The notes beneath the pieces are model-generated. The model saw only the letters and a program-made list of their open reading frames with translations. It did not search any database and was not told where the DNA came from. From Prolixibacteraceae bacterium (GTDB lineage Bacteria > Bacteroidota > Bacteroidia > Bacteroidales > Prolixibacteraceae): 64,000 nt of DNA. Shown in pieces: positions 1-64,000 of the stretch. Each line of letters starts with the position of its first letter. Within the stretch, counting starts at the first letter, position 1. The stretch is taken from contig JABGRN010000006.1 of assembly GCA_018648265.1 (NCBI GenBank), positions 44,845-108,844 of the forward strand, in the 5' to 3' direction. Made by a program: the position numbers and the translations under genes.

Positions 1-2172
1 ATTTTAAAGGAAATTATTTCGATGGATTCTGAATGGAGCGACCCAAGCAGGGTGCCTCATTTACCAGGGCTTTCGGATGCCGGGCATTGTCGTGAGTGGG
101 AAGCAGGAGTTCCAATAGACTTAGATGCAATTCGAGATAAAGATGAAGATTACTGGAATAAATGGCAGGGAACGCCTAAAGCATTTATTTCGCACGATAA
201 AGCATTGGAAATGTGGTCGAACCGGTTTGGAAATTATACCGCCGTTCGTTTTCGGGTAGATTCATTTAACGAAGATAAATACAATCAGATATTTGCTGAA
301 GAAATTGTTCCCGGCGATCTGGGAATGGCAATTGAACCCATTCGTGAACAAGGAATTCATGCTGCTCAAAATGGTACAGATTTTAGCGGATTATTCATCG
401 GATTGAGCTTTTTTATTTTGGTGGCATCCATTGTTTTAACGTCACTTTTATTTCGTTTAAACCTGGAAACACGTTCTGCTCAAGTGGGGTTGTTAGCAGC
501 GTTGGGATTTCAACAAAATATGGTACGCCGGTTTTATTTGTTTGAAGGACTGGCAATTTCTTTGGTGGGTGGAATAATTGGATTGCTTGCTTCTGTTTTT
601 TACACGCAATTGGTTTTCAAAATACTCAATTCTTTGTGGTTCGAGATTGTACGCACCAATGTTCTTGAAATTAATATTTTACCTGCAACTTTAATTACTG
701 GATTGCTAATTAGTATTTTGGTTTCGTTAGTAGCAATTTTCACTTCAATTCGACGCTACCAAAACCAACGGGCAGCCGATTTGCAAAAGCAAACTACTAC
801 AAACGGAAAATCGGTCTGGAATAAACTGAAGGATATTGTAATGTACGCTTCAATTGTAATTTCCGTTGTTATTTTTGTCAAGCAGGTTTTTCTTTCGGAA
901 CAATTAAATCCATCGCTTTTCTTTTTAACCGGAGGATTGTTACTCATCGGATTATTAATGATTTTTGGAAAAATTCTGGTGCGATTGGAACACAGAAAAC
1001 AAGCAGCTTTTGGGTTTGGAAAATTGGCACAACTAAATCTCACAAGAAATAAAGGGCGGTCGTTAACGGTAATTATTCTTTTTGCACTTGGAACATTTTT
1101 AGTGGTTTCAACCGGTTCAAATAAATTGGATTTAGTTGCCAATTCAAGTGATAAATCTAGTGGTACTGGCGGTTTTAACTTTTTTGCAGAAACTACAATC
1201 CCCGTTTTATTCAATATTAACGATGCCGACAAACGAGCGGAAGAAGGAATTTATACCGATTTTAATGCCGTTCAATTAAGAAAAGTGGAAGGCGACGATG
1301 CCAGTTGTTTGAACTTAAACCGAATTGCACAGCCAGCACTTTTAGGAGTTGATGCTGAACTTTTGCAAGGAAGATTTTCGTTTGCAACACAATTTAAGGA
1401 AATTGGCGATGAAGAACCCTGGGAAGTTTTGAATCAGAAATTTGATGATGGAACAATTCCTGCAATTGCCGACCAAACGGTTATTCAATGGGGACTGGGA
1501 ATGAAAGTGGGCGATATTTTAATGTATCAAAATGAATTGGGAGATACACTACGCTTAAAACTAATTGCGGGAACGACACCTTCTATTTTTCAAGGATTTG
1601 TAATTATTTCAAACCAACATTTTCTTGAGAATTATCCTACAAGCAGCGGTTCGAACATCTTTTTAGTAGAAGGAAGTTCCGAAGATACACAACAAATTAG
1701 CGACGAATTGCAATCTGTTTTCCGCGATTACGGTTGGGAAATGGAAACAACCGCCAAACGTTTGGTTGAATTTTATTCGGTAACCAATACATACCTTTCT
1801 ATATTTCTGGCACTTGGTGCACTTGGTTTAATTCTTGGAACAATTGGATTGGCTGTTATTCTGGCTAGAACTATTTTAGAGCGCCGCCGCGAAATCGCAG
1901 TTATGCAAGCAGTTGGTTTTTCAACCAATTCCATATTTAATATTCTGATAAAAGAATATCTAATATTATTATTCACTGGAGTGCTTATTGGTTTTGTAAC
2001 GGCTGTTGTTGCAACTATGCCCGCATTTATTTCAACCAATTCCGATGCGTCGTTTAGTACAGTTGCTTTGGTAGTTGGTGTTATTTTAATAAATGGTATT
2101 ATTTGGATTGTTGGATTGAGTTGGTTCTCACTTCATAAAAAGGTTTTAGTTGCTGGGTTGAGAGTGGAGTAA
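1..2172 (+). CDS. ABC transporter permease, FtsX/MacB-like (5' end outside the window)
   Basis: ORF open to near the window edge; several TM segments, FtsX-like pattern 'LGLILGTIGLAVILARTILERRREIAVMQAVGFS' repeated twice in the protein. Confidence 0.85.
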   Translation: MLKEIISMDSEWSDPSRVPHLPGLSDAGHCREWEAGVPIDLDAIRDKDEDYWNKWQGTPKAFISHDKALEMWSNRFGNYTAVRFRVDSFNEDKYNQIFAEEIVPGDLGMAIEPIREQGIHAAQNGTDFSGLFIGLSFFILVASIVLTSLLFRLNLETRSAQVGLLAALGFQQNMVRRFYLFEGLAISLVGGIIGLLASVFYTQLVFKILNSLWFEIVRTNVLEINILPATLITGLLISILVSLVAIFTSIRRYQNQRAADLQKQTTTNGKSVWNKLKDIVMYASIVISVVIFVKQVFLSEQLNPSLFFLTGGLLLIGLLMIFGKILVRLEHRKQAAFGFGKLAQLNLTRNKGRSLTVIILFALGTFLVVSTGSNKLDLVANSSDKSSGTGGFNFFAETTIPVLFNINDADKRAEEGIYTDFNAVQLRKVEGDDASCLNLNRIAQPALLGVDAELLQGRFSFATQFKEIGDEEPWEVLNQKFDDGTIPAIADQTVIQWGLGMKVGDILMYQNELGDTLRLKLIAGTTPSIFQGFVIISNQHFLENYPTSSGSNIFLVEGSSEDTQQISDELQSVFRDYGWEMETTAKRLVEFYSVTNTYLSIFLALGALGLILGTIGLAVILARTILERRREIAVMQAVGFSTNSIFNILIKEYLILLFTGVLIGFVTAVVATMPAFISTNSDASFSTVALVVGVILINGIIWIVGLSWFSLHKKVLVAGLRVE

Positions 2173-2231
2173 TTGTTAGGTTTTTTTGTTCGAGTTTCTT
2201 AATATTGATGAATATTTAAAGATTTCTTGTA

Positions 2232-3218
2232 GTGAAAAACGTAATAAATAGTAATCAAGAAAGAATTCAGGAATTGGAAACCGAATTGTCTGATTTAAAA
2301 CTAGAATTTGAGAATCTTAAGTTTCAATGGTTAAAAGAATCAGAGAAACATCAGTTTTATCAATTAATTGCAGATTTTACTTATGGATGGGAGCTCTGGC
2401 TCGAACCTAAAGGTCAAATAAAATACTGCTCACCTTCGTGTTTTGATATTACAGGTTATAGTGCAAACCAAATTTTGAATTCGCTGAGTATTGCTGAGTT
2501 AATTTTGTATAATCCTGACCAAAGAAAATTTGAGGATTTTATTTCACGATCCTTAGATCAACTTTTAGTGAATCAATCGTTTGAATTCAGAATACTAACT
2601 CGTACAAAACAATTACGCTGGTGCTCAATAAATGTGCGTGGTGTTTATAATAAGCAAGGTAAATATCTTGGTGTACGTGCAGCTATTCAGGATATTACTC
2701 GCTTAAAAAGAGCAATGGGGCATATTAAAGAAATGGAGGCTGGGAAGGAATATGAGATCCGAATAAAACAAAGATTGCAAACTGAAATTGATTCAAAAGA
2801 TAGAGAGCTTGTTTCGTTTCTGTTGCAGCTATCCCAGAAAAATGAAATTATAACTAAGATTTCAAATCTGCTTGGAAGTAGTAACTCTAATTCTTTGAGA
2901 CTCACCCAAAAACAATTAAATCAGTTAATTGATGTGGTTAAATCATCGCCATTTGAGCCTGTTGATTGGAACAGTATTGACGCACAATTAGAGAAAATCC
3001 ATCCGGGTTTTATTTCCAGACTATCGTCTAGATATCCAACTATTACTGCAAAAGACAGAAAACTTTGTGCTTATATTCGATTGGGCCTGACAAGTAAGGA
3101 AATTTCGGGATTGCTGAATATTACGCCGAAAAGTGTCGAAATAGCTCGTGTCAGATTGCGAAAGAAGCTTAAGTTATCAAGCAAAATACGACTTGCTAAT
3201 TTCCTAATTCAATTGTAG
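2232..3218 (+). CDS. PAS domain transcriptional regulator with C-terminal LuxR-type HTH (GTG start)
   Basis: PAS-like 'GQIKYCSPSCFDITGYSANQIL'; C-terminal 'RYPTITAKDRKLCAYIRLGLTSKEISGLLNITPKSVEIARVRLRKKL'. Confidence 0.8.
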   Translation: MKNVINSNQERIQELETELSDLKLEFENLKFQWLKESEKHQFYQLIADFTYGWELWLEPKGQIKYCSPSCFDITGYSANQILNSLSIAELILYNPDQRKFEDFISRSLDQLLVNQSFEFRILTRTKQLRWCSINVRGVYNKQGKYLGVRAAIQDITRLKRAMGHIKEMEAGKEYEIRIKQRLQTEIDSKDRELVSFLLQLSQKNEIITKISNLLGSSNSNSLRLTQKQLNQLIDVVKSSPFEPVDWNSIDAQLEKIHPGFISRLSSRYPTITAKDRKLCAYIRLGLTSKEISGLLNITPKSVEIARVRLRKKLKLSSKIRLANFLIQL

Positions 3219-3373
3219 TATTAGGTTTTATGCATTTATGAAGAAATATATGTAAAGTATTTACCTATTGTAATAGACTATATATAAGTAGTATATTATT
3301 GAAGTGATAGGTTGAAACTAAATTTGTTTAGTATATTGTTAGGTTATTGATTTTTTGAACCAATGCATTTATG

Positions 3374-3381
3374 TATTTTTG
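3374..3381 (+). promoter_or_regulatory. Putative Bacteroidota -7 element TATTTTTG upstream of the DUF4954 gene
   Basis: Matches TAnnTTTG; lies inside the ORF-track 5' extension, supporting a start at 3405. Confidence 0.4.
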
Positions 3382-3404
3382 AATATCAAACAATACCAAA
3401 GTAT

Positions 3405-5441
3405 ATGACACAAAACTCCAAATCTCATTATCGTAATTTATTTGACGAAGAAATAGGACAGTTAGTTCATCAAGGTTGTACATCATCCGATTGGAACCTT
3501 GTAAAAGTTTCACCAGAATTTATACCAGACAATATTGAAAACTGTAAGTTTACTGGTCATATTCGTTTAAGCAGTTTTACTACATCTGTAAAATTGGTGG
3601 GTGGAATTACATTTAAAACTGGTATTTATAATGCATGGCTGCACAATTGCGAAGTTGGGAGAAATGCGCTGATTCATAATGTTCGAAGTTACATTGCCAA
3701 CTACAGAATTGAAGAAAACGTTGTTATTCATAATATAACTACCCTTGCGGTAGATGGCAAAACTAGCTTTGGAAATGGTGTTCTGGTTGGTGCAATTAAC
3801 GAGGGCGGTGGCCGTGAAATACCAATTTATGATTACCTGTCTACTCATGTTGCATATATATTGGCTTTATACAGACATCGACCTAAACTAGTTGGTTCTC
3901 TTAAGGAAATGGTTTTAGATTATACCGGATTTGTAAAAAGCGATATAGGAATTATTGGTGCGAATTCAAAAATACTAAATTGTACTACTATACTTAATGT
4001 AAAAATGGGTCCGGTAACCATAATCGATGGTGCCAAAAAACTCAAAAACGGAAGTCTGAATAGCAGTTACGAAGCTCCTGTTGAAATTGGAGAAGGTGTG
4101 ATAATGGATGATTTTATCGTAAGCTCAGGCTCGAAAATAAAGGATGCTACTTTAGTTTCTAAATGTTTTATTGGGCAGGGTTGTATTCTCGATAAACATT
4201 ATTCTGCAGAGAATTCATTGTTTTTTGCAAACTGCCAGGGATTTCATGGAGAAGCTTGTTCTATATTTGCAGGGCCTTATACAGTTACTCACCATAAATC
4301 TACTTTACTTATAGCCGGAATGTTCTCGTTTTTGAATGCAGGCAGTGGTTCAAACCAAAGTAACCATTTGTATAAACTTGGTCCTATTCATCAAGGAATT
4401 ATGGAGCGAGGTGCAAAAACTACCAGCGATTCTTATTTGCTTTGGCCATCTAGAATTGGTGCTTTTACTTTGGTAATGGGGAGGCACTATAAACATTGCG
4501 ATACCGCAGATTTTCCTTTTTCGTATTTAATTGAAAGTAAAGATGAGAGTATTTTAGTGCCAGCGATAAACCTAAAAAGTATTGGTACTATACGCGATAC
4601 CCAAAAATGGCCAGGAAGAGACAATCGAGCAGATTCAAACCTTCTGGATTTTATAAATTTCAATTTGCTTAGTCCTTATACTATTCATAAAATGATGAAT
4701 GGTAGAAAAAAACTTCTTGCTATTCGCCAAACTTCTGGTAGTGAAGCGGAAAGTTATAGTTATGATAAAATGAAAATTGAAAAGCGTGCTTTGGATCGTG
4801 GAATTCGATTGTATGAAATGGCTATTTGGAAGTTTTTAGGAAATTCAATCATTACACGTCTTCAGAATTCATCTGTAAAAAGTAATAAGGATATTCAAAA
4901 TGTGCTGCATCCAGATACGTCTTTTGGCTCAGGTTATTGGGTTGATTTATCGGGAATGATTTGCCCATTTGAAGCATTGGATCAATTATTAACAAGTATA
5001 GAAAAAGGTGAAATTATTTCTTTGGAAGAGGTGAACTCAGGTTTAGCTGTTCTTCATAAAAACTATTACAATTACGAATGGACATGGGTAGTTGATGCTT
5101 TGAAGGAGTTTTACGGAAAAAGCATTGAAGAGTTTACAAGTGAAGATGTTATTTCGATAGTTGAGAAATGGAAAACAAGTGTGTTGGGAATTGACGACTA
5201 TTTGTACGAAGATGCTAAAAAGGAATTTTCTCTTGTAAAAATGACCGGTTTTGGTGTTGATGGACAAAATGGTGCACAACAGGAAGATTTTATACAAGTT
5301 CGTGGAGAATTTGAAAATAACACTACAGTAAAAGCCATCAAAATTCATAAAGAGAAAAAAGAAGCTTTAGGGAATGAGGTAATTGCTTTAATGAAAAAGA
5401 TTGCCAAACCCGAACTTTCAACATTAAGCTCAAAACTTTAA
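3405..5441 (+). CDS. DUF4954 family protein (left-handed beta-helix / hexapeptide-type)
   Basis: 692-aa ORF; preferred start MTQNSKSHYRNL at 3405; hexapeptide-like repeats such as 'CEVGRNALIHNVRSYIANYRIEENVVIHN'. Confidence 0.75.
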   Translation: MTQNSKSHYRNLFDEEIGQLVHQGCTSSDWNLVKVSPEFIPDNIENCKFTGHIRLSSFTTSVKLVGGITFKTGIYNAWLHNCEVGRNALIHNVRSYIANYRIEENVVIHNITTLAVDGKTSFGNGVLVGAINEGGGREIPIYDYLSTHVAYILALYRHRPKLVGSLKEMVLDYTGFVKSDIGIIGANSKILNCTTILNVKMGPVTIIDGAKKLKNGSLNSSYEAPVEIGEGVIMDDFIVSSGSKIKDATLVSKCFIGQGCILDKHYSAENSLFFANCQGFHGEACSIFAGPYTVTHHKSTLLIAGMFSFLNAGSGSNQSNHLYKLGPIHQGIMERGAKTTSDSYLLWPSRIGAFTLVMGRHYKHCDTADFPFSYLIESKDESILVPAINLKSIGTIRDTQKWPGRDNRADSNLLDFINFNLLSPYTIHKMMNGRKKLLAIRQTSGSEAESYSYDKMKIEKRALDRGIRLYEMAIWKFLGNSIITRLQNSSVKSNKDIQNVLHPDTSFGSGYWVDLSGMICPFEALDQLLTSIEKGEIISLEEVNSGLAVLHKNYYNYEWTWVVDALKEFYGKSIEEFTSEDVISIVEKWKTSVLGIDDYLYEDAKKEFSLVKMTGFGVDGQNGAQQEDFIQVRGEFENNTTVKAIKIHKEKKEALGNEVIALMKKIAKPELSTLSSKL

Positions 5442-5451
5442 TCTGTTAATT

Positions 5452-7290
5452 ATGTGTGGAATAGTTGGATATATTGGAAAAAAAGAAGCCTTCCCAATTT
5501 TAATTAAAGGATTGAAATGGTTGGAATATCGAGGATATGATTCAGCCGGGGTTGCCTTGCTTAATGGTTCTTTGGAGGTTTATAAGAAAAAGGGGAAAGT
5601 GATTGAAATGGAACAATTTGCTTTGTCGAAAAACCACAGCGGTACTATTGGAATTGGTCATACTCGATGGGCAACGCATGGCGAGCCTAGCGATGAAAAT
5701 GCACATCCTCAAAACTCGATGAATAATGTTTTTACAGTTGTTCATAACGGAATAATTGAAAATTATGCCAAATTAAAAACAGACTTGGTAAAACATTCCT
5801 ATACTTTTAAAAGCGATACTGATACAGAAGTTTTGGCCAATCTTATTGATTTTTTTTATCATCAAGACGAGGGAATAAATTCGGAAATGGCGGTTCAGCT
5901 AGCTCTTTCTAAAGTGGTTGGTGCTTATGGAATTGCCGTACTTTGCAAAAATGAGAAGAATAAAATAGTGGTGGCCAGAAAAGGCAGCCCTTTGGTTGTC
6001 GGTCTGGGAGATGGCGAATATTTTATTGCCAGTGATGCTGCTCCAATTGCTGAATATACAGGTCAGGTAGTATATTTAAACGATGAAGATATTGCAATAC
6101 TTCAGAGAGATGGTTTTACACTTAAAAATGTAAGTAACAACCCTGTTTCGTTAAAAATAAGTAGTATCGATTTGGAAATAGGTGAGCTTGATAAAGGGGA
6201 TTTCGATTACTTTATGATGAAGGAGATTTACGAGCAACCAAAAACCATTGAAGAAACTTTTCGTGGACGGTTAAGAGCTGATCATTCGGAAATAGTTTTA
6301 GGAGGATTGTTGAATGTTTTTCCAAAAATAGAAGAGGCTCGACGTATAATAATTATAGGCTGTGGAACATCTTGGCATGCGGCACTTATTGGCGAATATA
6401 TGTTGGAAGAATATGCGCAAGTTCCTGTTGAAGTAGAATATGCTTCCGAATTCAGGTATCGAAAGCCGGTAATTAATTCGAAAGATGTGGTTATTTTAAT
6501 AAGTCAAAGTGGAGAAACTGCAGATACTTTAGCAGCTCTTCATTTAGCAAAAGCCAAAGGAGCAACAGTAATTGGAATTTGTAATGTAGTTGGTTCAACA
6601 TTGGCTCGTGAAACCGATGCTGGTGTTTATACTCATGCAGGCGTTGAAATTGGTGTTGCATCAACAAAGGCATTTACAGCGCAGGTTACTGTACTTACTA
6701 TGATTGCGTTAAAGTTGGCTAATACAAAAGGTACAATCGATATAAAAGAATACCAAACATTGGTTAAAGAACTTTCGGAGATTCCTGAAAAGGGAAGAAT
6801 TATATTACAGAGTAATGATAAAATAAAAGCAATTGCAGAGAAATATCATAAAGCAATAAATGCTCTTTATTTAGGAAGGGGATATCTTTTTCCTGTAGCT
6901 TTGGAAGGTGCTTTAAAGTTGAAAGAAATTTCTTATATACATGCCGAAGGATATGCAGCTGGTGAAATGAAACACGGACCAATCGCTTTAGTAGATGATA
7001 ACTTGCCAGTTGTTGTGGTAGCACCGCAAGACGATTATTATGAGAAAATTGTAAGCAATATTCAGGAAATTAAAGCAAGAAAAGGAAATGTAATTGCTAT
7101 CGTTACCGAAGGCGATACCGGGTTAAAAGAATTGGCAAATGATGTAATTGAAATCCCAAAGTCACATCCGGCTCTGGCAGTATTACTTTCTGTTATACCC
7201 TTACAATTATTAGCATATCACATTGCATTATTTAAAGGCTGTAATGTTGATCAACCAAGGAATTTGGCGAAGAGTGTCACTGTGGAGTAG
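5452..7290 (+). CDS. glmS: Glutamine--fructose-6-phosphate aminotransferase (isomerizing)
   Basis: N-terminal MCGIVGYIG with catalytic Cys, two SIS domains, terminal 'VDQPRNLAKSVTVE'. Confidence 0.98.
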   Translation: MCGIVGYIGKKEAFPILIKGLKWLEYRGYDSAGVALLNGSLEVYKKKGKVIEMEQFALSKNHSGTIGIGHTRWATHGEPSDENAHPQNSMNNVFTVVHNGIIENYAKLKTDLVKHSYTFKSDTDTEVLANLIDFFYHQDEGINSEMAVQLALSKVVGAYGIAVLCKNEKNKIVVARKGSPLVVGLGDGEYFIASDAAPIAEYTGQVVYLNDEDIAILQRDGFTLKNVSNNPVSLKISSIDLEIGELDKGDFDYFMMKEIYEQPKTIEETFRGRLRADHSEIVLGGLLNVFPKIEEARRIIIIGCGTSWHAALIGEYMLEEYAQVPVEVEYASEFRYRKPVINSKDVVILISQSGETADTLAALHLAKAKGATVIGICNVVGSTLARETDAGVYTHAGVEIGVASTKAFTAQVTVLTMIALKLANTKGTIDIKEYQTLVKELSEIPEKGRIILQSNDKIKAIAEKYHKAINALYLGRGYLFPVALEGALKLKEISYIHAEGYAAGEMKHGPIALVDDNLPVVVVAPQDDYYEKIVSNIQEIKARKGNVIAIVTEGDTGLKELANDVIEIPKSHPALAVLLSVIPLQLLAYHIALFKGCNVDQPRNLAKSVTVE

Positions 7291-7354
7291 TTTCATTCGA
7301 ATGTTTATGTTTTTAATTTATCATCAAAAATTATCGTGAAAATTGATTTTATTA

Positions 7355-7382
7355 TTGGTGCTATGAAAAATCCATATATTTG
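7355..7382 (+). promoter_or_regulatory. Putative promoter of fabD (TTG ... TATATTTG)
   Basis: -33-like TTG at 7355 and exact TAnnTTTG at 7375-7382, 17-nt spacer. Confidence 0.5.
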
Positions 7383-7405
7383 CGCAGAATTTTAAAACAG
7401 AAATT

Positions 7406-8293
7406 ATGAAGGCATTTATTTTTCCCGGACAGGGAGCACAATACCCGGGAATGGGAAAAGATTTGTATGATAATTCAGCAGAAGCAAAAGATTTGTTTGA
7501 AAAAGCAAACGATATTTTAGGTTTCGATATCACTAGAATTATGTTCGAAGGTGAAGTAGAAGACCTGAAACAAACAAAAGTAACACAACCTGCAATTTTT
7601 TTGCATTCGGTTTTGTTGGCAAAAACATTAAAAAAGTATTCGCCCGATATGGTTGCCGGACACTCATTGGGTGAGTTTTCGGCGTTGGTTGCCAACGGAA
7701 CACTCTCCTTCGAAGATGGTTTAAACCTGGTTTACAAGCGTGCGATGGCCATGCAAAAGGCCTGCGAGATTGAACCTTCAACAATGGCTGCAATTGTTGG
7801 TTTAGACGACGATGTTGTGGAAGATGTGTGTAATTCAATAGACGACGTTGTTGTGCCCGCAAATTACAATTGTCCCGGACAGTTAGTTATTTCCGGTTCG
7901 GTTTCCGGTATTGATAAAGCATGCGAATTATTAACAGAAAAAGGCGCAAAACGTGCAATTAAATTAGTTGTTGGAGGTGCTTTTCATTCGCCTTTTATGG
8001 AACCAGCGAGAGAAGAATTAGAAGCCGCAATAGAATCTACAAAATTTAGTAATCCCAATTGCCCGATTTACCAAAATGTAAACGGAAAGCCTGTTTCAAA
8101 CCCAACAATAATTAAGGAAAACTTAATTGCGCAATTAACTGCTCCGGTAAAATGGGCACAAATTGTTAAGAATATGATTGCCGATGGTGCAACATCATTT
8201 ACCGAAATAGGTCCCGGTAAAGTATTACAGGGGTTGGTAAAAAAGGTAGATCGTAGTATGGAAACAAAAGGAATAAATGGTTATCAGTTATAA
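7406..8293 (+). CDS. fabD: Malonyl-CoA:ACP S-malonyltransferase
   Basis: 'FIFPGQGAQYPGMGKDLY', active-site 'GHSLGEFSAL', 'GAFHSPFMEPA'. Confidence 0.96.
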   Translation: MKAFIFPGQGAQYPGMGKDLYDNSAEAKDLFEKANDILGFDITRIMFEGEVEDLKQTKVTQPAIFLHSVLLAKTLKKYSPDMVAGHSLGEFSALVANGTLSFEDGLNLVYKRAMAMQKACEIEPSTMAAIVGLDDDVVEDVCNSIDDVVVPANYNCPGQLVISGSVSGIDKACELLTEKGAKRAIKLVVGGAFHSPFMEPAREELEAAIESTKFSNPNCPIYQNVNGKPVSNPTIIKENLIAQLTAPVKWAQIVKNMIADGATSFTEIGPGKVLQGLVKKVDRSMETKGINGYQL

Positions 8294-8310
8294 TTCTTAG
8301 AATTACTATT

Positions 8311-8352
8311 GGCGAATTCTAATTCGCCATAATTGCGATTTGGAAATCGCAA
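8311..8352. repeat. Two adjacent perfect palindromes: GGCGAATTCTAATTCGCC and TTGCGATTTGGAAATCGCAA
   Basis: Direct reading of 8311-8328 and 8333-8352, between convergent genes. Confidence 0.85.
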
Positions 8353-8453
8353 CACCCGTAATTCATTTCAAAATTCCATAACAACTGAGTAAAAACAAAA
8401 AACCTAGTTCAGGCCTCAATAACGTTGAACTTTGAACTCGAAACTTTGAACTT

Positions 8454-9731
8454 TTAAAGTCTGTTATTTACGATGTTATTGTAGATTGAACCAAACTGAA
8501 CGCGAACGCCAATCCCTGTGTAAAGTTCGAAAGAGGAAGGTAATTTAACCCTGTTTAATAAAATGTCTTCTAAACTGGCTTCGCTTTGTGGTAAATAAAT
8601 CTGATCGTGTATATTTTCGGCCCTGAAATTTAAATTAACCGAGAATCCACGTATTATCCTAACCGATAATTCAGAATCGAAAGTTATCCGGTTTTTACTG
8701 AAATCGTGCAAATAATTGCTTGCATTAAGCCCGGCTTCCACTTCTCCCCATGTATGAACAAGTTGCAAATCTACGCGCAAAGATTGTTCCCATAAACCTT
8801 CATCGAGTTTTCCATAAATGGTTTCTTCGTAATATTTTTTCCATTCCGGGCCAATGTCGTAAGCAATTGTAAATACTTTTCTGTCGGAAACATCCCATGG
8901 GAAAATGTTGTATTCAACAGCTGGTTTAAACGACACAGAATATACAATGTTACTGTAATTACTGTTGTGATAACTTGCAAAAGTACCCGCCGACCACCTT
9001 GGCGATAAACTTTTTACAACGCTTGAGGTGACGTAGTTTGTAATATTTTCAGAGCGGTATGTTTCTTCATCGTTTAAGTATTCTGTGGTACGCACCGACG
9101 TTCTCCCGAAATTTCTAAATTTCCAGTCTTCGGTTACTTTGTCGGCCCTTAAATTATAAAAGTAATTAAAAATCTTCCGACTCTCTTCCAGGTTAATATT
9201 ACCATTAAAATCGCCCCTGAATGTCCAGTGGTTCCATGGATCTTCAAGAGGTACTTTTTTTGTTTCTTCTTTCCCGCTGTAACGAATACTAAGTTTATTA
9301 ACTATTTCGGTTTGATTGGCGAAAGGCATCAAGCCCATCGAAATTGCATCGGTTATTGTTTTGCGTTGTTCTTCGTGAGTGTCACCCGGAGTTGTTGTGC
9401 AAGTGAGCGTAAAATCGCCAAAGTTTTCAAAAGTTTTTGTATTGTACATTAACGAATAAACCAATCCACCACCACCATTTACCCGCCGGTTGATTATGAC
9501 ATGAACATCGGCAACTGCGGGGTCGTTTACAAAATCGACAAATTTCATATTCCTCCGCATAAAATCGAAATCGAGCCAAATCCCTTCAATAAAAACTTTT
9601 GGCTTTCCTTCTTTTTTAGCATACGAAAGCCGGCCGGTAACTTGAGTATCAGAATCTAAATCGCCAGCAAAGGCAAATACATTTCCAAATAATAAAAAAA
9701 GGATTGTTAGTATATTAATTTTTTTAATCAT
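8454..9731 (-). CDS. Secreted/outer-membrane beta-barrel-like hypothetical protein
   Basis: Signal peptide MIKKINILTILFLLFGNVFAFA; alternating aromatic beta-strand pattern, C-terminal 'GIGVRVQFGS'. Confidence 0.6.
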   Translation of the reverse strand: MIKKINILTILFLLFGNVFAFAGDLDSDTQVTGRLSYAKKEGKPKVFIEGIWLDFDFMRRNMKFVDFVNDPAVADVHVIINRRVNGGGGLVYSLMYNTKTFENFGDFTLTCTTTPGDTHEEQRKTITDAISMGLMPFANQTEIVNKLSIRYSGKEETKKVPLEDPWNHWTFRGDFNGNINLEESRKIFNYFYNLRADKVTEDWKFRNFGRTSVRTTEYLNDEETYRSENITNYVTSSVVKSLSPRWSAGTFASYHNSNYSNIVYSVSFKPAVEYNIFPWDVSDRKVFTIAYDIGPEWKKYYEETIYGKLDEGLWEQSLRVDLQLVHTWGEVEAGLNASNYLHDFSKNRITFDSELSVRIIRGFSVNLNFRAENIHDQIYLPQSEASLEDILLNRVKLPSSFELYTGIGVRVQFGSIYNNIVNNRL

Positions 9732-9908
9732 TTCCCTTGATTTGTTTCATTTTTAATTGACAAGTTTGCAAAGTTGCTTAATTTTTCGGGCAATGGGTTT
9801 ACAAAAATCATGCAAAATATTAGATTTCATATTCAATTAATACTTGCAATTTTCTATTTTGCTGAAATTCATTTACATTCAGTTTTTATTCAGAATAATT
9901 ATTTTTAA

Positions 9909-10340
9909 ATGGCAAAACGCGAAAAGAAATCACGGAGTAAAGGATCGCTTGGAAATAATCGAAAAGCAGGTGAAGATTTTTTGTTTCGGAATGCACAAAA
10001 AGATAAAGTTGTTGAAACCGAAACTGGATTACAATATTTAATTGTTGACGGGGGAAAAGGGATAAAACCGACTCTTTTTGACAGGGTAAAAATACATCAA
10101 CGTGCACTGCTGTTAGACGGGAAGATTTTAGAAGATACTTATCGCGAGAACAAACCCGACGAAGTAAAGCTCGAAGAATTGATTGAAGGTTTGCAGGAGG
10201 GCTTGCAATTGATGGCGGTGGGTAACCGTTTTAAGTTTTGGATCCCCTCGGAATTAGGCTGGGGACGAAAAGGGACGGGCAACAAGATTCCACCAAATGC
10301 AGTTTTGACTTTCGATATACGTTTGCTAGAGATTTGTTGA
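9909..10340 (+). CDS. FKBP-type peptidyl-prolyl cis-trans isomerase, no evident signal peptide
   Basis: 'ELIEGLQEGLQLMAVGNRFKFWIPSELGWGRKGTGNKIPPNAVLTFDIRLLEI'. Confidence 0.85.
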   Translation: MAKREKKSRSKGSLGNNRKAGEDFLFRNAQKDKVVETETGLQYLIVDGGKGIKPTLFDRVKIHQRALLLDGKILEDTYRENKPDEVKLEELIEGLQEGLQLMAVGNRFKFWIPSELGWGRKGTGNKIPPNAVLTFDIRLLEIC

Positions 10341-10357
10341 ATTTGAAATACAGGTAA

Positions 10358-10393
10358 AAAAAAAGCTGTTCCGGTTTTCAGAACAGCTTTTTA
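10358..10393. terminator. Bidirectional terminator-like hairpin
   Basis: aaaaagctgttc-cggttttca-gaacagcttttt between convergent genes. Confidence 0.8.
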
Positions 10394-10425
10394 AATATTG
10401 ATTTCTATTAATCGAACTCAGATTA

Positions 10426-12549
10426 TTAATAGAATTTAGATCTTTTATCGGTTATTTCAACTGAATTGCGATGTGCTTCGAAGGCTTGCGAAGTGGCACG
10501 GAAATTCAGGCTTTGCGCCAAGCGGGTTTGTTCGCCGGTTATATCCTGGTCGATGCCCTGGTTAATTGAAGTGACTTTTACAATAAATACCCCATTGTTA
10601 CCAGCAATAGGGGTTGAGGTTTGGTCAACTTCAAGCGAACTAACAGTCCCAATTACTGCAGGTTCTACACCAACTCCCGGAATTTGAAATGCATTAAAAT
10701 TTATATTGGTGGCATTTTGAACTGTTGTCCCTAATTCGGAAGCTATTACAACTAAATCAGTATTTCCTTCTAAAACAGAGTTTGCTTTTTCGACAAGATA
10801 TTCAGCTTTTTTCTCTTTTAACACGCTAAGTTCGACTCTTTCCCTTACATCATCGAAAGGTGCAATTCCTTCGTCGGTTGCTTCAGCCAAAATGGCAATA
10901 ACAAAATTATCACCTAATTCAAAAATAGGGGATCCTTGCTGGCTCAAAATAATTTCGCCTTCCTTGCTTTCGTAAGCAGCCCTAATTAATATCCTTGCGT
11001 TTTCTATCCCAACAATCTGACGCTCGTTTTCGACTACCGATGCAACCCGCTTATTTAATTTTTGCTCTGTAACTGCTGCATTAAACTCATCCATCGATGT
11101 ATTTTCACCTGCAAATTTACTTGCCAGCGCATAAGTGTCCTGATACGTCCGGGTGCTTGGTACAACATTTCGAATCATAAAAGCAACCTGGGCCTGTTTT
11201 GTTTTGCTTCCGAGGTCGGTGGTTTGCACAATGTGAATTCCGAATTGAGATGTAACAATAGTAATTTCGTTAATAGCGTTGTTAAAAGCAGCATCTTCGA
11301 AAGGTTTTACCATTTGCCCACGGCCAAACAATCCTACATCGCCACCTTGTATTGCTGATCCCTGGTCGGTTGAAAAAGTAAGTGCCAGTGTCGCAAAATC
11401 GCTTCCACTTTCAATGGCAGCCTTTAAACTGTCGGCCAGAGTTTGTTGCATTACCAATTCCTCTTGTGTGTTTACCTGTAACAAAATGTGGCGTGCCTGA
11501 ACTGAATCGGGCATCATTTCAACTGCGTGCAACTTAGCCAGTTTATATGCCTCGTTTTCGAGGTAATATCCAAATACTGTATTTATTTCAGCACCTTCGT
11601 CGAAAACCCAGGCTCCTATATTTTCAGGTAAATCTTCTTTTTTGCTCCAAGTGTTTTCGAAACTTACATCAGAGTTCGAATTTACAAATTGAATATTATC
11701 CGTTGCAGTTTCAAATTCAGCTTTAATATCTGTAATCCAGTGTTCTGCCTCTTCGAAATCCTGAACGGATGGTCTAACATTGTAGGTAATAAATTCAATT
11801 CTTCTTATTTTTTCCTGAGTATATATATTTTCGTTGGCATTGTAATAATCTTTTAAATCTTTTTCTGAAATTACAACCAGGCTGTCTGCTACCGTGTTAT
11901 GGCTCACCGAAATATAATCGAAACTAATTTGATTGTTTTTTGATGTAAGGCTATTTTGTGCTTCTTCGCTGGTTACGTACAAACCTTTGCCAACCATATT
12001 GTTGTATTTGGTTTGAACACGTTCGTCAACAATTTGCTGTTCGAGGTAGAACCAATAATCGCGTTGTTCGGGGGCAACCCCGGTTTCCAGGTTTTTCAGA
12101 AAACGGACCACAGCTCCCCGATCTACCATTCCGGTATTTTGGTCGGTGAACAATTGCTGAACAATTGGGTGGAGGTTTGTACCTTGTAGCATATCGAAAA
12201 GTTCGTCTGAACTAATTTCAATACCAAGATTATTATACACACTGCCCATTACTATATCGCGTACCATATTTTGCCAGGTTTGTTCGCGAATCTGGACCCA
12301 GGTATTTTCGTCTAATTGGGTTTGCGGGCTATTCATTTTATAAATCTCACCCAGTTCTTCGAGCTTTTTCTGAAAATCGGGATATTGAATCGATTCGCCA
12401 TCTATTTCCCCAACTTCAAGTTGGTTTTTCTGGAAAAGCGAACTCCCCGAATTAAGCATGTCTCCAAGGATAAATGCGGCCAGTGAAATGCCAATTACAA
12501 TTGCGACCAACAATCCTGCTTTTGTTCTAATTTTTTGTAGCGTTGCCAT
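10426..12549 (-). CDS. Peptidylprolyl isomerase, SurA/PpiD-like
   Basis: N-terminal TM anchor 'MATLQKIRTKAGLLVAIVIGISLAAFILGDML'; rotamase 'ARHILLQVNT...FATLALTFSTDQGSAIQGGDVGLFGRGQMVKPFEDAAF'. Confidence 0.93.
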   Translation of the reverse strand: MATLQKIRTKAGLLVAIVIGISLAAFILGDMLNSGSSLFQKNQLEVGEIDGESIQYPDFQKKLEELGEIYKMNSPQTQLDENTWVQIREQTWQNMVRDIVMGSVYNNLGIEISSDELFDMLQGTNLHPIVQQLFTDQNTGMVDRGAVVRFLKNLETGVAPEQRDYWFYLEQQIVDERVQTKYNNMVGKGLYVTSEEAQNSLTSKNNQISFDYISVSHNTVADSLVVISEKDLKDYYNANENIYTQEKIRRIEFITYNVRPSVQDFEEAEHWITDIKAEFETATDNIQFVNSNSDVSFENTWSKKEDLPENIGAWVFDEGAEINTVFGYYLENEAYKLAKLHAVEMMPDSVQARHILLQVNTQEELVMQQTLADSLKAAIESGSDFATLALTFSTDQGSAIQGGDVGLFGRGQMVKPFEDAAFNNAINEITIVTSQFGIHIVQTTDLGSKTKQAQVAFMIRNVVPSTRTYQDTYALASKFAGENTSMDEFNAAVTEQKLNKRVASVVENERQIVGIENARILIRAAYESKEGEIILSQQGSPIFELGDNFVIAILAEATDEGIAPFDDVRERVELSVLKEKKAEYLVEKANSVLEGNTDLVVIASELGTTVQNATNINFNAFQIPGVGVEPAVIGTVSSLEVDQTSTPIAGNNGVFIVKVTSINQGIDQDITGEQTRLAQSLNFRATSQAFEAHRNSVEITDKRSKFY

Positions 12550-12714
12550 TGAATTACAGTTATTTTAATGCAAATTTTACTTGATTTTTTCGAGCTACGA
12601 AGATAACAATTTTCAATATTATACCAGAACATTTATATTTTTTTTAAAGGAAGTGTGTTTGCCGGTATAAATAGCTGAATACTAATTGGTTTAGCAGGCA
12701 GGTTAAATCAAAAT

Positions 12715-13980
12715 TTAGTCGCTGTCGATACTTAGTTTCACCAATTCGATTTTTGTGTTGGTAGCTTTAAGTATTTTTAGTTGGAATTTGCCTATTTTAA
12801 TTTCAGTATTAATTTTAGGGATACTTTCGTAGTGGTAAAGTATTAATCCGGCCAATGTTTCAAATTCTTCTTTTTCTGGAAGATTAAAAAAGTACTTTTC
12901 ATTTAACAAATCAATTTCAGAACGGCCGGAAAAAATATATTCGGTTTCGCTAATTTTCTTTTCAATAATGTCGCTGGTGTCGTGTTCATCTTCAATTTCG
13001 CCAAAAATTTCTTCTAAAATATCTTCGCTGGTAACCATTCCCGATGTTCCCCCAAATTCGTCAACAACGATTGCAATGCTCCGGTGTTCCTTGATAAAGG
13101 TACTAAGCAATTTGTTGGCGGGCATGGTTTCTGGTGCAATTAGCACATTTTGCAGATATGGTTTTATCGATCGCGGATTTTGGAAAATAATGGATGATTG
13201 CACGTAACCGACAATATTGTCCACATTTTCTGTAAAAAAAAGAATTCTTGAATACCCTGTTTCTACAAATTTTTGTCTAAGATCGCTTATGTTCGAATTA
13301 ATATCCAACATCTCTATTTCTGTTCTCGGCACCATTATTTCCCTGAGTTTTACTTTCGAAAAATCGAGGGCATTTTTAAAAAGTTTAACTTCCTTTTCCA
13401 TATTGGATTTTTTTTCCAATCCAATTACATCGGGTTCGCGTACAAATTCGTCTAATTCAATACGGCCAAATACCGGGTTTTTTGATTTTGTTTTAACATC
13501 GGTATTTAGAAATAGTTTTAAAAGTGAATTTGTTATCCAGATGGTAACACGGGTTATAGGGTAAAAAACAAAATAGAACAAAGCCAGTGGGATTGCAAAA
13601 ATAGTAAGTAAGATGTTTGGGAAAATCCGGAATAATGTTTTTGGCATAAACTCGGCAAAAACCAATATTATTAGTGTAGAAACAATGGTTTGAAGAAAAA
13701 GAATTAATGATTCTGATTGAATATAATTTTGAAAAACAGGTTCGAGTAAACTCGCAAATGCAATACCGTAAATTACCAGCGCAATATTGTTTCCAACAAG
13801 CATTGTTGCAATGTAACGACCTGCGTCCCTGGTTACCAGTTTTAATATTTTTGAACTGAAAGGTTCGGATTGAATGTCGAGTTCAAGGCGTAATTTATTG
13901 GCTGAAACAAAGGCAATTTCCATTCCCGAAAAAAATGCGGACAACAAAATGGTTATTAAAATGATAAGTAACAGATTCAT
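12715..13980 (-). CDS. CNNM/HlyC-CorC family transporter (hemolysin-like, GldE-like)
   Basis: DUF21 TM domain; CBS pair 'LREIMVPRTEIEMLDI...IAIVVDEFGGTSGMVTSEDILEEIFGEIEDEHD'; C-terminal CorC_HlyC domain. Confidence 0.9.
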   Translation of the reverse strand: MNLLLIILITILLSAFFSGMEIAFVSANKLRLELDIQSEPFSSKILKLVTRDAGRYIATMLVGNNIALVIYGIAFASLLEPVFQNYIQSESLILFLQTIVSTLIILVFAEFMPKTLFRIFPNILLTIFAIPLALFYFVFYPITRVTIWITNSLLKLFLNTDVKTKSKNPVFGRIELDEFVREPDVIGLEKKSNMEKEVKLFKNALDFSKVKLREIMVPRTEIEMLDINSNISDLRQKFVETGYSRILFFTENVDNIVGYVQSSIIFQNPRSIKPYLQNVLIAPETMPANKLLSTFIKEHRSIAIVVDEFGGTSGMVTSEDILEEIFGEIEDEHDTSDIIEKKISETEYIFSGRSEIDLLNEKYFFNLPEKEEFETLAGLILYHYESIPKINTEIKIGKFQLKILKATNTKIELVKLSIDSD

Positions 13981-13988
13981 TGTAATCT

Positions 13989-14672
13989 TTATTTCTGAAA
14001 CTTCAAAGGGTTTGTAAAAGGTTGGGCAACAGTTTTACTTGAATCGGGAAGGCTGTTTAAAGAATCTGTAGAATTATTATTTTCGTTTTCAACACTTATA
14101 TAAATTGTACCCTTCGGATTTTTTATTTTCCAGTTTTCAAGGTTTTGATCCGATTGAAACCCAATTCCTGTAATAATTTGATCGGCACGGATAATTTTAA
14201 CAAATTCATCGGTGTAAATTCTTTCTGTTTTTTCTTCCCAAATCAGGTGTTCGGTTTTAAGTGTATCGCCTTTTGCGTTGGTAGCAATTACATTGTTTTT
14301 AGCCTCCCATTTTTCTTCCTTAATAAACTGTTTTGCATAATCGGAAGATATGCCCGAAATAATTATTTTATTGGCATCGTATTTTATCAATTCCATTCCC
14401 TCAGGAAATTCCACATACGTGTTTCCATCGTTTTCGAAACGTAATAATTTGGGGGTTTTTAAAAAGAACCGGATTTTCCCGGAGTCCGTGAAAAGGGTTT
14501 CAAAGTTCCGGGCTTCAATTATTGGCAGGTCTTCGGGCGAACTAAAAGCTTTTATCTCCTGTATGTTGTTTTCGCAGCTATAGAAAATTATTGCAGCCCC
14601 TATTATAAGAGCTGCAATAATTATTTGTTTTGAATTTTGAATATTTTTAGAATCTGATTTTTGTGGTTTCAT
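13989..14672 (-). CDS. lptC: LPS export ABC transporter periplasmic protein LptC
   Basis: 'MKPQKSDSKN...IIIAALIIGAAIIFYSCEN'; 'IWEEKTERIYTDEFVKIIRADQIITGIGFQSDQNLENWKI'; start moved to 14672 from the ORF track. Confidence 0.85.
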   Translation of the reverse strand: MKPQKSDSKNIQNSKQIIIAALIIGAAIIFYSCENNIQEIKAFSSPEDLPIIEARNFETLFTDSGKIRFFLKTPKLLRFENDGNTYVEFPEGMELIKYDANKIIISGISSDYAKQFIKEEKWEAKNNVIATNAKGDTLKTEHLIWEEKTERIYTDEFVKIIRADQIITGIGFQSDQNLENWKIKNPKGTIYISVENENNNSTDSLNSLPDSSKTVAQPFTNPLKFQK

Positions 14673-16281
14673 TAATCCAACCTTCCACTTTATAATTTTT
14701 TCCTTCCTCGGTAATTCCACGGAAGAAACCTTCTTCTTTATTAGGGAAATATTTTTTATAAGTTGATACTTTTTGAGCGGCATCAATTGCACATTCTTCT
14801 CCAGAACGTGCACGGTCAAAATAGTCAACAGCAACCCAAAAAACAGTTGCTTTCACAAAATCGTCGTCGCTAAACGACCGGCTTCCTGCAACATAAATAT
14901 CGCCAATTAAGATTAAAGCCTGGCAATAATTTGGATTTATGTCCAGTGCTTTGCGGGCGAAACTCCGTGCTTCTGAAAGTGCGTTTTCTTTGGCATAAAT
15001 AAAATAGGCATATTCGTAATAATAGCTTGAAAGCAATTCCTGATCAGTTTCCTGTTCCATGGCTTGAATGTAATACTCTTTGGCTTTTTCAGCATCATCC
15101 TGTTTTAAATACCTGTGTGCCATATTAAATGCTGCTTCTGCCGATGGTTCTAATTCGTACAGCCTTTCGGTTGCCTGCGCGAAAAGTTCCATTTCATCGC
15201 ATTTTGCCCTTCGTAAACGGCGTAACATTGATTTTACAAAATCAATATCGTCGCCTTTTTCCTGAAACTGGGGTGTAAAGATATTTACCAAAGCTTCGCA
15301 ATCGGCAGCACCCGATGCTCCAAAAATTCGCTCAATAACGGGTTGAATTTTTTTAATTTTTTCAACTTTTTCAGCGTCTGCGTTTTCTGCTATAACAGAA
15401 TTTATGATTGAATTACATTTTTCGTAATTGACAACAACCGTTTCTTTTGGCAATTCCCCCATTCTAAATAACTGTCCCGAAGTTTGCATGAACAAAACCA
15501 ACACAGGTGTTTCGGTTTCGTTTCCCATTTCTTTAACCGATTCGCTTAACCATTCGTAACTACTTTTTCCAACCTCTTTTAATTCCTCGCTTTCAAGGTT
15601 ATTTGTTGCATCCAGTTGGTATTTTAAATAAGCAGTTCCTTTCCTTCCCTGCACAAAACCCCTTTGACTGAAGTATTTCATTCTTTTATCAAAAATGTTC
15701 ATCAGTTCATTAAAAAATTGTTCTTTTTCTTCTTTAGTATTTGCGTTGTCGATAAAACTTTGGTACATTTTAACACCGTGGATGTATATATTCAGTGTAG
15801 ATTTTGGGAATTTATTGTAAACTTTTTTCCAGTGTGGCAATGCAGATTCATAGTCTTCTTGTTTAAAAAACTCGTTGTACAACGAAAGTTCATCTCTGAA
15901 TTCTGTATTTTGAGAACGGATAAGTTCTTCAGCCGTTTGCAAGTTTATATCCCCGCCTTCGTTTTTCCCATTGCTACTTGGAATGTTTCCGTCGAAAGCA
16001 AAATCAATTTCGTTGCTTGTGTTTCCCTCAATAGGCAATCTTTCTGAATCGTCGATAAAAGTGAACTTCAACCATTTCGATTTTGCATCTACTGTCACCT
16101 CGTATTTTCCATCGAAACTGGTCATCATTGTACTTCCTTTGTGCGCTTCAACGGTAACTCCTGCTGCCAGCTCACCGCCCCTATAAACAGTCCCGGTAAC
16201 TACCCTTTGTGCCAACGAACTCGTTGCTACAACAATTACAATGAAAGCCAATGAAAGTGTTTTGCGAATAAAAGTTTTCAT
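14647..16281 (-). CDS. Secreted TPR-repeat protein with N-terminal carboxypeptidase-regulatory-like segment
   Basis: Signal peptide; 'RVVTGTVYRGGELAAGVTVEAHKG'; TPR-like helices. Confidence 0.75.
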   Translation of the reverse strand: MKTFIRKTLSLAFIVIVVATSSLAQRVVTGTVYRGGELAAGVTVEAHKGSTMMTSFDGKYEVTVDAKSKWLKFTFIDDSERLPIEGNTSNEIDFAFDGNIPSSNGKNEGGDINLQTAEELIRSQNTEFRDELSLYNEFFKQEDYESALPHWKKVYNKFPKSTLNIYIHGVKMYQSFIDNANTKEEKEQFFNELMNIFDKRMKYFSQRGFVQGRKGTAYLKYQLDATNNLESEELKEVGKSSYEWLSESVKEMGNETETPVLVLFMQTSGQLFRMGELPKETVVVNYEKCNSIINSVIAENADAEKVEKIKKIQPVIERIFGASGAADCEALVNIFTPQFQEKGDDIDFVKSMLRRLRRAKCDEMELFAQATERLYELEPSAEAAFNMAHRYLKQDDAEKAKEYYIQAMEQETDQELLSSYYYEYAYFIYAKENALSEARSFARKALDINPNYCQALILIGDIYVAGSRSFSDDDFVKATVFWVAVDYFDRARSGEECAIDAAQKVSTYKKYFPNKEEGFFRGITEEGKNYKVEGWINETTKIRF

Positions 16282-16312
16282 AATATCAGTTTTTTATTTT
16301 TTTTTTTGATTT

Positions 16313-17593
16313 CTAATCAAATCTGCGTTTAATAAACCAAAAATCATGTAAATTTATACTAAGGTTTAATTTAGCGTAGTTTTCAACAATCAAATTATTT
16401 TGTTTAGTACCTTTTCTTCCAATTTCTGCACCTATGTTTATTGTTGAGTTAGAATGGTAAACTGGCAACCCAACACCAAAACTTATGCCAAAATCATTAA
16501 TTTGCTGGTCGTTAAGCATAAGATACGACTTTTCGTATTTTAATCCTGCACGATAAGCAATTTTATTTAAATAATTTCGAATTGAAAACCGATCAGGTAT
16601 CCATTCTGCACCAATTGCAAATTTATTTAAATCGGTTAAAACCGGGTTGGCAGAACCGAAAAAATTCGCTTTCGACCAAGCTTGATGATAATAATCTGCA
16701 TTTATTTCCAACGAATTTTCTTTAACATATGAGATTCCTACTCCATATGTAAACGGAAAAACAATCGAACTTAAATCATCGTTTTGATAATTTAAAGTGT
16801 CTTGTTCTGTTGCGATGTCTGAAGAAAGGTTCTTTTGTGTGATGTCGGAATAAAATGCAGAATATTCCGGTTTATTTTCCAAAATAGCAGCAAAAATAAA
16901 CCGCTGGCTATTTTTCATCGGTATTGTTGCCTGTAACCCAAAATTCAGCCCAAAATCGTTTAACCTGATTTTTTCGTATTTTTGGATGCTATAAAAATCG
17001 GATGTATTTAGAAAAAAGACTTCGGCATTCCGTGTTAAGTTCCCAAACAAATAATTCAGGTTGGCTCCAATTGAAATATTTTTAACGGGGTTAAGTGCAA
17101 GCCCAAAGTATGCTTTAGACAATGAACCTTCGCCAAAATACTGAGATAGTACATCACCTGTATTTTCAATTGTTTCAAAAACTTCAACGTTGTAACCAAT
17201 ATCAGAATATGGAGTTAATCCCATGCTTGTGGCCAGCCAGTTTGTTATTTGAAAATTCATAGCAAAGTACCTGAAATTAATATCGTTGGTATTCATGCTA
17301 GCAATGTCGTTGCTGTAGTTCGAAAACTTCCCATATACGCCAGATTCAAATAAAAAAGACAATGAATCGACTGCGGTGTACGATGCTGGGTTTAAAGTAT
17401 TAATTTGCTGTGAATTCCTGCTTGCAAGCGATGCGCCTCCCATTGCAAATGTCCTTCCAAAACTGTTTGTTTGAAGGTCGCCCAAACCAAACCGCGAATA
17501 CGGTGAGGTAGTATTATTATTAAACTGTGCGAATAACAATGCCGGAAACAACAATAAACCGACAAATAAACTAATTCTGTTAAATCTCCCCAT
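16313..17593 (-). CDS. Outer-membrane beta-barrel protein
   Basis: Signal peptide; 'SPYSRFGLGDLQTNSFGRTFAMGGASLASRNSQQINTLNPASYTAVDSLSFLFESG'. Confidence 0.75.
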   Translation of the reverse strand: MGRFNRISLFVGLLLFPALLFAQFNNNTTSPYSRFGLGDLQTNSFGRTFAMGGASLASRNSQQINTLNPASYTAVDSLSFLFESGVYGKFSNYSNDIASMNTNDINFRYFAMNFQITNWLATSMGLTPYSDIGYNVEVFETIENTGDVLSQYFGEGSLSKAYFGLALNPVKNISIGANLNYLFGNLTRNAEVFFLNTSDFYSIQKYEKIRLNDFGLNFGLQATIPMKNSQRFIFAAILENKPEYSAFYSDITQKNLSSDIATEQDTLNYQNDDLSSIVFPFTYGVGISYVKENSLEINADYYHQAWSKANFFGSANPVLTDLNKFAIGAEWIPDRFSIRNYLNKIAYRAGLKYEKSYLMLNDQQINDFGISFGVGLPVYHSNSTINIGAEIGRKGTKQNNLIVENYAKLNLSINLHDFWFIKRRFD

Positions 17594-18311
17594 TGTATTC
17601 TAATATGCGATTTAAGCCCATGGCTATTAAATTAAAGTGTACAAAGAAAGAATTTTTTAATTTCTTATCAAAAAATTCTGCATTGCCACCCGTAATAATA
17701 ACTTTTAAATTATTATAAAATTCCTTAAATGTATCTATGGCTTTATCTACCTCAAAAACAAGTCCATTCTGAACCCCTGCGAGAATCGCATTTTCTGTTG
17801 TGTTTCCATATAATTTATCGAATTTGTTTTGCTTTACCAACGGCAATTTACCTGTGAAGTGATGAAGTGCTTTAAAGCGCATTTCCAATCCCGGAGAAAT
17901 ATTTCCGCCGAGATATTGATTCTTTTCGTTTATGATATCGTATGTAATTGCCGTGCCTGCATCGATTATTAAAACATTTGAATCGGGGTATAAGTCAAAA
18001 GCCCCCACTGCGGCAGCAATCCTGTCTTTGCCCAGCGTTTCCTTCGAATCATAACAATTTTCAATGGGCAAAGGTGTGTTTGCATTCAATTCAATAAAAT
18101 ATTTAAAATTTTCTTGAAGAGCTTCTTTTAATTCCGGTGAATAGTCTTTAACCGATGAAAGAATTACCTTTTCCAATGAAGGATGTTCGTTTTTTAATAC
18201 ATCGATATGTTGAAGGAGGAATTCATTAAGCGGAACAGTAATTAATACTTCGCCTTTATTGAACACCGAGAATTTGGTCCGTGTATTTCCAATGTCGATT
18301 ACCAGGTTCAT
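17580..18311 (-). CDS. coaX: Type III pantothenate kinase
   Basis: 'MNLVIDIGNTRTKFSVF', 'LGKDRIAAAVGAF', 'VLIIDAGTAITYDII', 'GGNISPGLEMRFKALHHFT'. Confidence 0.96.
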   Translation of the reverse strand: MNLVIDIGNTRTKFSVFNKGEVLITVPLNEFLLQHIDVLKNEHPSLEKVILSSVKDYSPELKEALQENFKYFIELNANTPLPIENCYDSKETLGKDRIAAAVGAFDLYPDSNVLIIDAGTAITYDIINEKNQYLGGNISPGLEMRFKALHHFTGKLPLVKQNKFDKLYGNTTENAILAGVQNGLVFEVDKAIDTFKEFYNNLKVIITGGNAEFFDKKLKNSFFVHFNLIAMGLNRILEYNGEI

Positions 18312-18313
18312 TT

Positions 18314-19153
18314 TTAATCGATAATTCTTTGACTGATATCGAGCGCTTTTACTGAATGTGTTAAAGCCCCAATCGAAATGTAATCGACACCAGTTGAAGC
18401 AACTTTATGAATTCTTTTGATGGTCATATTTCCCGAAGCTTCTATTTTGGTCCTTTTATTAATTAGTTTAACAGCTTCTGTCATCATTTTCGAACTCATA
18501 TTATCAAGCATAATAATGTCAACATCTGCATCCAGAGCTTCCTGCACCTGGTTCATATTGGTGGTTTCTACTTCAATTTTAATACTTTTTGGGACTTTCG
18601 ATCGAATTGAATTAACTGCATTTTTAATCCCCCCCGATACCTGGATATGATTGTCTTTAATCATAACCATATCGTACAAACCAAACCGGTGGTTTGATGC
18701 ACCACCCATTCGAACCGCATATTTATCTAAGTAGCGATAACCCGGTAAAGTTTTCCGTGTATCCAGGATTTCAACATTATGTCCTTCAATTTCTTTCATA
18801 CATTTATTAGCGTATGTCGCAATTCCGGATAAACGTTGTAAAAAATTTAATGCTTTTCGTTCGCCGGTAAGAAGTGCTCTGTAATTCCCAGTATATTGAA
18901 CTAAAATATCGCCGGGTTCAACTTTGCTTCCATCGGCCAATTTTACATTCCATTCAATATTTTTGTCGAATTTTTTGAAAACCATTTCCGCAACCTGCAG
19001 CCCCGCAATTACGCCTTTTTCCTTTGCAACTAAGATTGCCGTTTTATTTTCTCCCGGTATCAGGTTGTTTGTTGTTATATCGCCATCGCCAACATCTTCG
19101 GCGTAGGCCAGGTCAAACAAAACTTCAGCCGATTTTAATGTTTTTTCATCCAT
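18314..19153 (-). CDS. nadC: Nicotinate-nucleotide pyrophosphorylase (carboxylating)
   Basis: 'DVGDGDITTNNLIP', 'ILDTRKTLPGYRYLDKYAVRMGGASNHRFGLYDMVMIKDNH'. Confidence 0.97.
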   Translation of the reverse strand: MDEKTLKSAEVLFDLAYAEDVGDGDITTNNLIPGENKTAILVAKEKGVIAGLQVAEMVFKKFDKNIEWNVKLADGSKVEPGDILVQYTGNYRALLTGERKALNFLQRLSGIATYANKCMKEIEGHNVEILDTRKTLPGYRYLDKYAVRMGGASNHRFGLYDMVMIKDNHIQVSGGIKNAVNSIRSKVPKSIKIEVETTNMNQVQEALDADVDIIMLDNMSSKMMTEAVKLINKRTKIEASGNMTIKRIHKVASTGVDYISIGALTHSVKALDISQRIID

Positions 19154-19155
19154 TG

Positions 19156-20730
19156 CTATTGCTTTCTTATGGGTTCAAATTGAATATTTTTATCTTTTTG
19201 CTGAATAATATGAACTTTAAAATCGGGATTTTCTTTTTGAAAATCTTCTCGAATGTGGCCACCACGACTTTCTTCGCGTTTAAGTGCCGCCCTGGCAATC
19301 AGTAAACAAATGTCAGCATTGTTTTTAATTTTGCACAAGTTGTAATTATCTGTACAATTGTTAAATTCATTTTTGATTTTTTCAATTTCAGTAATTGCAT
19401 ATTCCAGCCCTTTTTTGTCGCGTACAATTCCCACATAATTATTCATAATTGTGGCAATCCGATTTTTCTTCTCCAGAAAAATCATCTCATTTTCAGTATC
19501 TAATTTGAATATTGGAGAATTGAAATCGAAATTTTTATCTTGTTTAATATTTCCGGCAGCAATTCCCGATCTTTTCCCGAAAACGAGACATTCAAGTAAG
19601 GAATTACTAGCTATTCGGTTAGCTCCCATCACACCTGTTGAAGCAACTTCTCCGGCTGCAAAAAGATTCTCCACACTTGTCTGGCCATGCAAATCGGTTT
19701 TAATTCCGCCAACAGTATAATGAGAAGCAGGTGCAACCGGAACATTATCTTTGGTGAGGTCAAAACCAAACTCTTGCAGTTTACTGTAAATATGAGAAAA
19801 ACGATGTTTTATAACTTCTGCATCCAAATGTTTGAGGCTGAGGAAAACATGTCCTGATTTGGATTTTTGTATCTCCTTGAAAATTGCAAACGAAACCACA
19901 TCGCGTGGAGCAAGCTCGGCAAGCGGATGTAATTTAGTCATAAAACGCTCACCCTCTTCGTTAATCAGGTAGGCTCCTTCGCCGCGTACCGCTTCTGAAA
20001 TAAGGAATGCATCTTTCTCCTCCAAATGTAAAGCGGTTGGGTGAAATTGTATAAATTCCATATCAGACATTTGGGTTCCGGCATGAAAACCCAGAGCATA
20101 ACCATCGCCGGTTGCTGTGTGAGGATTAGTTGTGCGTAAATAGATTCGTGCCAGCCCACCGGTTGCAATTACCGTAGCTTTTGCTTTGAAAATATAATTT
20201 TTTTGTGTTTTAAACTCCAGTGCCTGAACACCATAACATCTATTGTTTTTAACAAGAATGTCAACAACAGTCGTGTTTTCAAACGATACAATGTTACTTT
20301 TTTCCAATACCCTGTTTAAAACAAATTGTGTTAATACTTTCCCGGTTGCATCTCCTCCTGCATGTAAAATCCTGCGCTTTTTGTGCCCACCCTCCAGACC
20401 AAGAATAATTTCACCGTCTTTTCTATCGAAAGGCATTCCCTTTTTTATAAGATCAGAAACACATTCAATTCCTTCGTTAACCAAAATTTCGAGAGCATCG
20501 TAATCGCATAGGTCACGACCCGCTGTCATTGAATCTTCCATGTGCAGTTTTGGTGAGTCGCCTTCATCGATAGCAGCCGCAATTCCACCCTGGGCATTGT
20601 ACGAATTACTAATATCTAACCCTGATTTGGAAATTATTGCAACTTTACCGTACTCAGAGGCATGAAATGCAGTTATTAAACCGGCTAGCCCGCTACCAAT
20701 TACAACAGTGTCAAATTCAAGCACTTGCAT
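19156..20730 (-). CDS. nadB: L-aspartate oxidase
   Basis: FAD motif 'VVIGSGLAGLITAFHA', 'AQGGIAAAIDEGDSPKLHMEDSMTAGRDLCD', 'SHYTVGGIKTDLHGQTSVENLFAAGEVASTGVMGANRIASNSLLECLVF'. Confidence 0.97.
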   Translation of the reverse strand: MQVLEFDTVVIGSGLAGLITAFHASEYGKVAIISKSGLDISNSYNAQGGIAAAIDEGDSPKLHMEDSMTAGRDLCDYDALEILVNEGIECVSDLIKKGMPFDRKDGEIILGLEGGHKKRRILHAGGDATGKVLTQFVLNRVLEKSNIVSFENTTVVDILVKNNRCYGVQALEFKTQKNYIFKAKATVIATGGLARIYLRTTNPHTATGDGYALGFHAGTQMSDMEFIQFHPTALHLEEKDAFLISEAVRGEGAYLINEEGERFMTKLHPLAELAPRDVVSFAIFKEIQKSKSGHVFLSLKHLDAEVIKHRFSHIYSKLQEFGFDLTKDNVPVAPASHYTVGGIKTDLHGQTSVENLFAAGEVASTGVMGANRIASNSLLECLVFGKRSGIAAGNIKQDKNFDFNSPIFKLDTENEMIFLEKKNRIATIMNNYVGIVRDKKGLEYAITEIEKIKNEFNNCTDNYNLCKIKNNADICLLIARAALKREESRGGHIREDFQKENPDFKVHIIQQKDKNIQFEPIRKQ

Positions 20731-20812
20731 GAAATCGTGATTTTATAAATGAACGGCAAAGTTAGTATTTCTTTTAAGCAATCAATTGAATTATTTTACT
20801 TAAGCAATAATT

Positions 20813-21136
20813 TCAAGGAAGGTAATCTGGGCGGATGGGTGAAAACAATTCGATTAATACCGAATCTTCAATAATATCAACCTCGTGTTCAACATTTTCG
20901 GGAATGCTCCAACTGTCGCCGGCTTCTGCTAAATGCCATTTTTTATCAATTCTAAAATTTAATTTTCCTGAAATTAAATAACCGCTTTGTTCGTACGGGT
21001 GTTTATGAGCCGGTAGTTTGTAACCTCTTTGAAGTTTAAATTCGCAAAGAATTGTTTTTTCTTCGAACGCCAGAGGACGCATTTTAACACCCTCAATTAA
21101 TGGGCGGAAATTACGAGAGTCTTTTTTTGTAAACAT
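20813..21136 (-). CDS. Cupin domain-containing protein
   Basis: 'LPAHKHPYEQSGYLISGKLNFRI...GDSWSIPENVEHEVDIIEDS'. Confidence 0.85.
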   Translation of the reverse strand: MFTKKDSRNFRPLIEGVKMRPLAFEEKTILCEFKLQRGYKLPAHKHPYEQSGYLISGKLNFRIDKKWHLAEAGDSWSIPENVEHEVDIIEDSVLIELFSPIRPDYLP

Positions 21137-21444
21137 GAGAAATTTAGATTTAAAAGTTATTCAAACGAATTAAAGAAAGAATATCGAAAATAGTAAAAAT
21201 AGTGCTGTTTAATAATGAAGTTTAAACCTTGTACCAATTTAATTGTCTTAAAGAAATCTTAAAATACTTGAATAATATTTGATTGATTATTATTTTAAGT
21301 TGAATTAATTTATTCATAATTATTGTGTTAGTGATAAAAATTGTTGATTTTTGCGCGGAAATTTTAGAATCAACTATTCATTCAATCATTTGTTGTTTAG
21401 TTATTAGAATAGAAATCATTTAAAAAATATAGAAAAAATTAACC

Positions 21445-22659
21445 ATGAGTTGGAGAAAAATAACATTTATAATTGTAGCCCTTATTGTTTTATTGGGCGG
21501 CTCAGCAGCACTTTCGCTTTTGTTTGTATCGATGAAACCGGAACCTCCCCGCAAACCTAATGTTGAATTAAAAAGATTAGTAAAAGCTGAAACAGTAGAG
21601 TATAACGAAATTATTTCCTCGGTTGTCGGTGAAGGAGGACACGTTGTTTCAAGTAACGAAGTTACACTGGTTGCCGAAGCTTCAGGAAAAATTGAAAAAG
21701 GTGCTGTTACTTTAAGAAAAGGAACATCATTTAAAGAAGGTCAGTTAATTGCCGAAATTTACAAAGATGAGGTTGAGCTTGCATTAAAAGCAAGAAAAAG
21801 CCGGTTTTTAACCACAATTACAACTCTGTTGCCGGATATTAAAGTTGATTTTCCGGAACAATTAGAAGCTTACGAAATGTTTTTCAGAGCGATTGATATG
21901 GATGAGGAATTACCTCAATTACCAACCAATCAAAATGAAAAGCTAAAAATTTTTCTAGCTAGCCGTAATGTTTTGAGCGAATTTTATGGAATTCAACAAG
22001 ATGAAAAAAGATTGAGCAGGCATTCACTTTTTGCCCCTTTTAACGGAACATTTACTCAGGTAAATTTTGAAGTTGGAGGTTATGTAAACACCGGTGGACA
22101 AATTGCAAAAATGATTCGTACTGATAAATTAGAAGTTGAAGTTCCTGTACCAAATGAACAAAGTAAATGGATTAAAATTGGGGATAAAGTTCAGGTTTAT
22201 TCAAAAACTAATAATTCTGTTCAGCCCGGTGTTGTAATTCGAAAGGCCAATTATATTGATCCAAAATTCCAATCAAGAAGTATTTTCGTAAAAATCCAAA
22301 ATTCAACTGTAAATGAATTATTGACGGGTGAATACAAAAAAGTAATATTTCCCGGGCAAAAAATTAGTGCTGCAATGGAAATTCCCCGAAGTGCAGTTTT
22401 TAATTCAGTCGAAGTATTTGCAATCGTTGATGGGCGTTTGAAAAAGCAAGTAATAAATATTGTTAAAACGAACGAAACCACATTAATTTTTAATGGTTTG
22501 GAAGAAGGGATAAAAATTGTTGTTGAGCCGCTGATAAATGTTCAGGAAAATAGTCCGGTAGGAATTGTTGGAGAAGAGCAACCAAAGTCGGGACAAAAAA
22601 AAGGTGAAGGAAAACCGGGACAAGGAAATCCAAAATCTAAAGAAAAAGCCCAGGCATGA
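21445..22659 (+). CDS. RND efflux periplasmic adaptor subunit
   Basis: Single N-terminal TM, lipoyl/barrel-sandwich pattern, upstream of an RND permease. Confidence 0.9.
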   Translation: MSWRKITFIIVALIVLLGGSAALSLLFVSMKPEPPRKPNVELKRLVKAETVEYNEIISSVVGEGGHVVSSNEVTLVAEASGKIEKGAVTLRKGTSFKEGQLIAEIYKDEVELALKARKSRFLTTITTLLPDIKVDFPEQLEAYEMFFRAIDMDEELPQLPTNQNEKLKIFLASRNVLSEFYGIQQDEKRLSRHSLFAPFNGTFTQVNFEVGGYVNTGGQIAKMIRTDKLEVEVPVPNEQSKWIKIGDKVQVYSKTNNSVQPGVVIRKANYIDPKFQSRSIFVKIQNSTVNELLTGEYKKVIFPGQKISAAMEIPRSAVFNSVEVFAIVDGRLKKQVINIVKTNETTLIFNGLEEGIKIVVEPLINVQENSPVGIVGEEQPKSGQKKGEGKPGQGNPKSKEKAQA

Positions 22660-25600
22660 AGAAGCTAGTTGAAATATTTGTCAGGTTTCCATTTTATGCG
22701 AATCTGACCATTGTCTTTTTGTTGATCGTTGGCGGACTTAGCATGTACTCCATGAAAAAGTCCTTTTTCCCGGAAAGACCTTCACGAATGTTATTTGTAA
22801 GCGTTTCGTACCCGGGAGCTTCTCCTGTGGAAATGGAAGAAGGAGTTACATCCAGAATAGAAGAAGCTGTTCGCGCAATTCCAGGAATATATGAAATTAC
22901 TTCTACTTCGTCAGAAAATAGCTCGAGAGTTACAATTGAAATTATTCCCGGATACGATACCGACGAGGCGCTTATTGAAGTAAAAAATGCGGTGGATGGA
23001 ATTTCATCTTTCCCAACTGCAGCAGAACGACCACTGGTTTTCAAGTCGAGAACTACTTCGCCAGCAATGCGATTGCTTGTAACGGGCGACGTAGATTTAT
23101 TGACTTTAAAAGGATATGCTCAACGAATTGAAGAAGAATTTTTGTCATCTGGTGTTATTAGTCAGGTATCACTCTCCGGATTTCCGGCTCTTGAAATTTC
23201 GGTAGAAGCAAATGAAGAAGACCTGTTAAGATACGGAATTACATTTACGGAATTACAAAATGCCATATCGCAAAATAACCGAGATGTCTCCGGCGGACAA
23301 ATTCGTTCGATGGAAGAGGAGATGCTTATTCGTATGCGCTCTCGAAGTGCAGACCCCAATAAAATAGGAGATATAATTCTTCGGGCAAATCCAGATGGAA
23401 GTGTTATTCGAATTCGCGACATTGCTTTGGTTAAAAAGAAATTTTCCGACACGCCAAATAAAACACTTGAGAAAGGGAAACCATTAATCAGCATTTCGGT
23501 TTCTAAATTAATAACTGAAGATCTTGCAAAAATCGACAAATACGTAAAAGAATATGTAACTGATTTTAATAAAAAGAATCAAGGAATTGAACTGGTAATT
23601 TCCAGATCATATTTAGAGATTCTTGGTAGTCGTTTGGAATTACTTTACCGAAATGGTGGACAAGGTTTATTCCTTGTAGTTTTAATACTTGGATTAATGC
23701 TAAGCACGCGATTGTCGCTTTGGGTAGCCTGGGGAATTCCGGCATCGTTTCTGGCCATGTTTATTGTGGCAAACTGGATGGGGGTTACCATTAACTTAAT
23801 GTCGCTTTTCGGTATGATTCTGGTAATCGGAATTCTTGTTGACGATGGAATTGTTATCGGGGAAAATATTTTTCAGCATTTTGAACGAGGGAAAAGTCCC
23901 ATGCGGGCAGCAGTTGACGGAACAGTGGAAGTAATTCCCGCAGTTGTTACTTCAGTGGCAACTACAATTATTGCTTTCTCTCCACTTATTTTTATTACCG
24001 GCCGAATGGAGATGATGTATGAAATGGCGATAATAGTTATTCTGAGTTTAGCTTTTTCGTTATTCGAAGCCTTTTTTGTACTCCCGGCTCACCTTGGAAA
24101 TAAGCATGTATTGAACCGTAAAGTGCTTCGGGCTAAAGATAAAGGACTCAGAAAATATACCGAACGCTTTTTTACGTGGTTAAGAGATTATGCCTACGAT
24201 CGTGTTTTGCAACTCATTATAAAATGGCGCTACATTGTAATTGGAATTCCGGTAGCAATGATGGTTATAACCGGTGGATTAATTGGTGGACAATTAATAA
24301 AAACCACTTTCTTCCCAAGAATGGAGTTCGATTCGTTCGATATAAATATTGCTTTTACCCCGGGTTCGGGCGAAAGGCAAACAATGGCATACCTTGAACG
24401 ATTTGATAGCATTGTTTGGGTAGTGAATGAGGAACTAAAAGAAGAATACAACGATTCAATTGATATTATTGAGAATAGTACAATTCAACTGGGAACAGGT
24501 TTTGGAGGAGGAGAAAGAGGTGCTCATGCAGGAAGTGTAGGTATTTCGCCTCGCGATTCGGAAGAAACCGGAATTAGCTCTTTTGAAATTATTCAAAAAA
24601 TTAGACAAAAAACAGGACCACTTCCCGAAGCTGAAAAATTCACTATCGGTTCTGCACGAAGACGATTTGGGAACCCGGTTTCAATCGGATTACTCTCCAG
24701 AAACATTGAAGAGTTAGATTTGGGACGTGAATTTCTTTTTGGAAAATTACAGGAATTACCACAATTAAAAGATGTTGTAAATACAAACTCTTTGGGGAAA
24801 CAAGAGATACTTTTAAGTTTAAAACCAAAAGCTTATATGTTGGGCTTTACTGAATCTTCCATTGCAAATCAGGTGCGACAAGCTTTTTATGGCGGACAAG
24901 CGCAGCGCTTGCAGGAAGGGCGCGATGAACTGCGTATTTGGGTACGTTACCCTGCAGAAGGTCGCGAACGTTTGGGGCAAATGGAGAAAATGAAAATTCA
25001 AACTCCTCAAGGGGTTTATCCGCTTACCGAGTTGGTTGATTACGAATTAAAACGTGGCCCAGTTAATATTCAACGCTTTAACAGTAAACGAGAAATGCGT
25101 GTTGATGCTGACCTGATGGATCCGGATGCATCAGTTTCCGATATTTTAGACCAGATTAAAGAAGAGATTATTCCTGAATTAACCATGCTTTATCCGGGAA
25201 TTACTGTTCAGTTTCAAGGTCAGCAAAAGGAAAGTGAAAGAAATATGGCCGATTTAATGATACTTTTCCCAATGGCATTTTTGGCAATTATTTTTATTCT
25301 GATGATTAATTTCAAATCGTTTGAACAGCCCATACTTATTTTAATAATGATTCCGATAGCAATTTTAGGTTCTATTTGGGGACACGGAATTCATGGAAAA
25401 ACATTATCGATGTTGAGTTTGTGGGGAATTATTGCATTAACTGGAGTAATTGTAAATGATGCAGTGGTATTTCTGGCAAAATATAATTTACTGATTGAAA
25501 AAGGGGGGAAAGTTAAGGACTCCATTATTATAGCCGGAAAATCTCGATTACGCCCAATAATTTTAACAACTTTAACTACATCGTTCGGACTGTTTCCTCT

Positions 25601-25859
25601 TATTTTAGAAAAGAGTTTTCAGGCACAATTTTTAATCCCAATGGCAATTTCCTTAGTTTATGGTGTTGCATTTGGAACCATGTTTATTCTGCTTTTCTTC
25701 CCGGCACTTATTCTTGTATTGAATGATTTCAGGAAAGTAATTAGAGAATTATGGCACGGCAGAAAATTTGAGCGCGAAGAAGTCGAAATTGCGTGGATAC
25801 ATGCTCAGCGAAAAATTGATGATAGCATTCAATCAAAAGAAAAAGAATTAAAAAAATGA
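22656..25859 (+). CDS. RND efflux permease (AcrB/MMPL-type)
   Basis: 'SYPGASPVEMEEGVTSRIEEAVRAIPGI', 'IGILVDDGIVIGENIFQHFERGKSPMRAAVDGT', 12-TM pattern; 4-bp overlap with the upstream gene. Confidence 0.95.
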   Translation: MKKLVEIFVRFPFYANLTIVFLLIVGGLSMYSMKKSFFPERPSRMLFVSVSYPGASPVEMEEGVTSRIEEAVRAIPGIYEITSTSSENSSRVTIEIIPGYDTDEALIEVKNAVDGISSFPTAAERPLVFKSRTTSPAMRLLVTGDVDLLTLKGYAQRIEEEFLSSGVISQVSLSGFPALEISVEANEEDLLRYGITFTELQNAISQNNRDVSGGQIRSMEEEMLIRMRSRSADPNKIGDIILRANPDGSVIRIRDIALVKKKFSDTPNKTLEKGKPLISISVSKLITEDLAKIDKYVKEYVTDFNKKNQGIELVISRSYLEILGSRLELLYRNGGQGLFLVVLILGLMLSTRLSLWVAWGIPASFLAMFIVANWMGVTINLMSLFGMILVIGILVDDGIVIGENIFQHFERGKSPMRAAVDGTVEVIPAVVTSVATTIIAFSPLIFITGRMEMMYEMAIIVILSLAFSLFEAFFVLPAHLGNKHVLNRKVLRAKDKGLRKYTERFFTWLRDYAYDRVLQLIIKWRYIVIGIPVAMMVITGGLIGGQLIKTTFFPRMEFDSFDINIAFTPGSGERQTMAYLERFDSIVWVVNEELKEEYNDSIDIIENSTIQLGTGFGGGERGAHAGSVGISPRDSEETGISSFEIIQKIRQKTGPLPEAEKFTIGSARRRFGNPVSIGLLSRNIEELDLGREFLFGKLQELPQLKDVVNTNSLGKQEILLSLKPKAYMLGFTESSIANQVRQAFYGGQAQRLQEGRDELRIWVRYPAEGRERLGQMEKMKIQTPQGVYPLTELVDYELKRGPVNIQRFNSKREMRVDADLMDPDASVSDILDQIKEEIIPELTMLYPGITVQFQGQQKESERNMADLMILFPMAFLAIIFILMINFKSFEQPILILIMIPIAILGSIWGHGIHGKTLSMLSLWGIIALTGVIVNDAVVFLAKYNLLIEKGGKVKDSIIIAGKSRLRPIILTTLTTSFGLFPLILEKSFQAQFLIPMAISLVYGVAFGTMFILLFFPALILVLNDFRKVIRELWHGRKFEREEVEIAWIHAQRKIDDSIQSKEKELKK

Positions 25860-27145
25860 AGACTCAAATAATAGTTTTAATACTACTTGTTTCTGGTTTT
25901 GCAATGCAGGCACAAACTCCTTTGTCGTTAAGCAATGCAATAACTATAGCACTGGAAAATAATTACGATATTCAAATTGTAAAAGAGAACCAGCGAATTT
26001 CCGAGATTAATAACAATTGGGGAACGGCTGGAAGATATCCGTATATAAATCTTTCGGCTGGCGACGATAATTCAGTTAATTTAAATGAACTGGAAAATTT
26101 TACATCCAACCGATTTTCGGCAGGAGCTTCGTTAAGCTGGACTTTGTTCGACGGTTATTCTGTTCGAATTAACAAACAACGATTCGAAGAATTGGAGCAG
26201 CTCTCGAAACAGAATACTGCAATAATGGTTGAAGGAACCATTCAATCGGTAATCTTAGCCTATTACAATGTTTTGCTTCAACAAGAAAAGCTGGAAACAT
26301 TTAAAGAAGTTATGTCGCTTTCTGAAGCTCGTTTCAGGCAGGCAGAAGACCGCAAAGAGTTTGGCACCTTTGTAACTTACGATGTTTTGCAAGCTCAAAA
26401 TGCGTATTTGTCAGACCGCTCGGGATATCTTTTGCAGGAAGTTTCGTATAAAAATTCATTACGCGACCTTACTTATTTAATGGCAGAAAAAGGTGAAGTT
26501 TCTTTTGAGTTAACTGAAAGCTTTGAAGCATTACCAGTTGATTACACTATTTCAGATCTGAAAACTCAGATGTTTGAAAATAATAAGGGATTGCAAAATC
26601 AATACGTAAATCAGCGATTATTAGAAAATGCAGTGGCTTCGGCAAAAAGTACTTTTTCGCCAACTATCGATTTTAGAGGTGGTTTAACCGGAACAAGTGC
26701 ACGAACCAATTTTGCAGAAATGGGTGAAAGCTGGGCAAACTCGGCAAATTTTTATGGTAATTTCACTTTAAGTTATAATCTTTTTAGCGGCGGGAATCGA
26801 AAACGTGCCAGTCAGATTGCGCAAATCGACGAAGAAATTGGGTTGGTTGAAATTGACGATATGAAACATGATTTAACAAACAGCCTGGCAAATTTATACG
26901 AATTTTATCTGGTTAGAAAAGAACTGTTAAATGTAGCCAACGAAAATCTTGAAGCTGCAAAACTCAACATGCAACTTTCGCGCGAAAAATTTGAGTCTGG
27001 TGCAATTAATTCGTTTAATTACAGGGATGTACAAAATATTTACCTAAATGCTGCCCAACGGGAATTAGAAGCCATTTATAATTTTATTGATACACACACC
27101 TCGCTGCTTCGAATGACCGGGGTTATTGTGCAGGAATTTGAGTAA
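25856..27145 (+). CDS. TolC-family outer membrane efflux protein
   Basis: Signal peptide, 'LSLSNAITIALENNYDIQI', two OEP repeats; 4-bp overlap with the permease gene. Confidence 0.93.
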   Translation: MKTQIIVLILLVSGFAMQAQTPLSLSNAITIALENNYDIQIVKENQRISEINNNWGTAGRYPYINLSAGDDNSVNLNELENFTSNRFSAGASLSWTLFDGYSVRINKQRFEELEQLSKQNTAIMVEGTIQSVILAYYNVLLQQEKLETFKEVMSLSEARFRQAEDRKEFGTFVTYDVLQAQNAYLSDRSGYLLQEVSYKNSLRDLTYLMAEKGEVSFELTESFEALPVDYTISDLKTQMFENNKGLQNQYVNQRLLENAVASAKSTFSPTIDFRGGLTGTSARTNFAEMGESWANSANFYGNFTLSYNLFSGGNRKRASQIAQIDEEIGLVEIDDMKHDLTNSLANLYEFYLVRKELLNVANENLEAAKLNMQLSREKFESGAINSFNYRDVQNIYLNAAQRELEAIYNFIDTHTSLLRMTGVIVQEFE

Positions 27146-27161
27146 GAAAGAATATTCTTTA

Positions 27162-27201
27162 GGATTCCATCCCTATATATTTAAATATAAGGATGGAATC
27201 C
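27162..27201. terminator. Terminator-like hairpin GGATTCCATCC...GGATGGAATCC
   Basis: Perfect 11-bp inverted repeat between convergent genes. Confidence 0.7.
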
Positions 27202-27215
27202 TTACTCAATGAGTA

Positions 27216-28121
27216 TTATTCAATCACCATTAAATCCCGTCCAACAATAACTTCACCGTCGTATTTTTCTGAAATTTCTTTGAGAAGATCTTCCTGTGAA
27301 GCACCCCAAAAAAGCAAGTGATAAAGTACAATTTTACCAGGGTTAGTTTTTGCTGCTAATTCTCCCAATTCATAAGTTGAAGTGTGATTTGCAGCATGGT
27401 ATTTTTTCCAGAATTCATTTTTTATATTCCAACCTGAATAGGAATAAACTTCATGAATTAATATATCTGCACCTTCAGAATATTTTTGAATATTTGCGCA
27501 AGGCCGGGTATCTCCCGAAATAACGATTGTTTTGTCTGGAGTGGTAAATCGAAAACCATAAGCATTTGGCCAACTTCCGTGAATTACTTTAAATGCTTCC
27601 ACTTTTACAAGTGAATCCTCATAAATTAAACCGTCTTCAAAAAACTCGTGGGTGTTAACACGCCAACCTTTATTATTTGCAGGTTCAAGTCCGTACAAAC
27701 GGTATTTTATATCGGCATCGTAGGCATTTAAAATATTATCAGTTAGATTTTTTGTTCCTTCCGGACCATAAACTTCCAGTGGCTCGTCGCGTCCCATTAC
27801 CCATGGAGTAAGCAGCAAATCGGGAAACCCAACAGTATGGTCGGAATGCAGATGTGTTAGAAAAGCAGTTTTTAAATTTTTTGTTGAAAGTGCTTCAATT
27901 TCTCCGCCATAACGCGGCGACATTTTTGCTGCCTGCCTAACCAAGCCCGGACCAAAATCAACAATATACGGAGTTGTACCAACTACAATTGCCACACTCC
28001 CGCCAGAATGTTCGGGATCAGGATTTGGTGTTCCGGTGCCGAGTAAAACAACTTTAGTTTGGGCGAACGAATTTGAGTTAACAAAAAATATTAATAAAAA
28101 ATACCAGGTTCCTAACTTCAT
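27216..28121 (-). CDS. Secreted MBL-fold metallo-hydrolase
   Basis: 'THLHSDHTVGFPDLLLTPWVMGR', 'VISGDTRPC'; start moved to MKLGTWYF (28121), giving a signal peptide. Confidence 0.88.
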   Translation of the reverse strand: MKLGTWYFLLIFFVNSNSFAQTKVVLLGTGTPNPDPEHSGGSVAIVVGTTPYIVDFGPGLVRQAAKMSPRYGGEIEALSTKNLKTAFLTHLHSDHTVGFPDLLLTPWVMGRDEPLEVYGPEGTKNLTDNILNAYDADIKYRLYGLEPANNKGWRVNTHEFFEDGLIYEDSLVKVEAFKVIHGSWPNAYGFRFTTPDKTIVISGDTRPCANIQKYSEGADILIHEVYSYSGWNIKNEFWKKYHAANHTSTYELGELAAKTNPGKIVLYHLLFWGASQEDLLKEISEKYDGEVIVGRDLMVIE

Positions 28122-28122
28122 A

Positions 28123-28401
28123 TTAATCTGCTTTATTAACCAGCCTGCCATTTAAAAATTTATGCAAAATACTTGAAATTAAAGTTTGATAAGGAATCCC
28201 TTCATGGACTGCTTTTCTTTTAATTTCGAGTAAGTCCCTGTTTGAAATTCGGATGTTTATTCTTTTGTCTTTTTTGAGCGTATTTTTTGCAATTTCCCGA
28301 TAAGAATCTATTTCCCCTTCAACATTGGGAATACTATTCCAATCTCCTTTTTCATACGATTCCAAAATTTCCTTTTCTTTTTTATCTAAATTGTCTTTCA
28401 T
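28123..28401 (-). CDS. RHH/CopG (BrnA-like) antitoxin
   Basis: 'KKDKRINIRISNRDLLEIKRKAVHEGIPYQTLISSILHKFLNGRL'; overlaps the upstream toxin-like gene by 4 bp. Confidence 0.7.
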   Translation of the reverse strand: MKDNLDKKEKEILESYEKGDWNSIPNVEGEIDSYREIAKNTLKKDKRINIRISNRDLLEIKRKAVHEGIPYQTLISSILHKFLNGRLVNKAD

Positions 28402-28676
28402 TTTGTACTTTCTCCTAAATATTTTTTTGTTGCTTTTCGACTCGGAATTATTGTTTTCAAGAAATATTCCGATCTATTTTTCACAAAAGGTACCAGGTAA
28501 ATGTAATCTTTAAAAAGTATTACAAATATTTGTTGGTTAGAGAAATTTGGACTTGGATTATTAATAATATCCAACAAATTACCTTCACTTACCAAATAAG
28601 TAATATCCTCAAAACAAATTCCTCTGTTCTTTTTTAACCATTCATTTTTTTCTGAATTCCAGTTAAAAACTATCAT
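28398..28676 (-). CDS. BrnT-like toxin
   Basis: 'FNWNSEKNEWLKKNRGICFEDITYLVSEGNLLDI...YLVPFVKNRSEYFLKTIIPSRKATKKYL' resembles the BrnT/DUF497 layout. Confidence 0.6.
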   Translation of the reverse strand: MIVFNWNSEKNEWLKKNRGICFEDITYLVSEGNLLDIINNPSPNFSNQQIFVILFKDYIYLVPFVKNRSEYFLKTIIPSRKATKKYLGESTK

Positions 28677-28767
28677 TCTGCAAAGTTAATACATTGTGTG
28701 CTTTTTGTCAACAATGTTTAAGATAATTCAATAACTTTATTTTTAATAGACCCCGGAAATGTAGAAA

Positions 28768-28808
28768 GGATGCCATCTTTCTTTTCACAACACAGATAGA
28801 TGGCATCC
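28768..28808. terminator. Terminator-like hairpin GGATGCCATCT...AGATGGCATCC
   Basis: Perfect 11-bp inverted repeat followed by T-rich sequence. Confidence 0.65.
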
Positions 28809-28844
28809 CTTTTTAACTTTTGATTGTAATTGAAAATAACTAAA

Positions 28845-29891
28845 CTACAACTCCAATATTTCCTCCCAAACTTTTTTAATTACAGGAATTCCATCTTTTA
28901 AATTATCTGCTCTGGTTTGAACAACCCGTTCACCCGGATATCGAATTTCGGCTCCGGTTTCCGCAGGAGTAGATTCTTTTAGGTCGGTAATAATATCTGC
29001 AATGGTATTTTCAATTGCAGGAAAGTTACTTAGTTTCTTTATATCGATGGCAATAAAAACCTGAGAAACTCCATACTCAGCTTCCAATTCGCTGAGTTTG
29101 TGCGTGGATAAACCAGCAGATAAAATGGTTGCCAAAATATCGAGTAAAAGTGATAAACCCGCACCTTTCCAAAAACCTATGGGAAGTGGTCGCCGGGCTT
29201 CCAGTATTTCTCCCGGGTTAGTAGTTAATTCTCCATTATTATTAAATCCCCCGGCAAAAGGCAGTTTTTTCCCTTCCAATTCAACGGCCTCCATTTTTCC
29301 GTACGAAAACTGAGTCATTGCAAAATCCAGTACTATTGCTTCATCTCCAAAAGGCACTGCAAAAACCAGTGGGTTATTTCCGAGATGTCCATTTTTTGCT
29401 CCCCATGCCGGCATATTTTTTTCAGTGTTGGTCCAGCCAATAAAGACAAAACCTTTTTTTGCGGCCTGCCAACCATAAGTTCCGCCTCGCATCCAATGGT
29501 TAGTATTGCCAATTGCAACACATCCAATTCCGTTTTTTTCAGCTATTTCCATTGCACGGTTCCCACAAATTTCAGCGTTCAATGGGCCGGGCCCAAGATT
29601 GCCTTCCCATTGCTCCAAAGCACCAGCAGTGTGAACCAACTCCGGCTCAGCATCAACATTTATGTAACCCTTTTTCAGGTATTCCACAAAACGTGGGAAT
29701 CGGTAAACTCCGTGCGAATAAATTCCTTCGAGACTGTTTGTCGCAAATATTTCAGCACATTTATCTGCTTTTTCATTATTGAATTTATGGTTTAGTAAAA
29801 TCCTTTTAAATTCGGATTTCATCTCTGGGAAAGGTATTTTAATATTCATATTAAAATTGATTTTAACTTTGTTCGTATAATTGAACGTCAT
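28845..29891 (-). CDS. Malate/L-lactate dehydrogenase family oxidoreductase (2,3-diketo-L-gulonate reductase-like)
   Basis: 'SHGVYRFPRFVEYLKKGYI', 'GIGCVAIGNTNHWMRGGTYGWQAAKKGFVFIGWTNTEKNMPAWG'. Confidence 0.9.
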   Translation of the reverse strand: MTFNYTNKVKINFNMNIKIPFPEMKSEFKRILLNHKFNNEKADKCAEIFATNSLEGIYSHGVYRFPRFVEYLKKGYINVDAEPELVHTAGALEQWEGNLGPGPLNAEICGNRAMEIAEKNGIGCVAIGNTNHWMRGGTYGWQAAKKGFVFIGWTNTEKNMPAWGAKNGHLGNNPLVFAVPFGDEAIVLDFAMTQFSYGKMEAVELEGKKLPFAGGFNNNGELTTNPGEILEARRPLPIGFWKGAGLSLLLDILATILSAGLSTHKLSELEAEYGVSQVFIAIDIKKLSNFPAIENTIADIITDLKESTPAETGAEIRYPGERVVQTRADNLKDGIPVIKKVWEEILEL

Positions 29892-29987
29892 TCTGAATTC
29901 ATTTCAGAATCTAAGAATTTTGTAACATTTAAAAGAAACTGAAACTAGTTCAGTTTGACGAAAGATCTATTTCACTGAAAACAATTT

Positions 29988-30312
29988 TTATTCTATTTTT
30001 TTCCAAATTCGTTGCTTATTTTTTTCTTCTTTTTCCCTAAAAGCACTTTCCAAATCAATGTTTTTACGGTTGGCAATGGCACAGAGATAAATAATAATAT
30101 CAGTAAGTTCATCACCAATTTCTGTAAAAGTAGAGTTGGAATCAATTGAAAGTCCTTCCGATTTACGTACCGCTTTAAAAAGTTCTCCGACCTCTTCGCC
30201 CATCAAAATAATTATCGATTGTGGTTTGGTCATTAAAATCACGTTCGTGTTCTAACTCAGTTACGTATTTTTGAAAATCGGAAAGGGTTGGACTTTGTTT
30301 TAATATTGGCAT
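29988..30312 (-). pseudogene. MazG-like nucleotide pyrophosphohydrolase, frameshifted around 30205-30215
   Basis: Frame 1 from 30312: MPILKQSPTLSDFQKYVTELEHERDFNDQTTIDNY-; frame 2: -LMGEEVGELFKAVRKSEGLSIDSNSTFTEIGDELTDIIIYLCAIANRKNIDLESAF. Together they make a contiguous MazG-like protein. Confidence 0.75.
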
Positions 30313-30324
30313 TTATAATATTAT

Positions 30325-30831
30325 TTATAATTTAATTCCAAGATTTAATCCAAAATTGGGAATAATTCGAATTACGTAACCATTAATTATTCCTTTATTT
30401 ACTCTGTAAAAAAGGAGATATGAGGCTCCAAGTTTTGGCTCAATGAACATTCTTTTTGAATTAGGAATTTCCCTCGCAAAATATAGATTTACAAATCCAT
30501 TCACATTTTGGGAATTTCTTTCGTTTGTTAAACCAAGGAGGAATCCAGTATTAATACTCCAAAGTTTTTGGTTTTGTTTGGCGTTTAGCTTCCCAAAATA
30601 AATTGCATGATTTATTGAAAAGGAATTCCAATTATTATCCGCATCAAATGGCACTGAGTTTCCATAAAAAAAATCCAATCTTTTATCTATTTTATACTTG
30701 TACCTTATCCCCAAATTATAACCCTCTGGTATAGAAATTCCTGCAGAAACATTCCATTTTTCCTGAGTAAATGATTCAGCTGGAATAGTTAAAAATAGTA
30801 ATGTAGTTATTGGAAGTATTAATTTTTTCAT
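30325..30831 (-). CDS. Secreted beta-barrel-like hypothetical protein
   Basis: Signal peptide MKKLILPITTLLFLTIPAESFTQ; beta-strand pattern. Confidence 0.5.
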   Translation of the reverse strand: MKKLILPITTLLFLTIPAESFTQEKWNVSAGISIPEGYNLGIRYKYKIDKRLDFFYGNSVPFDADNNWNSFSINHAIYFGKLNAKQNQKLWSINTGFLLGLTNERNSQNVNGFVNLYFAREIPNSKRMFIEPKLGASYLLFYRVNKGIINGYVIRIIPNFGLNLGIKL

Positions 30832-30862
30832 TTATTCTAAACCTGCAAAATGCTTTTTTTGA

Positions 30863-30896
30863 AAGGATGTCATCTCTCTTAAAAGATGACATCCTT
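30863..30896. terminator. Terminator-like hairpin AAGGATGTCATCT...AGATGACATCCTT
   Basis: Perfect 13-bp inverted repeat. Confidence 0.7.
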
Positions 30897-30904
30897 CTTC
30901 CACT

Positions 30905-31825
30905 TTAAATTTTGTCCATTGCCTGATGAATTTTTTCAAGCATTACCGGAACTTTTTTATAAGGATCGCCGGCACCAAGGGTTTCAATTGGTAAATAACC
31001 TCGGTATCCACCTTTTTTGATTATTTTGAAAAGTTTAACAAGATCGGTCGGAGTCTCTTTTCCATCAATCCAAACATTCTCTTTTATTTGCCAGGTAACT
31101 GCGTATTTAATATTTTTTTCAATTTCTTTATAAGGATCGTGTTGCCGGTAACTACCAACATCCAGATTTAATCCCAACCATTCTGAATCAACCATTTCAA
31201 AAATGCGATCTACGTCAGCTGCAGTTTTCAAAAAATCGTTATGATTTTGAATTGCGATAATCACTCCATATTCTTTTCCAATGTCGCAGCAGGTTTTTAC
31301 ATCTTTTGCCATCCACTCAAAAACCTGATCGCGGGTAAATCCTTCGTGTTTAGTTTTTCCTGCAAAAACCCGGATATTTGGAATTCCCATTTTTGCCGCC
31401 GCAATAACCCACTGCCGAATCATTTCAATATCTGCTTTTCGTGAGGCAGCATCGGGAACTGTAAAGTCGTTTCTGATTCCTGTTCCGCTAATGTCAAGAC
31501 CTAATAAAAAAGCTTGCTTTTTAAATTTTCTTATAAAATCATCCGATGGAACTTCAGGGTAACCCGGAAAATAGTACCCGGTTGGATCGATGGCATCGAA
31601 GTTATATTCAGCACAAAAATCCAATACATCGAATAGATCTATTTTTCCTTCGCGCAAAAGTGAATTAAACGAATAAATATTCAAACTGGTTTTAAACTTG
31701 TGCGAAAAAGTGTTTTTTGCATTTACCGCACTTAAACTGAAAAAAGGTGATGTTGTTAAAGCTGCAACAGCCGGAGCAGCTACTAGAGTTTTTAAGAATT
31801 TTCTTCTTGATTTAGGTTTATTCAT
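30905..31825 (-). CDS. Sugar phosphate isomerase/epimerase (AP-endonuclease-2-like TIM barrel), Tat-type signal
   Basis: 'SRRKFLKTLVAAPAVAAL'; 'IQNHNDFLKTAADVDRIFEMVDSEWLGLNLDVGSYRQHDPYKEI'. Confidence 0.88.
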   Translation of the reverse strand: MNKPKSRRKFLKTLVAAPAVAALTTSPFFSLSAVNAKNTFSHKFKTSLNIYSFNSLLREGKIDLFDVLDFCAEYNFDAIDPTGYYFPGYPEVPSDDFIRKFKKQAFLLGLDISGTGIRNDFTVPDAASRKADIEMIRQWVIAAAKMGIPNIRVFAGKTKHEGFTRDQVFEWMAKDVKTCCDIGKEYGVIIAIQNHNDFLKTAADVDRIFEMVDSEWLGLNLDVGSYRQHDPYKEIEKNIKYAVTWQIKENVWIDGKETPTDLVKLFKIIKKGGYRGYLPIETLGAGDPYKKVPVMLEKIHQAMDKI

Positions 31826-31860
31826 ATCTTTAAATTTTTAGCAATTTATCAATAAAAAAC

Positions 31861-31893
31861 AAAAGGGAAAAATCAAATCGATTTTTCCCTTTT
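31861..31893. terminator. Terminator-like hairpin aaaagggaaaaatc-aaatc-gatttttcccttttg
   Basis: Inverted repeat immediately 3' of the 31917..32321 gene. Confidence 0.7.
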
Positions 31894-31916
31894 GTTTAAG
31901 AAGATTAAACTAAATC

Positions 31917-32321
31917 TTAATCTTTTCCAGTCTTAACCGGAACAACCTCAATAACTTTTATATCCTGCGAACCCCAAAAATCTCCGATTGCCGATGTTCC
32001 AACTAAAGTCAGCGTATTCAATTCACCCATATTCATATCGAGTGCCTTTACTTCCGACATTAAAAATTTGGCTACAAAATTTCCCCGTAAATCCGATTTC
32101 CAACTATGAATTAGCACTCCATTTAAATAAACCGACGATGCTGAAACAAGGCCAAAAGCAATATCAGTATGAACGGTAACTACTTCCCCCTGATTGTTTA
32201 GATTTAAAACATTTGGGGCAACATCAATTGTAATTTCAAAAGCTTCACCAACATTCCCTGCCTGAACAAAAAGTGCGAGTAACAGAATTAATAATCCAAT
32301 GGTTGTTTTAATCTTTTTCAT
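31917..32321 (-). CDS. Small secreted hypothetical protein (predicted beta-sandwich)
   Basis: Signal peptide MKKIKTTIGLLILLLALFVQAG; no family recognised. Confidence 0.55.
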   Translation of the reverse strand: MKKIKTTIGLLILLLALFVQAGNVGEAFEITIDVAPNVLNLNNQGEVVTVHTDIAFGLVSASSVYLNGVLIHSWKSDLRGNFVAKFLMSEVKALDMNMGELNTLTLVGTSAIGDFWGSQDIKVIEVVPVKTGKD

Positions 32322-32414
32322 TTTAACAATTTTTGATTTAACAGTTTAAAAGAACAATTGTATTATTACGCACAAATGTTCTTTTAGTTTCAAAATTGAG
32401 CGATAATTTTTGCG

Positions 32415-33371
32415 CTATTTAATAAAGACAATTGATTGTCTTTCTCGATTAATAATTAATTTTGTAACATCAGGACGCGAATAATGTCCTGCCAAATCGA
32501 AATTTTGTCGTTCTTGCCTAACTTGTCCAAAATCGATTTCGGCAGCAAAAATTCCCTCTGAATTTATTTGTGGTTCAATAATCCATTTGCCTGTTGGATT
32601 GGCAAGACATGATCCGCCATTTGCCAAAGTTTCTTTTGAATTTTCAAGAATAATATCGGCATGTGGGATGTAGTTTGGAACATCCGTTTTTCGCATTAAT
32701 CCGGAAACTGAGATTACAAACGAACGCGATTCCTGGGCGATAAACCGGGTAATATTCTCGGTATTGTGTTTACTCCCTGGCCAAAGTGCAATGTGTAAAT
32801 CTTCGCCTTGTCCGTATAAAGCAGCCCGCGAAAGTGGCATCCAATTTTCATAACAATTTAAAGCCCCGGTAGTAAAATTTTTTAAAGATTGAACCTGCAA
32901 ACCATTTCCGTCACCAATACTCCAAACCAAACGTTCTTCATAGGTAGGCATTAATTTTCTGTGGGTATGTTTAATTTGCCCGTCGTTGCCAATATACACC
33001 AAAGTGCAATACATACTATGTCCGCCGCGGTCGGGGGCACGTTCAACTATTCCAATAACAACAGTTATCTTTTTTTCTTTTGCTAATCGGCAAACATTGT
33101 TTAGATGCCCGGCTTCAATTTGTACGCCCTGTTTTAAATAATGTGCAAAAATTTCTTTTTGAAGTTCAGAATTAAAACGTGCGCCATCAGTGCGTTCTAC
33201 CCAAAACGGGTAGCCGGGAACCAGTGCTTCACCAAAAACTACAAGTTCGCAATTTTGTTCAGCTGCATTTTCAATAAATGCACTAACTTTTTCGAGTGTT
33301 TTATCGCGGTCGAGCCAAATGGGTGCCATTTGTGCCAGACCTACTTTTAGAATATCTTGATCTTTGTTCAT
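32415..33371 (-). CDS. Carbon-nitrogen hydrolase / nitrilase family
   Basis: Glu 'VVFGEALVPGYPFW', Lys 'HTHRKLMPTYEERLVW', Cys 'TGALNCYENWMPLSRAALYGQGE'. Confidence 0.9.
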   Translation of the reverse strand: MNKDQDILKVGLAQMAPIWLDRDKTLEKVSAFIENAAEQNCELVVFGEALVPGYPFWVERTDGARFNSELQKEIFAHYLKQGVQIEAGHLNNVCRLAKEKKITVVIGIVERAPDRGGHSMYCTLVYIGNDGQIKHTHRKLMPTYEERLVWSIGDGNGLQVQSLKNFTTGALNCYENWMPLSRAALYGQGEDLHIALWPGSKHNTENITRFIAQESRSFVISVSGLMRKTDVPNYIPHADIILENSKETLANGGSCLANPTGKWIIEPQINSEGIFAAEIDFGQVRQERQNFDLAGHYSRPDVTKLIINRERQSIVFIK

Positions 33372-33386
33372 ATGTTATGCATTTAT

Positions 33387-33447
33387 TGACCCCCTAAATC
33401 CCCCAAAGGGGGACATCTCCTCCCCTTTGGGGAGGTTGGGAGGGGTA
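33387..33447. repeat. C/G-rich nested hairpin repeat (ccccctaaatcccccaaagggggacatctcctcccctttggggaggttgggaggggt)
   Basis: Two inner hairpins and an outer complementary pair; GC-rich block in AT-rich surroundings. Confidence 0.8.
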
Positions 33448-33453
33448 ATTTTT

Positions 33454-34170
33454 CTAACTAATACTAAACGGCGTTTCCAAAACTACTTCTTTAACACATG
33501 CTCCCGGCGATAAACTTAACAACCATTGAATAGTTTTAAATAAATCTTCGGGTTGAATCATTTCTTCACCTTTTAATGTTGTTCCGGCTTCGAAAGCCAT
33601 TTTTGTATTTACCCAACCCGGACAAAGTGCTGTTACCGAAATTTCCAACGGAACCAGTTCACGATACAACGATTCGCTAAAACCAACCAAGCCGAATTTT
33701 GATGCAGAGTAAGCACCACTTCCCGAAAAACCAACCTTCCCAGAACGCGAAGCAACATTAAAAATATTACCCGAATTTTGTTGTTTCATAATTGGAACAA
33801 CTTCACTTAAAAAAACATATTGTGCGGTAAGATTTGTCTCAATCATTTTTGAGAAATCGGTTTCGGAAATATCTGATGAACCATCGAAATAAATACCGGC
33901 ATTATTTACTAAAATATCAATTCTGCCATATTTCCTATGAATTTCAGAAACAATGGTTTTAACACTTTCCGAATTTGTAATATCCAGTTGAATTGCAAGC
34001 GGTTTTTGTTCTGAGTTAACAGAAATTGATTGAACTACTTCATTTAAATCTTTTTTGTTTCTTCCAATTAAAACTGTTTGGTACTCCATTTTTGCCAACC
34101 CGATTGCAATGGCTTTTCCAATTCCTTTTGAAGCACCAGTTATAATCGCAACTTTGTTTTTCTCATTCAT
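33454..34170 (-). CDS. SDR family oxidoreductase
   Basis: 'VAIITGASKGIGKAIAIGLAK', 'NNAGIYFDG', 'SRSGKVGFSGSGAYSASKFG'; start moved to MNEKNKVAI (34170). Confidence 0.92.
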   Translation of the reverse strand: MNEKNKVAIITGASKGIGKAIAIGLAKMEYQTVLIGRNKKDLNEVVQSISVNSEQKPLAIQLDITNSESVKTIVSEIHRKYGRIDILVNNAGIYFDGSSDISETDFSKMIETNLTAQYVFLSEVVPIMKQQNSGNIFNVASRSGKVGFSGSGAYSASKFGLVGFSESLYRELVPLEISVTALCPGWVNTKMAFEAGTTLKGEEMIQPEDLFKTIQWLLSLSPGACVKEVVLETPFSIS

Positions 34171-34432
34171 AAAAATCGATTTGAATTTTAAAGATACCAA
34201 ATTTTTAAAGCATCAAATCCCAATTTCCCAATGACAAATAATGTCCATTTCTCAAAAATTACAATTTCCAATTCTATCCTCAAATTTGTAAATGACTGAT
34301 TTTATTGTCGTTTAGTTAAGAATCGAATTAAGAAAACCCGAATTAAACACCCTTCGAATTCGCTCAGGGTGACTGCCAGACTGGAGAGGTGACTTTTGAC
34401 AGCCCTCATTTTAAAATATTTTTCAAATGAAA

Positions 34433-35125
34433 TTAATTATCAGAGACATTTACATCCAACAAAAAGCCACTTCCATGAATATTTTTTATTTCGATGTTGG
34501 GGTCGTCTTTTAAATATTTGCGCAGTTTCGTAATAAATACATCCATGCTTCGTGCTGTGAAATAACCGTCCTCGCCCCAAATTTTACGCAGGGCAGTTTC
34601 GCGAGCAAGTAATTCGTTTTTATTCTGGCAGAGCAATTTTAATAAATCAGATTCTTTGGGTGACAACTTTTGTTTTACTCCTTCACGAATAATGGTTCTG
34701 AGTTTTGAGTCGAACTGGTAAGAACCAATTGTAAAATTTACTTCCGCGATTTCGGGCTGAGTAAATTGCCGCTTAATAATTGCCTGAATTTTACACAGCA
34801 ACACTTCGGTGTCAAATGGTTTTGTAATGTAATCGTCGGCACCTACGTTGTAACCTTTTAAAATATCCTCTTTCAAAGTTTTGGCGGTAAGAAAAACCAT
34901 CGGAATTTCTTTGTCGATTTTGCGTATTTCGGTACCAATTGTAAATCCATCAACATTTGGCAACATAACATCGAGAATACAAATCTGATATTCACCGTTT
35001 CGGAATTTTTCGATTGCCAGTTTCCCATCGTCAACCCAGGTAACTTCGTATTCGTTCAGTTCGAGATACGATTTTAAAACCGCCCCAAAACTCAGGTCGT
35101 CTTCAACAAGAAATATGTGATTCAT
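34433..35125 (-). CDS. OmpR/PhoB-family response regulator (RprY-like)
   Basis: Receiver 'FLVEDDLSFGAVLKSYLELNEYEVTWVDDG...LDVMLPNVDG...KPFDTEVLLCKI'; winged-helix 'LSPKESDLLKLLCQNKNELLARETALRKIWGEDGYFTARSMDVFITKLRKYL'. Confidence 0.93.
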   Translation of the reverse strand: MNHIFLVEDDLSFGAVLKSYLELNEYEVTWVDDGKLAIEKFRNGEYQICILDVMLPNVDGFTIGTEIRKIDKEIPMVFLTAKTLKEDILKGYNVGADDYITKPFDTEVLLCKIQAIIKRQFTQPEIAEVNFTIGSYQFDSKLRTIIREGVKQKLSPKESDLLKLLCQNKNELLARETALRKIWGEDGYFTARSMDVFITKLRKYLKDDPNIEIKNIHGSGFLLDVNVSDN

Positions 35126-35317
35126 GTTTTTCTCCATTTTTTATTCCTTATTTCTTATTCGATGTTCCTTTTCAGACAAAGCTAAGCCCTAAAACACAAA
35201 AATCAAATCTCAAATAATTTTCAATAATCAAAACCCAAATTCCTAATAAAGAACGACAGTTTTGAAATTATTAGGAAATTTGATATTGGGACTTATTTGT
35301 GATTTCTTTCATAAACT

Positions 35318-37045
35318 TTATTCTCTTACAAAAGGTAAAAATACTTCAAATTTACTTCCTTTTTCTGGTTCGCTTTGTACTGAAATGGTTCCACGGTTGG
35401 CCTCCAAAACTGCTTTTACATAACTAAGTCCCAAACCAAAACCTTTTACATTATGAACATTTCCGCTTGTTTGCCGATAAAAACGTTCAAATATTTTACT
35501 TTGCACTGTCTTGTTCATCCCAATTCCTTTGTCTTTAACCGACACTAAAACTCCCTTTGATTTATTTGTTGTTGTTATTTTAATTTCCGGCGATTCATCA
35601 GAATATTTTATCGCATTATCCAGCAAATTATAAATAATATTTGTGCAGTGCATTTTATCTGTTGAAATCACAGGATTGGTTGCTTCAAAATCGGAATCAA
35701 TTTTTCCGTTCCGTTTTTCAACCTGCAAAATAATTCCCTGCACAGCGTCTTTTATTAATTCATGAACATCAACTGCTTCCCAAACAAATTCGAAGTCTTT
35801 TCGGTCGAGCCGGGCAATGGTTAAAATATCCTCAACCTGACGGTTCATTCGTGTGTTTTCTTTTTTAATCATCCCGGCAAAATACCTTATTCGCTCGGGA
35901 TCTGAGACAACCTTTTCATTTGTAATCGAATCGGTTGCTACTGAAATAGTTGCAATTGGAGTTTTAAATTCGTGGGTCATGTTATTAATAAAATCCGACT
36001 TCATTTCCGAAATTTTCTTTTGCCTGAGAATATAAAAAATGCTCAAGCCAAATGTCATCAAAATAAAGATTGAAAACAGAAAAGATGCCACAAGCAACCA
36101 GTTTAACGAACGGTAAATAAAACTTTCGCGATCGGGGAAAAACAGTGCCAGTTTTATGTTTTTCTGAAAAATATCGTGTGGGTAAAGATTTACCTGATAT
36201 TCAGAATTTGTAAGTTTTATTGAGTCGGATATTTCCGAGGGGCTTTCAATAAAATTGCTGTCCCGTAAAATTCCAAATTCAAAATCAATAGGAATATCTT
36301 TATTTTTTAGTTCTTCGCTCAGAACATTTTGAAGTAAATTTTTATCTACTTCGCGAACATCCCACATAGAAATTTCTGATACAACCTGATTGGCCACTCT
36401 TTTTAACCGGGTTGCTTTTGTTTTTGCCCGCATCGAAATATCGGGTTGCACAATTGCAAAAGTATTGAGGCTGGTTAATAACGAATCAATTTTAACAACA
36501 CTAATTTCGTACAGCGAATCAACATCGGAACTAATGGTGTCTTTTTTAATAATAAAAACGTCATTCCCATGTAGATTTTTGTTTTCAAAAACTAACTGTT
36601 TGTTATGTTCCGAAGTTTCTGAGTCGAATTTATAACTAAATGTTCCTACTGAACTTTGGTGATTGGAATCCAATTTTATTTCAATTCGGGCATTTCCTCC
36701 TTTTGGGCTAAATTCACGGATAATCCGGACTGGGCGGGGTGGCTTTCTAATAGAATCGGGAGAATGAGTATTATCCGGATGAGGAAAAAATTCAATATTG
36801 AAGTCTTCGTCGAAATCATTTTCCCAATGCAGTGAATCACTGAAAATCATTTGGTTAACTACACCAAAATTATGAATGTCGTCGAGTTTATTTACCGTAC
36901 TGTTTAAAGCTTCGTTTACACTTCGGCTAAAAAGTTCGTTTTTTACCTGGAGCGCATTGTTCATCCAAACCAGTTGTACGGCAATTATCCCAAGAATGGA
37001 AATTCCCATTAAAACAATCAGTCCGCTTATAATTTTTTTATTCAC
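35318..37045 (-). CDS. Sensor histidine kinase with large periplasmic domain (RprX-like; GTG start)
   Basis: Two TM segments; H-box 'FINNMTHEFKTPIATI', N-box 'TNIIYNLLDNAIKYS', 'DKGIGMNKTVQSKIFERFYR'. Confidence 0.92.
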   Translation of the reverse strand: MNKKIISGLIVLMGISILGIIAVQLVWMNNALQVKNELFSRSVNEALNSTVNKLDDIHNFGVVNQMIFSDSLHWENDFDEDFNIEFFPHPDNTHSPDSIRKPPRPVRIIREFSPKGGNARIEIKLDSNHQSSVGTFSYKFDSETSEHNKQLVFENKNLHGNDVFIIKKDTISSDVDSLYEISVVKIDSLLTSLNTFAIVQPDISMRAKTKATRLKRVANQVVSEISMWDVREVDKNLLQNVLSEELKNKDIPIDFEFGILRDSNFIESPSEISDSIKLTNSEYQVNLYPHDIFQKNIKLALFFPDRESFIYRSLNWLLVASFLFSIFILMTFGLSIFYILRQKKISEMKSDFINNMTHEFKTPIATISVATDSITNEKVVSDPERIRYFAGMIKKENTRMNRQVEDILTIARLDRKDFEFVWEAVDVHELIKDAVQGIILQVEKRNGKIDSDFEATNPVISTDKMHCTNIIYNLLDNAIKYSDESPEIKITTTNKSKGVLVSVKDKGIGMNKTVQSKIFERFYRQTSGNVHNVKGFGLGLSYVKAVLEANRGTISVQSEPEKGSKFEVFLPFVRE

Positions 37046-37083
37046 GATTCAAATATAGAGATTTAAAAATGACGTTTTACGAG

Positions 37084-37121
37084 TTTAACTTTTCCTTAAC
37101 AGACTTTAACCATGTTTTAAC
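37084..37121. promoter_or_regulatory. Four tandem TTAAC direct repeats at 11/10/11-bp spacing, candidate OmpR-family regulator site
   Basis: TTAAC at 37085, 37096, 37106 and 37117, ending 4 bp before a TTG -33 element. Confidence 0.6.
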
Positions 37122-37124
37122 TGA

Positions 37125-37152
37125 TTGGTTTCTTGAACTTAAGCTATATTTG
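37125..37152 (+). promoter_or_regulatory. Putative promoter (TTG-N17-TATATTTG) for the 37187 gene
   Basis: Exact TAnnTTTG at 37145-37152; TTG at 37125-37127. Confidence 0.6.
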
Positions 37153-37186
37153 CCTTCAGAAATGAAATTAATTTAAAACAATAATT

Positions 37187-38155
37187 ATGAAACGTATTTT
37201 ATCGGTTACAGCAATTTTGACATTTGCCTTTCTTTTATTTTCAGCTTTTTCAATAAGAGAAAATCCGCAAGATCCGCCACGTGGGAAAAAAGTTGAGAAA
37301 CATATTAAAATGGTAAAAGTGGATGAAAACGGGAATAAAGTGGAACTGGATACTATTATTAAAGGAGGCGATGTTTTTGTTTGGAATGGCGATACAGTTG
37401 GAGGGGCAAAAGAATTAAAATGGATTACTAAAGATGATTTTGTTCTTGATTCGTTACACGAAAATATGGATTTTGATTTCGACTTCGATGTTGAGAAAGA
37501 TGGCGAGGGAAATGTTTTTATTATGAAATCGGGGAAGGGTGGAAAAACGATGGTGAAGGAATTTAAAATTGATGGCGATTCAGACCACAAATTTTTAATG
37601 GAGATTGATGAAGATGGTAAACATGGCGACAACGATGTTATGATGTGGCACGGCGATGAAGGGAATAATGAAATGATTTTTCGTGCACCAAAAGTAGCAG
37701 GAGTTCCGCATCCGCCGAACGCTCCAAATGTTGCATTTTTTGGTCAGAAAAAATCGGGAAATGTTATTGATTTAAGCGACCCCGGCATTATTTCGTACAA
37801 CAAAAAGAAAATGAAAAACGGGACTGAAAAAATTACAATTATCCGTAAAGAAGTTCCTGAAGAAAACATTGAGTTTAACGAAGAAATTATGATTCACGGT
37901 GCTGGCGAGAAATCGATGATTTGGCATGAAAGACAACCTAAAAAAGCAAAATCAATTAAAGTTATCAGAAGCGACGATGGAAAAGTTGAAATAATTGAAG
38001 ATGAGAATATTTTTCACATTAAAAAGGGAGATGCCAGAGTTAAAGTTATTGAAGAAGATGGAAAAATTATACGTATAAAAGAGATAAAAGAAGGCGGCGA
38101 AAAAAAGGTTGAAGTAAAAGTTGAGGTTGAAGAAGAAAAGAAAGAAAACAATTAA
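37187..38155 (+). CDS. Secreted highly charged hypothetical protein, divergent from the histidine kinase gene
   Basis: Signal peptide MKRILSVTAILTFAFLLFSAFS; Asp/Glu/Lys-rich body; K/E-only tail. Confidence 0.75.
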   Translation: MKRILSVTAILTFAFLLFSAFSIRENPQDPPRGKKVEKHIKMVKVDENGNKVELDTIIKGGDVFVWNGDTVGGAKELKWITKDDFVLDSLHENMDFDFDFDVEKDGEGNVFIMKSGKGGKTMVKEFKIDGDSDHKFLMEIDEDGKHGDNDVMMWHGDEGNNEMIFRAPKVAGVPHPPNAPNVAFFGQKKSGNVIDLSDPGIISYNKKKMKNGTEKITIIRKEVPEENIEFNEEIMIHGAGEKSMIWHERQPKKAKSIKVIRSDDGKVEIIEDENIFHIKKGDARVKVIEEDGKIIRIKEIKEGGEKKVEVKVEVEEEKKENN

Positions 38156-38222
38156 GCAGCATGTTTTTAAACTAATCAAACAGATTTTTTACATTATTTC
38201 GAATTTCGTATTCGAGAATTAG

Positions 38223-38252
38223 AAACCGGTTTTATAACAAGCCGGTTTTTTT
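38223..38252 (+). terminator. Terminator hairpin aaaccggttttataacaagccggtttttt
   Basis: Inverted repeat plus T-run downstream of 38155. Confidence 0.75.
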
Positions 38253-38255
38253 AAT

Positions 38256-38285
38256 AAAAAAAGGTTTCATTTAAAAATGAAACCT
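38256..38285 (-). terminator. Terminator hairpin aaaaaaggtttcatttaaaaatgaaacctt
   Basis: Inverted repeat with A-run on + (T-run on -), 3' of the 38312 gene. Confidence 0.7.
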
Positions 38286-38311
38286 TCAGCTATTTTTGAG
38301 TTCGAAATATT

Positions 38312-39796
38312 TTAAATCTGTTCCCAACCCGACCGATAATTATGGCGAATCCATTCTTCTGCAGTTTCAAGGGCAGGAAGAGTTGAAAAATCTTTGTTGA
38401 ATTTTGGATCGCCATTAACTATTTCAAAGTCGTTTTTAGTAAGTGCTGTAATTTGGTCGCTGGGACTAATATTAGTAAAACGCATATTTGGACCATCCCA
38501 AATTAATTTACGATTTAAACTTTGCAAACGTACCGCCAAAACTCCCATTACCACCATTTCGTTTAAGGGTCCGGCGTAGTTAAAATTCGACGAAGCCTCT
38601 AAACGGGCACTTTTATCTTCTTTACATGCACGAATCCAATCTTGCTCATGTCCGCCATTCATGGCATTCGAAATTCGACGAATTGATTTTTTGGGTTTCT
38701 CGAAATGCGCCATTTCGTTTGTTGGAAGTAGTGTTGGGTTTTGTGCATAAGTTCCACACATTATTTTACCGCGTGTACCATAAAAAACACAACCACCGCC
38801 GTTGTCGCCCATTTGTTCGCCAGCTTTTAATTCATCGGGGCGGGGAGGCATTAATCCGCCATCGTACCAATGCACAGAAACTTTGGGCATGCCAACTTTT
38901 GGTAGATTGTCGCGGCGGGGAAATTCGTATTTTACAAATTCGGAGTTTGGTGCCGACTCTAAATTTACCGGCGACGAAGATCCCTGAACAGATGTAGGAT
39001 ATTCCAGTTTCAGAGCTTTAAAAACGGGATCGAGAATATGGTTAGCCATATCTCCAAGTGCACCAGTGCCAAAATCCCACCAGCCACGCCAGTTCCAAGG
39101 ATGGTAGATTTCGTTGTACGGTCTCATTTTTGCCGGCCCGATAAATAATTCCCAATCCAGTGTTTTCGGAATTCGTTGTTCTTTTTTTGGCCGGTCTAAT
39201 CCTTGCGGCCAAATTGGTCGGTTGGTCCAGGCATCAACATGTGTAATTTCTCCTATTGTACCTGCCCAAATCCACTCGCAAATTTGCCTGATTCCATCGT
39301 CTGAATTACCCTGGTTACCCATTTGTGTAGCAACACCATAATTATTTGCTGTTTCGCGTAAAACCCTCGATTCATAAACAGAATGTGTCAGCGGTTTTTG
39401 CACATAAACATGGTGTCCTTCGCGCATTGCCAAAACAGCAGGCAGGGCATGTGTATGATCAGGCGTTGCTATCATTACTGCATCAATGTCTTTTTGTTGT
39501 TCAAACATATCGCGGTAATCTTTATACTTTTTTGCCAGTGGCCAGCGTTTAAACGAATTTCTATCGGCATATTTCCAATCCACATCGCAAAGGGCAACAA
39601 TATTTTCGGTTTCCATGTTACGCAAATTATTGTGCCCCATTCCACCAACACCAATTCCTGCGATGTTTAATTTGTCGCTTGGAGGTTTGTGTCCCATTCC
39701 AGCAATAACTTTTGAAGGTAAAATTGATAATCCTGCAATTGTTGCAGCAGATGTTCCTATAAATTTTCGACGTGAAAGTTTGTTGTCCTTGCTCAT
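38312..39796 (-). CDS. Gfo/Idh/MocA family oxidoreductase, Tat-type signal
   Basis: 'SRRKFIGTSAATIAGLSILPS'; 'KLNIAGIGVGGMGHNNLRNMETENIVALCDVDW'; 'YVQKPLTHSVYESRVL'. Confidence 0.93.
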   Translation of the reverse strand: MSKDNKLSRRKFIGTSAATIAGLSILPSKVIAGMGHKPPSDKLNIAGIGVGGMGHNNLRNMETENIVALCDVDWKYADRNSFKRWPLAKKYKDYRDMFEQQKDIDAVMIATPDHTHALPAVLAMREGHHVYVQKPLTHSVYESRVLRETANNYGVATQMGNQGNSDDGIRQICEWIWAGTIGEITHVDAWTNRPIWPQGLDRPKKEQRIPKTLDWELFIGPAKMRPYNEIYHPWNWRGWWDFGTGALGDMANHILDPVFKALKLEYPTSVQGSSSPVNLESAPNSEFVKYEFPRRDNLPKVGMPKVSVHWYDGGLMPPRPDELKAGEQMGDNGGGCVFYGTRGKIMCGTYAQNPTLLPTNEMAHFEKPKKSIRRISNAMNGGHEQDWIRACKEDKSARLEASSNFNYAGPLNEMVVMGVLAVRLQSLNRKLIWDGPNMRFTNISPSDQITALTKNDFEIVNGDPKFNKDFSTLPALETAEEWIRHNYRSGWEQI

Positions 39797-40129
39797 TTTA
39801 ATACATTATTCTTTTGAAGAAATTTTGGAGGTGCAAATTAGAAAAAATATCAGCGAAAACATACGTTTTAATATTTTTGAATAACTATTAACAAAGATTA
39901 AAGGAAGTAAGTGAAAGTTTGTCATTCTGAGTGGTCACCTATTTTTTGAATGGGCATAATAAGGTATTGACAGAGATGCTGAACCAAGTTCAGCATGACG
40001 ACTAAACAATTAGTGCAAAAGTAAACTAAGAACATCACCCTGTCCGTCAGCTGACGGATTCAGGGTCTAAATAAAAAATCTGTCATTGGTAGAATTCACC
40101 TAATTTTACAAGTCATAATGAGATAATGA

Positions 40130-40310
40130 CAAAAATCCCAAAACACAATTATCAAATTTCAAATAAATCCCAATTTAATAAAATCCTAAATTTCAAATTC
40201 TTTAGAATCTATGTGTTTTGAAAGTTTGATTTTTTGAGATTTATCCGTCAGTAGCCGGACATGTTTATCATTTGTGTTTTGATGTTTGGTAATTCGTTAT
40301 AAAACAATTT
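40130..40310. repeat. Long degenerate AT-rich inverted repeat (family also at 35190-35312, 42793-42925, 51866-52012)
   Basis: Shared words such as 'tcaaatttcaaataaatcccaatttaataaaatcc' and 'tttgattttttgagatttatccgtcagtagccg'. Confidence 0.6.
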
Positions 40311-40358
40311 TTTACACAAATCTGTTAATAGTAAATTGTTTCATCATTTAAATGAAAA

Positions 40359-40382
40359 AAGGTGTTCCAATCGGAACACCTT
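40359..40382 (-). terminator. Terminator hairpin aaggtgttccaatcggaacacctt
   Basis: Perfect 10-bp stem 3' of the 40404 gene. Confidence 0.75.
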
Positions 40383-40403
40383 CTCAATAATGTTATATTA
40401 ATA

Positions 40404-41906
40404 TTAAGCTGGCATATCTGGTAAACTCCAAGGTTTACGATATTCGTGCTTAATTAATTCAGCAGCAAATTCTTTTGCAGGAACAGGGTCTGTCCAGTCT
40501 TTACTGAAACTTGGATGACCATCTTTAATAGTGAAACCATCTTTAACAACAGTTCTGATTTTTTCGTCGTCGGTTAAGTTGGTAAATTCCATTTTTTCGC
40601 CATCCCAATCGAGTACTTTATTCAGCGATTGTAAACGCACACCTAAAACTCCCATAACAACCATTTCGTTAAATGGTCCGGCTTCAGCAAAATCAGAAGC
40701 GGTAGGAACGCGGTTTTCTGGAGATTCTTTACATGCACGAGCCCAGTCCATTTCGTGACCACCACGCATATTATTTTCAATTCTTCTTCTGAATTTTGGA
40801 GCTTCTGGTGTATTTCCTGATAATAACCAAGGATTAACACCGTAACAACCACAAACCAATGTATCTTTTGTTCCGTGGAAAAGTACACCACCGCCTGAGT
40901 CATTTGGATTTTTACCATCTGGCCATGCTTCTGGAAGCATTGGTTTAATTCCACCATCGTACCAATGAACATCAACTTCTGGAAGTTTCATTTTCATTTT
41001 CTTTTGTGCTTTCCTTTCAGGGAATGTGAGTTTTACCGACTGAGAAACCGGTGCACAATCCTGAAGTAACAAACTTGAATTTCCTTGTGCATGAGTTGGA
41101 TATCCCAATTCAAGACCAACAAATACCGGGTGTAAAATATGGCAAGCCATGTCGCCTAAAGCACCTGTACCATAATCCCACCAGCCGCGCCAGTTCCATG
41201 GGTGATAAATATGATTAAACGGGCGCATTTTTGCAGGTCCTGTAAAGAGATCCCAATCCAATGTATCGGGAGCCCAGTCACCTCTTTCCGGGGTATTTAA
41301 TCCTTGTGGCCAAATCGGACGGTCTGTGAAAGCTTCTACTTTAGTTACCTCACCAATCTCGCCGTTTGCAAGCCATTCAGTTGTCAGGTTAACACCTTCG
41401 CCAGAAGATCCCTGATTACCCATTTGCGTGGCCACTTGATATTTTTCAGCCAGTTTAGTTAACAAACGCGATTCATAAACTGTGTGTGTCAATGGTTTTT
41501 GTACATAAACATGTTTTCCCATTGTCATTGCCGTTGCTGCAATAATTGCATGAGTATGGTCGGCTGTTGCAACTACCACGGCGTCAATACTTTTACCCAT
41601 TTCGTCGTACATCTTGCGCCAGTCTTTATAATGTTTGGCGTCAGGATATTTATCGAATACTGGCTTACTGTATTTCCAGTCAACATCGCAAAGGCCAACG
41701 ATATTTTCAGAGGCGAGGTTTCTAAGGTTTGAATTCCCCATGCCACCAATACCAACTGCTGCAATGTTTAATTTGTCACTAGGGGCTTTGTGCCCCAAAC
41801 CTGCCACTGCATGGCTTGGAATTATTGTAATTCCTGCAGCTGCTGCGGCTGTTGTTCCAAGAAAAGCCCTCCTTGAAACGAAGTTTTTATTCGAATTCTT
41901 TTCCAT
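40404..41906 (-). CDS. Gfo/Idh/MocA family oxidoreductase, Tat-type signal (paralogue of 38312..39796)
   Basis: 'SRRAFLGTTAAAAAGITIIPS'; 'KLNIAAVGIGGMGNSNLRNLASENIVGLCDVDW'; 'YVQKPLTHTVYESRLL'. Confidence 0.93.
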   Translation of the reverse strand: MEKNSNKNFVSRRAFLGTTAAAAAGITIIPSHAVAGLGHKAPSDKLNIAAVGIGGMGNSNLRNLASENIVGLCDVDWKYSKPVFDKYPDAKHYKDWRKMYDEMGKSIDAVVVATADHTHAIIAATAMTMGKHVYVQKPLTHTVYESRLLTKLAEKYQVATQMGNQGSSGEGVNLTTEWLANGEIGEVTKVEAFTDRPIWPQGLNTPERGDWAPDTLDWDLFTGPAKMRPFNHIYHPWNWRGWWDYGTGALGDMACHILHPVFVGLELGYPTHAQGNSSLLLQDCAPVSQSVKLTFPERKAQKKMKMKLPEVDVHWYDGGIKPMLPEAWPDGKNPNDSGGGVLFHGTKDTLVCGCYGVNPWLLSGNTPEAPKFRRRIENNMRGGHEMDWARACKESPENRVPTASDFAEAGPFNEMVVMGVLGVRLQSLNKVLDWDGEKMEFTNLTDDEKIRTVVKDGFTIKDGHPSFSKDWTDPVPAKEFAAELIKHEYRKPWSLPDMPA

Positions 41907-42147
41907 AGTAATTGAAAAATTTAATTGGATAATTATCTATCTTTTCACTCTCTATTTTAAAAAACCGTTAAATATAGCGATATTAAAAATTAGGTCAAAG
42001 ATTCTGGTTTTGATTATTAAACATTAAAGGTAAAAATTTCCTCGCGAATAAGGTTAATCTGTAAAACGTACAATTTGAAATTTGTTCAATCTCAATTAGT
42101 TAGTTTTTAAAAAATAGCTTTTTTCTATTCCTGTTAAAAAAAATCAA

Positions 42148-42179
42148 TTTGATTTGAGCATTTGCATGCTTTATATTTG
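42148..42179 (+). promoter_or_regulatory. Putative promoter of the peroxiredoxin gene (TTTG-N20-TATATTTG)
   Basis: TTTG at 42148-42151 and TATATTTG at 42172-42179. Confidence 0.55.
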
Positions 42180-42228
42180 TGCTGTAATTTTAATTGAATC
42201 TAAATAATAACAATAAAAAATATAAATC

Positions 42229-42753
42229 ATGTTAACAGTAGGAGACAAATTTCCAAAATTTAAAAAACCGGCCATTTTAGCCGACAAATCAGTAGGCGAC
42301 ATAAGTTCAAAAGATCATAAAGATGAAGGTAAATGGATGGTGATGTTTTGGTACCCGAAAGATTTTACTTTTGTGTGCCCGACAGAAATTATAGAATTCA
42401 ATAGCAACCACACTAAATTTGCTGAATTAAATACAGTTTTATACGGAGCATCAACTGACACCGAGGCAGTGCATTTGGCATGGAGGGAAAATGACCCGAA
42501 ATTGACAAATCTAACCTTCCCTTTAATTGCTGACACATCAAAATCGTTAAGCAAAAAACTGGGTATTTTACAGCCCGAAAAAGTGGCTTACCGAGTTACA
42601 TTTATTGTTGATCCTGAAGGAGTAATTCAATGGGTGAATGCCAACAACGACGCAACGGGTAGAAATATTGCTGAAGTTTTACGAGCTCTGGAAGCAACAC
42701 AAAATCCGGGATTAACAGCGTGCGACTGGGTTCCCGGAGAAGCAACGCTTTAA
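42229..42753 (+). CDS. Peroxiredoxin (AhpC/Prx1-type, 2-Cys)
   Basis: 'DFTFVCPTEIIEFN' peroxidatic Cys; C-terminal 'LTACDWVPGE' resolving Cys. Confidence 0.93.
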   Translation: MLTVGDKFPKFKKPAILADKSVGDISSKDHKDEGKWMVMFWYPKDFTFVCPTEIIEFNSNHTKFAELNTVLYGASTDTEAVHLAWRENDPKLTNLTFPLIADTSKSLSKKLGILQPEKVAYRVTFIVDPEGVIQWVNANNDATGRNIAEVLRALEATQNPGLTACDWVPGEATL

Positions 42754-42979
42754 TTAAAAGAGTTTTTATATGTTGTCAGAATTCAGGAATTGACGTCAAA
42801 ATCTCAAATTACAATCACCAAAAAACAAATAAATTATAAAGTTCAAAATCTCAATATTCAAAACGGTTTCAAAAATTTAAACATTGATATTTGTGATTTA
42901 TGTTTTGTGATTTGGTGCTTCTTTTAAAATATATTCTTATCTTAAAAACTAAAAATTAATACAATAAATATTATACATC

Positions 42980-43405
42980 ATGACAGTAAGAAAAGTAAAA
43001 TCAGTTTGGAACGGAACCCTGAAAGAGGGAAAAGGAAATATGGATATTACGGGTTACAGTGGCCCTTTTACGTTTGCTTCGCGTTTCGAAAATGGTAAAG
43101 GAACAAATCCCGAAGAGTTAGTGGGAGCAGCACAATCAGGATGTTATTCAATGTTTTTATCGGCGTTAATTAGTGGCGAAGGTTTAAATCCGGCGAGCAT
43201 TGAAACAGAAGCTGCTGTAACACTTGGAGAAGTTGACGGAGGACCGGCAATTACGAATATTAAATTAAGTACAGTTGTTAAATGCGACGGACTCTCGCAG
43301 GAAAAATTTGATGAACTTTCGGTTGCTGCTAAAGAAAAATGCCCGATTTCGAGATTGTTTGCTGGTGGTACTGCAACTATTGAGCTGGATGCAAAATTAG
43401 TTTAA
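42980..43405 (+). CDS. OsmC/Ohr family peroxiredoxin
   Basis: 'NPEELVGAAQSGCYSMFLSALI' and 'AKEKCPISRLFAGG' Cys pair. Confidence 0.92.
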   Translation: MTVRKVKSVWNGTLKEGKGNMDITGYSGPFTFASRFENGKGTNPEELVGAAQSGCYSMFLSALISGEGLNPASIETEAAVTLGEVDGGPAITNIKLSTVVKCDGLSQEKFDELSVAAKEKCPISRLFAGGTATIELDAKLV

Positions 43406-43544
43406 TCGTCATGCTGAATTTATTTCAGCATCTCTAAAACAATCAGATTCCGAAATAAATTCGGAATGACGTTACAAAATAACCCAATATAGTTTTGTTT
43501 AGAATTAGTTAGAATCGAAAGATTAAAATAGAGAAATGGGAAAA

Positions 43545-43569
43545 GGGAGCTGCGAGGCTCCTTTTTTTC
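43545..43569 (+). terminator. Terminator-like hairpin gggagc-tgcgag-gctcc followed by T-run
   Basis: Inverted repeat plus ttttttt. Confidence 0.6.
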
Positions 43570-43670
43570 TGTTTCTTTAGAACTCTTTGCGGATTTTTGT
43601 CTTTGCGAACTTTGCGAGAAATTTTTCACGCAAAGACGCAAAATTGAAACACGCAAAGAACGCAGAGTAG

Positions 43671-43739
43671 TTAATCTTGCAAAACAAATTTTACGGTAAT
43701 TCCGATTATCTTTCCTTTGAATACAGGAATTAGGTAAGA
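43671..43739 (-). pseudogene. Remnant of M56-protein C-terminal tail, ...SYLIPVFKGKIIGITVKFVLQD*
   Basis: Matches the intact M56 C-terminus ...DITEFKGKTVGITVKFVLQ*. Confidence 0.65.
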
Positions 43740-43799
43740 GACAATAATTTTAGATCCCGTGTTATTTCTTCAGCAAAAAGTTATTAAATGGATTTTTTG

Positions 43800-44975
43800 T
43801 TATTTGGTTGAATTTTTTTGGATTGCATTATATTTATCCATCTGGTTAAGACGGTAATACAAGCTTTTAATTGATTCAACAGTGGCTGCATCTTCAGGAT
43901 TTAGTTCGTAACATTTTTCCATAAATGGCAGTGATTTTTCCCAATATTTATCAACTTCTTTTATTACTTTTTCATACGAGGCACTATCGTCGGATGGAAT
44001 ATTTTTCGCACTTTCAAATAATTGTACGCCTTCATTATAATAAATTACTCCAAGATTAAAATAGCCCATAAATAAATCAGTATCTAATTCAATTGCTTTT
44101 TCGTAAGATATTATTGCATTTTCATTGTCGTGATTTTTATCTAACAAATTTCCCATTGCCAAATAATATACCGCTTTATCGGGTTCGCGACTAATTGCAA
44201 GTTCTAAAAAATGCATTGCTTCTTCCTTTCGATCCATATTCAGATACAGCTGAATCATGTTGGACAAAAGTTCGTTATTTTCCGGGTATTTTTCAAATCC
44301 TTGTTTTAATGATTCCGATGCATTTATTGTGTCTTTTTTCTGTTCATAAGCCCTTGAAAGCCAAAGGTAAGTTGTTGCCCCATTGTAACCATGCCGGGCT
44401 GCCTCCCGGAAATACCTGACAGCCTTGTCTGAATCATCGGTTTTTAGAGCCATCATTCCGGCATTATAAATTATTGCCGTATCAATGCTCATCAGATTAT
44501 CGGTTTTAAACAACGGAAGATTGTTTATTTCCAGTATTTGTTCAAATGAAACAAGAGCTTTTGAGTAATTTTCTAAATTATATGCCTCAACAGCTTGATC
44601 CTGAAAATCGTTGTTTAGAAGTGTTAATTTGATTTTCACGCTTTTTGAGAATTTATTTTTTGTATCCAATTCCAAAGCTCTTTTGTAAGAATTTAGTGCT
44701 TCGGTTAGCGGATCGGTGCTTAATGCTTTGATCTTCTCATCTTTCGAATGAAAAACAGCCTGATAAATTTCTCCTCTCACTTCCCAGGTACGAGGCCAGT
44801 TGATACTTTTTGCTGATTTCTCATTGTTTTTATCAATCGTAGTTTGAATTGTTTTGAACGCCTGTTCCAATTTCCCTGCTTCTTTAAAGTTTAATGCACT
44901 TACGACTTTCCCTTTTTGTGCAAACGATGAGTTTAACATTAATAATGAAATCAGGACTAAAATTATTTTGTTCAT
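43800..44975 (-). CDS. Secreted TPR-repeat protein
   Basis: Signal peptide MNKIILVLISLLMLNSSFAQ; multiple TPRs ('AVYYLAMGNLLDKNHDNENAIISYEKAIELDTDLFMGYFNLGVIYYNEG'). Confidence 0.85.
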   Translation of the reverse strand: MNKIILVLISLLMLNSSFAQKGKVVSALNFKEAGKLEQAFKTIQTTIDKNNEKSAKSINWPRTWEVRGEIYQAVFHSKDEKIKALSTDPLTEALNSYKRALELDTKNKFSKSVKIKLTLLNNDFQDQAVEAYNLENYSKALVSFEQILEINNLPLFKTDNLMSIDTAIIYNAGMMALKTDDSDKAVRYFREAARHGYNGATTYLWLSRAYEQKKDTINASESLKQGFEKYPENNELLSNMIQLYLNMDRKEEAMHFLELAISREPDKAVYYLAMGNLLDKNHDNENAIISYEKAIELDTDLFMGYFNLGVIYYNEGVQLFESAKNIPSDDSASYEKVIKEVDKYWEKSLPFMEKCYELNPEDAATVESIKSLYYRLNQMDKYNAIQKNSTK

Positions 44976-45118
44976 AGTTCGGATTATTTAATTGTTTAAA
45001 TCGTAGAATATTTGATTGTCTTTCTTTAAGTTGCATTTGTTTACAGAAGAAAGATTAGATTACTCAGAATATTTTTGTTAAAACTTGAAATTATTGCAAA
45101 ACAAATTTTACAGTTATT
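44818..45118. repeat. ~300-bp near-identical direct repeat, copy A
   Basis: Same sequence as 45571-45872 with a handful of mismatches and one indel. Confidence 0.92.
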
Positions 45119-45150
45119 GCTATTGTTTTCCCTTTTATCGTCGATTTAAT
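45091..45150 (-). pseudogene. Remnant of M56-protein C-terminal tail, ...STIKGKTIAITVKFVLQ*
   Basis: Read on the - strand; matches ...TEFKGKTVGITVKFVLQ* of the intact gene. Confidence 0.65.
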
Positions 45151-45158
45151 CAAGAACC

Positions 45159-45728
45159 TTATTTAGACAGCATTAAATTTCCTGACCTCTTTTTTGTTGA
45201 ATCTTCATTAAATTCAATTATATAAGAATAAGTTCCTTTTTTAATATTATTCGTATTATCCTTCCCATTCCACCATTCAGGTTTAGAATTAGGATTTCCG
45301 TTATGTTTGTATTCCCATATTAAATCCCTATTACTATTGAATATTTTCATTTCAAAGTTAGGATATTGTTTTTCCAATCCTCTTACTTCAAAAACATCAT
45401 GCACTCCATCTCCATTTGGTGAAAATCCATTTGGAACAATAATATTCTTATTAGCCGAATTGCGCTTTGTAATTAGCTCATCCCCAACAATTGGTGAATC
45501 TGATTTATTAGAATTGTATTTGTTTTTTGTCTGAATTATTATTTTGTCTATTTCGGAAGTACTTTTTACTTTCTCATTGTTTTGATCAATCGTAGTTTGA
45601 ATTGTTTTGAACGCCTGTTCCAATTTCCCTGCTTCTTTAAAGTTTAATGCACTTACGACTTTCCCTTTTTGTGCAAACGATGAGTTTAACATTAATAATG
45701 AAATCAGGACTAAAATTATTTTGTTCAT
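45159..45728 (-). CDS. Mosaic small secreted protein: TPR-protein N-terminus, two M56-gene segments, gliding-motility-type C-terminal domain
   Basis: First ~48 aa match the 43800 gene product; 'KVKSTSE' and 'IDKIIIQTK' match the M56 gene; 'IIVPNGFSPNGDGVHDVFEVRGLEKQYPNFEMKIFN' is a gliding/T9SS type-B CTD pattern. Confidence 0.8.
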   Translation of the reverse strand: MNKIILVLISLLMLNSSFAQKGKVVSALNFKEAGKLEQAFKTIQTTIDQNNEKVKSTSEIDKIIIQTKNKYNSNKSDSPIVGDELITKRNSANKNIIVPNGFSPNGDGVHDVFEVRGLEKQYPNFEMKIFNSNRDLIWEYKHNGNPNSKPEWWNGKDNTNNIKKGTYSYIIEFNEDSTKKRSGNLMLSK

Positions 45729-45872
45729 AGTTCGGATTATTTAATTGTTTAAATCGTAGAATATTTGATTGTCTTTCTTGAAGTTGCATTTGTTTACAGA
45801 AGAAAGATTAGATTACTCAGAACGCTTTTGTTAAAAACTTGAAATTATTGCAATACAAATTTTACAGTTATT
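45571..45872. repeat. ~300-bp near-identical direct repeat, copy B
   Basis: See copy A; offset 753-754 bp; includes the 3' end of the M56 gene. Confidence 0.92.
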
Positions 45873-48800
45873 CCAACCGTTTTTCCTTTAAATTCCGTGA
45901 TATCGATAATCGGCATTTTATTGATGACCCGTCTTGTTTCGTCAACCATAAGTTGCTCTTCAATTTTTCTTGCATTTTCCGCTTCCGCTTTTGTTCCGTA
46001 ACCGTTAACAACAACTTCTTTTGTTTTGTTACCCGCAACAACTACTTCACCAACTCTTATTTTAATATACCCGTCCTTCTCGTTAATCGAAGTAATATTT
46101 CCCTTTTTATCAATTTGCACCGATAATTTTACGACTTTTTCGCGATTTGCTTCTTGTGCCAAAACAGGATACCTGATTTCCTTTGCAATAAATTTTCGAA
46201 ACTTTAACTCAGTATCTATTTTATCGTTTTCGGAAGTACTTTTTACTTTCACTTTGTCGGTGTAAAGTTTTCGGCTTGAAACTTCGTAAACACCGTATTT
46301 CCCTAATTCACCATATTTTTTTACAGCTTCTTTTGGTTCAACTTTATTAATGTCCTTTATCAAGTCGCGGTCGAGTGTGTGTAAATTAAACTCTGTAGAT
46401 TTTCCGTTAAGTATTACGGGTAAAGTAATTTGGGCTGCATGAACACCTTTTATTGAAATTTCAATTACTCCGTTTTTTCCTCTGTCGCCATATTTAGAAA
46501 TAGCGGATTCATCTTTTAAAACACTAACCGATTGTATCGTTTCCGGATCGATGTCATCCATCGATTTATAACCTGTAATAATTCCATCGGTTACAATTAA
46601 TGGTTTTTTATTTTCGGTGTTGTACTTGGTTTTTGTCTGAATTATTATTTTGTCTATTTCGGGTCCTTTACCATCATAAATATTTGTGTCGGTTTGATTT
46701 TTTTTCACTTCCATACTGATAATATCTGTAACCGGAATATCATTTATATTGCCATAAAATTCCTTTCCGTCAACGATTAATGCCGGATTTCCAGGTAAAT
46801 TCTTTGAAGTGAATTTCACCGAATTTTTTGTAGTTACCAGAATCACCCCATTTTTCCCTTTTTCGCCATATTTAGAAATAGCAGATTCCTTTTTTAAAAC
46901 ACTAATCGATTGTATCGTTTCCGGATCGATGTCATCCATCGATTTATAACCGGTAATAATTCCATCGGTTATAATTAAAGGTTTGTCATCGTCTAATGTT
47001 GATAGGGAAACCCCTTTTTCGCTAATAATATGCCTTTTATCAGCAGGTTTAAAACTTAAGTTTTTCCAGGCAGTTCCCGATTTCCCATTCAGTTTTATTT
47101 GATCGTTTACTTTTTCAATTTCGAATAAAAATCCTGAAAGGGTTTGGTCGATTTCTGAAGAACTTATTCCTTTTTTATCTATTACAACTGGATTATTATT
47201 TTTTATAGAAAATGTTAATTCCTTAAAAGCACATCCAGACAGCCCCCGAAGTTTTATTTTGTTTTGGTGAACTTCAATTGAAATCAAAAAACTTTCTAAT
47301 TCTACTGTCTTCTTATTTAGTGCTTTCTTTTTAGTAGTTATATAAATAACTCCATTCTTCCCCTTTTCGCCATAAAGTTCAGTGGCTGTTTTGTTTTTTA
47401 AAACATCTATACTGGCAATATCTTCAACCGTAACATCGTTTATGTTCCCATCAAATTCCTTCCCGTCAACAATGATAAGTTTATCGCTTGTGTTAAAATC
47501 TTTTTTGAATTTTGTTTCAATACAAATTACCCCGTTTTTGCCTTTCTCTCCGTACAAATCAGTTGCCGATTTATCCTTTAAAACATCAATACTTTCAATG
47601 TTTTCAGGAGGCAAATAGGTAATATCTTCCACTTCTTTTCCATCAACAATATAAAGTGGTGGATTTTTCATATTTGGACTTATCCGAACAACCTCCGAAT
47701 CAAATTCCATGTTTGAGGAAGGATAGCCAACCGCAATTTTTGTAGCGTTTTTATTGTTTTCATTTCTTTTCTCAAGAGATTCGATTTCTAATCCAAGCTT
47801 ACTATATTTCCTAATCTGTTTTACTGTTGGGACAAAATTTATGGGAACGGTATAAGATACGTTTACAATTTTGCCATTTTGTTTGCCGGGCTTCCATTTA
47901 GGGAGTGTATTTACAACACGCAATGCTTCTTTGTTAAGTGACGGATCAACACCCCTTGAAATTTTCGGATCATTAACCTTTCCATTTTTATCAATAATAA
48001 ATGTTACATATACTTTTCCATGTATTCCCTTCTCCAATGCAATCTCCGGATATTTGATACTGTAATCAATGTATTTCTTCAAAGCTTTTTCGCCTCCTGG
48101 AAATTGTGGCATTTCTTCTACTTTATAAAAAACTTCATCACCCTGGCTTTTTTTGCCGGTTTGTTTCGATTTGTAAGTTGAAATTAGGATATCGTGCGAT
48201 TTTGCTTTTTCATTGGGAACTAACTCAACATCAATTTCTGATTGACCGGCAACAAGAATTTCTTCCATTTTATAATCAATCATCCAAAAAATTAAAGTCT
48301 CATTCTTTTCTTCTAATTTGATTTCGTAATTACCCATACGATCTGTAATTGTCCCGATGGTTTTACCTTTAATAAGAATTGATGCTCCTGAAATTGGGTC
48401 GCTATTTTGGTCGGTTACTTTTCCTTTGACAACATGTTTGTATTTTGTGTTGATTGTAACACTTTTTGTACCTACTGAAACACTTTTATCTGAATTCAAC
48501 TTTATATTAATTTCATTTTTATTATCTACTGGAATTTCCAATTTTTCGAAACCAACCATTATAAAAACCAGCGTTTCATTTTCATTATCGAGCCGGAGTT
48601 CGTAATTCCCATTTGCATCGGTAATTGTTCCAATTGTTTTACCTTTTACGATAATTGATGCCCCTGAAATTGGGTCGTCTTTTGGATCGGTTACCTTTCC
48701 CTTTACTATTATTTTCTCCTTATTTTCAATGCGTTTCATTAAAAGTTTATATTCCTCTGAATCGATTTCTGTATTAAAAGTCAGCACACCATTTTTACCT

Positions 48801-49918
48801 CTTTCGCCGTACAATTCAACGGCTTGGTTCGGTTTAATCGATTTGCCAAACTTTAAATCAGTTTCATTAAAAACAATTTTTTCGATTACTTCTTCCCCAT
48901 TAAAAAATAATAGAGGCGCATCTTCTCCATAATCTTGTAAAGTGAAAATCCCATCGTGATAAATCTTTGATAAAAATTCTTTATCCGTCATTTTTAAAAA
49001 ATCATTGTCAAATTGACTCAATTCAATTTTGTTTTCAGGCTGAATAATTTCAGTCCTCACTTCCCTGCTCGACAACCCCATCACTAAAATAGCGAGGAGC
49101 GGAAGAACCACCAATTGTTTTAAAACGGCGTACTTGCTTTCTGTTTTCTTTTTCATCATAATAATGCGGTTTTTAAGTTGAGAACCATTCAAAGCAGTCA
49201 GAAAAGGTGCAACCCCTTTTTTGTCGGCTAATCCAACCATGGCCAGTTGGTAAGCTTGCGGGTTGTGGTTTTCCGCAATTTGATGATCGGTTTTATATTC
49301 TAAATTGTTTTTTATGGCATCTTTTATTAACCAGGCAAAAGGATTAAACCACTGAGCAAGAAATAGCAGTTCAGCAAAAAGAATGTCTAGCGTGTGTTTT
49401 TCTTTTACATGAATGTTTTCGTGGCTGACAATTATTTCGAGGTTGGGGTGGGAAAGTGTTTTCTCGGAAAGAACTATTTTGTTGAAAAATGAAAAGGGAT
49501 GAATATCTTTATTTGTAACGTTAACTTTTACCTGAAAAAGGTTTTTAATCCAACTTCGTTTTACAATTGAAATGGCTTTTAAATGCCCGAGTAAAAGATG
49601 GAATAAAAAACCACACGAACCTAATATGTACAATCCAAATAAATAATGATACCATTGAAAAACAAATCCGATGGGTTGTACAATTTCTGTGGAGTTTGCT
49701 ATGTATGCGAAACTATTAGAATTAAAAGAAACGGGTTCAACAATTTTTACGGTTGTAAATGTAATTAACGGAATTAAAAAACTCAGTGCCAGCGAAACCG
49801 GCAAATAAAACCGGTTAAACATAAAGTGTTTTTGGTTCTGAAAAAGAACAAGATAAGCAAGATAGAATGCTCCGGTTGCAAGCGCCGATTTCCCGATGTA
49901 AAACAAATAGTTTTCCAT
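45845..49918 (-). CDS. BlaR1-like M56 metallopeptidase with carboxypeptidase-D-like repeats, TonB C-terminal-like segments and six TonB-receptor-plug-like motifs
   Basis: Zinc motif HENIH in 'LEIIVSHENIHVKEKHTLD'; 'VKGKVTDPKDDPISGASIIVKGKTIGTITDANGNYEL' (x2); 'EEMPQFPGGEKALKKYIDYSIKYPEIALEKGIHGKVYVTFIIDKNG'; six 'YGEKGKNGVI'-type motifs. Confidence 0.9.
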   Translation of the reverse strand: MENYLFYIGKSALATGAFYLAYLVLFQNQKHFMFNRFYLPVSLALSFLIPLITFTTVKIVEPVSFNSNSFAYIANSTEIVQPIGFVFQWYHYLFGLYILGSCGFLFHLLLGHLKAISIVKRSWIKNLFQVKVNVTNKDIHPFSFFNKIVLSEKTLSHPNLEIIVSHENIHVKEKHTLDILFAELLFLAQWFNPFAWLIKDAIKNNLEYKTDHQIAENHNPQAYQLAMVGLADKKGVAPFLTALNGSQLKNRIIMMKKKTESKYAVLKQLVVLPLLAILVMGLSSREVRTEIIQPENKIELSQFDNDFLKMTDKEFLSKIYHDGIFTLQDYGEDAPLLFFNGEEVIEKIVFNETDLKFGKSIKPNQAVELYGERGKNGVLTFNTEIDSEEYKLLMKRIENKEKIIVKGKVTDPKDDPISGASIIVKGKTIGTITDANGNYELRLDNENETLVFIMVGFEKLEIPVDNKNEINIKLNSDKSVSVGTKSVTINTKYKHVVKGKVTDQNSDPISGASILIKGKTIGTITDRMGNYEIKLEEKNETLIFWMIDYKMEEILVAGQSEIDVELVPNEKAKSHDILISTYKSKQTGKKSQGDEVFYKVEEMPQFPGGEKALKKYIDYSIKYPEIALEKGIHGKVYVTFIIDKNGKVNDPKISRGVDPSLNKEALRVVNTLPKWKPGKQNGKIVNVSYTVPINFVPTVKQIRKYSKLGLEIESLEKRNENNKNATKIAVGYPSSNMEFDSEVVRISPNMKNPPLYIVDGKEVEDITYLPPENIESIDVLKDKSATDLYGEKGKNGVICIETKFKKDFNTSDKLIIVDGKEFDGNINDVTVEDIASIDVLKNKTATELYGEKGKNGVIYITTKKKALNKKTVELESFLISIEVHQNKIKLRGLSGCAFKELTFSIKNNNPVVIDKKGISSSEIDQTLSGFLFEIEKVNDQIKLNGKSGTAWKNLSFKPADKRHIISEKGVSLSTLDDDKPLIITDGIITGYKSMDDIDPETIQSISVLKKESAISKYGEKGKNGVILVTTKNSVKFTSKNLPGNPALIVDGKEFYGNINDIPVTDIISMEVKKNQTDTNIYDGKGPEIDKIIIQTKTKYNTENKKPLIVTDGIITGYKSMDDIDPETIQSVSVLKDESAISKYGDRGKNGVIEISIKGVHAAQITLPVILNGKSTEFNLHTLDRDLIKDINKVEPKEAVKKYGELGKYGVYEVSSRKLYTDKVKVKSTSENDKIDTELKFRKFIAKEIRYPVLAQEANREKVVKLSVQIDKKGNITSINEKDGYIKIRVGEVVVAGNKTKEVVVNGYGTKAEAENARKIEEQLMVDETRRVINKMPIIDITEFKGKTVGITVKFVLQ
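46485..46604. repeat. Intragenic direct repeat (copy 2 at 46863-46982), offset exactly 378 bp = 126 codons
   Basis: 'tcgccatatttagaaatagc.gattc...acactaa.cgattgtatcgtttccggatcgatgtcatccatcgatttataacc.gtaataattccatcggtta'. Confidence 0.9.
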
Positions 49919-50277
49919 TAGTTTTCTTCTTTAATCATTTTAACCAATTCATCCAGTTCTTCATTTGTAAGCCCTTTTTCTTTTACAAAAAATGCCACTG
50001 CACTTTTGTACGAATTGTCGAAATAATCGCTTACCACTTGTTTCATAAATGTTTGCCGGTATTCTTCTTTCGAAATTATTGCAAAGTATTGGTAGGTATT
50101 TCCGTACTGTTTAAACCCAATAATTCCTTTGTCTTGCAACAACCTAACCAACGACGAAATAGTATTGTAATGTGGTTTTGGTTCGGGATATTTTTCAATG
50201 ATATCTTTTACAAAAGCTTTCTCAAGTTTCCAAAGGATTTTCATAAGTTCCTCTTCCTTTCGTGTTAATTTTTTCAT
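49918..50277 (-). CDS. blaI: BlaI/MecI/CopY-family transcriptional repressor
   Basis: 'LTRKEEELMKILWKLEKAFVKDIIEKYPEPKPHYNTISSLVRLLQDKGIIGFKQYGNTYQYFAIISKEEYRQTFMKQVV'; stop overlaps the M56 start (TAATG). Confidence 0.92.
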   Translation of the reverse strand: MKKLTRKEEELMKILWKLEKAFVKDIIEKYPEPKPHYNTISSLVRLLQDKGIIGFKQYGNTYQYFAIISKEEYRQTFMKQVVSDYFDNSYKSAVAFFVKEKGLTNEELDELVKMIKEEN

Positions 50278-50411
50278 TTTTTAAAATTAGATGTTAGAAC
50301 CAAGAATCAGTACTATACTTTTTACGATATGTTCGTCATGCTGTCCGTTAGCCGACGGATCGAGCATCTCTGGAAAAAGATTCCGAAATAAATTCGGAAT
50401 GACGTTACTAA

Positions 50412-50585
50412 CCTGAACTATTCATAAATTTATCTATTCCTAAATCAAACTGCTTTGAATAAAGAGAATGCTCGATTCTCGCTTCTCAAAATAGCTAAGG
50501 CTATTTCTGCGAGGCTCAACTCTGCGCTTCCCTTTATTCTGTGCATTTTGAATTCTCATAACGAAAAACTCATGAATAATTCAGG
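50412..50585. repeat. Nested palindromic element with outer arms CCTGAACTATTCAT / ATGAATAATTCAGG and inner hairpins
   Basis: 14-bp arms with one mismatch at 50412-50425 and 50572-50585; inner gaataaag...ctttattc and aatagctaaggctatt. Confidence 0.75.
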
Positions 50586-50615
50586 CTAAATGCATTTCTG
50601 TATAATAACGCAAAA

Positions 50616-50646
50616 CAAATATACAACTGATTTTTCAGTTATGCAA
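50616..50646 (-). promoter_or_regulatory. Putative blaI promoter (TTG-N20-TATATTTG on - strand)
   Basis: -7 TATATTTG at 50616-50623, -33 TTG at 50644-50646. Confidence 0.6.
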
Positions 50647-50680
50647 CTATATTTTCAGTTTTTTAACTGGCTTTTCAGTT
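50625..50680. promoter_or_regulatory. Three operator-like palindromes, AACTGATTTTTCAGTT / AACTATATTTTCAGTT / AACTGGCTTTTCAGTT
   Basis: Sites start at 50625, 50645 and 50665, exactly 20 bp apart. Confidence 0.7.
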
Positions 50681-51163
50681 AACGATTTTTTTTGCGAGCA
50701 GGATTTCATTTTTTGTTGGGGTGAAATATAAAAACGAATCACTCGTTCGTTTTATTAAGTTCCGAAGAATTAACTATTTTTTTCGTGCTTTGCGTTTTTA
50801 CTTTGTGCTTTTGCGTGAACCTTATTTTCCAAGCAAAGGCGCAAAGAATCCGCAAAGTTTTGAAATATATTCTGGATTTAATACAGGAGTATATTCTCAG
50901 GATAATTTCATCAAAAAAACAAAATGCCACCCGAAAGCGGCATTTTACAATATTTAAGATTTATGGAAAAAAGACCTCTGTCGTTTGATCCAGACTTAAT
51001 TGACTAAAGGAAAAAGTAATGGTTTAATGTAAAACCAAATAAATTTGTAATAAACTGGAAAAGAATATGGCAATTTTGTTTCATTTTAATAATTCAAGTT
51101 CTAAATTTGTTACGCTCGATTATAATTTTTACAACTACTTATTCTTTATTTAAACTAAAAAAC

Positions 51164-51457
51164 ATGAACGAACAACAAGTACAACAACCGCAATCACCTC
51201 CACCAAATTATTTGGTTTGGGCTATTCTCACAACTATTTTATGCTGTCTCCCTTTTGGTATTGTATCAATAATTTTTGCTGCACAGGTAAATTCTAAATG
51301 GGTGGCTGGCGATTTTACAGGAGCGCAAAATGCCAGTAAAAATGCCAAAGTTTGGGCGTGGGTTTCTTTTGCCGTGGGAATTTCGGTAGCGGTAATTTAC
51401 CTAATCGCAATTTTGGCTTTAGGTGTAACTGCATTTTGGGCTGATAGTTTTAGTTAA
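51164..51457 (+). CDS. CD225/dispanin family membrane protein
   Basis: 'NYLVWAILTTILCCLPFGIVSIIFAAQVNSKWVAGDFTGAQNASKNAKVWAWVSFAVGI'; start moved to 51164. Confidence 0.85.
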   Translation: MNEQQVQQPQSPPPNYLVWAILTTILCCLPFGIVSIIFAAQVNSKWVAGDFTGAQNASKNAKVWAWVSFAVGISVAVIYLIAILALGVTAFWADSFS

Positions 51458-51855
51458 TGAAAAAGATTTTAAACATTGGGCTGCTACTATTTTTTACAGG
51501 GTTGGCAGTCCTTTTTTTTGTGCTAAATCCCAGTGAGAACGAAATTTTCCCAAAATGTGTTTTTCATTCAATAACAGGATATTATTGTCCGGGTTGTGGT
51601 TCGCAGCGAGCAATTCACAGCTTGTTACATCTTAATTTTTATAGTGTAGTAAGTAATAACTTTTTGTTTCTTCCGGCAGTATTAGTTGTTATGTATCATT
51701 ATTTGTATTCTTTTATCAACCAAAGGTTTAACCTTAAACTGCCTAATATTTTTTATTTTAAAAGTACGCCCTGGATAATTCTTGTTGTGATTTTGATTTT
51801 TTGGATATTGCGGAATTTGCCCATTTATCCGTTTTCAGTTTTAGCCCCGAATTAA
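51457..51855 (+). CDS. DUF2752 family membrane protein
   Basis: 'FPKCVFHSITGYYCPGCGSQRAIHSLLHLNF'; TAATG overlap with the dispanin gene. Confidence 0.88.
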   Translation: MKKILNIGLLLFFTGLAVLFFVLNPSENEIFPKCVFHSITGYYCPGCGSQRAIHSLLHLNFYSVVSNNFLFLPAVLVVMYHYLYSFINQRFNLKLPNIFYFKSTPWIILVVILIFWILRNLPIYPFSVLAPN

Positions 51856-52284
51856 TAAAGAAAATCAATTATCAATTTTCAAACTTATCCGGCGATTGAG
51901 GAATAGACTCCAATTTAATAAAAATCCAAATTCTTTGGAATGGTTTCGTTTTGAGAATTTGATTTTTTGAGATTTGTTTGTTATGCCTCAGTAGCCGCAC
52001 AGGTTTGTAATACCGATTTAACAACCAAATGTCGCATACTTTCGTTTTACTCAGCATACTACTTTGTTGTAGTATCGGCATTAACCATTATAAACTTCGA
52101 AATTGCCATGCGGCATTTCAAAGTACAATTGGTGTAATTTGTATTTTGCTAACTCAGCATCAACAATGTTTCACATAAATCCAACATTTGTAGTGAGGGT
52201 CGAAAACTAAAAATTTAGATTGAATGTAATTAGCGCTTCTAAAAAAACTATATATTTTTCAAGTGTTTTTTAGAAAATGTCAAG

Positions 52285-52346
52285 AATCCCGACAAATATC
52301 GGGACGAAATCTTGAAAATCAAGGAGTCCCGATAAAATCGGGATGA
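52285..52346. repeat. Pair of hairpins tcccgacaaatatcggga and tcccgataaaatcggga
   Basis: Direct reading in an intergenic region. Confidence 0.7.
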
Positions 52347-52419
52347 CTGTTTTCAAGATGAGCATAACGTAGTTATTGGCGTTTTCTAAGAGACACTAAT
52401 TAAAAATAATATCAGTCTG

Positions 52420-53928
52420 TTACAATTTTATAAACACCGGTTTACTTAACTCGCTTTCATTATTTAAACGGTCGAGTACCGAAACCCGTACTTCGTATTT
52501 TCGTTTTTTCTTGTTGATTTTTACGAATTTGAATTTTTTATTGGAAATTATTTTATGGATTAATTTCCCATTTTCAGGATCGAATTGGGTTCCAACTTCA
52601 TTTAAATAAATAACAAACTGATTTGGTTTGTCCATTTCCAATTCGGTTTCGGCAATTCCCCATTTCACTTTTTTGCCCGACTTTTTAATTTTTTGCAGCG
52701 ATTGTGGAGGTATGCCGTCTAACCAATTCATTGATGGGATTATTGCCGGGTTTTGGTATAAATTCATTTTTAAACTGTCTTTAAATCCGAATAAATCGCG
52801 CTTAAAATGTTTGCTGCTAAAAAATGCCGATCCTTCGATTTCGGGAATTAAACGCAGTAGTTTTATCTGTTTTGGAATTTCCGCCGAAGTTGTCCATTCT
52901 TTAATTGAAGAAGATTTATCCATTTTATATGGTGCGTGGCCAATGTACATTCCCCGCTTGTAAGAATGGTTTTTCCACCAATTTGACAGTAATTCAAAAT
53001 CAACAAGCGGATGCCCAATTTGCCAATAAAGTTGAGGGAGCAAATAATCAATCCAACCCTTTTTTTGCCATTTAATTACATCGGCATATAAATGATCGTA
53101 GTTAGTTGCACCTGCTTTTGTATTCGAGCCGGCCGGGTCGTCGGCAATGTTCCGCCAAACGCCAAACGGGCTAATCCCAAATTTCACCCAGGGCTTAATC
53201 GACTTAATTGTGTCGTTTAGCATTTTAATTAAAATGTCAACATTTTCGCGGCGCCAATCGGCTTTATTTTCAATAAAAAATCCACGATTAAAAAGCGAAA
53301 ATGAAACACTGTCGGGGAATGATTCCTGTAATGGGTAAGGATAAAAATAGTCGTCGAAATGGATTGCATCAACATCGTAACGCATTACAATATCTTTTAC
53401 AACTTTCACAACAAATTCCCTGGTTTCCGGCAATCCGGGATCAAAATACAAACGTTCGCCATATTTTAAAATCCATCCGGGATGTTGAAAAGCAATGTGG
53501 TTTCCGGCAAGTGGTTCGTTAACATTTTGTGCCACCCTGAAAGGATTCAACCAGGCATGTAATTCCATTCCCCGTTTGTGGCATTCCTCTATCCAAAACT
53601 CCAGTGGGTCGTAAAAAGGATCGGGTGCTTTGCCAGGTGTACCGGATAAGTATCTCGACCAGGGTTCAAGTTCCGAAGGATAAAATGCATCGGCAGCCGG
53701 CCGGATTTGTAAAATAATGGTATTCATTCCCAGTGTTTGGTGAAGATCGAGAATAGCGGTTATTTCCTTTTTTTGTTCTTTGCTTGACAAACCAGGTTTC
53801 GAAGGCCAGTCGATGTTTGCAACAGTTGCAACCCAAACGGCGCGAAATTCGTGTTTTGGTGATTTTGTTTGTGCACTTAGAAAAAACACATTAAAAATCA
53901 ATAACAGTGAAAGGAAATTTTTCTTCAT
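52420..53928 (-). CDS. Secreted GHL10/DUF187 family glycoside hydrolase (DigH/YngK-like)
   Basis: 'EFRAVWVATVANIDWPSKPGLSSKEQKKEITAILDLHQTLGMNTIILQIRPAADAFYPSELEPWSRYLSG', 'DVDAIHFDDYFYPYP'. Confidence 0.92.
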   Translation of the reverse strand: MKKNFLSLLLIFNVFFLSAQTKSPKHEFRAVWVATVANIDWPSKPGLSSKEQKKEITAILDLHQTLGMNTIILQIRPAADAFYPSELEPWSRYLSGTPGKAPDPFYDPLEFWIEECHKRGMELHAWLNPFRVAQNVNEPLAGNHIAFQHPGWILKYGERLYFDPGLPETREFVVKVVKDIVMRYDVDAIHFDDYFYPYPLQESFPDSVSFSLFNRGFFIENKADWRRENVDILIKMLNDTIKSIKPWVKFGISPFGVWRNIADDPAGSNTKAGATNYDHLYADVIKWQKKGWIDYLLPQLYWQIGHPLVDFELLSNWWKNHSYKRGMYIGHAPYKMDKSSSIKEWTTSAEIPKQIKLLRLIPEIEGSAFFSSKHFKRDLFGFKDSLKMNLYQNPAIIPSMNWLDGIPPQSLQKIKKSGKKVKWGIAETELEMDKPNQFVIYLNEVGTQFDPENGKLIHKIISNKKFKFVKINKKKRKYEVRVSVLDRLNNESELSKPVFIKL

Positions 53929-54018
53929 ACTAAAATATATAATGCAGCAAAGATATAATTGCTTTTAACCTATTTTGAAATGGATGAATAAAAAATTAAC
54001 ATGTCAATAGAAATTATC

Positions 54019-54026
54019 TAATTTTG
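54019..54026 (+). promoter_or_regulatory. Putative -7 element TAATTTTG, 4 nt before the kinase ATG
   Basis: Exact TAnnTTTG; possible leaderless transcript; no convincing -33 element. Confidence 0.3.
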
Positions 54027-54030
54027 CAAA

Positions 54031-54870
54031 ATGATTTTAATAGCCGACAGTGGTTCAACAAAAACTACCTGGTTTTATTCTGGTGTAACAATAGGAAATG
54101 AACTTATAACTACACAAGGAATTAATCCATTTTTTCGAACCGCCGACAATATTATTTTGGAGTTGAAAGAAAGTTTAGTACCCCAATTAAAAGGACAAGT
54201 TGAGCAAATTTTTTTTTATGGCGCAGGAATAATAAATAAAGAAAAAGCAAATGTGGTGAGCTTGGCATTAAATAGATTGTTCCCTGATTCAGAAGTTGAG
54301 GTTCAAAGCGATTTAATTGCTGCCGCCCGTGCAACTTTGGGAAATGAACCCGGGATTGCATGTATTTTAGGGACGGGCTGTAATTCGGGATTATACAATG
54401 GAAGTGAGATAACTGCTCATGTTCCACCACTTGGTTTTATTTTGGGAGATGAGGGAAGCGGGGCCGTTTTAGGGCGTAAATTATTGGCAGATTTTCTAAA
54501 AGGAATTATGCCTGAAAATTTATCCCGACAATTTAAAAAACAGTATCCATTTGAATATCCTGATTTTCTTGAAAAAGTATATCGACAAGAAAAACCCAAC
54601 AAATTTCTGGCGCAATTTGTACCATTTATTAAAGAAAATATCAATGAAGAATATTGCAGGTTAATAGTTGAAAATTCTTTTGATGAATTTGTAACCCGAA
54701 ATATTTCGAGGTATTCGGATTTTGCGAAACAAAAAATTTGCTTTGTAGGATCGGTAGCATTTCATTTTCAGAAACAATTAAAAGATGTATTAATCAGAAA
54801 TAATTTGAAATTGGAATTTGTTTTAAAAGAGCCAATGGAAGGCTTGAAACGATTCCATACAAAATTTTAA
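54031..54870 (+). CDS. N-acetylglucosamine kinase-like (BadF/BadG/BcrA/BcrD ATPase family)
   Basis: 'MILIADSGSTKTTWFY', 'ACILGTGCNSGLYNG', 'GFILGDEGSGAVLGRKLL'. Confidence 0.9.
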   Translation: MILIADSGSTKTTWFYSGVTIGNELITTQGINPFFRTADNIILELKESLVPQLKGQVEQIFFYGAGIINKEKANVVSLALNRLFPDSEVEVQSDLIAAARATLGNEPGIACILGTGCNSGLYNGSEITAHVPPLGFILGDEGSGAVLGRKLLADFLKGIMPENLSRQFKKQYPFEYPDFLEKVYRQEKPNKFLAQFVPFIKENINEEYCRLIVENSFDEFVTRNISRYSDFAKQKICFVGSVAFHFQKQLKDVLIRNNLKLEFVLKEPMEGLKRFHTKF

Positions 54871-55355
54871 AATTTGTAACTAATCAGTGCCCAAAAAGAA
54901 TATTAATAACTTCATCTCTGAGTAACTCAGTGTCTTCTTTGTGTGCCTCTGTGAAATAGCTATTACACAAAGTTACTCAAAGTAGCACAAAGTAAAGTTT
55001 AAGTCTTTTATTAAACCTGGTCAATATTGATATTAAATACACTGGTTAGTTATAAAAATTGAGGCCACTCCGAAAAGTGATTTTTCGTCATTGCGAACGG
55101 AGTGAAGCAATCTCAACAAACACATTTACAGCGATTTAGGATTGCTTCGTGCCTCGCAATGACAAATCTATTTTTCAAGATCCTGAAACAAGTTCAGGAT
55201 GACGTTCTAATAAACAATGCTAATTAAAACGTCATGCCGAATTTATTTCGGCATCTCAGCTGTTATTTACTTATTATGCCCAATAATTTTGGGTGACCAC
55301 TCGCAATGACGGATATTTTGACTTTTTGGAGTAGGCTAAAAAAAAAATAAATTGA

Positions 55356-56171
55356 ATGAAAAACATTACTGAATCGAGTTCGAATTTTACCAACCTGGAT
55401 AAAATGAGTACGCTCGAATTATTAAAGGGTATTCATAGCGAAGACAAAAAGGTATTACCGGCTGTCGAAAATGTAATCCCTCAAATCGAAAAGCTGGTAA
55501 ACGAAATTGCACCACGGGTAAAAAAAGGTGGCCGCTTGTTTTATATTGGGGCCGGGACCAGTGGTCGCTTGGGAATTTTAGATGCTTCGGAAATACCACC
55601 AACTTACGGTGTAGGTTACGGTTTGGTAATTGGCTTAATTGCAGGGGGGGACCAGGCTATCAGAAAAGCTGTTGAATCGGCAGAAGATGATGAAGGACTT
55701 TCGTGGACGATTTTAAAAGAACACAATATTAATAAACTCGATACAGTTGTGGGAATTGCTGCGTCGGGCCGGACACCTTATGTAATTGGTGCTGTAAAAA
55801 ATGCACGCGAAAACGGGATACTAACTGCTTGCATTACGAGTAATCCGGAAACTTTGCTTGCACAAAATGTCGATATCCCGGTTGAAGCAATTGTTGGGCC
55901 GGAGTTTGTTACTGGAAGTACCCGGATGAAATCGGGGACTGCCCAAAAGTTAATCCTGAATATGATTACAACAACACTGATGATAAAGCTGGGCAGGGTA
56001 AAGGGCAATAAAATGGTTAACATGCAACTTACAAATAAAAAACTGATAGAACGAGGCACCAAAATGATAATGGAAGAATTGGGCTACACTGAAACGAAAT
56101 CAAAGAGATTGCTGATTTTGCATGGTTCGGTTCAAAAGGTGTTTGAGGAATTTAATAGCAATAATCTTTGA
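55356..56171 (+). CDS. murQ: N-acetylmuramic acid 6-phosphate etherase
   Basis: 'GGRLFYIGAGTSGRLGILDASEIPPTYG', 'GGDQAIRKAVESAEDDEG', 'VGPEFVTGSTRMKSGTAQKLILNMITT'. Confidence 0.96.
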   Translation: MKNITESSSNFTNLDKMSTLELLKGIHSEDKKVLPAVENVIPQIEKLVNEIAPRVKKGGRLFYIGAGTSGRLGILDASEIPPTYGVGYGLVIGLIAGGDQAIRKAVESAEDDEGLSWTILKEHNINKLDTVVGIAASGRTPYVIGAVKNARENGILTACITSNPETLLAQNVDIPVEAIVGPEFVTGSTRMKSGTAQKLILNMITTTLMIKLGRVKGNKMVNMQLTNKKLIERGTKMIMEELGYTETKSKRLLILHGSVQKVFEEFNSNNL

Positions 56172-56381
56172 ACAATTCTCTTATTTGTTTGGTTATTCCA
56201 GTCAAAAAAATGATATATTTGTCACTTGAAAATCGTTCAAAAACATGCAATACTAAACAGGGAATAATTTGTTAGAAATTGTATTATAATATTTAAGATT
56301 AATCATCGGGCTTGTCGTTCTGGCAAGCTTGTGGTTTATTAGGTTTAGTTGGTTTAGGTTAGTTCCCTTGAATGGGGACAG

Positions 56382-56408
56382 AAAAGGCTGTCAGAGGACA
56401 GCCTTTTT
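56382..56408 (+). terminator. Terminator hairpin aaaaggctgtc-agag-gacagcctttt
   Basis: Perfect 11-bp stem plus T-run, between murQ and susC. Confidence 0.75.
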
Positions 56409-56786
56409 GTATTTTTCAAGACCCTGTACATTAGCTCTTTATACGAACACACATCTTAAACATGTTCCAAAACATACGAAAAAATATGGTTTCGTAAAAT
56501 ATATTTTGCTTTTTTCGGTAACGTTAACGACCATTTTTTTAGAAGAAGAAATAAGTTGAAAAAAAACGAGAAATGGTGATTCATTAAACGCGGATTCCCA
56601 AAATATTTATTTAAAATTGAAACAAAAAGACTAATAACTAAATAAACTAATAAACTTAATGCCTATGTAAATATCTGTCGTTTCGAATTTAAAAAGGGAA
56701 TCGGTAAACAAATTCGAATATTCCCAAAATCAATTTTGAATTCTTTTTTGAATAATTACAATTTAATAATTAAACAAATCAAACCT

Positions 56787-59700
56787 ATGAAAAAAAACAC
56801 AACGCAAAGTTCTTTGCTAAGTAAACGATTTTCGTTACTGGCAAAGTTATTTTTGGTTGGGATTTTTCTTATTTCTCAACTTGGGGCAATGGCCCAGCAA
56901 AAAACAATTACCGGAACAGTGGTTGGCGATGATGGGGTACCAATCCCCGGAGTTACTGTTTTTGTAAAAGGAACAACATCGGGTACTGTATCCGATATTG
57001 ACGGAAATTTTTCACTGACAAATGTACCTGAAAGTGCAACTCTGGCATTCTCATTTGTTGGTATGAAAACACAGGAAATTGTTGTTGGAAATCAAACATC
57101 AATAAATGTAACTTTGGCGGTTGATGCCATCGGTCTCGATGAGGTGATTGCCATTGGTTATGGTACGGCTCGTAAAAGTGACTTAACCGGAGCTATTGTT
57201 AACGTTAAGGCCGAAGAGCTTATTAAGTACCAACCTGCCAACGTTCAGGAATTATTACGTTCTGCAGTACCTGGATTAAAAGTGGGTTACAGCACCAGTG
57301 CAAAAAACACACCTGATTTTGAGGTTCGTGGTGACAACACAATTAAATCAGATGATGATGACGAAACATCTGCAAACCGCCCTTTGATTGTACTGGATGG
57401 TACTATCTTTAATGGTGACATTGCAGAAATCAATGTTAATGACATTGAAACTGTTGACGTATTAAAAGATGCCAGTGCCGCATCTATTTACGGTTCGCGT
57501 GCATCAAACGGTGTTATTGTATTTACTACTAAAAAAGGTGCTTTCGGTAAACCTATGATTAGGGTTTCAGGGAAATATGGTATTGTAACAAAAGGTGTAA
57601 GAAACGAAACCATGAAAGGCGAAGAAATGCTGGGATGGCTGGTTGACTTGCAGGAATCGCTTACCAACAATATTGGTGAGCCATGGTCTGAATTTGATGA
57701 TCCCCGTAAATTATCGGGTGGCGACCTTGATGCATGGAAAACCGCAAGTGGTATTGCCGGTGAATCTAACCAAGACGTAATAAACGGAAGGTGGTTGGAA
57801 ACATTGGGATTGGATAGCGATGAAATAATGAATTTCCAGGCAGGCAGGGAATTTGACTGGCAGGATTTCTTATTCACTACCGGTGAAAGGCACGATTATG
57901 ACGTTAGTATTTCAGGTCGTACCGAAAGAGTGTCTTATTACTGGTCCGTAGGAATGATAGACAGTGAAAGCGTTCAACTTGATGAAAAATACTCATCCAT
58001 TACATCACGTTTAAACCTTGAAGTTGAAGTTACTGATTTTTTGAGTACTGGGATTTATGCGAATTTTACTTACATGAACGAAGGTAACAGAGCTATTGAT
58101 GGTGGTGGGTACCGTACAGCTTCACCCTACGATAGCCCATGGGAAGCCAGAGTTTGGGGTGACCCGGACATTGTGGATACCGGTGGAGTATTCCGATACC
58201 CAAACGAATATTTGAAACAAAATCTTTCAGGTTCAAACCGGAGTAATTCTTACCTCTCATCCGCATATTATGAAAGGAATTACGACGAATACCGTATATT
58301 TCCAACCATGTTTGTCAAAGCAACTTTGCCATTTGGCATTACCATCGAAACCAAAATGACAACCCGATTGAATTTCAGAAAAAGATTTGAATATGAAGAT
58401 AGCGGAAACCCGGAATGGGGACATGGAGGAGAAGTACGCAGGCGACATAATCAAACCTTCGAATGGCAATGGGATAATATTTTAAACTGGACCAAGGAGT
58501 TTGGAGAACATCGTTTTAATGCAACCGGACTTATAAATGCAGAACGTAGCCAAAGTTGGTACACCGATGCACAAAATTCGAATTTGCAACCAACAGAAGC
58601 TTTAGGATTTCATGGTATTGGATTTGGTATTAACCCAATTGTAGGTTCTGATGACCAGGCCGTAACCAGAACAGCTTTAATGGGACGTGTTAATTATGGA
58701 TTCAGCAATCGTTACAACTTTTCAGCATCTATACGCCAGGACGGTTATTCCCGTTTTGGAGAAAACTATGTTCATGCTACCTTCCCTTCGGTTTCGGCAG
58801 CCTGGACAATTACCAATGAAGCCTTTATGTCTGCCAGGCCCGATTGGATGGAATTCCTGAAAATTCGTGCCAGTTGGGGCGTAAACGGTAACTCCAGTGG
58901 TCTTTCTTCGTATGCAGCTTATTCTAACTTGGATCGAAGTAAATACCTGAACTGGTCAGGAGGTTATTTCCCGGCAAACCGCTTAACAGTTGGAAGAATA
59001 GCTAATCCAAACCTGGCATGGGAGAAAAACGATGCCTTTAACCTGGCTCTTGACTATGGCCTTTGGGACGGACGAGTGAGAGGTTCATTGGATGTATATT
59101 CAGCGAATACAACCGATTTGTTGTTAAACAAAAAACTCCCGGTTTTAACTGGTTTTAACGAGATTACAACCAACGTGGGTAATTTGAAAAACACAGGTTT
59201 TGACTTATCTGTTAATACCATGAATGTTGATAACAATGATTTCACATGGACAACCAGTTTTAATGTAAGTTATAACAAAAATGAAATTGTATCCTTAACC
59301 GGAGAAGAGGTTGAAATGACCGATGCGGATGGGAATACCTATATGGCTGAACCGGATGATTTTGACAACGGATGGTTTATTGGTCAAAATAAAGATGTAA
59401 TCTGGAATTTTGAAATGGGAGATGTTTACACTACAGATGAAGCTGCTGAAGCTGCTGAGTGGGGATTAAAGCCCGGTGATTTCAGGATTATAGATCAGAA
59501 TAACGATGGTGTACTTAACACTGATGATAAAGTATTCCAGGGTTTATCTAAAAATCCATGGTACCTTACTTTAAGAAACGATTTTACCTATAAAAACTTT
59601 GATATGGGTATTGTCTTTTTAAGCAAATTAGGTTATAACGCAGGAAGTTCGTTGCCATTTAACGAAGACCAAACCTACATTAAAAACCACAACTGGTGGG

Positions 59701-59996
59701 CCAGTATTGACTACTGGATGCCGGATAACCAACTTAGTGATTTCGCCAGGATAAATTCAAATCGACTAAACAGTGATATGAGGATTTATGTGCCAAAAGA
59801 CTACTTACGTTTACAAAATTTATCTATAGGCTACAACCTTCCTTCTGATTTATTGGAATCTGTTAAGATAAGCCGTGCTCGTGTTGCATTTAATGCTGAT
59901 AACGTACTTGTACTTACTAAATGGTACGAGGGAGATCCGGAATCAAATGTTGAGATGCCAAGAACATTCTCCTTTAGTGTTGACTTTTCTTTCTAA
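56787..59996 (+). CDS. SusC/RagA-family TonB-linked outer membrane protein
   Basis: 'KTITGTVVGDDGVPIPGVTVFVKGTTSGTVSDIDGNFSL', plug 'VDVLKDASAASIYGSRASNGVIVFTTKKG'; start moved to MKKNTTQSS (56787). Confidence 0.97.
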   Translation: MKKNTTQSSLLSKRFSLLAKLFLVGIFLISQLGAMAQQKTITGTVVGDDGVPIPGVTVFVKGTTSGTVSDIDGNFSLTNVPESATLAFSFVGMKTQEIVVGNQTSINVTLAVDAIGLDEVIAIGYGTARKSDLTGAIVNVKAEELIKYQPANVQELLRSAVPGLKVGYSTSAKNTPDFEVRGDNTIKSDDDDETSANRPLIVLDGTIFNGDIAEINVNDIETVDVLKDASAASIYGSRASNGVIVFTTKKGAFGKPMIRVSGKYGIVTKGVRNETMKGEEMLGWLVDLQESLTNNIGEPWSEFDDPRKLSGGDLDAWKTASGIAGESNQDVINGRWLETLGLDSDEIMNFQAGREFDWQDFLFTTGERHDYDVSISGRTERVSYYWSVGMIDSESVQLDEKYSSITSRLNLEVEVTDFLSTGIYANFTYMNEGNRAIDGGGYRTASPYDSPWEARVWGDPDIVDTGGVFRYPNEYLKQNLSGSNRSNSYLSSAYYERNYDEYRIFPTMFVKATLPFGITIETKMTTRLNFRKRFEYEDSGNPEWGHGGEVRRRHNQTFEWQWDNILNWTKEFGEHRFNATGLINAERSQSWYTDAQNSNLQPTEALGFHGIGFGINPIVGSDDQAVTRTALMGRVNYGFSNRYNFSASIRQDGYSRFGENYVHATFPSVSAAWTITNEAFMSARPDWMEFLKIRASWGVNGNSSGLSSYAAYSNLDRSKYLNWSGGYFPANRLTVGRIANPNLAWEKNDAFNLALDYGLWDGRVRGSLDVYSANTTDLLLNKKLPVLTGFNEITTNVGNLKNTGFDLSVNTMNVDNNDFTWTTSFNVSYNKNEIVSLTGEEVEMTDADGNTYMAEPDDFDNGWFIGQNKDVIWNFEMGDVYTTDEAAEAAEWGLKPGDFRIIDQNNDGVLNTDDKVFQGLSKNPWYLTLRNDFTYKNFDMGIVFLSKLGYNAGSSLPFNEDQTYIKNHNWWASIDYWMPDNQLSDFARINSNRLNSDMRIYVPKDYLRLQNLSIGYNLPSDLLESVKISRARVAFNADNVLVLTKWYEGDPESNVEMPRTFSFSVDFSF

Positions 59997-60056
59997 ACCA
60001 ACATGAGGAAATTAAAGTTTAAATTAAAGAATTATTTAATGCTTAAAAATAAAGAG

Positions 60057-62129
60057 ATGAAAAAAATAAAAAATATCGCGGGATTGGTACTTGTCATACT
60101 GCTTACATTTACTATATCGTGCAACGAGGACTTTCTGGTGGAAGAACCAATGTCATTCCTTAGCCCGGAGAATACATTCAAGGATGCAGCTGGTTTGCAA
60201 TCTGCATTGGATGCAGCCATGTATCAAGTTTTTGACCAGGTGCAAGGTGATGGTAGGGAACTACAGTTCAATCACAATATGAGTGAAGTTACAGCTGTTA
60301 CTAAAACTGATGCCCAGGCTTCTTATGCCGACCTGGTAACTTATTTTACACCTTATAATGATAACCAGGCGCCAGCGGGTAGAAGTGTAGAATCCTACGA
60401 AAATGACTACAGAGGACTTAAAGCCGTTAATACGGTTATCGATTACATCGACCAACCTGAATGGGGAGGCGGAGATGCTGATCCTGAAAGGAATCACTTA
60501 TTAGGAAGTGCTTATTTTTTGCGTGGCTTCTTCTACATGCAGTTAACCATGCAATTCGGAAACGTTGCGTTCCCATTGAATGTTGTTTCTGAAGCACGCC
60601 AGGATTTTAAAGTGTTCAATATGCAGGGAATTTGGGATCAAATGATTACCGACCTGGAATATGCAGTAAAATGGGTAAAACCAATAAGTGAGTTGCCAAA
60701 AGGCCAAGCACCGAATGCTGCTGCAAGAATGTTGCTTGCCAAGTTTTATATCCTTAACGAAAGGTTTGCCGATGCCGAAGCACAAATGGACGCTGTTATC
60801 AACAGCGGCGAATCGCAACTGTTTACCGATGCGATGGTTGGTAGAGATTCGGTTATGGTTGGTAATCAGATAAATCCTTACCACGAAAAAGGTTGGGAAG
60901 GTAGTGGAAAAGCAGAGGAATTAATTCTTCCGGGAGCAAGTGCCATTGTAGCTGCCGATGCAATAAATGTTTTACATACAAATTATGATGGTGAACCTGA
61001 TCCATTCGGTGCAGAATTTGGTACTCAAAAATTAACAAATAAGGAGGGTATATGGTTGATGACAAATGCCCCTTTTCTAGATGGAAGAATAAGAGAGTCG
61101 GCCTCTGTTCGTAGCTGGGGGCCTAACTTTGGTACCAAAACATTCAGGGCTTTTACTCCCGATGGTAAAATTGGCTTTGAAGCCGACCAGGGTTATAAAG
61201 GTTTAATGATGCTGAAATGGGGCCGTGGCCAGGGTTTTTCCGGACCTACTAACTATGGTGAATATGAAATTTGGCAATATAATGGCGAAATGGATTATCA
61301 GGACTACCGCCATAAGCCGGGTAACTTCTTCTGGATGGAAGATTTGGTTTATGACTATGAACCGTTAAATGGTACTTCGCCTTATTACCGTAAAAATGCA
61401 CAGCTATGGGCTGACGACGGAACGCTTCTTTGCGAAGATACTCTTCGTTGCTGGTTTAGCTTCCCGCTGTATAAAAAGTGGGGGCAAAACTATGAAAGTA
61501 ATGTTAGAAGGCAGCATGGTGGAAGACAAAGCACTTATATTTTAAGAAAAGCTGAAGCTTATTTGATTCGTGCAGAAGCAAGATTCTGGCAAGGCGATTT
61601 GGCAGGGATGCTTGAAGATGTTAATATCATCCGCGAACGCGCCAATGCTAAAGTAACATTTACCATGGCAGATGCTCAGACAGCCGGCTTAAGTATGGTT
61701 ATGGACGAACGTGCCCGCGAATTGTATGGCGAGGAATTCAGGCACGATGAAATGGTGCGTTGGTCAGTAGCTTATGCCAAGACTGGAAAAAGTTGTTACA
61801 ACGGAAAAACTTATTCGATTTCCGGAAACGATATTGAAACATCATTATCGGCAAATAGTTTCTATTACGATAGGATGATGGAGAAAAATAATTACTTCAT
61901 CGAACAAACTCCATGGAAAACGTATCCGGATGTTAAATACAGAATAGAGCCAATGCACATTTGGTGGCCGGTTTACGAACCATTCCTTATTGGGAATGTT
62001 GGTGCCATTTTAAACCAAACAACAGGTTACGAAGGTTCTGCTGGGAATATTGAACCCTTAGTTCACGTTGTTCAACCAGCTGGTGTACCTAATGTAGATC
62101 CGCAATATGCCGTTGAACCACCAGAATAG
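60057..62129 (+). CDS. SusD/RagB-family outer membrane lipoprotein
   Basis: Lipobox 'VILLTFTISCNEDFL'; 'RKAEAYLIRAEARFWQGDLAGMLEDVNIIRERA', 'MDERARELYGEEFRHDEMVRW'. Confidence 0.96.
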   Translation: MKKIKNIAGLVLVILLTFTISCNEDFLVEEPMSFLSPENTFKDAAGLQSALDAAMYQVFDQVQGDGRELQFNHNMSEVTAVTKTDAQASYADLVTYFTPYNDNQAPAGRSVESYENDYRGLKAVNTVIDYIDQPEWGGGDADPERNHLLGSAYFLRGFFYMQLTMQFGNVAFPLNVVSEARQDFKVFNMQGIWDQMITDLEYAVKWVKPISELPKGQAPNAAARMLLAKFYILNERFADAEAQMDAVINSGESQLFTDAMVGRDSVMVGNQINPYHEKGWEGSGKAEELILPGASAIVAADAINVLHTNYDGEPDPFGAEFGTQKLTNKEGIWLMTNAPFLDGRIRESASVRSWGPNFGTKTFRAFTPDGKIGFEADQGYKGLMMLKWGRGQGFSGPTNYGEYEIWQYNGEMDYQDYRHKPGNFFWMEDLVYDYEPLNGTSPYYRKNAQLWADDGTLLCEDTLRCWFSFPLYKKWGQNYESNVRRQHGGRQSTYILRKAEAYLIRAEARFWQGDLAGMLEDVNIIRERANAKVTFTMADAQTAGLSMVMDERARELYGEEFRHDEMVRWSVAYAKTGKSCYNGKTYSISGNDIETSLSANSFYYDRMMEKNNYFIEQTPWKTYPDVKYRIEPMHIWWPVYEPFLIGNVGAILNQTTGYEGSAGNIEPLVHVVQPAGVPNVDPQYAVEPPE

Positions 62130-62318
62130 GCTCTTATTTATTAATTCATCTGTTGGCTTCAGCCATCAGATGAATTAAAATCTATTTAAAATAAAGTACT
62201 TAACCAAATGAATGATGAATAAGGTAGTAATCAGGAAAGTCTTTATTATTTCCTGATTATTAGCAAGTTTTTTTCATAAGATTACCATAAATGGTAAATT
62301 TAGTTTGGTTATTTTGTA

Positions 62319-62343
62319 AGGGTGTCGATATTCGACACCCTTT
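62319..62343 (+). terminator. Terminator hairpin agggtgtcgatattcgacaccct
   Basis: Perfect inverted repeat plus ttt downstream of susD. Confidence 0.75.
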
Positions 62344-62404
62344 CTAATTTTACTCAATCACTCAAACAATAAAACCTTGATTGTTCAAACTTTCACTTTT
62401 AAAG

Positions 62405-62433
62405 TTTGATTCTATTTAAAATAATTATTTTTG
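62405..62433 (+). promoter_or_regulatory. Putative promoter (TTTG-N17-TATTTTTG) of the serine-hydrolase-fold gene
   Basis: TTTG at 62405-62408, TATTTTTG at 62426-62433. Confidence 0.45.
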
Positions 62434-62470
62434 CGATTGCGTATTAAATAATATATCAAAATATTGGCAA

Positions 62471-63592
62471 ATGAAACAAATTTTTTCTCTATTAATTTTA
62501 GTCGCAATTTTATTGGCTTTTGGGGCTTGCGAAAAAAAACAAGCTAATATAATTTACGACAAATCGTACATCGATGAAATAAAACTGGCGCGAAAAGATA
62601 TTGCTCTTTATGTTGCAAGAAATTCTATTCCGGGTGCAACCTTTGCAATTGCAAAAGAAAATGAAATAATCTATTCCGAGGGAATGGGATATGCATCGAA
62701 AGAATTGGATGTACCAATGACACGTGAAAATAAACTTAGGATTGGTGATGTTTCACAATTATTTACTTGTGCGATTTATTTGAAATTGGTAGAAGAAGGA
62801 GTTTTACACCCTGATTCTACAGTTCAACATTATATCCCTAATTATCCGGCGACAGAATATAAACTCGCTATAAAACGTTTGCCATATCATACCTCAGGGA
62901 TCAGAAAGGAAAATCTCAGAGAAGGTGACTTGCCTGGACTAAATATTAGTATTCAAAAAGGGCTCGAAAGTTTCAAGAACCATGAACTAAATTCACCTCC
63001 GGGGTGGTACGAGGAAGTGAGTATGTTCAATACCAATCTTCTTGGGGCTGTAATGGAAAGAGCTACTAAGAAAAAATTCCCGGTATTGTTAAAAGAATAT
63101 ATTACGGACACTCTGCATTTGACTAATACAGTAGTTGATGACCCTTCTGCTACCATTAAAGGCCGGACAAATTTTTACGATCAAAATATGATGGGGCAAT
63201 GTATTAACGCACCTTTCAGAGATATGAGGTACAAGGCTCCTTACGAAGGTATTTTATCAAATGCCGAAGATTTAGTAAAATTTGGTATGGCTATTTTAGA
63301 ATCCGATTATTTTGGTGACGAATTTGAGGAAAAATATTTTGAACCGATTGATCTTTACGAAGGTCATAAATCGAATTTGGCCAATGGTTGGATGTTTAGG
63401 CTAGACAAACAGGGAAGATTAATGTACGGAAGTAGTGGTAGCGTTAACGGAGGTGGAGCTGCAATACTTATTTATCCGGAATACAAATTGGTTATCGCAT
63501 GTGCCATGAACCTAACAGTAGGCATCGATAATTTGCCTGTAGTTGATATTGCTAGCCATTTTTTACAAGATCATGGATCTGAGGGAAAGTAG
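62471..63592 (+). CDS. Serine hydrolase / class C beta-lactamase-fold lipoprotein, probably catalytically inactive
   Basis: Lipobox 'ILLAFGACEKK'; fold landmarks 'LRIGDVSQLFTCAIYLKLVEEGVLHPDSTVQHYIPNYP', 'YHTSGI', 'MFNTNLLGAVMERATKKKF', 'MYGSSGSVNGGGAAILIYPE'; active-site residues substituted. Confidence 0.85.
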   Translation: MKQIFSLLILVAILLAFGACEKKQANIIYDKSYIDEIKLARKDIALYVARNSIPGATFAIAKENEIIYSEGMGYASKELDVPMTRENKLRIGDVSQLFTCAIYLKLVEEGVLHPDSTVQHYIPNYPATEYKLAIKRLPYHTSGIRKENLREGDLPGLNISIQKGLESFKNHELNSPPGWYEEVSMFNTNLLGAVMERATKKKFPVLLKEYITDTLHLTNTVVDDPSATIKGRTNFYDQNMMGQCINAPFRDMRYKAPYEGILSNAEDLVKFGMAILESDYFGDEFEEKYFEPIDLYEGHKSNLANGWMFRLDKQGRLMYGSSGSVNGGGAAILIYPEYKLVIACAMNLTVGIDNLPVVDIASHFLQDHGSEGK

Positions 63593-63862
63593 AAATAGAA
63601 TTGCCATAGCAATTATTTAAATCCTTTGCTAAAACTGATATAAAAGGAATTCATAAAAAGTAATATTTTAGAATAGAAATTAGCTTTTTATAGAAACCGA
63701 CCTAACTTGATTTAAAATATTATTTTGATTCTTGTAATCGGGTGTACTTTTTTGGGTATTTGAAAAGGTAATGTGCAAATAATATCAAATAAAAATCTGG
63801 CTCACTACTGAGCCGGATTTTTTCGTTTGGTGATTTAATTTATGTTTGGTTAGTTAGCAGTA

Positions 63863-63893
63863 AAGGGTGTCCGTCGGCAGACGGATACCCTTC
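63863..63893. terminator. Terminator-like hairpin aagggtgtccgtc-ggca-gacggatacccttc
   Basis: Inverted repeat followed by T-rich tract. Confidence 0.6.
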
Positions 63894-64000
63894 TGTTTTT
63901 ATGGGTATTGGAACTCTTCACCGGTAAAAATTCCAATGTTCGATCCTTTCTTGTTTTAATTTTTGGGACACCTTAGATATACAGCGCATTGTAAGGCGCT

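Follow-up and report, generated by a model that had tools for sequence, protein, structure and literature searches.

Gene content of the locus

The window, i.e. the whole stretch of DNA analysed here (64,000 nucleotides), comprises bases 44845-108844 of a 108,844-bp contig (C89, ~109 kb) from a Prolixibacteraceae draft genome of 5.58 Mb and 164 contigs. Four genes follow each other on its minus strand, in the order blaI, M56/BlaR1-like gene, mosaic ORF and TPR gene. The first encodes a BlaI-type repressor (49918-50277, 119 amino acids; PF03965, E 3.5e-30) and the second a large M56/BlaR1-like protein (45845-49918, 1357 amino acids) with TonB_C and carboxypeptidase-regulatory-like domains and several SusC/RagA plug-like signature repeats. 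The mosaic ORF (45159-45728, 189 amino acids) has a signal-peptide-like start, an N-terminus derived from the TPR gene, a linker derived from the M56 gene and a CHU_C domain (Pfam/NCBIfam). The TPR gene (43800-44975, 391 amino acids) belongs to an M56-linked subfamily. On the plus strand lie an osmC-like gene (42980-43405) and a peroxiredoxin-like gene (42229-42753), both named by their look and not by family search. The C-terminal half of the M56 protein differs strongly among species; in genome G027, the 3' end of the gene is a separate ORF.

The TPR-derived repeat

The start of the mosaic ORF had been described as a near-identical copy of the 5' end of the TPR gene, reaching over the first ~48 codons and the upstream region, and this description is right in its coordinates: 195 bp are fully identical (45585-45779 = 44832-45026, minus strand), 52 nucleotides upstream and 143 coding nucleotides that correspond to TPR codons 1-48. 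The encoded N-terminus, MNKIILVLISLLMLNSSFAQ, looks by eye like a typical signal peptide and is the same in the TPR gene. The identical core is part of a longer repeat on the minus strand. Copy 1 (45560-45889) consists of the M56 3' end, the intergenic region and the TPR-like 5' end, and copy 2 (44804-45135) of a relic of an M56 end (relic A, see below), the intergenic region and the 5' end of the true TPR gene; the two are 95% identical over 333 columns. Identity is 98% over the core block (45570-45836 versus 44817-45083), while outside the identical core the M56-end portion of the repeat is only 83-87% alike.

The two 195-bp direct repeats are 753 bp apart, and recombination between them would either remove the mosaic, so that M56 and TPR remain as an intact pair, or multiply the unit. 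As an exact repeat of 195 bp exceeds many short reads, the copy number of the 753-bp unit is insecure in a draft of 164 contigs. The same repeat, in the same kind of draft, could suggest that the mosaic is an assembly artefact caused by misjoining of the two copies, but we regard this as highly unlikely: sites that flank the repeat are not the same in both copies, CTD and relic sequence that occurs only once connects them within a 109-kb contig, and a misassembly would more readily yield a wrong number of 753-bp units than the unit itself.

Pieces and relics of the M56 gene

Downstream of the TPR-derived part, the mosaic contains two exact matches to the M56 gene, of 23 bp (45551-45573 = 46228-46250) and of 33 bp (45524-45556 = 46630-46662), that overlap by TTTCGG; the matches, the overlap and all coordinates are as first reported. 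A word of 33 bp is the longest that the mosaic and the M56 gene share, and the maximum reached in 300 Markov shuffles was 15 bp. The homology extends further: the entire linker (45468-45556, minus strand) is homologous to 46574-46662, with 56 diverged base pairs following the exact 33 bp. Of 4,018 offsets compared in the M56 gene, this one scores highest, with 33 matches among these 56 bases (59%; mean 16, standard deviation 3.3). The mosaic has the two pieces in reversed order relative to the M56 protein, where the 33-bp piece falls near residue 1089, ahead of the 23-bp piece near residue 1230. The corresponding M56 sites of relatives read EKDKIIIQTRTKYNS in G001 and SSRKLYTDQVTVKSSEQLQDEKIDSDLKLRKF in G018; both pieces are thus native to M56 proteins and passed from the M56 gene into the mosaic.

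Two copies of the M56 3' end are also present on the minus strand: relic A (45084-45135) directly after the stop codon of the mosaic, with 39 of 45 nucleotides identical to the intact M56 end, and relic B (43677-43782) directly after the stop codon of the TPR gene, about 107 nucleotides long and ~70% identical. The relics, like the longer linker homology, had escaped the earlier note.

One recent microhomology (template-switching) event that joined the TPR 5' end, two scraps of the M56 gene and the CTD would agree with the exact 23- and 33-bp matches that overlap by TTTCGG in an order reversed relative to the M56 gene, and also with the identical core of 195 bp. Nevertheless, we consider it unlikely: the M56 homology runs 56 bp past the exact 33 bp at 59% identity, the M56-end parts of the repeat are just 83-87% alike, and two relics imply more than one event. 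A single recent event would leave all segments equally alike; as the segments differ, the mosaic was probably not made in one stitch. Judged by the sequences, the unequal divergence (identical core, 83-87% in the M56 ends, 59% in the outer linker) fits older duplications topped by a more recent tract of gene conversion or template switching. Of the microhomology- or duplication-mediated origin suggested at first, what stands is the chimera of both neighbouring genes and a foreign CTD, for which duplication is a fitting cause; the single microhomology stitch is not supported, because the divergences of the segments differ.

Relatives without the insert

A search of related genomes for the un-rearranged locus, proposed in the earlier note, was successful. 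In G001, osmC-like and peroxiredoxin-like genes come after the M56 gene at a distance of no more than about 160 bp, and in G031 and G011 the M56 gene adjoins a relative of the peroxiredoxin-like gene. At none of these three syntenic M56 loci was a mosaic or a TPR gene found; the two genes are therefore probably an insert of the lineage studied here. A terminator-like hairpin region in the window (43540-43578) shares 37 of 40 nucleotides with G001, where it directly follows the M56 gene. In the window it sits beyond relic B, with relic B between it and the stop codon of the TPR gene, and this retained position suggests that relic B is probably the original end of the M56 gene. Short repeated phrases of the type ACGCAAAGACGCAAAA are found at 43560-43690, beside relic B, and a similar kind of element follows the M56 gene in G001.

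In a phylogenetic tree, the TPR gene of the window groups (98/96) with TPR genes that directly follow blaI-M56 in G020 and G032, indicating that blaI-M56-TPR triads recur in the genus. The triads of these two genomes are at a paralogous locus (L156:2364-6577 in G020, L159:5188-9392 in G032). A recent duplication of the TPR gene that occurs throughout the genus was also considered as the source of the window's copy, and rejected: the copy on contig C15 of the same genome is only 54% identical and falls on the opposite side of a supported split.

The mosaic itself was seen in one genome only. Both parts of the chimera in one ORF were not found in any other genome searched, including 141 genomes of the family, 398 of the phylum and 400 Flavobacteriaceae-like genomes (f47). 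The same architecture in distant genera, which would have pointed to an old domain arrangement, was not found; a plainer layout of signal peptide and CTD does occur elsewhere.

The C-terminal domain has lost a conserved motif

The C-terminal half of the mosaic (residues 96-189, coding region 45162-45443, minus strand) was originally read as a type-B CTD, and family searches agree: PF13585 (CHU_C) is matched with an E-value of 1.2e-19 and 70.6 bits (curated cut-off 27 bits), and TIGR04131 with 45.0 bits (curated cut-off 35 bits). The NRxG motif, however, reads NSNR in the mosaic: R132, arginine in 81 of 88 other domains, is replaced by serine, and G134, glycine in 87 of 88, by arginine. In addition, P163 (proline in 81 of 88 other domains) is a lysine. 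The arginine of NRxG is also missing from 7 of the 88 canonical CTDs. The earlier note had overlooked the loss of NRxG.

Most CTD positions that are conserved in more than 70% of relatives are retained in the mosaic at ~45% identity to its nearest kin, which argues that selection maintained the CTD fold for the greater part of its evolution. The predicted structure is confident for residues 91-189 (pLDDT mostly >90), has four main strands and resembles a T9SS substrate chain (8glk_D; TM 0.74 on target, E 0.009). Among solved structures, a sequence search matched only the end of GhpA and Ig-like domains of streptococcal proteases, all of them weakly.

In SprB, secretion via the CTD is stopped by mutation of any of five conserved motifs, according to passages of PMC12618676. 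NRxG may be one of these five motifs, and a CTD without the conserved NRxG may no longer act as secretion signal.

Whether the mosaic ORF is still of use could also be doubted altogether. As a non-functional, decaying by-product of recombination in a repeat-rich locus, it would be expected to look much as it does in several respects: it is found in a single genome, has relics on its flanks, has lost a conserved motif, sits on a long terminal branch (0.8) and is low in GC (29%). Yet the reading frame is intact, most conserved CTD positions are kept and the predicted fold is confident, and we hold decay to be possible at a probability clearly short of even odds.

Origin of the C-terminal domain

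No word longer than 12 bp is common to the CTD-coding DNA and the remainder of the window, a further point absent from the first description, and an origin from another gene of the same genome was dismissed, as the best copy there is 42% identical. The search for a parental CTD gene was therefore negative for the window and for the own genome, and found its nearest relatives among T9SS cargo proteins of Flavobacteriaceae (44-52% identity). Among the 141 genomes of the own family, the best matches were CHU_C domains inside M56 proteins (E 1.1e-21); matches in the 398 phylum genomes and the 400 Flavobacteriaceae-like genomes were better (E 1.7e-26). A tree of 90 domains puts the mosaic CTD inside a Flavobacteriaceae clade with 93/83 support, a placement that is favoured by the choice of the Flavobacteriaceae sequences, which were selected for likeness to the query. 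An AU test rejected a grouping of the mosaic CTD with the M56-internal domains (p 0.029) and kept a grouping with the whole own family (p 0.185). An M56 protein with internal CHU_C had been the best early match and thus a candidate donor; it was dropped after the wider searches and the AU test. The CTD was likely gained by transfer from a Flavobacteriaceae-like source.

CHU_C domains inside M56/BlaR1 proteins

Of the 141 family genomes, four (G001, G002, G007 and G010) have a CHU_C domain inside an M56 protein, with both domains above the Pfam cut-offs. The genes are in Draconibacterium-group genomes (L080:7880-10831, L085:8174-10855, L086:8174-11110 and L165:7690-10221), and the copy of G001 has a stop codon shortly after the CHU_C domain. 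The four domains form one clade (100/99) that is nested among CTDs belonging to large secreted proteins from the same genus, and the NRxG arginine is absent from all of them. Going by the established topology of BlaR1, the region beyond the final membrane helix would face the periplasm.

With four congeners that carry CHU_C in M56/BlaR1 and a separate CTD in the mosaic, CHU_C probably reached M56 loci twice. As CHU_C and M56 sequences both abound in the phylum, this double association may have arisen by chance. At M56 loci, CHU_C could serve as a sensing or ligand module. The further-reaching view is that CHU_C was recruited at least twice independently to blaI-M56 loci of Prolixibacteraceae, as part of the M56 protein itself in four genomes and in the form of an independent exported protein in the mosaic, to act as periplasmic sensing or ligand module of M56 signalling rather than as secretion signal, and that the loss of the NRxG arginine marks the change in role; we consider this quite unlikely. 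A literature search on BlaR1 and M56 in Bacteroidota found no paper in the library searched.

Secretion machinery and the fate of the product

The genome encodes a T9SS: SprA was identified with 2726 bits, seven PorP/SprF proteins are above cut-off, and TIGR04131 has eight places, five of them above cut-off. None of the eight PorP-like places of the genome is on C89, and the 109-kb contig thus has no gene for a PorP/SprF shuttle. Passages of PMC12618676 state that a type-B substrate as a rule depends on a cognate PorP/SprF shuttle, which is often encoded next to it, and that orphan substrates with distant shuttles exist; anchoring by PorP-like proteins is the subject of PMC9143113.

The mosaic product could still be a working T9SS type-B cargo that is shuttled to the surface by one of the PorP/SprF proteins of the genome, as for the SP-CTD protein of G095 or for PG1035 of P. 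gingivalis. The CTD scores above curated cut-offs, SprA and seven PorP/SprF are available, G095 has a canonical SP-CTD gene that overlaps porP beside an OmpA/PorE-like gene, and orphan type-B substrates are known from the passages of PMC12618676. We find this doubtful all the same, since NRxG is lost and P163 is changed to K, since the contig lacks a shuttle gene, and since each of the five SprB CTD motifs is required according to PMC12618676, whose available passages do not list the residues of the motifs. The earlier view of the product, a signal peptide on an almost free-standing T9SS sorting domain, is accurate in that a signal-peptide-like start is placed on a nearly bare CTD, that fold and HMM matches are right and that a T9SS is present; as a sorting domain, it is called into question by the lost NRxG and by the absence of PorP/SprF from the contig.

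A model for the origin of the mosaic

The reading that we prefer, with a probability of roughly 0.6, is that the mosaic is a lineage-specific chimera which was built stepwise at the 3' end of the blaI-M56 locus, and that its product is an exported, folded, stand-alone CHU_C domain and a poor rather than an efficient T9SS cargo. In a first step, an M56-linked TPR gene would have been gained between M56 and osmC, leaving behind a spare M56 3' end (relic B). In a second step, a copy of the M56 3' end, the intergenic region and the TPR 5' end may have been placed before the M56-derived linker and a Flavobacteriaceae-like type-B CTD, resulting in an open frame. Finally, gene conversion or template switching would have acted recently on the two copies and rendered 195 bp identical. 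The product is predicted to be exported via Sec and to fold as a stand-alone CHU_C domain; with NRxG lost and no shuttle nearby, retention in the periplasm or at the outer membrane, or poor secretion, would be likelier than efficient transport by the T9SS. Most likely, the mosaic yields a folded CHU_C protein which is exported and makes a poor T9SS cargo if any; decay of the ORF and a working cargo are serious alternatives of about equal weight.

The chimera is genuine and of an ordinary type, a matter of local duplication, conversion and domain capture. It offers a readable case in which neighbouring genes and a secretion-signal domain together gave rise to a new, predicted exported protein, and for which insert-free relatives are available. 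CHU_C within BlaR1-type M56 proteins suggests that a domain annotated everywhere as T9SS sorting signal may have other uses, and cautions that a CHU_C match alone does not make a protein secreted.

Comparison with known systems

With the four M56 proteins that have an internal CHU_C, the mosaic shares the presence of this domain at a blaI-M56 locus and the loss of the conserved arginine. Their domain, in contrast, sits inside a membrane protein and derives from a Draconibacterium-type CTD, and the mosaic CTD falls outside their clade.

In P. gingivalis, the small CTD protein PorA gives input to a sensor pathway (PorXY-SigP signalling; PMC7712824). The mosaic is likewise a small CTD protein with a possible link to an envelope sensor, but a signalling role like that of PorA would be no more than an analogy; PorA differs in having a type A CTD and a histidine-kinase pathway.

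T9SS type-B cargo proteins such as SprB and PG1035 resemble the mosaic in several ways: its CTD is above curated cut-offs and has the predicted CTD fold, the start looks like a Sec signal and T9SS genes are present. Unlike these cargo proteins, the mosaic has almost no passenger, has lost NRxG and has no PorP/SprF on its contig.

Closest in layout is the SP-CTD gene of G095 (L182:3711-4043), which encodes a signal peptide and a type-B CTD only, overlaps porP/sprF and adjoins an OmpA/PorE-like gene (region L182:762-4076). Short CHU_C ORFs at five further loci (L180, L181, L185, L186 and L187) were discarded as parallels because they are cut by contig ends, and L182 is the only true bare SP-CTD gene among them. 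Since a canonical free-standing SP-CTD protein exists in G095, the layout itself is not new: in both proteins, a signal peptide, putative in the mosaic, stands directly or nearly directly on a type-B CTD. The G095 protein has its cognate porP and OmpA/PorE-like gene and keeps the motif as NRNG, whereas the mosaic is without these and carries segments derived from the TPR and M56 genes.
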